Shown here one piece after another: positions 1 to 27,472 of a DNA stretch of 27,472 nt (position 1 is its first letter; the number at the start of each line of letters is the position of its first letter). Made by a program: the position numbers and the translations under genes. The notes under the pieces were generated by a model, which searched no databases, was not told the DNA's origin, and was given only the letters and a program-made list of their open reading frames with translations. The stretch comes from a virus. The DNA is taken from the IMG/VR virus record IMGVR_UViG_3300034103_001338, positions 1 to 27,472 of that record; one strand, written 5' to 3'.

Positions 1-441
1 AGCACTACACAAATAGCCACTACACAGTTTATAACATCAAATGTGCAGCTACAAGGCATACCTACTGCTCCCACTGCATCGTCGGGAACCAGTACAAATC
101 AAATTGCAACCACAGCGTTTGTTACTACCAGTCCGGCATTCCTTGGAGTACCAACAGCGCCTACACCTGACAATGTTACTGCAAACACACAGATAGCCAC
201 CACTGCATTTGTACAAGCACAAAAAGCAAACATTGTGCTCACAGGCATACCACGTGCACCTAACCCAACTGGCAACGTACTGGATCAATTGGTTACCGTG
301 GAATATGTTTCAAATTCTTTTGCAACATTTGACTTGTCGGCTTATGCTAGGTTAAACAGTCCACTGTTTGTGGGAATTCCACGTGCACCTACACCGGCTT
401 TGACTGTGCGTAACACACAGATTGCCACCACTGATTATGTT
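1..441 (+). repeat. Tandem tail-fibre repeats (GIPxAPT...TQIATTxxV)
   Basis: Units end at about 39 (partial), 123, 213, 309 and 441 and are roughly 27-44 codons long. Three units keep TQIATT nearly intact, while the 214-309 unit has diverged to QLVTVEYV. The 310-441 unit has an insertion before its GIPRAPTP core. This is coding repeat structure in a fibre shaft, not a mobile repeat. Confidence 0.8.
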
Positions 442-588
442 ATGTCTGCAATACAGACCAGTGCTGATCCACTCAATGCATCAGTGACTGGTGCCTACTG
501 GCAAGGTTCAAAAAGATACATCAGTACCAGTGTGCCTGATCCCAACGTGGGATCCAACGGTGATTTTTGGTTCCGTTATCAAGCTTAA
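1..588 (+). CDS. Tail fibre protein, 3' part (5' end outside window)
   Basis: The frame is open from the first base, so this is the C-terminal 195 residues of a longer protein; the GTG at 43 is internal, not a start. It consists of repeated units with the pattern F-x-G-(I/V)-P-x-A-P-T followed by (N)TQIATT-x-(F/Y)-V, a repeat widespread in phage tail fibres. A non-repeat tail (about residues 150-195) contains YWQGSKRYIS and ends NGDFWFRYQA, a typical short cap of such fibres. It lies directly upstream of the giant fibre on the same strand, so both probably belong to the distal tail/host-recognition module. Fibre identity is well supported; the receptor and the full architecture cannot be seen. 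Confidence 0.88.
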   Translation, partial: STTQIATTQFITSNVQLQGIPTAPTASSGTSTNQIATTAFVTTSPAFLGVPTAPTPDNVTANTQIATTAFVQAQKANIVLTGIPRAPNPTGNVLDQLVTVEYVSNSFATFDLSAYARLNSPLFVGIPRAPTPALTVRNTQIATTDYVMSAIQTSADPLNASVTGAYWQGSKRYISTSVPDPNVGSNGDFWFRYQA

Positions 589-595
589 TATATAC
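587..595 (+). promoter_or_regulatory. Late-promoter-like box before the giant fibre gene
   Basis: AATATATAC, followed by 4 nt and the ATG at 600. It differs by one base from the AATAAATAC boxes at 7774-7782 and 12246-12254, all 3-4 nt before SD-less starts. The T4 late consensus is TATAAATA. The motif is short in AT-rich DNA, so confidence is low. Confidence 0.35.
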
Positions 596-599
596 ATAC

Positions 600-3500
600 A
601 TGTCAGATAAAATTGCTTTTCCTTTTGTAAATGGGCGATATAGATTTACCATGCCCGATGGTTACGAGCCTATTGTAAACTTTTGGGCCTGGGGCGGAGG
701 TGGAGGTGCCGGCGGCGACAGTCCATCTGCTTTTGGCGGTTTTGGTAGCTCTGGTGTTTTTGTATCCGGTGCCTTTATTGCCAATCCAGGGGATCGCATT
801 GAAATCGTACCCGGCGGCGGTGGTGCTGGAGGCGACACACAACTTAAAAATCTAAAGCTCGGCTCAGTTACTGTGGGCGGAACTCCAGATTTGGCTAACC
901 CAGGAGGGCCAGGCGGCGCATTTGGCAAGGTATCCGTTGGTGATCTTGTGCCAACCAATCCAGAATATTCGAATTATCTTCCCCCATCCTATACCACTCT
1001 ATGGGGTGCCACAGGTCTCATGCCTTACTTTGCTGTAAGCAACCTTGCGTGGGATGACTATTCAATACAAACTGTTGAGAATCAAGTTTACTTTCCAGCG
1101 GCTGGCAACTATACATTCAATATAGCAACCAGTCGCACTGTTTCTGTGTTTTTTCAAGATTCTCAAGGCCCATCTCCTATAGAGAGACAGGTCGGAACCG
1201 CAGTGATAACCACTAGACAGACTGCTACCAAATCTGCTTTTGTGAATTTCAACGTGCCAGCACCGGGGATATACGTTGTAAGATACGTACTGAACAACGT
1301 GCCACCGAGCCAAGCTTCCATAAACGTTTTGCCCTATACTCAAAACAATCCACCCGCTGTGGCCATAACAATCACTAGACCACAGCCTGCAGGCATGAGC
1401 AGCGGCACAGCCAATCCTACCACCAACGTGATTTGGAGCACAAGATTTGGAACAGAAGTTGCCTTGACGTCAAATACTCCAGTTTTTTGGGCTCCACTGG
1501 TATACAATTATGCTCCTGATAGAACTGAATATAATTGGAGTGTAACAGCCAATGGAAAACAAATGGCGTTTGTTTCCACAAATAATAATTGGACAGATGA
1601 AGAACTGGCAAGATTTGGCTTGATTAGAGACAATGTGCATCGTGTGACTGCAATAACCAACACAAGGAATACTCCTGCTGTGATCATACAGGCATACGGC
1701 ACAATCATGAATATTGCTGTTGGCTATTATGTTTTCAAACGCGGACAAAGCTGGGCAAATGCTAGATGGCAGTGGTCTGGTAATCAACTTGGCACCTATG
1801 GGCCAAACAGTGTACCAATGGCAGGTGTAAATGCTAGAGGCAGATCAATAAGTTCTTATCAAGGTGTAGGGAGAAATCAAGGACCAACCGTGGGTAGTTT
1901 TAGACGGGTGTTTGAAAGTTGGGGTAATCGAACCAATCCTACCACTTTTACCGAAGACAGACCATTTTGTACATTTAATCTTCCGCAACCACCTGCTGAC
2001 GAAATTTATATTCTTGCCTATGCTGATACCACATGGTTTACTCAGCCAAACAATTTTTACAATGGTTCTGCAAACTTAACCTTTACAGCCTTTGCTTCTA
2101 CCGCACAGATTTATAGAGGTGGACAAGGCGGAGCATCTAGAACAAACTTGTCAATCACGGGCAGTTCTGAAAGACAGAATTATTTTGGTGGATGGGGAGG
2201 TCAGGTAGGCACCACCGGCGGCACCCGAGTCACAGACTATCAAAAGTTTGGCGGTGGTGGAGGCGGTGGTGGCGCCACTTTGATACTGTTGGAAACGCCG
2301 GGCACCGATATAACTCAAACTGTAAATGTTAATCCAACAGAAATAAAATTAGTAGCAAACTGGTTTCAACGAATTATCTCAAGCACTTGGTTTGATGAAG
2401 TTGGTTTCCCCACAGGATTAAATCTAAGCCCGGGTAGTATCCCGTGGGTTATTGAACCCATGCCAGGGCGTGATCCAAGTTTGACCAGTATACGATTTGC
2501 TGGCAACGTAAACAGTTATGCAAGATGTCTTAGCTCTCCTTCTTTGAATGTTGGTGGGTTAAGTGGAGGTGTACCAAAAGAATTTACACTTGAAGCATGG
2601 ATACGTGCCACAGGACCCGGAACAGCTAATAGTGGTGTTGGTGGAGAAATTTTATGTAAAGAGCGTGAGTACGAAGTGGCTCGATTCACAGATGGTACAA
2701 TCGCGATAGCAGTTGAATGGAATCAAGGTAATTGGTTAAGCACTTTTGGTAATGGTTGGATGCTGACCAGCTATAAGTTACCACTGAACACAACTGCATT
2801 GGTGTCGGTTGTGTTCACTCAAGATCAAAACTGTTTGCTTTACATAAATGCTGAATTGAAATGGTCAGCAAAACAAGATGGTTTTCTAACCAATAATGGC
2901 ACAAGGTCTTATACCTGCTGGCGCTATAATCCACAATTTACCACTGATCCATTAACCGTTGCAGGGCGGAACTTGGCAACGCAGACATTTGATGGTTATA
3001 TCGGCGACGTAAGAATATGGAACACCGCTAGGACACAAGCACAGATTGCTGAAACCTTGAACGGAATCAAATACACATATACAACAACCACATACCGCCC
3101 CACTCTGTCAAGAATTGCCATTGCCGGCGGTGGAGGTGGCGGTGGAGGTGCTTTGGTTCAAGTTGCACCACAAGATCAATCACAAAATGCATTCAATGCA
3201 TGGAAGGCACCGCCCCGCCCACCAACCTATGGAAAATTTGCTGGCAGCGAAGGTGGTCAAAATCTCAACAATGCCGGTGGCGGTGGAGGTGGTGGTGGCG
3301 CACTGGGGGGAGCAGGTGGAACTTCTGGCGGCGGACAAACACAATCCAAAGGCGGTTATCAGGGAGCGTTTGAACAAGCTCCGGGCTTTTTATCTGAAGT
3401 CAACGCAAGTTGGATCATGATTGGCCAAGGCGGCAACGGCGGCTACGGTGGTGGTGGCGCTGGAGAACTTAGAACAGGTATTATTGCACTCAATGAAACC

Positions 3501-6458
3501 ATGACTATCACTGTCGGCGGCACCACCGACGGTGACAATGGTATTAGTTCAATTGACAATGGTACTTTAAGATACATTGCAGGCAAAGGCGGCGACGGTG
3601 GTTACCCAGGCAATCCTTGGGCCAGCGGTGCTGTTGGTCAAGCAGGTGGATGCGAAGTCAACACCAACAGAAAAATATCTGGCGGCTCAGGGGGTGGTGG
3701 TGGACCTGGTCCAAACATAGGTGGCGCAACTGCTGTTAGTTTAAACCCGCAAACCAGTAACAAGATTTCGGACACAAATCGTCCTACCACAGGTCCACAA
3801 TCACCGGTGTTTGTTAACCGTGGCAGTGCTGGCGGTAAGCCTAATGCCACACAACTCACAACAGGTGGCGGTGGTGGTACAGGGGGTGGTGGAGTAGCAC
3901 CGACTACACCTAGAGGATCTGCTAATTTAGCTAAATCTGGCGACGGAGGACCTCCTAGATTAGTTGAACTTGGTAGCACAGGCATTAGATATACCTTGGG
4001 CGCAGGTGGTGGCGGCGCGGCACCAACAGCCACTCCTGGACTAGCGTATGTTGGCAAGGGAGGCGGCAACATTGGAGGCTGGGGAGAAACCGGCAGCGGT
4101 GGCGGTACAGAATTTACCAGACCAGGTGTTTATAAATTCATTGTGCCACCAACTGTGACTGGCGTAAACATCACTGCCACAGCAGGTGGTGGAGGTGGAG
4201 GCAGCTCTGGGGCTAATCCAAGAAGAGGTCAAATCAACAGAGGCTGGGCCGGTGGCGGTGGAGGTGCTGGTGGATATTTGGTATCAACCAGTTTTGGTGT
4301 AACTCCTGGTAGAGAAATCACTATCACTGTGGGAGCTGGCGGTAATTCAACCGGCAATGGCAGTGACACTCGTATCGTTGGTGCAGGACTTGACATCACA
4401 CTTAGAGGTGGCAGAGCAGGCACAGGAGGCAACAACGTTGTTAAAACACCTGGATCTACCAATGTCGGCCGAGGGGGAGCAGGCGGCGGTCCAAATGGTT
4501 CACCTGGGGTCAATGCGTCTATTAGTGAATTTGAATGGTGCACAGGTGATGGCGGCGGTGGACTAAACCCAGGCGGCGGCGGCGTATGCGTATATGAGTA
4601 TAACACCAGCGCCAGACCAAGCAACAATGGTTTTGGTACCGGCGGTGGCGGTGGTTTTAATTTCACAGATGACAAGGGTAGACCAAGTCCTGTTGTACCA
4701 GGATCCCCGGGTGGATCTGGATATGTGCAATTTGATTTTGTTGGATTTACTGGATCTATACCTCCTGTGGACAACACAGGATCAGGTGGCGGAGGTGGAT
4801 TTAATCAGCTAGGCTCACTAGGTGCTGCGGGATTTGTAGCAATAGCCTATCCTGGTGCCCGTGTGCTCACTGGCGGCGATAGAGTTTACAGCGCAAGAGG
4901 TTTCACTATTCATGAGTTTACCAATAATGGAACACTACAGTTTGCAGGAACAGTAAACGAAGGCAGTGCCGATACCGGAGTTGGCTCTACCCCAGGTGGA
5001 CAGGACGTACCTGGCTATCAGCCAGGCGTGGCTGTGGGCGGACGTAGACAACAAGTAGCCAGCATAGTGCCTGTGACAGATCAGGCCTATGATCCTTTTT
5101 TAAATCAGTATGGCGTATGGAACAATGAAGTAGGCGCACTTAGACTACAAAGATTTTACACTTGGTACGCACCAGCTACTGGCAGATACGTAATTCGTGC
5201 TGCTGCTAATTCTGGTGGATATGTATGGTTTGACAACGGTATTGTGTTTGACATGACTCCGATCAATCGTGGAAATGGGTTGTATTACGCTAAAAATGTA
5301 CAAACCACAGAGAAGAAATTCACCGCAAATCAAGCTGTGTTAATACAATGGGATATCTACGCTTCAGCAGCCCCAGGTGCGTTTGCAATGACAATCGCAT
5401 TGGCCGAAACCCCAAACATAGTTATTTTTGATTCCAGAGATCCACCAATGCCAGAAGGAGGTCCCAATGGCGGCGACGGCTTGGTAATACTAGAATTAAC
5501 TGGTAGAGCTCCAGAAAATTCCGCTACGGTCAAGATTGATGACGAATACAAACCAATCAATAGTGTACATGTTAAAGTTGATAATGTGTGGAAGCAAGTA
5601 CAATATGCATCAACCAAAGTAAATGGAAAATGGCGAACTGTTTATGGATTTGCTCCACCAATCGTGCCAGAAATCTTATTCTCAGATACTGGTAGTTGGA
5701 CACAGCCAAGAACTCCACAACCACCCCCAAGTGGTGGTGGCGGTGGCGGTGCACCTGTGTTTATTGTTGTTGATGGGCCTAGTCCACCCACGCCACAGCC
5801 TGGTCCAGATAATCCAATCTTTATTGAAAAAGGTATAGCTGAAGAACGATATGCTCCACCTCCACCACCCCCTCCACCGCCCCCAGCACCACCACCTTCG
5901 CCACCTTCGGGCCGTGGCGGTGGTTGTAAAGTCATTTGCCAGAAATTGGCCGAGCTTGGATATTTTGATAGTGCGATGAACAAGGCTGATCAAGCATTTG
6001 GAGTACTGTTACGCGACAACGATCCTGATGCCTACAATGGATATCTACGCTGGGCCGGTCCTGTGGTTGACTTGTTGGAAGGTGGCGGCAGCGCGACCTT
6101 TAGAAAGATTGTGTTCCCGTGGATACGAGATGAAAAGGCAAGACAAGATTTACAAATTCGAATCGTGGCCTACTATCTAGATGGTATTGCTAGACCCTGG
6201 GCCGAAGAAATGGCTTACAGAATGAATGCTGAAGGTTATACAAAGTCTAATCCGGCAGGTAAGTTTATCATGGACGTTGGCTTACCAATGTGTAGATTGA
6301 TATCCAAGTTTAACACAGGACGACGTATGCCAATGTGGGCCAAAACAGCGTTGATCTGGGGAACCACAACTCTGCTACTGGGTATAGTCACAAGTATCAG
6401 TGCCACTGATAAGGTCATAAGAAAAATAGGTAACTTTTTTAAAATAAACAAAGGGTAA
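600..6458 (+). CDS. Giant glycine-rich tail fibre/adhesin with LamG-like domain and C-terminal membrane helix
   Basis: A 1,952-residue protein. The ATG at 600 is preferred because the in-frame codons upstream (from 567) overlap the previous gene, and MSDKIAFPF begins a normal N-terminus; no SD is visible. Features by rough residue: 15-80, a YRFTMP strand followed by a poly-Gly block; 150-245, a beta-sandwich-like segment (YTFNIATSRTVSVFF); 655-825, a LamG/concanavalin-like domain (FTLEAWIRA ... DGYIGDVRIWNTARTQAQI); 830-1490, several Gly-rich blocks punctuated by YKFIVP-type strands; 1500-1615, a second beta-sandwich resembling 150-245; 1640-1690, repeated VKVDNVWKQV/KVNGKWRTVYG motifs common near phage fibre ends; about 1752-1768, a poly-Pro tract; 1770-1952, a Cys-containing helical domain ending in a hydrophobic helix (about 1914-1935) and a basic tail. 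Poly-Gly blocks recall the Gly-rich sandwich of T-even-like gp38 adhesins. The role is inferred as receptor binding at the tail tip. Confidence 0.85.
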   Translation: MSDKIAFPFVNGRYRFTMPDGYEPIVNFWAWGGGGGAGGDSPSAFGGFGSSGVFVSGAFIANPGDRIEIVPGGGGAGGDTQLKNLKLGSVTVGGTPDLANPGGPGGAFGKVSVGDLVPTNPEYSNYLPPSYTTLWGATGLMPYFAVSNLAWDDYSIQTVENQVYFPAAGNYTFNIATSRTVSVFFQDSQGPSPIERQVGTAVITTRQTATKSAFVNFNVPAPGIYVVRYVLNNVPPSQASINVLPYTQNNPPAVAITITRPQPAGMSSGTANPTTNVIWSTRFGTEVALTSNTPVFWAPLVYNYAPDRTEYNWSVTANGKQMAFVSTNNNWTDEELARFGLIRDNVHRVTAITNTRNTPAVIIQAYGTIMNIAVGYYVFKRGQSWANARWQWSGNQLGTYGPNSVPMAGVNARGRSISSYQGVGRNQGPTVGSFRRVFESWGNRTNPTTFTEDRPFCTFNLPQPPADEIYILAYADTTWFTQPNNFYNGSANLTFTAFASTAQIYRGGQGGASRTNLSITGSSERQNYFGGWGGQVGTTGGTRVTDYQKFGGGGGGGGATLILLETPGTDITQTVNVNPTEIKLVANWFQRIISSTWFDEVGFPTGLNLSPGSIPWVIEPMPGRDPSLTSIRFAGNVNSYARCLSSPSLNVGGLSGGVPKEFTLEAWIRATGPGTANSGVGGEILCKEREYEVARFTDGTIAIAVEWNQGNWLSTFGNGWMLTSYKLPLNTTALVSVVFTQDQNCLLYINAELKWSAKQDGFLTNNGTRSYTCWRYNPQFTTDPLTVAGRNLATQTFDGYIGDVRIWNTARTQAQIAETLNGIKYTYTTTTYRPTLSRIAIAGGGGGGGGALVQVAPQDQSQNAFNAWKAPPRPPTYGKFAGSEGGQNLNNAGGGGGGGGALGGAGGTSGGGQTQSKGGYQGAFEQAPGFLSEVNASWIMIGQGGNGGYGGGGAGELRTGIIALNETMTITVGGTTDGDNGISSIDNGTLRYIAGKGGDGGYPGNPWASGAVGQAGGCEVNTNRKISGGSGGGGGPGPNIGGATAVSLNPQTSNKISDTNRPTTGPQSPVFVNRGSAGGKPNATQLTTGGGGGTGGGGVAPTTPRGSANLAKSGDGGPPRLVELGSTGIRYTLGAGGGGAAPTATPGLAYVGKGGGNIGGWGETGSGGGTEFTRPGVYKFIVPPTVTGVNITATAGGGGGGSSGANPRRGQINRGWAGGGGGAGGYLVSTSFGVTPGREITITVGAGGNSTGNGSDTRIVGAGLDITLRGGRAGTGGNNVVKTPGSTNVGRGGAGGGPNGSPGVNASISEFEWCTGDGGGGLNPGGGGVCVYEYNTSARPSNNGFGTGGGGGFNFTDDKGRPSPVVPGSPGGSGYVQFDFVGFTGSIPPVDNTGSGGGGGFNQLGSLGAAGFVAIAYPGARVLTGGDRVYSARGFTIHEFTNNGTLQFAGTVNEGSADTGVGSTPGGQDVPGYQPGVAVGGRRQQVASIVPVTDQAYDPFLNQYGVWNNEVGALRLQRFYTWYAPATGRYVIRAAANSGGYVWFDNGIVFDMTPINRGNGLYYAKNVQTTEKKFTANQAVLIQWDIYASAAPGAFAMTIALAETPNIVIFDSRDPPMPEGGPNGGDGLVILELTGRAPENSATVKIDDEYKPINSVHVKVDNVWKQVQYASTKVNGKWRTVYGFAPPIVPEILFSDTGSWTQPRTPQPPPSGGGGGGAPVFIVVDGPSPPTPQPGPDNPIFIEKGIAEERYAPPPPPPPPPPAPPPSPPSGRGGGCKVICQKLAELGYFDSAMNKADQAFGVLLRDNDPDAYNGYLRWAGPVVDLLEGGGSATFRKIVFPWIRDEKARQDLQIRIVAYYLDGIARPWAEEMAYRMNAEGYTKSNPAGKFIMDVGLPMCRLISKFNTGRRMPMWAKTALIWGTTTLLLGIVTSISATDKVIRKIGNFFKINKG

Positions 6459-6461
6459 ACA

Positions 6462-6908
6462 ATGGGAATATCATTAGAAGAGTATTTAAAAGATAGACAA
6501 GCCTGCTCGCATTGCGAGGATACCAACAATCAAGAGCACTGTGTAACAGAACTTCTCAGTAGAGATGATAGCTGTATCTTTTACAATGTTTATACCAAAG
6601 TACCGCCAGGTGGGTTGTCTGAAGAAGAAATTGAGAACGATGTAGAAATGTTGACCAACTTGCGTACCTACACCAGCGGCAATTTGGTTTTAGAGTACTA
6701 CATCAGAGCAAGTAAAATAATCAAAGAGCTTAATGCCAATCCAAACATTGATGAAAATTTTTGGGAAGAAATCAGCAACAAATATGTTACCAATATTGTG
6801 CTCAAGCTTAGAATAGGAGACAGCGAAGGTGTCACAAATGATATCTTAGCTATGTTGGATGATCTTGATCCTGCCACTGATACAACGTTACAAGCAGAAA
6901 CAGTTTAG
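6462..6908 (+). CDS. Small acidic protein downstream of giant fibre
   Basis: A 148-residue protein starting 3 nt after the fibre stop, with AAAGGG about 8 nt upstream of the ATG. The N-terminus carries Cys residues ([14 protein letters not shown]), a spacing that could bind a metal or form disulfides. The rest is acidic and predicted helical. I do not recognise the family. Position immediately after a tail fibre is where phages often keep a fibre assembly chaperone or a second adhesin subunit, which is only a contextual suggestion. Its stop overlaps the stop of the opposing erpA gene by 4 nt. Confidence 0.75.
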
Positions 6909-7231
6909 TAAGCAGAAAAACTGCTGCCACAACCACAAGTTGTCACAGCGTTTGGATTTTTAATCACAAAACTTTCGCCCATGATGTCCTGGGCGAAATC
7001 TATTTCAGCACCTTGTAAGTATTGCATGCTGATGCTATCCACAAGAACTTTGATACCAGATCTGTTGATATCAAAGTCATCTTCGTTTTGTATTTCATCA
7101 AAGGTAAAGCCGTACTGAAAGCCTGAGCAACCACCGCCTTGTACAAATACTCGTAACTTTAGATCAGGGTTGCCTTCTTCTTGTATCAAGGTTTGCAGTT
7201 TTTCAACACAGGTATCTGTTATTGTGATCAT
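6905..7231 (-). CDS. erpA: A-type iron-sulfur carrier protein (ErpA/IscA family)
   Basis: A 108-residue protein of usual family length. The three cluster-binding cysteines are present: C35 in [11 protein letters not shown], and C99 and C101 in [12 protein letters not shown]. The [21 protein letters not shown] and NPNA stretches match ErpA more closely than IscA or SufA. Family role: accepts Fe-S clusters from a scaffold and passes them to apo-proteins in the cytoplasm. The start ATG overlaps the TGA of the SOD-like gene (ATGA), so translation is probably coupled. As a phage gene it could maintain clusters in host enzymes or in the phage's own Fe-S proteins, such as the Rieske oxygenase at 19663-20709. 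Confidence 0.93.
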
Positions 7232-7770
7232 AGTCTATCGTTGATAACGTCCCAATTGATAATTTTCCAAATGTTGTCTAGATATCGTTCTTTGTCGCTT
7301 TGGTAGTCCAATGCCCAGGCGTGTTCCCACCAATCAATCAACAGCGCGATGTCAGTGCGTACTTGGTGATTGGCGATAGTTTTGATTTCACCCGTGGTGG
7401 ACAGATATACCCAGCCTGAGCCTTGTATGGCCATGGCTTTTTCTTTTACTTGATCTTTGAAATCTTCGTATGTACCAAACTTTTCTTCAATCAACGTGGC
7501 CACTGCACCGCGGGGACGGTTGGCTGCTTTTGGCTCTCGAAATTGAGGGAAGAATCGATTATGTAGAAAACTACCAGCACGATTAAAATTGCTATTGCCT
7601 TCGCCGGCGTTATATCGTTTTGCATAGCCTTTTGCCAAATGTTCAAAGTGGTAATCTAGTGTGGCCTTGCTCATCACAGGCTCTAGATCTTTTACCCCAT
7701 AGGGAAGAGGTGTGGTTTCCAGCTTGGCTGGTCTTGTGCTAGCTTCAAGTAAATCAATATATTCACGCAT
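7228..7770 (-). CDS. Fe/Mn superoxide dismutase-like protein with altered metal site
   Basis: 180 residues, clearly in the Fe/Mn SOD fold: [25 protein letters not shown] (H41, the usual first ligand; Y49, equivalent of Tyr34), GSGWVYLS, and [11 protein letters not shown] (D146, H150, usual ligands three and four) followed by [11 protein letters not shown]. The second ligand, normally His in NHTFYW, aligns with G66 in AGSFLHN; a His occurs four residues later (H70). Family members catalyse superoxide dismutation, but activity here is uncertain. An N-terminal extension ([10 protein letters not shown]...) of about 17 residues precedes the domain. The ATG has no SD and lies 3 nt after an AATAAATAC box. 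It could be an enzyme or a repurposed structural protein. Confidence 0.88.
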
Positions 7771-7773
7771 GGT

Positions 7774-7782
7774 GTATTTATT
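7774..7782 (-). promoter_or_regulatory. Late-promoter-like box before the SOD-like gene
   Basis: AATAAATAC ends 3 nt before the ATG at 7770. It contains ATAAATA, the core of T4-type late promoters. No SD is present. Confidence 0.4.
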
Positions 7783-7783
7783 G

Positions 7784-8002
7784 TCATCGCCGTCTTGTGA
7801 TTCTGCCTCTTGTGAGATCGTAAGGACTGAGCTCTAGTGTTACTGAATCACCTTGTAATACTCTAATGTTGTTCTGTCTCATGCGCCCATTTAAGTATGC
7901 AATTATAACCAAGTTATTGTCTTTGAGTTTAACTCTAAATGTAGCGTTGGGTAGAATTTCTAGAACTTCACCTTCAAGTGTTATTGTTTCATCTTTTGCC
8001 AT
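7784..8002 (-). CDS. infA: Translation initiation factor IF-1
   Basis: 72 residues, exactly the bacterial length. The OB-fold sequence matches along its length: [39 protein letters not shown] and the terminal [14 protein letters not shown]. Family role: binds the ribosomal A site with IF-2 and IF-3 to control start-codon selection. No SD is seen before the ATG. It lies between a small unknown gene and the SOD-like gene in the same direction, in a run likely transcribed from the promoter at 8666-8694. IF-1 is a host core gene and is uncommon in phages, although huge phages are known to carry initiation factors. Confidence 0.95.
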
Positions 8003-8020
8003 ATTTGTTACTTAGCTTGT

Positions 8021-8257
8021 TTAACTCCATTTTAGCATAAAGGCTGTAAGAGTGCGTTGGTCAGGCAAAAGCACAGTCATGCCTTCTACTTTGCCGTTGT
8101 TTTCCTCACACCATTTACGCAAATCATTATGATTTGTTACCCAGAAATTAAAATTAGTTAATACTATCAATATCTGATTTTGATCATCACATGGTTTCAA
8201 ACAGTTTTCTGTAACAACAAACTTTTTGATCTTCCAATGAGCTAATATATCAGTCAT
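8021..8257 (-). CDS. Small unknown protein
   Basis: 78 residues, with two Cys near the N-terminus (ENCLKPCDD), a hydrophobic beta-like strand (QILIVLTNFNFWV) and KWCEENNGKVEGMTVLLPD. It has an alpha/beta appearance, but I do not recognise the family. Its ATG overlaps the stop of the preceding gene by one base (TAATG), indicating translational coupling inside the 8637-6905 operon. Confidence 0.7.
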   Translation of the reverse strand: MTDILAHWKIKKFVVTENCLKPCDDQNQILIVLTNFNFWVTNHNDLRKWCEENNGKVEGMTVLLPDQRTLTAFMLKWS

Positions 8258-8637
8258 TAACCGCGACGCATTTGTGAGATTTCAATTGCTTGTTCTTCTG
8301 CAAACACCGGCACAGCGTTGCTTTTGTGCATTGTGGCTATACCAAGCACTTTGGTACCTGTGTATTGTTTGCTCACACGGCCTGTGGTATGTGGTGCCCC
8401 TGTGTCAAGACTTGGGATTCGTGGTTGATCAGATCCACGATAGTTGCGAGGCGGCGGCGAATATGTTTTGTTTTGGGTAACTTTGACTTTTGTAGTTGGC
8501 CTGTACTTGTCCAACAACTGTTGCCAGTCGTTGGCCAGCTGCCGTTGTTTTGCAGCCTGTTCGGCGTTGCGAAACTTTTGTTTGCCTTTGCGTTTGCCAA
8601 CAGTACTAAGCCATGGACCTTCAAGATGCATACTCAT
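8257..8637 (-). CDS. Conserved small basic phage protein
   Basis: 126 residues. The start at 8637 is chosen over the TTG at 8694 because a strong GGAGG sits 9 nt upstream, and because the longer frame would begin inside the promoter -35. The N-terminus LEGPWLSTVGKRKGKQKFRNAEQA is basic and resembles a family I recall in many tailed phages (a xxPWLSTxGKKKGKxKFxxAExA signature); the function is unknown. The middle is proline-rich (YSPPPRNYRG). It is the first gene after the promoter at 8666-8694 and overlaps the next gene. Confidence 0.78.
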   Translation of the reverse strand: MSMHLEGPWLSTVGKRKGKQKFRNAEQAAKQRQLANDWQQLLDKYRPTTKVKVTQNKTYSPPPRNYRGSDQPRIPSLDTGAPHTTGRVSKQYTGTKVLGIATMHKSNAVPVFAEEQAIEISQMRRG

Positions 8638-8665
8638 GTTATAATACCTCCAGGAATATATCAAT

Positions 8666-8694
8666 ACGATAACACAACTGTATTTTTTGGTCAA
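8666..8694 (-). promoter_or_regulatory. Sigma70-type promoter (TTGACC-N17-TATCGT)
   Basis: The -35 TTGACC is at 8694-8689, followed by a run of A and a 17-bp spacer to TATCGT at 8671-8666. The -10 is weak on its own, but the -35 with A-run is the same block used by five other promoters in the window. The TGA stop of the membrane gene (8693-8691) lies inside the -35. It would drive the 8637 gene through erpA. Confidence 0.6.
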
Positions 8695-9026
8695 CGGAAA
8701 AATATCAAAGCCATGAGCACACTTTGCAGCATGAAGCCCACGCTTATAGTAACAATTTGTAAACGGTTGTTCAACACAGCCGCTTGCATGAACAAGGCCA
8801 CAAGCCCTGCCCAGAGCAGCAACACCATGTCAATAGGGGGCATCCTATCGCTTAATCCGGTCATCACTGCCAACAACGAAGGAATGGTAGCAGAATGAAT
8901 TAGCACTATACCTATCCAATTCAAAGTTTCTGCAGAAATGGGAGCCACGTGATCCACTACCCATTTCTGAATTATCTCAACATTGATTGCACTTTTTGCT
9001 TTATCAAGCATGGTTTGAAAGTTCAT
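8691..9026 (-). CDS. Small multi-spanning membrane protein, candidate holin
   Basis: 111 residues. An amphipathic N-terminus is followed by about three hydrophobic segments: TLNWIGIVLIHSATIPSLLAV, IDMVLLLWAGLVALFMQAAVL and IVTISVGFMLQSVLMALIFF. A short positively charged loop (NNRLQ) separates the last two. It lies 9 nt downstream of the secreted SleB-type hydrolase, the usual position of a holin. Function is inferred from topology and neighbours only. An AAGG about 7 nt upstream of the ATG may be its SD. Confidence 0.7.
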   Translation of the reverse strand: MNFQTMLDKAKSAINVEIIQKWVVDHVAPISAETLNWIGIVLIHSATIPSLLAVMTGLSDRMPPIDMVLLLWAGLVALFMQAAVLNNRLQIVTISVGFMLQSVLMALIFFR

Positions 9027-9035
9027 TTGATAGCC

Positions 9036-9569
9036 TTAGTAAAAAATGTGTCGTCCAATTTTTGCTCTTTGCTTCTTGCCCCAGTTGGGTTTAACATAGT
9101 CTGCATGGTAATACAATGCGCCTTCAATTGAAGGCAAACGATATCCTTCAATCAACACCATTTTAGCAGCTTCTTGACTTTCGCGCCAAAGATCTTGGCG
9201 AACTGTTTTCTGCGGAACTGCCTTGTCACAAGCCCATGTAAACTGGCAAATTACTTTTTCATAAATTACGTTTTTCTGAAAAATCACTTGACATGGTGTG
9301 CTAGGAAACTGACCAGATTTTACACGATTCATAACTACCTGGGCGACCGCTATTTTGCCTTCTGCTGGTTCGCTGGCAGCTTCCCAATAAACGTTTTGTG
9401 TCATGCATGCCAGTTGTCGTTGTTTGTCTCTAATTGTTTCAACTGAGGTTGGTGTTACTGCAAGTTCGTCTTCTAAATCTTCAAACTTGTGTTTGCTTGT
9501 AGCTGATACAGTTACAACACAAAACCATCCTGCTACTACTAAAAATAATACTCTCATATATGTTGCCAT
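9036..9569 (-). CDS. Secreted cell-wall hydrolase, SleB family (likely endolysin)
   Basis: 177 residues. An AGGAGG lies 8 nt before the ATG at 9569. Residues 5-22 form a hydrophobic signal or signal-anchor (VLFLVVAGWFCVVTVS). The hydrolase domain starts near residue 52: MTQNVYWEAASEPAEGKIAV with the family catalytic Glu at E63, VVMNRV, then CQFTWACD, and finally ALYYHADYVKPNW. Family members cleave peptidoglycan glycan strands as lytic transglycosylases. With its own export signal it could reach the periplasm via Sec without a holin pore, as signal-anchor-release endolysins do; the holin-like gene follows directly. Confidence 0.9.
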   Translation of the reverse strand: MATYMRVLFLVVAGWFCVVTVSATSKHKFEDLEDELAVTPTSVETIRDKQRQLACMTQNVYWEAASEPAEGKIAVAQVVMNRVKSGQFPSTPCQVIFQKNVIYEKVICQFTWACDKAVPQKTVRQDLWRESQEAAKMVLIEGYRLPSIEGALYYHADYVKPNWGKKQRAKIGRHIFY

Positions 9570-9590
9570 CGGTTTTTCCTCCTAGGTTTA

Positions 9591-9605
9591 CGTGATAGAA
9601 TCACG
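9591..9605 (-). other. Leader hairpin upstream of the SleB gene
   Basis: CGTGAT and ATCACG form a perfect 6-bp inverted repeat around a 3-nt loop, about 7 nt upstream of the AGGAGG of the hydrolase gene. It could shield or position the ribosome binding site. The structure is visible, but its role is inferred. Confidence 0.45.
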
Positions 9606-9638
9606 GCGCAACGGTCGAACATATATAGAACCGCTGCT

Positions 9639-9652
9639 CACTCCGAAGAGTG
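9639..9652 (-). other. C(UUCG)G intergenic RNA hairpin after nadE
   Basis: On the - strand, CACTC-TTCG-GAGTG forms a 5-bp stem closed by the very stable C(UUCG)G tetraloop, 8 nt past the nadE stop. There is no U-tract, so it is more likely an mRNA processing or 3'-end-stabilising element between nadE and the lysis genes than an intrinsic terminator. Such hairpins are known in T4 intergenic RNA. Confidence 0.55.
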
Positions 9653-9660
9653 TTTCAAAA

Positions 9661-10461
9661 TTAATTGATTTTGCAAACTGGAATAGGCAGCATCTTGTGC
9701 ATATTCCGGGCACGAATCTCACGATACTTTTTAAGTTGTGCCCATTCAGTTTTATCTAGGTCATGTGCTGGTGTCTCATAACCACTTTCACATGCTAGTG
9801 GATCATTTTGCATGGCTCTCTCAAGTTCTTGGTAGCTCATGCCAAGTTGATCTTCGTCAGTGCGTCGATCTGACCAAAGTCCGTCGGTTGGGGCAGCTTC
9901 AATGATCTCCTTTAGAATCCCCAACTCTCGCCCCATGTCCCAAACTTCAGTTTTTAGACAATCACCAATGGGACTTAGGTCTACTCCGCCGTCTCCGTAT
10001 TTAGTAAAAAATCCTACGCCAAAATCTTCTACTTTATTGCCTGTGCCCACAACCAAGCCATTTCTACACTGTGCAATTTGATAAAGGGTCATCATACGCA
10101 GTCTTGACTTTGAATTGGCAAATGCCAGCTCTGCCGAGTCACTGTTTCTGCTGACCCAATCAAGTTTGTGAGCAAATACATCAAAAATTTCTGTTAGGTT
10201 TAAGCTTACATGTATGACCACATCAGAATATCTATCCAAAAGCCATTTGGCATGCATGCTGCTGCGATTATCAAGATTAGGATCTTGATGGATAGGCATC
10301 TGTACCGCAATAGTGGTAATGCCTGTTTCTGCACACAATGTGCTTACCACAGAACTGTCAATACCACCACTGATGCCTACAACAAAAGTTGATATTTTAT
10401 TTTGTTTTGCGTAGGTACGCAACCATTCAACAATGTGTTTGATTTTTTGTTTTGAATTCAT
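9661..10461 (-). CDS. nadE: NH3-dependent NAD+ synthetase
   Basis: 266 residues, near the usual 260-280. The ATP-pyrophosphatase loop SGGIDSS is at 31-37. FFTKYGDGGVDLSPIGDCLKTEV (151-173) and APTDGLWSDRRTDEDQLGMSY (190-210) are diagnostic of NadE. It converts nicotinate adenine dinucleotide, ATP and ammonia to NAD+, the last step of NAD synthesis. There is no glutaminase domain, so it depends on free ammonia. Its ATG overlaps the stop of the upstream gene (ATGA). It sits in the operon started by the promoter at 11717-11745, suggesting NAD pool maintenance during infection. Confidence 0.94.
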   Translation of the reverse strand: MNSKQKIKHIVEWLRTYAKQNKISTFVVGISGGIDSSVVSTLCAETGITTIAVQMPIHQDPNLDNRSSMHAKWLLDRYSDVVIHVSLNLTEIFDVFAHKLDWVSRNSDSAELAFANSKSRLRMMTLYQIAQCRNGLVVGTGNKVEDFGVGFFTKYGDGGVDLSPIGDCLKTEVWDMGRELGILKEIIEAAPTDGLWSDRRTDEDQLGMSYQELERAMQNDPLACESGYETPAHDLDKTEWAQLKKYREIRARNMHKMLPIPVCKIN

Positions 10462-11015
10462 TTTGGCAGAGTTGGTTCTGGTAAAGTTTTTAAAATGTCA
10501 AATGTTTTTTGTTTGTCTTTGATCTTTTGTTGCAACGCTCTATACTGTTCGCCAAGAGTTCTAAGTTCTTGCCATTCATTTTCAAGTGTATCATCAGTGT
10601 CAAGAATGCCTAGTTGCTGTTCAATTCTATCAAGACATTTCATCAAACTCTTGCCATTTACTTCAATATCCTCAGCATCAATTTTTACCTTGCCCGAGTT
10701 GTTCCAACCTCCAGGAATAGCACCAGTTGTATATATTGCTCCGGCACCTCCGCCACCGCCAAGATTAATTGTAGAACCAGTGGCATAGGCATTTGGACTC
10801 AGCGAAGTCAACGAAATAGTGTTTGCGTCGCATAAACTGCTCAAGTCCAAAGCAGTGATTTGTTGAGTGGTCAAAGCACCTATGCTTGTGATTCCCGACA
10901 GGTTAAAAAAATCTAAATCACTGCTCGCCGAAGTAATCTTGTCCTGTTCGGGATCACTAGATTCGCTGAAGTCCTTTAATGCTTGTTTGAAAGTTTGAAA
11001 TTCATCATCACTCAT
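10458..11015 (-). CDS. Gly-rich phage protein with C-terminal coiled-coil, possible virion component
   Basis: 185 residues. The N-terminal third is acidic. The middle has SDLDFFNLSGITSIGALTTQQITALDLSSL and a GGGGGAGAIYTTGAIPGGW stretch reminiscent of fibre or collar proteins. From residue 107, KVKIDAEDIEVNGKSLMKCLDRIEQQLGIL runs into a charged helix (EQYRALQQKIKDKQKTFDIL), likely a coiled coil. The IEVNGKSLxxxLxxIE style is common in phage structural proteins. The function is not established. It overlaps the BI-1 gene by 8 nt and nadE by 4 nt. Confidence 0.75.
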   Translation of the reverse strand: MSDDEFQTFKQALKDFSESSDPEQDKITSASSDLDFFNLSGITSIGALTTQQITALDLSSLCDANTISLTSLSPNAYATGSTINLGGGGGAGAIYTTGAIPGGWNNSGKVKIDAEDIEVNGKSLMKCLDRIEQQLGILDTDDTLENEWQELRTLGEQYRALQQKIKDKQKTFDILKTLPEPTLPK

Positions 11016-11697
11016 TTCTGCTACCTGTTAGATGTAACAGGCTGAGGAAAATGTTGATAAAATTGAGATACAAGCTCAAGGCACCAACTATCTCAGCCGA
11101 ATATGAATCGTTGTACATTATTTCGTTTCTAATACGTTGGCTATCATAGGCAGTGAGCCCAAGAAACACCACAATAGCACATGCACTAACGATCATTGTA
11201 ACCAAACTTGATTGGAAAAATAAATTCACAAGACTGGCTATGATTATTGCAATAAGACCAATAAACAAATATTGTCCAATGCTTTCTAGATCACGTTTGG
11301 TAAAGTATCCATACAGTGACATACAACCAAACAAGATAACTGTGCTCAAGAAAGCCATTACAATACTGGCAGCGGTGTACAGCACAAACACGCTGGCTAT
11401 GCTCAGTCCCATGGCCGCTGCAAAGGCCAACAACAGTCCTAAAGCCAATGGCCTAGGCGGGTTTGAAGACAGTGCCGGTGTAATTAAAAAAATCATAACC
11501 AATGGTAAAAATAACACAATCCATTTGGTAAAACCTGTAAAGAAAAACTGCATTAACTCGGGCGAACTGGCCACACCCATGGCAACGATTCCACTAACCG
11601 CCAATGCCAGGGCCATGTAGTTGTATACCCTCAACATGGCTGAATTTACTTCAGCTGCACTTCTGTATGATTGCTCAAAAATTTGATCACCAAACAT
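11008..11697 (-). CDS. Bax inhibitor-1 (BI-1/YccA-like) family membrane protein
   Basis: 229 residues with about seven hydrophobic helices from residue 25 onward. It matches the family pattern: FEQSYRSAAEVNSAMLRVYNYMALAL at the N-terminus, NPPRPLALGLLLAFAAAMGLSI, GYFTKRDLESIGQYLFIGLIAIIIA, and LGLTAYDSQRIRNEI followed by ALSLYLNFINIFLSLLHL with the conserved Asp near the last helices. Bacterial members are pH-sensitive calcium leak channels or modulators of the FtsH membrane protease. AAGGAG lies 7 nt before the ATG, and a consensus promoter lies just upstream, making this the first gene of its operon. Confidence 0.93.
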   Translation of the reverse strand: MFGDQIFEQSYRSAAEVNSAMLRVYNYMALALAVSGIVAMGVASSPELMQFFFTGFTKWIVLFLPLVMIFLITPALSSNPPRPLALGLLLAFAAAMGLSIASVFVLYTAASIVMAFLSTVILFGCMSLYGYFTKRDLESIGQYLFIGLIAIIIASLVNLFFQSSLVTMIVSACAIVVFLGLTAYDSQRIRNEIMYNDSYSAEIVGALSLYLNFINIFLSLLHLTGSRNE

Positions 11698-11716
11698 CTA
11701 CTATCTCCTTTCCTGT

Positions 11717-11745
11717 ATTATATAGTAACCAGCGCGGAATGTCAA
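11717..11745 (-). promoter_or_regulatory. Consensus sigma70 promoter for the BI-1/nadE operon
   Basis: TTGACA at 11745-11740, exactly 17 bp, then TATAAT at 11722-11717. Both hexamers are perfect. The start codon of the BI-1 gene follows 20 nt after the -10, and the AAGGAG site fits in between, giving a short leader of about 13 nt. Confidence 0.9.
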
Positions 11746-11759
11746 AGATTTAGACTTTG

Positions 11760-11996
11760 TTAGGTTAAATGTCTGCGACTCCACGCATCCCAAATAATGA
11801 GTTGTTCAAACCCATGCGGCCAGGTTATGTAAAACCTTTGCCATGTGTTTTGATCAAAAATATAAATTCGGTTACCTTCTACGCTGATGCGATTGTGTGG
11901 GCTGGATTTGGCCCAGAGCTTGAATTTGGTTTCAGCTTGATTGCAACGCATGGTAACCACATAGAGAGCTTGCAGCTCTCGAGGGTTATTGCTCAA
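11760..11996 (-). CDS. Small unknown protein
   Basis: 78 residues, rich in aromatic and basic residues: KFKLWAKSSPHNRISVEGNRIYIFD, then WQRFYITWPHGFEQLIIWDAWSRRH. It reads as a small beta-rich domain, and I do not recognise a family. The ATG overlaps the upstream TGA (ATGA). It ends 15 nt before the -35 of the next promoter. Confidence 0.65.
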   Translation of the reverse strand: MSNNPRELQALYVVTMRCNQAETKFKLWAKSSPHNRISVEGNRIYIFDQNTWQRFYITWPHGFEQLIIWDAWSRRHLT

Positions 11997-12241
11997 TGGA
12001 TTGTTGTTCCTTCAGGAGCACAAGGTTCAAGTATACTAAGCGATTCAAGATCTTCTAGGCTTAGTTCTTCGTCTATTTCGATGTATTCATTATCGTGATT
12101 GGTTGCAACCGAATTAGGTACACCAAAAATTCTCAACAATCCACCGACTGAAACAATCTTAACTCCACTGTTAAACAGAATAGCTAGAACACCTAGCATG
12201 GTTTGTCTAACATGACTTTCTAAGTTAACGCTATCGTTCAT
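11993..12241 (-). CDS. Small unknown protein with hydrophobic N-terminal segment
   Basis: 82 residues. VRQTMLGVLAILFNSGVKIVSVGGLLRIFGVP (residues 11-42) is hydrophobic and helical, followed by an acidic C-terminal half (EYIEIDEELSLEDLESL). It could be membrane-associated or a hydrophobic-core interaction domain. No SD; an AATAAATAC box lies 4 nt before the ATG, just downstream of a strong terminator, so transcription probably restarts here. Confidence 0.68.
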   Translation of the reverse strand: MNDSVNLESHVRQTMLGVLAILFNSGVKIVSVGGLLRIFGVPNSVATNHDNEYIEIDEELSLEDLESLSILEPCAPEGTTIH

Positions 12242-12245
12242 AAAA

Positions 12246-12254
12246 GTATTTATT
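12246..12254 (-). promoter_or_regulatory. Late-promoter-like box after the terminator
   Basis: AATAAATAC ends 4 nt before the ATG at 12241, 24 nt after the strong terminator at 12279-12305. No -35/-10 pair is visible in between, so this box is the best promoter candidate for the two genes that follow. Confidence 0.45.
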
Positions 12255-12278
12255 ATTTGTGGGCATTTGCAGTCATGA

Positions 12279-12305
12279 AAAAGTCAGCCTCTAGGGCTGA
12301 CTTTT
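12279..12305 (-). terminator. Intrinsic terminator
   Basis: A perfect 11-bp inverted repeat (AAAAGTCAGCC and GGCTGACTTTT) surrounds a 5-nt loop and is followed on the - strand by T residues. It lies 16 nt past the stop of the 12321-12671 gene. Because both flanks are A/T runs it could also terminate in the other direction. Confidence 0.92.
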
Positions 12306-12320
12306 CCACCGCTGCTACAG

Positions 12321-12671
12321 TCACGCAGTTTCTGCCATTTCAGTTTTGGTTGTTTTTGCAGACTTGATTGTCTTAGAACCAGTTTTGAGAGTAACGTTGC
12401 GGCTGGATTTTTCAGCCAGCTTTTCTTTCTCAGCGAGTTTGCTTGTTACAACAAACTCTGCATCACCATTGGTCATGCCCAAGACTTGAAGATGCTTGAG
12501 TGCTTCGAGCTTGGTCATAGCCTGGGGTAGTTCCACCAAGTTAATATCAGTGCAACCTGCTTTGTTTAGGATCTTGATACGAGCAACAAGATCGTTAGCA
12601 AAGCGAACCTTAACAGTGCCGTTAGGGTTGGTAGCAGTGCCTGCAACAGTAAAAAGTTTTTCAGTAGCCAT
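12321..12671 (-). CDS. Conserved small phage protein, stand-alone transcription unit
   Basis: 116 residues. The N-terminal two-thirds (KLFTVAGTATNPNGTVKVRFANDLVARIKIL, DINLVELPQAMTKLEALKHL) resembles a small protein I recall from marine T4-like phages. The C-terminal third is a Lys/Ser/Thr-rich basic tail (SSRNVTLKTGSKTIKSAKTTKT). It has its own perfect promoter, a hairpin at the presumed mRNA 5' end and its own terminator, implying a high transcript level. The basic tail suggests nucleic acid or surface binding, but the function is unknown. Confidence 0.82.
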   Translation of the reverse strand: MATEKLFTVAGTATNPNGTVKVRFANDLVARIKILNKAGCTDINLVELPQAMTKLEALKHLQVLGMTNGDAEFVVTSKLAEKEKLAEKSSRNVTLKTGSKTIKSAKTTKTEMAETA

Positions 12672-12708
12672 AAGTTAATTGCCTTTCATTGCCAAAGTTA
12701 GAAATGTC

Positions 12709-12729
12709 ATGCTGCAACAACAGCAGCAT
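12709..12729 (-). promoter_or_regulatory. 5'-terminal mRNA hairpin
   Basis: ATGCTGC and GCAGCAT form a 7-bp perfect stem with a 7-nt loop. The expected +1 (about 7 nt past the -10) coincides with the first base of the stem, so the mRNA would begin as a hairpin. Such 5' structures protect against RppH/RNase E decay in known mRNAs such as ompA. The position is seen; the function is inferred. Confidence 0.6.
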
Positions 12730-12735
12730 ACCATA

Positions 12736-12764
12736 ATTATAGCAAAACCTAAATTTGGTGTCAA
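12736..12764 (-). promoter_or_regulatory. Perfect consensus sigma70 promoter
   Basis: TTGACA at 12764-12759, a 17-bp spacer, and TATAAT at 12741-12736. The TTTTGCTATAAT context is shared with the repeated promoter cassettes. It drives the stand-alone gene at 12321-12671. Confidence 0.9.
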
Positions 12765-12803
12765 CCGGATTTTGCATAATTTTGGTTCAGTTTGCCCAAT
12801 TTT

Positions 12804-13211
12804 TTACCAACTAGAGTTGTAAAAAACCTTGAGCCCCATGAACAAGTCTGCTCTAGCGGTTTTGATAAACTCTAGATCTTGTTCAAGGTAATATTCGTCA
12901 CTGTCCTCACCAAAAAAGAAACCTGTTGTGGCGGGCAGTCTTTTTTCTTTCACATCCTGTTCTAGCTGGTCTAGATCTTCCCAGGTCAACTCTAGCTCAA
13001 CACCGTTGAACATTGGATCCGCACTGGGATCTGTAACACGGTTTCGCCATAGTTGCTCCATCCAACCATGCAGATTAGGATGCTTGCGCCAATAGGCAAT
13101 TTCACGCGGTTTAGTTACAGAACTTTTTTCTACTTCCGTAACATACGATTCCCAATACTCTTGTTGTTGCCCGGCCTTTGCCGCGACATAAGCATACTGA
13201 TCCAGCCCCAT
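12804..13211 (-). CDS. Conserved phage/bacterial protein of unknown function (MGLDQY family)
   Basis: 135 residues. It begins MGLDQYAYVA and contains IAYWRKHPNLHGWMEQLWRN, ELELTWEDLDQLEQDV, LPATTGFFFGED and a C-terminal Y-N-S-S-W. This set recalls a family common in phages and some bacteria (MGLDxY ... YWRKxxxLHxWxE ... LPxTxGFFFG ... SSW) without an assigned function. Its GGAGG lies inside the last codons of the upstream HTH gene, whose stop is 1 nt before this ATG, so the two are coupled. Confidence 0.82.
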   Translation of the reverse strand: MGLDQYAYVAAKAGQQQEYWESYVTEVEKSSVTKPREIAYWRKHPNLHGWMEQLWRNRVTDPSADPMFNGVELELTWEDLDQLEQDVKEKRLPATTGFFFGEDSDEYYLEQDLEFIKTARADLFMGLKVFYNSSW

Positions 13212-13212
13212 A

Positions 13213-13356
13213 TTAGCCCTCCAAATAACTGTATTCGTTGATAACGTTGGTTACTGTAATCAAAGCCAGCCCCAATCGGTCTGAAATTTCCGTTGTGGTT
13301 AGCCCATGTGCATGCAGTTCTAGGATCTCTATAATTAGATTTTTTATTTGTCCCAT
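13213..13356 (-). CDS. 47-residue helix-turn-helix protein
   Basis: Found by reading the gap between larger genes. ATG at 13356 with AAGGAG 7 nt upstream, ending in TAA. The sequence is a single HTH unit: IKNLIIEILELHAHG, then LTTTEISDRLGLALITVTNVINEYS, matching the helix-turn-helix pattern of LuxR/sigma-4-type domains (TxxEIxxxLGLxxxTVxxxI). It is probably a small DNA-binding regulator. It is coupled to the MGLDQY gene downstream, and duplicated promoters with dyads lie nearby, so it is a candidate to bind them. Confidence 0.75.
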   Translation of the reverse strand: MGQIKNLIIEILELHAHGLTTTEISDRLGLALITVTNVINEYSYLEG

Positions 13357-13436
13357 GGTGTCACTCCTTGTGTTTTAATTATACCTTTGCATAATGGTAA
13401 CAATAGCAGCGTAGATGTCTTTTGTGGTGTTCATGA

Positions 13437-13691
13437 TCAGTTCCAATCTTTCTTGTCACCAAATTTTTCATTCCACTCATAGCCAGCCATGTATTCTGCC
13501 ACACTGGCCGGATCTTTAACTTCCACACGCGGACCGCTGTCGCCACCTACCCCACCATAGTGGGCTGCTGGCGCACGATGATAGTAGCTGTCAGCGGATC
13601 CACGATCAAACAGGCTACCATGATTCTTACGATCAAACTGCCAACGATCAGCAAGAATATTAAATACTCGTTCTTTCTCTGCCATCATCAT
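13437..13691 (-). CDS. Small conserved phage protein (GSADSYY type)
   Basis: 84 residues from the first of three consecutive ATGs; the second (13688) has better spacing (7 nt) from GGAGG. Motifs FDRGSADSYYHR, HYGGVGGDSGPRV and VAEYMAGYEWNEKFG resemble small phage proteins with a GSADxYYxR ... YxxGYxxNE signature. The function is unknown. The ATG overlaps the upstream TGA. Confidence 0.75.
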   Translation of the reverse strand: MMMAEKERVFNILADRWQFDRKNHGSLFDRGSADSYYHRAPAAHYGGVGGDSGPRVEVKDPASVAEYMAGYEWNEKFGDKKDWN

Positions 13692-13861
13692 GCTGCCTCC
13701 ATCATTGAATAGCCACTTACTACATTAAAAAGATTGTCCCGCTGCCAGTCCCAAGCATCACTACAACGATTGCACACTGGACCCACACGCACCACCGAAC
13801 CATCTGCGAACTGTAGTTCAGTCTGCCAACCGCCTATCACACCCACTGTGGTTACCCTCAT
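13688..13861 (-). CDS. 57-residue unknown protein
   Basis: The start at 13861 is chosen because AAGGAG lies 6 nt upstream and the longer frame (to 13924) would translate the promoter itself. It contains GGWQTELQFADGSVVRVGPVC and CNRCSDAWDWQRDN; the CxxC pair could bind zinc. First gene after promoter cassette copy 1. Confidence 0.7.
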   Translation of the reverse strand: MRVTTVGVIGGWQTELQFADGSVVRVGPVCNRCSDAWDWQRDNLFNVVSGYSMMEAA

Positions 13862-13862
13862 A

Positions 13863-13920
13863 TTTGGCTCCTTGTTATTCACTATACCCATATTATAGCA
13901 AAATGGGTTTTTTTGGTCAA
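13863..13920 (-). repeat. Promoter cassette copy 1
   Basis: A 58-bp block from the -35 to the SD of the downstream gene, identical to 14270-14327 and 51/54 identical to 18985-19038. The three differences in copy 3 fall in the promoter spacer. It carries promoter, leader and AAGGAG, so the whole expression signal has been duplicated. Confidence 0.95.
13892..13920 (-). promoter_or_regulatory. Sigma70 promoter with dyad over the -10 (copy 1)
   Basis: TTGACC (13920-13915), 17-bp spacer, TATAAT (13897-13892). ACCCAT and ATGGGT arms at 13903-13908 and 13886-13891 flank the -10 with 11 bp between, an arrangement suited to a repressor operator. Drives the 57-residue gene and those behind it. Confidence 0.88.
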
Positions 13921-13926
13921 CCAAAA

Positions 13927-14268
13927 TTAGAACCCATATGGATAGTATTTGTCAGCTAAGTCTTGATTGGCCTTCACGATCCAGTGACGAGCAGACAACT
14001 TATCCATTACGTCAAAAGCAATATTCTCTGCATAAAAATCCATTTGTCTAACATTCTTGCGTGTTGCAAGTTTGGCAATCACCGAATCAAACTTTTCGCG
14101 AACCACAGGATCCGCAATAGTGCGGGCTATTGCATCTTTTTTATCAATGCCGACCCCTCGCCATTGCGAAGCAGTAAACATGCCATCTTGGCTCTTCCAC
14201 ATTTCACGGCACACTGATTCGAACTTTGGTAGGCGCACGTTCACTGTCACAGTTTTAGTAATAAGCAT
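13927..14268 (-). CDS. 113-residue unknown protein
   Basis: The start at 14268 is chosen by the AAGGAG 6 nt upstream; the longer frame would read through the promoter. The sequence is basic and helical: TVNVRLPKFESVCREMWKSQ, DKKDAIARTIADPVVREKFDSVIAKLATRKNVRQMDF, and KYYPYGF at the C-terminus. I do not recognise the family. First gene after promoter cassette copy 2; its stop is 6 nt before the -35 of copy 1. Confidence 0.72.
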   Translation of the reverse strand: MLITKTVTVNVRLPKFESVCREMWKSQDGMFTASQWRGVGIDKKDAIARTIADPVVREKFDSVIAKLATRKNVRQMDFYAENIAFDVMDKLSARHWIVKANQDLADKYYPYGF

Positions 14269-14269
14269 G

Positions 14270-14327
14270 TTTGGCTCCTTGTTATTCACTATACCCATAT
14301 TATAGCAAAATGGGTTTTTTTGGTCAA
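14270..14327 (-). repeat. Promoter cassette copy 2
   Basis: Identical over 58 bp to 13863-13920. A stem-loop (GTTGC and GCAAC, 7-nt loop, 14338-14354) lies just upstream of the -35, so the unit has the stem-loop plus promoter composition of mobile regulatory cassettes reported in T4-type phages. Confidence 0.95.
14299..14327 (-). promoter_or_regulatory. Sigma70 promoter with dyad over the -10 (copy 2)
   Basis: TTGACC (14327-14322), 17-bp spacer, TATAAT (14304-14299), with the same ACCCAT/ATGGGT dyad. Drives the 113-residue gene. Confidence 0.88.
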
Positions 14328-14363
14328 AGGGTTTTTTGTTGCTTAAAATGCAACAGTTAGTGA

Positions 14364-14615
14364 TCACTTACCTGTGTATTTCAATGCAAACATTGTGGCG
14401 TAGCTTGAATCATAGAACTCAAAGATAACATGTGCTGGTTGCACTGTGTATGTGTAATCTCCGTTGTCTAAATTGTGATCTATTAGCTTTGGTTCACCGA
14501 CGGGATAGAATCTAAATTCAAAGTCTATGCCTTGTTGCCATCCTTGTTCACGTAGACTGTACACAATGTCCATGGTGGCACTGGCATTGCAGTTATTGAT
14601 TGTAATTTTGGTCAT
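14364..14615 (-). CDS. Small phage protein, paralogue of its upstream neighbour
   Basis: 83 residues: TKITINNCNASATMDIVYSL, an alpha/beta beginning, and a C-terminal HVIFEFYDSSYATMFALKY. That ending matches the 14612 gene (MICLDFYDDKAETFFRLRY) in spacing and pattern, so the two are probably ancient duplicates. The F-x-F-x-(D/N)-x-x-x-A-T-x-F-x-L-(K/R)-(Y/W) ending recurs in small T4-like phage proteins of unknown function. The ATG overlaps the TGA of the upstream gene. Confidence 0.75.
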   Translation of the reverse strand: MTKITINNCNASATMDIVYSLREQGWQQGIDFEFRFYPVGEPKLIDHNLDNGDYTYTVQPAHVIFEFYDSSYATMFALKYTGK

Positions 14616-14914
14616 GTGTGAAGATATCGCAGCCTAAAAAAGGTTTCTGCTTTATCATCGTAGAAATCCAAACAAATCATTTTATCATACTGTCCCTTGG
14701 GGGGTGGCACAATCAACCACTCATTGGATAAATTTTGCTCAAGTTCGCGCATTTCTTTATCATAATTTAGATTGTCTACCCAGCCCTTGTGGTCACGAAC
14801 TGTGAATCCAAGTTCTCGTTTACAAACATAACTTATGGCTATTCTTGGACCAAATTCTTTCAATAACTTTGGTCTGACGTTGTCAAACCATTCATGGTAA
14901 GAAAGTTTTATCAC
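14612..14914 (-). CDS. Small phage protein, paralogue of its downstream neighbour
   Basis: 100 residues. SYHEWFDNVRPKLLKEFG, a central charged helix, then EWLIVPPPKGQYDKMICLDFYDDKAETFFRLRYLH. It shares the C-terminal strand-helix module with the next gene. It starts 5 nt after the DD-peptidase coding end is passed, in the same direction. No function is assigned. Confidence 0.73.
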   Translation of the reverse strand: MIKLSYHEWFDNVRPKLLKEFGPRIAISYVCKRELGFTVRDHKGWVDNLNYDKEMRELEQNLSNEWLIVPPPKGQYDKMICLDFYDDKAETFFRLRYLHT

Positions 14915-14919
14915 AGATT

Positions 14920-15807
14920 TTAAATTGATCGTTTAACAGCGGTGTTCACTAGATTTGATACACGCTCAAATCTTTCTTTGGAGTTTCTTGCACCCATGAC
15001 CACTACCACATAATTTTTGTTTTGTTCTTGGAGGAAAATTCCAACACAAAATCCTGCGCGAGACGTAAATCCAGTTTTACTAACATGCACGGCATCTTTG
15101 TAATGACTGAGTATCATATGATTAGTGTTTGGCTTTTTTGTAACTGATACACGTTTGCCCTTGACATTTACGTTTACCAAATCAATGTATGTGCTGATTC
15201 TACGGATCACTTCATAATCATGAGCAGCTGACACCATTTTAGCAACATCTGTTGCGTTGCTGGTATTGCTGGCCAGCAAACCACTGGGATCATCAAAATG
15301 AGTGTTATGCATGCCTAGCTTTTGTGCTTTGGCATTCATGGCAGCAAGAAACGCTGGACGACCACCTGGGTAATCACGCGAAAACTCTTCTGCTATTTGA
15401 TTATTACTGCGTACCAAAAGTTCACCAAACATTTGTTCTCGTGTGCGCTTGCCAACCATGCGACTGAGATTGTTGTCATAGTCCAAGGCCACCATGGCGG
15501 TCATGAGTTTGGTTAAACTGGCCATTGGTCTAGAAACGTTTGCCTCATGATCCAAAACAGGTTGATGTGTTGATGCGTCTAACATAATAAAACTGCTGGG
15601 CAAGTTAGTACTAACTTTGCTATAAGAGGCAGTCTTTCTATGGTATTGCTTGTTTGATTTGGTAACACGTTTGGTTTTTTTCTTGGCGTGGTGCTTGGTC
15701 ACATTAGGCGATTGATGCGACTTGGTATTGCGCTTGTTAGTCACTACTGGTTCTGCATGAGCCATTGACACACAAAACACCAGAGGCAAAATTATTTTTA
15801 ACATCAT
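14920..15807 (-). CDS. Secreted S11-family D-alanyl-D-alanine peptidase (PBP7-like)
   Basis: 295 residues. A Sec signal peptide (about 1-18, cleavage after AHA) is followed by a Lys/His-rich linker (22-60). All three active-site motifs are in order: SLTK (S97, K100), SNN (134-136) and KTG (244-246), plus DDPSGL. Family members trim or cleave peptidoglycan peptides in the periplasm; the short C-terminus without the PBP5 beta-domain is closer to the endopeptidase PBP7. For a phage this could aid lysis or local wall opening. Two ATGs are adjacent and no clear SD precedes them. It lies immediately downstream of the tRNA. Confidence 0.92.
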   Translation of the reverse strand: MMLKIILPLVFCVSMAHAEPVVTNKRNTKSHQSPNVTKHHAKKKTKRVTKSNKQYHRKTASYSKVSTNLPSSFIMLDASTHQPVLDHEANVSRPMASLTKLMTAMVALDYDNNLSRMVGKRTREQMFGELLVRSNNQIAEEFSRDYPGGRPAFLAAMNAKAQKLGMHNTHFDDPSGLLASNTSNATDVAKMVSAAHDYEVIRRISTYIDLVNVNVKGKRVSVTKKPNTNHMILSHYKDAVHVSKTGFTSRAGFCVGIFLQEQNKNYVVVVMGARNSKERFERVSNLVNTAVKRSI

Positions 15808-15854
15808 TTATTTAACGGAAACGAAACGCCCGGAAATAGGCGTAGATAAAGATT

Positions 15855-15931
15855 TGGTGGGCCGGGAGAGATTCGAACTCTCTGTCCCCCGATTATGAGT
15901 CGGACGCATATACCTAAAATGCTTCCGGCCC
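15855..15931 (-). tRNA. tRNA with CAU anticodon, probably tRNA-Ile2
   Basis: A 77-nt cloverleaf with encoded CCA. Acceptor GGGCCGG/CCGGCCC, D-stem GCAT/ATGC with GG in the loop, anticodon stem TCCGA/TCGGG with loop CTCATAA, T-stem GAGAG/CTCTC with TTCGAAT loop. The anticodon CAU is at 15897-15895. Acceptor pairs C4-G69 and C5-G68, and anticodon-stem pairs C29-G41, G30-C40, A31-U39, match E. coli tRNA-Ile2 rather than elongator Met. This would mean modification to lysidine by host TilS and reading of AUA codons. Position 8 is A and 14 is U, the reverse of the usual U8-A14. Confidence 0.93.
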
Positions 15932-15938
15932 CAAAACT

Positions 15939-16322
15939 TTACACTTTGAAACTCAGTTTACCGTCTGCTAAATGATCTGTTTTAACTTCTGTTACAGGAT
16001 GATGCAATAATGATGCAACTTCATTCTTCAAAGCAATTCGTTGATTGTTAAAATCACGTATTGCTATTGCACGTCTACCAATTTCAGACAAACTCAGCAT
16101 TTGTTCAACACCACTTTTCAGTTGCCACTCTAAATCCCAAATAGCGTGATGTATATCGGTCAAGGAGTTGATTGCTGCGTCTAATTCATTGCTTTGCGGC
16201 ATAGAGGCAAACTTGTCTTCATACCAATCAAGTTCGACTTGATTACTGCCTTGGGTTCTGACATGTTTGACTCTTGCAATACACAATCGGTCAATAAGTT
16301 CTAATGCGGGTAAAAATTCCAT
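15939..16322 (-). CDS. Helical unknown protein (resembles DUF6165-type)
   Basis: 127 residues. LPALELIDRLCIARVKHVR, DIHHAIWDLEWQLKSG and IGRRAIAIRDFNNQRIALKNEVASLL recall DUF6165-like helical proteins (ELIDKxxIxxIKxxRI ... LWxIEDxIR ... NDxRxxLKxxIN). This assignment is by memory of the pattern and is tentative. It lies just upstream of the tRNA. No SD is seen before the ATG. Confidence 0.7.
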   Translation of the reverse strand: MEFLPALELIDRLCIARVKHVRTQGSNQVELDWYEDKFASMPQSNELDAAINSLTDIHHAIWDLEWQLKSGVEQMLSLSEIGRRAIAIRDFNNQRIALKNEVASLLHHPVTEVKTDHLADGKLSFKV

Positions 16323-16331
16323 GTCTGTAGT

Positions 16332-16526
16332 TTACTTGATGTTACGTATATAGTCAATGATTTCGTTTGCCTTGCTCAAATCACTGTGTTCAACAGCAGC
16401 ATCAATCATGTCAAGATACTCTGTGTGCAAATTGTCCAACAATTGTTGGACCATGATTTGACGTTTACGATTGCCAAAGGTCACACGCATGTTTTTTATA
16501 TTAGAACCAGCTGGTCTATAATTCAT
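16332..16526 (-). CDS. 64-residue unknown protein
   Basis: The basic N-terminal half (YRPAGSNIKNMRVTFGNRKRQIMVQQLLDNL) precedes an acidic helix (DMIDAAVEHSDLSKANEIIDYIRNI). GGAG lies 5 nt before the ATG. No family is recognised. It sits between SgaA and the helical protein in the same direction. Confidence 0.68.
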   Translation of the reverse strand: MNYRPAGSNIKNMRVTFGNRKRQIMVQQLLDNLHTEYLDMIDAAVEHSDLSKANEIIDYIRNIK

Positions 16527-16538
16527 AAAATCTCCATG

Positions 16539-17702
16539 TCAATTGTTACGCCAATATTCACTGGCAGCGGCCACTCCACTACCGGGCTCGACTTTGATAC
16601 CGCAGTCTAGCATGGCCATTTCTGCCCCAGCGATTGCTGCCATTAAGTGTACTTCATTCATGTCGCCCAAATGGCCTATGCGGAAAAGCTTGCCTGCCAT
16701 TTTGTTTAGACCTGCACCTAGGGATAGGTTATATCTCTTATATGCTCTACTGATCACATCTGCACCGTTGATGCCTTCTGGAACCATGATTGCCGAAACA
16801 GTGTCGCTATGCCATTTAGGTTCCTGAGCACACAATTTCAACCCCCAACCTTGTACCGCAGCACGTACACCAGAAGCTAGATAATTATGGCGCTGTATTA
16901 CGTTATCTAATCCTTCTTCTTCTAAAATGCACAATGCTTCTTTCAAGCCGTATAGTAATGATAGAGCAGGCGTGTAGGGAAAGTAACCAGTGGTTGTGGA
17001 CTGCAACATGTCGTCAAGATTAAAATAAGCTCTTGGTAACTTTGCTGTCTTACGCATTTCAAGAGCCTTCTCACTAGCACACAGGATACCTAGTCCAGCT
17101 GGTAGCATGAGACCTTTTTGTGATCCTGTGACCACCATGTCAATGCCCCAATCATCTACTCGTAAATCAATGCTGGCAAAACTACTCACAGCATCTACAA
17201 ACAGCAAGGCCGGATGATTAGCATTGTTCATAATACGGCGCACACCTGCAACATCTGAAGTGACACCAGTGGCAGTTTCATTGTGTGTTGCCAACACTGC
17301 CTTGATTCGATGTTCGGTGTCTGCTTCAAGTCTATCTCTCACTATGTCTAGAGGCATACCTGTGCCCCATTCACAGTCAATGACATCAACTTCCAAGCCA
17401 AGACGCTGACACATTTCAATCCAAAGGTGACTGAACTGTCCAAATCTTGCAGCTAACACACGATCACCTGGCGACAAGGTATTTGAAATTGCCGCCTCCC
17501 AACAACCTGTGCCGCTGCTGGGAAAAATAAAAGGTGTGCCTGTTTGTGTTCTAAACAGATTTTTGAGTTTAGGAATTATTGCTTTGGTAAGCGCAGGAAA
17601 ATCCGGAGACCTGTGGTCTTCCATGGAAACAACCATAGCTCTAAGAACTCGATCTGGAACATTGGTAGGTCCAGGCACAAATAAGAAATTACGTCCAGCC
17701 AT
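16539..17702 (-). CDS. sgaA: Serine-glyoxylate aminotransferase (PLP class V)
   Basis: 387 residues, full length. FVPGPTNVPDRVLRAM at the N-terminus, EDHRSPDFPALT, SSGTGCWEAAISNTL (62-76, PLP phosphate region), HNETATGV, FVDAVSS (D170, pyridine-N contact), GSQKGLMLPAGLG with catalytic K196, TTGYFPYTP, FRIGHLGDMNE and GSGVAAAS. These match SgaA of serine-cycle methylotrophs and other proteobacteria closely. Reaction: serine plus glyoxylate to hydroxypyruvate plus glycine. AGGAG lies 7 nt before the ATG. No active-site residue is missing, so it is probably active, and it is an auxiliary metabolic gene when carried by a phage. Confidence 0.94.
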   Translation of the reverse strand: MAGRNFLFVPGPTNVPDRVLRAMVVSMEDHRSPDFPALTKAIIPKLKNLFRTQTGTPFIFPSSGTGCWEAAISNTLSPGDRVLAARFGQFSHLWIEMCQRLGLEVDVIDCEWGTGMPLDIVRDRLEADTEHRIKAVLATHNETATGVTSDVAGVRRIMNNANHPALLFVDAVSSFASIDLRVDDWGIDMVVTGSQKGLMLPAGLGILCASEKALEMRKTAKLPRAYFNLDDMLQSTTTGYFPYTPALSLLYGLKEALCILEEEGLDNVIQRHNYLASGVRAAVQGWGLKLCAQEPKWHSDTVSAIMVPEGINGADVISRAYKRYNLSLGAGLNKMAGKLFRIGHLGDMNEVHLMAAIAGAEMAMLDCGIKVEPGSGVAAASEYWRNN

Positions 17703-17739
17703 ATTACTCTCCTATAATAGGCCGGAACATGGTTTATTT

Positions 17740-17922
17740 TTATTCGTCGTCATCGTCTAGAATATACCCTTCGGTTCGGGAAAATTCTTCGACTTCGCTT
17801 TCGCTCATCCAACCTAGCAAGTTACGGATAAGCAAATCTTTATCTACAATGCCATCTTCTACCATGTCCAGCAGCAGTGTAGTATAAGCTCTAACATTGG
17901 TTTTGTCAACAGAATAGAACAT
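17740..17922 (-). CDS. 60-residue acidic unknown protein
   Basis: TNVRAYTTLLLDMVEDGIVDKDLLIRNLLGWMSESEVEEF is helical, ending in an Asp-rich tail (DDDDE). AGGAG lies 6 nt before the ATG. The pattern (a helix, then NLLxWMSExEVxEF) looks like a small conserved phage protein, but I cannot name a family. Confidence 0.72.
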   Translation of the reverse strand: MFYSVDKTNVRAYTTLLLDMVEDGIVDKDLLIRNLLGWMSESEVEEFSRTEGYILDDDDE

Positions 17923-17935
17923 GTTGTCTCCTATG

Positions 17936-18160
17936 TTATGAATTAACTAGTTGTGGCTTTACCAAGGTTTCGGCTCTAATCCTAAAATCTTGCTCGGTTA
18001 GGCCATTTAAAGTTCCATTGATACCGCCTTGACTTTGTTTGATTTGTTGAAGCATGTAATTGTTGGCAGTGTTCAAATCACTAAAGGGCGATAGTGCTTC
18101 CCAACGATTAGACCCATATCTGTATTCTACAAAAAAAACTTTTACATTTGATGAATTCAC
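17936..18160 (-). CDS. 74-residue unknown protein
   Basis: Starts at a GTG (18160) with GAGG 7 nt upstream, 1 nt after the upstream stop. KVFFVEYRYGSNRWEALSPFSDLNTANNYMLQQI suggests a beta-hairpin plus helix. No family is recognised. Confidence 0.65.
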   Translation of the reverse strand: MNSSNVKVFFVEYRYGSNRWEALSPFSDLNTANNYMLQQIKQSQGGINGTLNGLTEQDFRIRAETLVKPQLVNS

Positions 18161-18161
18161 T

Positions 18162-18557
18162 TTATGCCTCGGTCAGATTAACTGCTCGTTTAAGAACGCA
18201 AAAGCGATAAAGAGCTTCGCACTCGCGGATGAAGTCACCGCCCACATCCATGCTCACATAGTTGTCGCCCTGCATGCCCTGCTCGCTGTAGTCAATGTCT
18301 TGTAAAGCCGCTTCACTGAAGCCTAATGTAGCCATGCAATTTCTAAAAGACTGCATCCAGGCTGGGTCGGTGTAGATCAGTCCATCTTTGTCTGTGTCCC
18401 ACTCTTGAGGATCAAAGTAGGCACGAAGTTCGCCAAAATCCAATTCGTCGTCTAGATAGGCAATACGCACACGGTTGATTTTTACACAACCACTGACCGT
18501 GCTCCAGTAGCCACGACCGTTAGTATGTGTTACGAAATTCACAGTTTGATCAAACAT
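18162..18557 (-). CDS. 131-residue conserved phage-type protein of unknown function
   Basis: The start at ATG 18557 is favoured: GGAG lies 7 nt upstream inside the previous gene, while the longer frame begins at a TTG. Motifs: RIAYLDDELDFGELRAYFDP, DGLIYTDPAWMQSFRNCMATLGFSEAALQDIDYSEQGMQGDNYVSMDVG. The SEQGMQGDxYVSxD block recurs in phage and gammaproteobacterial proteins as I recall it, without a known role. It overlaps the upstream gene by 8 nt. Confidence 0.75.
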   Translation of the reverse strand: MFDQTVNFVTHTNGRGYWSTVSGCVKINRVRIAYLDDELDFGELRAYFDPQEWDTDKDGLIYTDPAWMQSFRNCMATLGFSEAALQDIDYSEQGMQGDNYVSMDVGGDFIRECEALYRFCVLKRAVNLTEA

Positions 18558-18702
18558 TTTCAGACTCCAGTTCAATAAGTTGGATCATAATCTTACGACG
18601 CTGCTCATCGATACGAGCATTCGTAAACTCATCAAAGCAACCAGCCTGCTCATCGAGGTAGATCAATTCTTCGTACAGGCCATCAATAACAGTCTTGTCC
18701 AT
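18550..18702 (-). CDS. 50-residue helical unknown protein
   Basis: The start at ATG 18702 lies 2 nt after the upstream TAA; extension to 18741 would overlap that gene by 37 nt. TVIDGLYEELIYLDEQAGCFDEF and IDEQRRKIMIQLIELE form two helices, a likely coiled-coil hairpin. No family is recognised. Its last codons supply the SD of the next gene. Confidence 0.62.
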   Translation of the reverse strand: MDKTVIDGLYEELIYLDEQAGCFDEFTNARIDEQRRKIMIQLIELESENV

Positions 18703-18704
18703 GA

Positions 18705-18977
18705 TTATTTCCGATCCATGATGTAAGTAAACAGGACCCACTTGGCACGGTTCAGTTGCTGACGAGCATCTTCGGCTCGCATTGAATCAACTTCACCGTA
18801 TTCGGTATTGACCATCTCTTGTGCATCCGACATCATGCTAGCAACAACCATGGCCGGACCAGTGAACTTGAAAGTGACGCTGGACTCTACTGCTTCGCGC
18901 ATCTGCGCTTCGGTGCAACCGTACATGCCGACTTCACGGATTTCTTGGGTAGTAAGACCTTCGAATGCTGTTCTCAT
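18705..18977 (-). CDS. 90-residue unknown protein
   Basis: Starts just after promoter cassette copy 3, with AAGGAG upstream. MRTAFEGLTTQEIREVGMYG, CTEAQMREAVESSVTFKFTGPAMVVASMMSDAQEM and ARQQLNRAKWVLFTYI indicate a mostly helical, slightly amphipathic protein. I do not recognise a family. First gene of a run continuing to about 16332. Confidence 0.7.
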   Translation of the reverse strand: MRTAFEGLTTQEIREVGMYGCTEAQMREAVESSVTFKFTGPAMVVASMMSDAQEMVNTEYGEVDSMRAEDARQQLNRAKWVLFTYIMDRK

Positions 18978-18984
18978 TTGTCAC

Positions 18985-19038
18985 GCTCCTTGTTATTCAC
19001 TATACCCATATTATACGAAATTGGGTTTTTTTGGTCAA
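18985..19038 (-). repeat. Promoter cassette copy 3
   Basis: 51 of 54 bases match copies 1 and 2, located 5 kb away. All three differences are in the spacer between -35 and -10; the hexamers, leader and SD are unchanged, consistent with selection on them. Confidence 0.93.
19010..19038 (-). promoter_or_regulatory. Sigma70 promoter (copy 3), -35 overlaps a stop codon
   Basis: TTGACC (19038-19033), 17-bp spacer, TATAAT (19015-19010). The TGA inside TTGACC (19037-19035) is the stop of the 37-residue membrane gene. The flanking dyad is ACCCA/TGGGT, one pair shorter than in copies 1 and 2. Confidence 0.88.
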
Positions 19039-19148
19039 CCAAAAAGCGTTTGCGCCAAATTATTTCCAGCCAATAGCAAAATTGCAATCACAGAGCCAAT
19101 TGTGATTCCAGCAACCACAAATGTTAACAATTCTTTAACAGTTTGCAT
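19035..19148 (-). CDS. 37-residue single-pass membrane protein
   Basis: Found by reading the gap. MQTVKELLTF is followed by one hydrophobic helix (VVAGITIGSVIAILLLAG) and a short polar tail. It has its own promoter (19212-19240) and a leader of about 57 nt; a weak AAGGA lies upstream. Its stop codon is within the next promoter. Small phage membrane proteins can act in lysis control or superinfection exclusion; the role here is unknown. Confidence 0.65.
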   Translation of the reverse strand: MQTVKELLTFVVAGITIGSVIAILLLAGNNLAQTLFG

Positions 19149-19195
19149 TTTAGTAACCGTCCTTGAAAAGTTGTTGTTTTAGCAATGGAATTATG

Positions 19196-19222
19196 CCTTG
19201 CTACAGATCAAATTGTAGCAGG
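19196..19222 (-). promoter_or_regulatory. Operator-like dyad over a -10 box
   Basis: TGCTACA and TGTAGCA form a 7-bp inverted repeat with 8 bp between; beyond it GGC/GCC also pair with a one-base bulge. The -10 TACAAT lies inside. No U-tract follows, so it is a protein-binding dyad candidate rather than a terminator. Confidence 0.5.
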
Positions 19223-19240
19223 CCATGATTTTTTGGTCAA
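19212..19240 (-). promoter_or_regulatory. Sigma70 promoter for the small membrane protein
   Basis: TTGACC (19240-19235), followed by a 17-bp spacer that begins with A residues, then TACAAT (19217-19212). The -35 starts 10 nt past the stop of the L12-like gene. Confidence 0.75.
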
Positions 19241-19249
19241 TGTTGCAAA

Positions 19250-19666
19250 TTACACAAGTAGTCCTAGTTTGCGTAACTCTACTTTGAATGTGGGTTTAAG
19301 TGATGTGTCTACTTCTAGCATCACATGACCTTTTTCTATTAGGTCATCTGCTATTTCTTTGGCCTGTTTTAAATCAAGATTTCTGCGATCATAGGTTCTT
19401 ATACTACGAATAAAACTGACCTTTTGAAAGTCGCCGTATCCAGATGTACGCACCATTATTTTTCTTTGATCCATGTCACCACTGAGCATGGCCATAAACA
19501 CCTGGGCTTTGAGATCAGCGTCCACTGCATCAGCAAGTTGTCCCCAGATTTCTATGCCACGATCTGGGCCATATATGTGGGTAACTGTTCTTAGAAAACC
19601 AATACTGGCATATACCAATTCATGGCGTTCAATGTCTGGTAATGATGAAAGTTTGTTTTGAGTCAC
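19250..19666 (-). CDS. Protein with ribosomal L7/L12 C-terminal-like domain
   Basis: 138 residues from a GTG that overlaps the Rieske TGA (GTGA). Residues 1-65 are helical (PDIERHELVYASIGFLRTVTHIYG ... KAQVFMAMLSGD). From about 80, KVSFIRSIRTYDRRNLDLKQAKEIADDLIE, then TFKVELRKLGLLV, follow the L7/L12 C-terminal pattern (K-x-x-x-I-(K/R)-x-(I/V)-R ... L-x-L-K-x-A-K-x-(I/L)-x-(D/E) ... L-x-x-x-G). In ribosomes that domain recruits translational GTPases. The N-terminal stalk-binding region is not recognisable as L12, so this is a domain match, not a standard L12. With IF-1 it hints at translation control. Confidence 0.72.
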   Translation of the reverse strand: MTQNKLSSLPDIERHELVYASIGFLRTVTHIYGPDRGIEIWGQLADAVDADLKAQVFMAMLSGDMDQRKIMVRTSGYGDFQKVSFIRSIRTYDRRNLDLKQAKEIADDLIEKGHVMLEVDTSLKPTFKVELRKLGLLV

Positions 19667-20709
19667 TGTTTTTCCTGAGAGTTCAATACGTCGTAGTATT
19701 CGTAAAAATATTTCAAACCTAGTTCCATGGGATTGTGCATAGGTCCTACATCATCAAAATTCAAAGACATGTTAAATCTACGTCCTCGATCCATGCGCTC
19801 TGCTATTTCATCATCTTCGTAGGCGGTTTCCATGTATGCGGCCTGATGAGCTTCCACAAATTCGCTTTCAAAATGCACTATTTCTTCTGGGTAATAAAAG
19901 TCCACTATGTTTCTTGTGCGCTGTGGTGTTTCTGGCCACAATGTAGAAATAACCAATACTTCGGGATACCATTCTACCATGATGTTGGGATATATGGTTA
20001 ACCATATTGCTCCATGATCCGGCACATTACCATGCCTGTAATCTAACAACGCCTTGTGCCAGCGTTTGTATATTGAGGTGCCTGGGGTTTTTAATTTGTT
20101 GAAAATGCCCACAGACTGCACACTGTAGTTTTCGCCAAATTGCCAATCTAGTTTTGTACAATCCACAAAGTTTCCTAGACCAGGATGAAACGGTCTTACA
20201 TGATAATCATCTAAGTATACCTCAATAAAAGTTTTCCAATTATAGTTGCATACATGTTCGCGACGCGAATGGAACGCATAACCAGAAAAATCAAAGTGAT
20301 GCCCAAGTTTCATTGATTGCAAATCTGGAACAATGTGTTTGTTGTTTTCAAACAAAATACCATTCCAGCTCTGTATAGGAAATTTAGTCAGGTGTCGATC
20401 CGGGCATGGATCAAAATCTGGAGCACCAATTAGCTGTCCATTTAAATCATACGTCCAGCCGTGCAATGGACATACAATATTTGCTGTGTGCCCTGACCTA
20501 TTCAACATCACAGCCTGCCTATGCCTACATACATTGCTCAAACATTCTATACCATTCTTGTTTTTCACAAGAACTCGCGCACTGTCTTCTTGTGGAACGG
20601 TATAGTAGTTGTCTACTAAGATTTCATGACCAAGATATTTGGCCTGCGTGAACAAATCTTGTTCACGCAACAATATTTTATCATCAAAGTAAAAGTTACT
20701 GGGTTTCAT
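19663..20709 (-). CDS. Rieske non-haem iron oxygenase, alpha-subunit type
   Basis: 348 residues. Rieske 2Fe-2S motif: C61-R-H63 and C80-PL-H83 (NVCRHRQAVMLN, IVCPLHGWTYDLNGQLIGAP). Catalytic mononuclear-iron site: VYLDDYHVRPFHPGL with D168 (bridging), H170 and H175, and a third ligand candidate at D299/D300 in YEDDEI. All metal ligands are present, so it is probably active. Family enzymes oxygenate aromatics, amines or lipids and need a reductase; no reductase gene is nearby. It recalls betaproteobacterial Rieske proteins. It is in a tight run with SGNH, GT-like and UXS genes, so a substrate linked to surface glycans or lipids is possible. Confidence 0.93.
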   Translation of the reverse strand: MKPSNFYFDDKILLREQDLFTQAKYLGHEILVDNYYTVPQEDSARVLVKNKNGIECLSNVCRHRQAVMLNRSGHTANIVCPLHGWTYDLNGQLIGAPDFDPCPDRHLTKFPIQSWNGILFENNKHIVPDLQSMKLGHHFDFSGYAFHSRREHVCNYNWKTFIEVYLDDYHVRPFHPGLGNFVDCTKLDWQFGENYSVQSVGIFNKLKTPGTSIYKRWHKALLDYRHGNVPDHGAIWLTIYPNIMVEWYPEVLVISTLWPETPQRTRNIVDFYYPEEIVHFESEFVEAHQAAYMETAYEDDEIAERMDRGRRFNMSLNFDDVGPMHNPMELGLKYFYEYYDVLNSQEKQ

Positions 20710-20715
20710 CTAAGG

Positions 20716-21447
20716 TTATATTGAGTTTAATTGGTATGAGGCTAGGCATGTTAGTATACGATGGCACAGGGATTCATACTCAGATCTTGCAGGGTGCAAG
20801 CCATCAGGAAACTTAGGGGAATTTTTTAATAATTCCTGATAATGTCTGCTGGCATCAATGGCATTGATAATTGATTCTTTGGTAAATTTGAATTGATTGA
20901 TAATTTCTTTTTCTCTGTTTCTACTCAAAATATTGTCAGGAAGATCAGCTGACTGTAACATTTCTTTTGCCCAACTGTAGATTTTATACCTGGCAAAAGA
21001 AAAACTTTCAATGCAAGAGTGCAACTTTCCCAAACCTCCAATAGCAATAAATGGGCAGTGAAATTGACTGTGTATTGTTTCAGCAAACGCATAGTTTTGA
21101 TAGTTTATATACTGCATGGCTTGATCAAAATCTTCAAGACTGTTAATCAAAGGAAATTGCACTGGACCATCTAATTCATCATCGATTACTGTATCGGCTA
21201 TGTCCCTGACAGGTTCGGTATGAAACCAAATTATATAATCAGGCATGGAATCTGCCTGTTCAAGCACAGTTCTACAGTGGCGTAGTTGGCCAAAATTTGA
21301 GGCAGACCCAGCTGATATATTCTCAACAGTGTGCCCGTGGCACTGAAGGTAGTGGTCAATGCCGGTGTGAGGAACCGGTTTCATTAATTGGTTTGTTATT
21401 GCATACTCACCTATGCCCCAGCTATCACCGATTATTAAAAATTTCAT
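20716..21447 (-). CDS. SGNH/GDSL-like hydrolase
   Basis: 243 residues from ATG 21447 (a TTG 9 nt upstream is possible). Block I: FLIIGDSWGIGEY with nucleophile S9. The NISAGSASNFGQLRH region supplies Gly and Asn blocks. Near the C-terminus, FPDGLHPARSEY gives the D-x-x-H pair (about D215, H218). Family members are esterases or O-acetyl hydrolases/transferases, often acting on polysaccharides. No signal peptide, so it acts in the cytoplasm or on the virion. It sits 1 nt after the GT-like gene. Confidence 0.85.
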   Translation of the reverse strand: MKFLIIGDSWGIGEYAITNQLMKPVPHTGIDHYLQCHGHTVENISAGSASNFGQLRHCRTVLEQADSMPDYIIWFHTEPVRDIADTVIDDELDGPVQFPLINSLEDFDQAMQYINYQNYAFAETIHSQFHCPFIAIGGLGKLHSCIESFSFARYKIYSWAKEMLQSADLPDNILSRNREKEIINQFKFTKESIINAIDASRHYQELLKNSPKFPDGLHPARSEYESLCHRILTCLASYQLNSI

Positions 21448-21448
21448 A

Positions 21449-22471
21449 TCAGTCAAACAAATGATTCATTTTGTACTTTTGTTCATTGGCAAATTCAAAG
21501 AATCTCAGTTTGTTGTACTGAAGATCCGGCATCATGTCATGGTACATGTTGTAAATTTCTTCCCTGGGGAGAGATTGTAAATGCTGTATTAATTGTATCA
21601 GTGTAGTGTGTACATCGCCTGTCTCAACGGGAATATGATTCCAATAATGATTGAATGTCTTGAACCCATTGAGTCTTAACCATCTATACGTTCTCTGCAC
21701 CCCGTTAATTACAAATGGTCTCAATCCAAGCATGGGTTTGAACGTGTCCTGTTGGCAAAATAAATCATTTATAGGGTTGAATTCCGTGGCTGCATTTATA
21801 TACAAAAATGTATGTTTCCATATATCCATGTTGTGTAAACTGTAATAGTCTTGTGGTAGTCCAAATCCCCAAACTTCTTTACGATTTCCTAGATCAACAT
21901 AGCTCTCTTGTTTTTCCCCAATGGTGATGTACATGTCTGACTCGCTGGTTTTGCCCAAGGTCACAACACCATCGTCGAACACGCCCTGGCTTTGCAATTT
22001 TTTAACAAAATCCACTCTGTGGGGTTTGGGCTTGCGATTATAATTTACATATAGATGTTTTAACTCCCCAAGCACTAGTTCTTCTTCTTTGTATTTTACA
22101 AACTTTTCAGCAATAATTGGGGCAAAGAAATTAAACTGATGTGGACTGTCAAAATTGCCAAGATAGTATGTGTACAATGCCTGTGACAGATACTTGATTT
22201 CTTGTATTTCTGTAACATTGACATAGGGTGGATCCACTGTGGCAACAAGAAACAAGTTATCAAAAGTCATGCCTTGTGCATTAAGTTCCATCAAGTCCGA
22301 CCAACCGTTGTTGTCAAACTGCGGCCCAAACCAAGTTAAACTTATCAGTAAATTTTGCTGATCGGGAAATTTATGATCTATTTGTTGTAGTATACTTTTC
22401 CAACAATCGCGTTCTTCAGAACCATAATCGTGGCTGATTGGAAAACCAGTGCCAATAAATTTCACAGACAT
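21449..22471 (-). CDS. Putative glycosyltransferase-like phage protein
   Basis: 340 residues. The first 130 are alpha/beta ([32 protein letters not shown]). Then [27 protein letters not shown], and a C-terminal half with [44 protein letters not shown]. The pattern (T)FKPxxxxxPFVxxG ... LRxxGFxTF resembles fucosyltransferase-like proteins seen in phages, where the E/T-K segment binds the sugar nucleotide. The assignment is from pattern memory. Overlaps UXS by 10 nt, which would supply UDP-xylose, supporting a sugar-transfer role. Confidence 0.65.
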
Positions 22472-23397
22472 TTTAGTTTTCTTTTAAAATAATCTATGGT
22501 GTTTTGTAACCCAACGTCAATAGACACCTGTGGACTCCAGTTTAAGGTATTTTTTGCCAGGCTGATATCCGGACAGCGTTGCTTTGGATCATCAAATTGA
22601 CCACTAAGAAACACGAGTTTACTAGAAGACTTTGTTAGGTGTATAATTTTAGTGGCCATTTCTAGAATACTAAATTCAGTTGGGTTGCCAATATTGACTG
22701 GCCCAGTTACTGTACTGGACATCAATGCCAGCAATCCCCGCACAGTGTCATCCACATAACAAAAACTTCTAGTTTGCTGTCCTGTTCCGTAAATGGTTAT
22801 GTCTTGCCCGGACAATGATTGTACAATAAAATTACTCACAACACGACCATCATTCACTGCAAGGTTTGGACCAAAAGTATTGAAAATTCTGGCTATTCTT
22901 ATTTGTGTATTATTAGAATGGTAGTAGTTCATAAACAACCCTTCGGCACAACGTTTACCTTCATTATAACAACTGCGTGGACCAATTGGATTAACATTGC
23001 CCAGATAAGTTTCTACCTGTGGGGTCACTAACGGATCTCCGTAAATCTCTGACGTGCTGGTTTGTAATATTTTTGCATTGCATTGTTGTGCTAGATTCAG
23101 CATGTTAAAAGCACCTAGTACACAGGTTAAAACAGTATCCACTGGGTTAATTTGATACTGCTTTGGGCTTGCAGGACATGCCAAATTATATATTTCATCT
23201 ACGTTAATGAAAATTTTATCTTTTACATCATGCTCAATGAAAGAAAATCGTGGATGACCTAATAGGGTGGCTATGTTATCTTTATTACCGCATGATAGAT
23301 TGTCAAGGCAATAAATTTGATTTCCTTGAGCTAGTAGTATTTTACACAAATGACTGCCAATAAATCCACTGCCACCTGTAATTAAAATTTTCTTCAT
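22462..23397 (-). CDS. uxs: UDP-glucuronate decarboxylase (UDP-xylose synthase), SDR family
   Basis: 311 residues. NAD-binding GGSGFIGSH (8-16), [12 protein letters not shown] (71-82), [11 protein letters not shown] (112-122) and catalytic SCYNEGKR (Y144, K148). [15 protein letters not shown] and [11 protein letters not shown] follow. This combination is diagnostic of UXS as opposed to other SDR epimerases. Reaction: UDP-glucuronate to UDP-xylose plus CO2 with bound NAD+. It is the first gene of the 23397-19250 run and has no evident SD. Phage use is probably to supply a nucleotide sugar for modifying virion, DNA or host surface. Confidence 0.93.
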
Positions 23398-23473
23398 TGT
23401 TGTGCTTTTGTTTTACAATTTTCCCACCATGCTCAAATTTTAGGAATGTATTTAAGTAATGCTAGGGTTTCAT

Positions 23474-23809
23474 TTAGTTGTCGGATTCTTCTGGACCAAA
23501 TCTTGGGAACTCGTCAACAAATTCAAGTTCGCCAAACCAAGATGCAAACTGTTCACGAAAATCTTGATCTTGATCTAACCAATGTTCAATTGATAGTTGA
23601 TCTTCTTGTTCTAATTCATACCAAAAGTCACGAAAGTATTCTGCTTGTTCCGCACTGGCCTTTTCTCTAACATCTTCAGCTCGTTCCTGATCTTCTTCAT
23701 CGTCAGAGTCAGCAAGTTCATCTGCTTCGATCCATGTGTTCCATGATTCATCGTGAGCATCATCATTTAGCATTTCAATGAGATTCCATGCTTGCTCAAG
23801 TGTTTTCAT
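23474..23809 (-). CDS. Very acidic unknown protein
   Basis: 111 residues with long Asp/Glu runs (DELADSDDEEDQERAEDVREKASAEQAEYF) and an aromatic-rich second half (FWYELEQEDQLSIEHWLDQDQDFREQFASWFGEL). Predicted helical; the charge suggests DNA mimicry or interaction with basic proteins, which is speculation. The ATG overlaps the upstream TGA. I do not recognise the family. Confidence 0.72.
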   Translation of the reverse strand: MKTLEQAWNLIEMLNDDAHDESWNTWIEADELADSDDEEDQERAEDVREKASAEQAEYFRDFWYELEQEDQLSIEHWLDQDQDFREQFASWFGELEFVDEFPRFGPEESDN

Positions 23810-24303
23810 TGTTTCTCCTGATAGTCAACAACATTGCCATCTTCGTCGGCAACAATAATCCGAACTTGATTTGCTGCCTCATCTTCAATCAAAATAGGTC
23901 CCCAGATCCATGCCTCGGTGTCTGTTAGAACCCAGCCTTCTTGATTTTCTAGCACTTCGTAAATACCTTCTTCATCTATTAATGATTGCAAACGATCTTT
24001 TTCTTCTTGATCCATTTCTTCAGGAAAAATTACTTCTTCCCAACAACCATCCCACATGCTTTCAAGTTCTACATTGTCTATGTTATTGCCATAGCAATTA
24101 TACATGTCTATGCTATCTTTTTTGCCATCACCACCTGGTACAAAAGTAAATTCAAAGTCTGGTGGATTTTCGTCTAAAGTTTCTACAAAGAAACTTGCTC
24201 CGCGATATCCTGTGATACGTTTGATTGTTAAATTGTCTTTGACATAAATTTCATGTTCTTCACAAGATTTTTTAAAGTAGTTTGAAACTTTCCAATTGGT
24301 CAT
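23806..24303 (-). CDS. Acidic conserved phage-type protein
   Basis: 165 residues. AGGAG lies 8 nt before the ATG. ELESMWDGCWEEVIFPEEMDQEEKDRLQSLIDEEGIYEVLENQEGW then TDTEAWIWGPILIEDE: this W-(D/E)-E-x-x-x-P-(x)-E-E ... LE-x-x-GW-x-x-x-(D/E)-(T/S)-E-x-W-x-x-GP-L/I-x-I pattern recurs in tailed-phage proteins as I recall it. The function is unknown. It is coupled to the acidic gene behind it. Confidence 0.75.
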   Translation of the reverse strand: MTNWKVSNYFKKSCEEHEIYVKDNLTIKRITGYRGASFFVETLDENPPDFEFTFVPGGDGKKDSIDMYNCYGNNIDNVELESMWDGCWEEVIFPEEMDQEEKDRLQSLIDEEGIYEVLENQEGWVLTDTEAWIWGPILIEDEAANQVRIIVADEDGNVVDYQEKQ

Positions 24304-24314
24304 TATGCTATCTC

Positions 24315-24587
24315 CTATTGTTCATTGGCCTGAGCTGGAATATTATACTCTCTATCATATTGTGACTTATGTGCTTGCGCTTCAGTACCAGGATATTGCA
24401 CATTGCTTTCCACAGGGAGACCAAAACGCTTGCGAATGTTATGCATGTCTGCTTGTGATCCGCAACACCGGGCACATTCTTCTACAATAAATTCAGCAAA
24501 ACGCCGACCGGTGCCGCGCCATAGATCGCTGTGGTAGATGTTGAAATGAGCTCTGTCTGCTATCTCTTTAAATGGATCGTTCATCAT
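24315..24587 (-). CDS. FAELIV-REC family protein, copy A
   Basis: 90 residues. GRRFAEFIVEECARCCGSQ and IRKRFGLPVE match the shared core of a small family with two more copies at 24584-24820 and 25155-25343. This copy has an extra 30-residue polar tail. The second ATG (24584) has the better spacing to GGAG. The family is common in tailed phages; the function is unknown. Confidence 0.75.
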   Translation of the reverse strand: MMNDPFKEIADRAHFNIYHSDLWRGTGRRFAEFIVEECARCCGSQADMHNIRKRFGLPVESNVQYPGTEAQAHKSQYDREYNIPAQANEQ

Positions 24588-24820
24588 TCAACTCCAAAAT
24601 GCTCTGCTAGCCATTGCCTTGCTTGAAAACGTGCTATCACTTGATTCTCACCTGGATCTAAAACATTCATACATTCCCGAACAATTAACTCGGCGAATTG
24701 TTGGTTAAAAATATCATAAAAAATTACCTGAGATGGATGCTCAACGGCTAATCTTGTGTAATATTCTTGCACAGCCAAGCCATGAGATATGTCTGCAATT
24801 TTTTTAATTTTTTCGCTCAT
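24584..24820 (-). CDS. FAELIV-REC family protein, copy B
   Basis: 78 residues from ATG 24820; the frame extends to a TTG at 24856, but an overlapping lipoprotein gene occupies that DNA. SEKIKKIADISHG, QQFAELIVRECMNVLDPG and LAEHFGVE form the family core. The GGAG within the HFGVE codons is the SD for copy A. Confidence 0.75.
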   Translation of the reverse strand: MSEKIKKIADISHGLAVQEYYTRLAVEHPSQVIFYDIFNQQFAELIVRECMNVLDPGENQVIARFQARQWLAEHFGVE

Positions 24821-24947
24821 TGCCAAACGTCCTTTGCCAATCTTCTTTGAAGCCAATGATTTCGTTTCTCATTTCTGTTTGTGCAGTTTTAAAAACTGTG
24901 CATCCAGACAACGTAAAACACAAGAGCAATATAAGTTTTTTGAACAT
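24804..24947 (-). CDS. 47-residue lipoprotein (candidate o-spanin-like)
   Basis: Found by reading between genes. MFKKLILLLCFTLSGC is a type II signal peptide with lipobox LSGC (C16). The 31 residues left after cleavage are polar (TVFKTAQTEMRNEIIGFKEDWQRTFGNERKN without further hydrophobics). The ATG is 1 nt past the upstream TAA, and the 3' end overlaps copy B by 17 nt. Size and lipobox fit an outer-membrane spanin subunit or an exclusion lipoprotein; it lacks the usual proline richness of Rz1, so the role is open. Confidence 0.72.
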   Translation of the reverse strand: MFKKLILLLCFTLSGCTVFKTAQTEMRNEIIGFKEDWQRTFGNERKN

Positions 24948-24948
24948 T

Positions 24949-25152
24949 TTATTTAGACAGCATACGCATCAGAACACTGTGGAATTCTGCGACTTCCTCG
25001 TTAGGTACAAAAAAATCTGTGGTTGGATCCCAGTATTGGCCTTGTTTGCTGTCATAGTATAATACACGACCTGTGGCAAAATAAAAAGGACCTTCTAACC
25101 CTTTTCTTGGTTGCCAACGATTGTCACGATCACCTATCACACAGTATGCCAT
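24949..25152 (-). CDS. 67-residue conserved phage protein
   Basis: AYCVIGDRDNRW, GPFYFATGRVLYYDSKQGQYWDPTTDFFV: a compact beta-rich domain with a D-P-x-x-D-(F/Y) ending that I recall from other phage small proteins. The function is unknown. GGAG lies 7 nt upstream, inside the last codons of copy C. Confidence 0.73.
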   Translation of the reverse strand: MAYCVIGDRDNRWQPRKGLEGPFYFATGRVLYYDSKQGQYWDPTTDFFVPNEEVAEFHSVLMRMLSK

Positions 25153-25154
25153 TG

Positions 25155-25343
25155 TCAGACTCCAAAATGTAGTTTAATCATTGCTGCTGCACCTCCGGAT
25201 GAGGCCTGCGTGTCATTGCCTTGTTCGCAAATATCAATACATTCTTGGATTATGAGTTTGGCAAAATGCTGCTGATCCAATACTGGCACTCCTAGTATGT
25301 CAGTGGTGGCCTGTTGAGCCAGTGCTGTGATTTTATCACTCAT
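25155..25343 (-). CDS. FAELIV-REC family protein, copy C
   Basis: 62 residues: SDKITALAQQA, QHFAKLIIQECIDICEQG and MIKLHFGV. It is the shortest of the three copies and closest to the minimal family core. GAGG lies about 8 nt upstream. The HFGV codons again provide the SD of the next gene. Confidence 0.75.
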   Translation of the reverse strand: MSDKITALAQQATTDILGVPVLDQQHFAKLIIQECIDICEQGNDTQASSGGAAAMIKLHFGV

Positions 25344-25355
25344 TGTTGTACCTCG

Positions 25356-25472
25356 CTAGTTTTTGATCAAAAGTGCTGCCGCCAGAAACATTGTCGCTAC
25401 AAACACATGCCAAACCACAACCAAGATAGCATCTACAATTTTATACATTTTTTGATTAGATTGATTTTCCAT
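25356..25472 (-). CDS. 38-residue single-pass membrane protein
   Basis: Found by reading the gap. MENQSNQKMYK is followed by one long hydrophobic helix (IVDAILVVVWHVFVATMFLAAALL) and IKN. It sits 8 nt past the stop of the metallopeptidase gene; no clear SD. N-in or N-out topology cannot be decided. It could be a lysis accessory or exclusion peptide. Confidence 0.55.
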   Translation of the reverse strand: MENQSNQKMYKIVDAILVVVWHVFVATMFLAAALLIKN

Positions 25473-25480
25473 AGCAATTA

Positions 25481-25888
25481 CTATATATCAATCGCTCTCC
25501 TAAAAAGTATGTCCTGTTTGGCAAATGCTTCTTGTTCCCAGGGTGTGCTCAAATATTTTACTCGCTTGGAAAACTTCTTACCGCGCCAATATTTCACGCC
25601 TGCTTGAGTTTTCAAAGTGCCACGAATCAACTGTTTAACATGCACCATTTCGTGTGCCAAGGTTACACCCATGTCAGACATTCTACCCGGGGCTATGGTT
25701 ATCACATAACTGTCCAATGTAGGTAATGCCACTGTACTGCCGTCGTTGTCGTTGCCAGCGGCTTTGCTGATTTCAATCAAAACAAATTTGTTGCTCTTGG
25801 CAATGTTCAATTGTTTCATCAACGAAGGCATGATCGCTGATATGAACATTCTGTACTTTGTGCTGCGGGTACGAATTTCAAATTGCAT
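25481..25888 (-). CDS. Small HExxH metallopeptidase-like protein
   Basis: 135 residues. TLAHEMVHVKQLIRG (H79, E80, H83) is the zinc-binding HExxH helix; the C-terminal PWEQEA (E118, E120) may provide the third ligand. KYWRGKKF lies between. This HEMVHVKQ ... YWxGK ... PWExEA arrangement recurs in phage proteins related to SprT/Wss-type minigluzincins. The substrate is unknown. No signal peptide, so it is cytoplasmic or a virion protein. No SD is seen. Confidence 0.82.
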   Translation of the reverse strand: MQFEIRTRSTKYRMFISAIMPSLMKQLNIAKSNKFVLIEISKAAGNDNDGSTVALPTLDSYVITIAPGRMSDMGVTLAHEMVHVKQLIRGTLKTQAGVKYWRGKKFSKRVKYLSTPWEQEAFAKQDILFRRAIDI

Positions 25889-25893
25889 AGTAA

Positions 25894-26130
25894 TTACCCA
25901 AAAGCTCTTACCAACCCAACGGTGCTAATGGTCAACGCCACAATGTTGACCAGTAGTTGGGGACGATTTGCTACCAACACGGTCCATATCAAAAAGAACA
26001 CTGTGCCAATAAAAAAAGCCACAATGTTAAAAGGATGTGCCGCTGGACCAACTGCGTTCAAACTGTGACCAGCAATGATGCCAACAGCACCTGCCCATTG
26101 CAAAGCTTCGTGTAGATTCAATTTAAGCAT
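25894..26130 (-). CDS. Small membrane protein from a probable leaderless mRNA
   Basis: 78 residues from ATG 26130 (a GTG at 26136 is 2 codons upstream). Helical hydrophobic segments: ALQWAGAVGIIAGHSLNAV, FNIVAFFIGTVFFLIWTVLV and LLVNIVALTISTVGLVRAF. Three or four TM helices resembling small PnuC/SemiSWEET-sized phage membrane proteins; not assigned. The promoter places +1 at the ATG, so no SD can exist. Confidence 0.75.
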   Translation of the reverse strand: MLKLNLHEALQWAGAVGIIAGHSLNAVGPAAHPFNIVAFFIGTVFFLIWTVLVANRPQLLVNIVALTISTVGLVRAFG

Positions 26131-26136
26131 GTTCAC

Positions 26137-26165
26137 AGTATAAACAATGTTGGTTTTTTGGTCAA
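26137..26165 (-). promoter_or_regulatory. Sigma70 promoter giving a leaderless transcript
   Basis: TTGACC (26165-26160), A-run, 17-bp spacer, TATACT (26142-26137). The first base 7 nt past the -10 is the A of the ATG at 26130. Confidence 0.8.
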
Positions 26166-26171
26166 GCTTTA

Positions 26172-26723
26172 TTATTTGTTAAAATAATTGTAATGATTGT
26201 CCAGGTTCCAAGTTTGAGTATCAACCTCAGTGCCATCATGTGTTTCAATTTTGATGCCCAAATCTTGATAACGTTGCCAAAACCAGTAGACATCAGGTGT
26301 GGTTGAGCCTAGTTTGGTTTTATTAAGCGTTTTGTGCTTTGATTTAGATAACCTACAGGTTGGAATGTTCAAAACCTCATCCACTGTAAAACGATCATAA
26401 AGCAACATGTCTCTAGCCACAACCGCAGGAATCACATGTTCAAACTCAGTCTTGGCATCATGTGCAAGACCAACTTCATAGTAATGAGCACCTATGTTTT
26501 CTTTGATACAATAGTTTTGATATCTACGCAAAACGAACTCCATTTCGTCACGAGTCAATCGCGCAGTTTGGTCCTCCGAAGGCAGCGCACGATATTCTTC
26601 AACTGCCGCGGTAAGTTTGCGATGTGCCCAACGATAGGTTGCATCATAACTAGCGCCACCACGTTTTACTGGTGCAGGTTTCTTTTGGGCAAATCCTTGT
26701 GTTCTCTCCATCAATGATTTCAT
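26172..26723 (-). CDS. Phage protein with EHVIP/CRLSK motif, possible HNH-like nuclease
   Basis: 183 residues from ATG 26723 (AGGAG 7 nt upstream; overlaps upstream TGA). A basic N-terminus is followed by YRWAHRKLTAAVEEYRAL and YCIKENIGAHYYEVG. TEFEHVIPAVVARDMLL and NIPTCRLSKSKHKTL then recall the H ... P ... L/C-x-L-S spacing of HNH-type proteins, but the full H-N-H triad is not evident. I recall similar proteins in marine T4-like phages. The nuclease role is tentative. Confidence 0.7.
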   Translation of the reverse strand: MKSLMERTQGFAQKKPAPVKRGGASYDATYRWAHRKLTAAVEEYRALPSEDQTARLTRDEMEFVLRRYQNYCIKENIGAHYYEVGLAHDAKTEFEHVIPAVVARDMLLYDRFTVDEVLNIPTCRLSKSKHKTLNKTKLGSTTPDVYWFWQRYQDLGIKIETHDGTEVDTQTWNLDNHYNYFNK

Positions 26724-26944
26724 TGTGTATCTCCTAGTGTACTTGGTGCATGATCTAATGTTTTTATTTTGTTGCCATTGTAGAAACATGCATCTTGATC
26801 TTGTATCTTTACCTTTAGATCCGAGTGCATGATATCATAGTCTACAAAATTGTGGTCTTTATCATACACTCGGAAAAAATACTCACCATTGATACCTTTG
26901 GTAAGATATCCCACGGTGCCCATGGCTGGGACGCAACTTTTCAT
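26720..26944 (-). CDS. 74-residue conserved T4-like phage protein
   Basis: The start at ATG 26944, 1 nt past the upstream TAA, is preferred: the longer frame (to 27145) overlaps the next gene throughout. KSCVPAMGTVGYLTKGINGEYFFRVYDKDHNFVDYDIMHSDLKVKIQDQDACFY resembles small proteins of marine T4-like phages (YFFRVY ... F-x-D-Y-(D/E)-(I/L) ... H-x-D-L-x-V-x-I-x-D-x-D-A). Predicted beta-barrel-like; function unknown. Confidence 0.75.
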   Translation of the reverse strand: MKSCVPAMGTVGYLTKGINGEYFFRVYDKDHNFVDYDIMHSDLKVKIQDQDACFYNGNKIKTLDHAPSTLGDTQ

Positions 26945-26945
26945 T

Positions 26946-27470
26946 TTAGAAAAGGTCTTTGGCATCGGGTGTGTACACACTAAAGGGCTGTTTTGGAAAC
27001 TTGAAACCAGCAGCCTGTTGCGGTACCCAGGATTTTTGTAATTGATGCCAAAAGAATGCGATACCTTGTGGCACGTTCTTGCTGTTACGCGGTGCATCCG
27101 GCCACAAGAATTTGGGTACTTGTTGATTTGCTTTGTTGTAAGCATTCATATTGGCCTGATGCACTTGATCCCAAAAAGGCCCGCTGGCGTCAAAGTTTGC
27201 ACCAAACAGATCCACACAGTGCTGAGCCAGATCTTCAATTGTGGCATCGTCCCAGGCAATATCTTGCTGTTGGCACAACGACAGCAGTTCCATTATGATA
27301 GGAATTTCCTTTGTATTGATTGCTCGCTGTTGTAGATCTACCACGTACTTGCCGTATACTGCGAATTGTCGCACAGTTTCTGGTGAAACCTTTTCGTCTG
27401 CGATCTCATTAAGACGACTAATAGCACCAATTTGGTCAGTGTCAAAAAAATTTGTAGCAGTAAGAAACAT
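26946..27470 (-). CDS. Unknown protein, possibly incomplete at 5' end
   Basis: 174 residues from an ATG at 27470, two bases from the window edge, so the true start may lie outside. TDQIGAISRLNEIADEKVSPETVRQFAVYGKYVVDLQQRA is helical. The C-terminal half has CVDLFGANFDASGPFWDQVHQ, FLWPDAPRNSKNVPQGIAFFWHQLQK and FKFPKQPFSVYTPDAKDLF. I do not recognise it. Confidence 0.68.
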   Translation of the reverse strand: MFLTATNFFDTDQIGAISRLNEIADEKVSPETVRQFAVYGKYVVDLQQRAINTKEIPIIMELLSLCQQQDIAWDDATIEDLAQHCVDLFGANFDASGPFWDQVHQANMNAYNKANQQVPKFLWPDAPRNSKNVPQGIAFFWHQLQKSWVPQQAAGFKFPKQPFSVYTPDAKDLF

Positions 27471-27472
27471 AC

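Follow-up and report, generated by a model that had tools for sequence, protein, structure and literature searches.

The window analysed here is a complete IMG/VR record of 27,472 bases, a 27-kb fragment with no further genome left to search. It carries three copies of a repeat that belongs to a large family of promoter-leader-Shine-Dalgarno (SD) cassettes of uncultured phages, some of them with T4-type core genes. The cassettes stand before small genes, and recombination between copies probably swaps these genes and homogenises the copies. The initial annotation had likened the repeats to the promoter early stem loops (PeSLs) of T4-type phages, elements reportedly described by Arbiol et al. 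in 2010 and by Comeau et al. in 2014. This reading was largely supported in kind, subject to corrections: the mobile units are mostly genes or cassette-plus-gene modules, rather than free cassettes.

Cassette copies and the genes behind them

All three copies lie on the minus strand and follow the pattern TTGACC-N17-TATAAT-ATGGGTATAGTGAATAACAAGGAGC, in the order -35 box, -10 box, leader with AAGGAG, and ATG. Copy 1 (13863-13920) has its -35 box (TTGACC) at 13915-13920, its -10 box (TATAAT) at 13892-13897, its SD (AAGGAG) at 13868-13873 and the ATG at 13859-13861. The corresponding positions in copy 2 (14270-14327) are 14322-14327, 14299-14304, 14275-14280 and 14266-14268, and those in copy 3 (18985-19038) are 19033-19038, 19010-19015, 18986-18991 and 18975-18977. 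Copies 1 and 2, described in the initial annotation as two identical 58-bp units, were indeed identical at 58 of 58 bp; their starts are 407 bp apart and the identity stops at the functional unit. The three differences reported for copy 3 were also recovered, as 3 mismatches in 54 bp, all in the spacer between -35 and -10 (CATTTTGC vs CAATTTCG). The 31-bp core TATAATATGGGTATAGTGAATAACAAGGAGC occurred exactly three times in the window and was absent from the reversed control, which excludes a chance origin of the repeat. Judged from the sequence, each of the three intergenic elements contains a promoter of the host sigma-70 type, and its predicted activity would be strong and early.

The -35 extension TTGACCAAAAAA was tried as a marker by itself and was rejected as common and unspecific. 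Another TTGACCAAAAAA promoter, with the -10 box TACAAT, was present at 19195-19240 (minus strand), before a short ORF with the N-terminus MQTVKE just upstream of cassette 3, and a strong operator-like dyad, GCCTGCTACA-atttgatc-TGTAGCAAGGC, spans its -10 box. At 26134-26165 (minus strand), TTGACC-N17-TATACT is followed directly by GTGAACATG, which belongs to an 80-aa ORF, and may give rise to a leaderless early transcript.

The genes behind the copies, all on the minus strand, are P0001 (57 aa, 13688-13861) behind copy 1, P0002 (113 aa, 13927-14268) behind copy 2, with an identical cassette on either side, and P0003 (90 aa, 18705-18977) behind copy 3. Each fell in a different protein cluster, and none of the three matched Pfam or PHROG families. 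Together with the cassette anatomy, the separate clusters bear out that the copies supply -35, -10, leader and SD to different, unrelated genes; near-identical copies before unrelated accessory genes are also what is expected of PeSLs. An 84-aa gene (13437-13691, minus strand) overlaps the end of P0001. The only relative found for P0001 (in L443, 74% identical) occupies second place in a different operon, behind another gene's cassette and lacking one of its own. For the 83-aa gene that lies upstream of copy 2, the viral collection contained no relative.

Three larger genes of the window, all on the minus strand, could be assigned. The gene at 19663-20709 encodes a Rieske-type ring-hydroxylating oxygenase alpha subunit (Pfam Ring_hydroxyl_A and Rieske), for which the phage collection gave only weak matches, to benA/antA-like genes. 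The NAD synthetase encoded at 9661-10461 shares 53% identity with its counterpart in Pelagibacter phage HTVC008M and about 46-50% with those of cyanophages. A class V aminotransferase is encoded at 16539-17702, approximately 2.3 kb upstream of P0002. In the P0002 relatives L297-L301 (not L299), a 391-aa gene (MAGRNF...) lies approximately 400 bp upstream and may be of the aminotransferase family; if so, the window has extra genes and a tRNA-Met between that gene and P0002.

Distribution among uncultured phages

A search for the unit across the window and its relatives, as the initial annotation had suggested, returned the three window copies and a large family in uncultured phages. The 19-bp leader TATAGTGAATAACAAGGAG was detected in 75 stretches from viral contigs, representing 71 distinct contexts including the window's own, and nearly all full contexts had a -35 box, spacer, -10 box and start codon. 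Scanning 271 deduplicated related sequences (4.56 Mb) gave 543 cassettes, 529 of them unique, with the consensus GG-TTGAC-N18-TATA(A/C)T, a leader of approximately 30 nt with GGAGC, and then the start codon. The 29-letter cassette pattern had no match among 84,980 species genomes of bacteria and archaea, and among 50,697 records of isolated phages there was no convincing match to the unit, to P0003 or to the region, except for the tRNA.

A gp23-type capsid gene was detected in 5 of the 22 records searched (the window is not among the 22) and the T4 portal in 4. DNA polymerase, helicase or tail-sheath proteins are encoded in G018, G032 and G031, and the corresponding PHROGs are presumably T4-type. 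The PHROG tail-sheath profiles matched G018, and the phage sheath Pfam model gave no match above its cut-off.

Stem-loops upstream of the cassettes

The stem-loop that had been annotated just upstream of copy 2 is real (TGTTGC-ATTTTAA-GCAACA, 14337-14355, minus strand), with a folding energy of -6.7 kcal/mol (z -2.1; equally stable in 8 of 200 shuffles). It has no U-run after the stem and is not terminator-like, and copy 2 is the sole one of the three to have such a structure, since none was found upstream of copies 1 and 3. Other inverted repeats rich in AAC/GTT occupy the same position in the relatives of P0002. We surveyed up to 50 bp upstream of the -35 box in the 529 unique cassettes: perfect stems of at least 6 bp were present in 30% of them, compared with 10% in a control region taken from these loci and 4% in shuffled sequences. 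Terminator-like stems were present in 10%, compared with 1.3% and 0.6%, respectively. The layout of promoter plus stem-loop is therefore frequent, not universal.

Conservation of cassettes at orthologous genes

Judged by orthologous position, the cassettes largely remain with their gene. We found 179 relatives of P0003; for relatives 69-94% identical, nearly all of the upstream regions listed had the cassette at the corresponding position, L220 being a clear exception. All six relatives of P0002 carry one. The family of the 84-aa gene has its own cassette directly before it in most of the relatives listed (30 of 31 on preselected loci, a count that we do not use as a frequency because of that preselection). 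Leader and spacer vary between lineages; for example, the nearest relatives of P0003 (94%) have the leader TATAGTAACTAATAAGGAG, while the window has TATAGTGAATAACAAGGAG.

The initial annotation had named repeats at fixed orthologous sites, diverging slowly and without any movement, as the pattern that would speak against mobility. Half of this pattern holds, because cassettes usually stay with their gene; the absence of movement does not, as gene indels bounded by cassettes were found in relatives.

Gene gain, loss and replacement at cassettes

The gene behind the cassette that follows P0002 varies between relatives: it is P0001 (57 aa) in the window, a 67-aa gene in L298 and a gene of 85-89 aa in L299, L301 and L302. 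In L297 and L300 a 345-aa gene comes directly after P0002, and none of the 57-, 67- or 85-89-aa genes is present.

Comparing insertion points between relatives, as had also been proposed, gave three pairs of related contigs with single-gene insertions of 265-433 bp whose joints lie inside cassettes; gene indels or swaps with joints at the element, another property expected of PeSLs, are thus seen in relatives of the window. Two of the three pairs are at the P0003 and 84-aa gene loci, both of which have counterparts in the window. In particular, the near-identity of L135 and L145 covers the gene upstream, a terminator-like hairpin and a complete cassette up to the SD. Past the SD, L135 continues with the 84-aa gene family, whereas L145 has a different gene and a second cassette before that family (324 bp). 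L232 and G018, with flanks 96 and 98% identical, are set apart by 433 bp at the P0003 cassette; G018 has an additional gene there with its own cassette-like promoter, which L232 lacks. The 265-bp difference between L265 and L045 corresponds to one gene and its cassette. Finally, L148 and L153 share a 95% identical block that starts at a cassette and have different genes before it.

In a broader comparison, the joint of the shorter allele fell in a cassette in 8 of 52 distinct indels, compared with 1.45% for positions drawn at random from those sequences (p about 8e-7), that is, insertion points in cassettes at about ten times the random expectation. Ends of homology blocks coincided with 81 of 156 cassettes (52%) and with 125 of 555 other gene starts (22.5%; odds ratio 3.7). 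Both tests are biased, as cassettes or cassette genes served as queries to retrieve the loci and the rapid divergence of intergenic DNA raises the breakpoint count; the breakpoint test is further biased in that cassettes align with one another. Since the other 44 of the 52 indels fell outside cassettes, these are one route of gene exchange among several. The notion of mobile regulatory cassettes as in T4-type phages, put forward in the initial annotation, thus agrees with the indels and breakpoints at cassettes, the upstream stem-loops and the homogenisation described below, and needs amending as to the mobile unit, which is mostly a gene or a cassette-plus-gene module.

Homogenisation of copies within genomes

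We compared 112 cassettes from 25 records. Spacer similarity was 63.8% between different genes of the same genome, 53.9% between orthologues across genomes and 49.7% between unrelated pairs. The genome label was reached in 0 of 2000 permutations, and the effect of the gene label was weak (59 of 2000). The leaders also had a clear genome effect, with orthologues (0.677) on average slightly above genome mates (0.643). The flanks 9-15 bp upstream of the -35 box had none (0.273 and 0.273), which counts against base composition as the cause. Identical spacers were found in 7 of 339 within-genome pairs and in 2 of 5699 unrelated between-genome pairs (p 5e-8). With spacers more alike within a genome than between orthologues, and flanks not, we conclude that the copies homogenise.

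Four within-genome pairs had identity over at least 50 bp: copies 1 and 2 of the window, and pairs in G018 (63 bp, 168 kb apart), G030 (53 bp, 392 bp apart) and G032 (52 bp, 232 bp apart). Homogenisation of promoters is seen clearly in L045 (5900-6490), where three neighbouring cassettes share their spacer at 16-17 of 17 positions, AAAAAACACCATTTTGC or one change away, while the orthologous neighbours in L265 (4930-5260) have spacers differing from one another.

Proposed mechanism and alternative explanations

We propose that the repeat combines a phage promoter of host type (sigma-70-like) with a short, fixed, A-rich 5' leader containing an SD site, which would give a small accessory gene strong transcription and translation at any position. 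Near-identical cassettes before unrelated small genes may then recombine, within one genome or between co-infecting phages, presumably by homologous recombination. Such events would insert, delete or replace a single gene with the joint in the cassette, and would also make the copies of one genome alike. The simplest reading of the window is that P0002 is a one-gene module between identical cassettes, with either the module inserted at P0001 and the 84-aa gene or the cassette duplicated before these genes. Copies 1 and 2 likely arose by recent copying. This step, like the rest of the window's own duplication history, is one that we infer, since a search for close relatives of the window with an empty site found none and hence gave no occupied/empty pair.

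The likeness of the cassettes could instead reflect a shared strong promoter consensus, with promoters kept by descent and converging under the same polymerase, ribosome or phage regulator, and no copying involved. Cassettes at orthologous genes with slow drift, functional elements conserved across hundreds of copies and the end of the identity of copies 1 and 2 at the functional unit are all compatible with this account. We nevertheless regard it as unlikely, because spacers are barely constrained by promoter recognition and are yet shared within genomes more than between orthologues, unlike the flanks. The common spacer of the three L045 cassettes, set against their differing L265 orthologues, the 63-bp identity between distant sites of G018 and the cassette-bounded gene indels argue in the same direction. 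Local tandem duplication, by slippage or unequal crossing over and with no wider part in gene exchange, would suit the short distance between copies 1 and 2 (407 bp) and the higher frequency of identical spacers among neighbours (3 of 39 pairs less than 1 kb apart vs 4 of 300). Duplication by itself is insufficient, however, because the copies stand before unrelated genes; moreover, identical cassettes in G018 are separated by 168 kb, gene indels at cassettes occur in other lineages, and we hold this explanation to be distinctly improbable.

The cassette might also be the site of a lineage-specific phage regulator, with the dyad ACCCAT-11-ATGGGT around the -10 box as a candidate operator and co-evolution keeping the copies alike. 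All three window copies have dyad arms of 5-6 bp, and spacer and leader types do vary between phage lineages. Among the 529 cassettes, however, arms of at least 5 bp were present in 7.9%, compared with 5.7% (sd 1.0) when spacers were redealt (8.7 vs 6.9% within records). There was no clear excess across the family, so the dyad was rejected as a family feature, and we give this explanation very little credence. Recombination between cassettes remains our preferred explanation. A more tentative extension, which we would not yet favour, is that the cassette acts as a lineage-specific socket: recombination would keep the copies alike and hence recombinable, small cassette-bearing genes would plug in already expressed, and phage lineages that differ in cassette type would constitute separate gene-exchange groups.

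Comparison with known systems

PeSLs are small promoter elements between genes, repeated before accessory genes and often preceded by a stem-loop; they are cited as mediating gene shuffling between relatives (PMC4503421). Compared with that description, the cassettes are alike in being repeated promoter elements before accessory genes, with gene exchange between relatives. They differ in that the repeat continues through a conserved leader and SD nearly to the ATG, in that perfect stems of at least 6 bp lie within 50 bp upstream of only about 30% (terminator-like in about 10%), and in that cassette sequences are lineage-specific and homogenised within genomes. RB49, RB43, Aeh1 and other T4-like phages have early host-type promoters with a phage-specific extended consensus before many novel ORFs (PMC1524935). 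The cassettes share the host type and the extended, phage-specific consensus, but their -35 box is TTGAC (or TAGAC) where T4 has GTTTAC, and their conservation runs on through leader and SD. In PAK_P1-like phages, bacterial-type promoters are surrounded by a conserved motif of 41 bp (Henry et al. 2015, cited in PMC4791379). This motif likewise contains the promoter and is repeated within, and specific to, one phage group; it belongs to other phages, and the passage concerned in PMC4791379 states no link to gene shuffling.

The way in which tailed phages swap single small genes in the absence of long homology is a standing question, and many of these genes probably serve host takeover or counter-defence. 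A homogenised promoter-leader-SD cassette at the joints of indels would broaden the PeSL concept to include a large group of uncultured environmental phages, and the cassette is a practical marker for accessory-gene modules in metagenomes.
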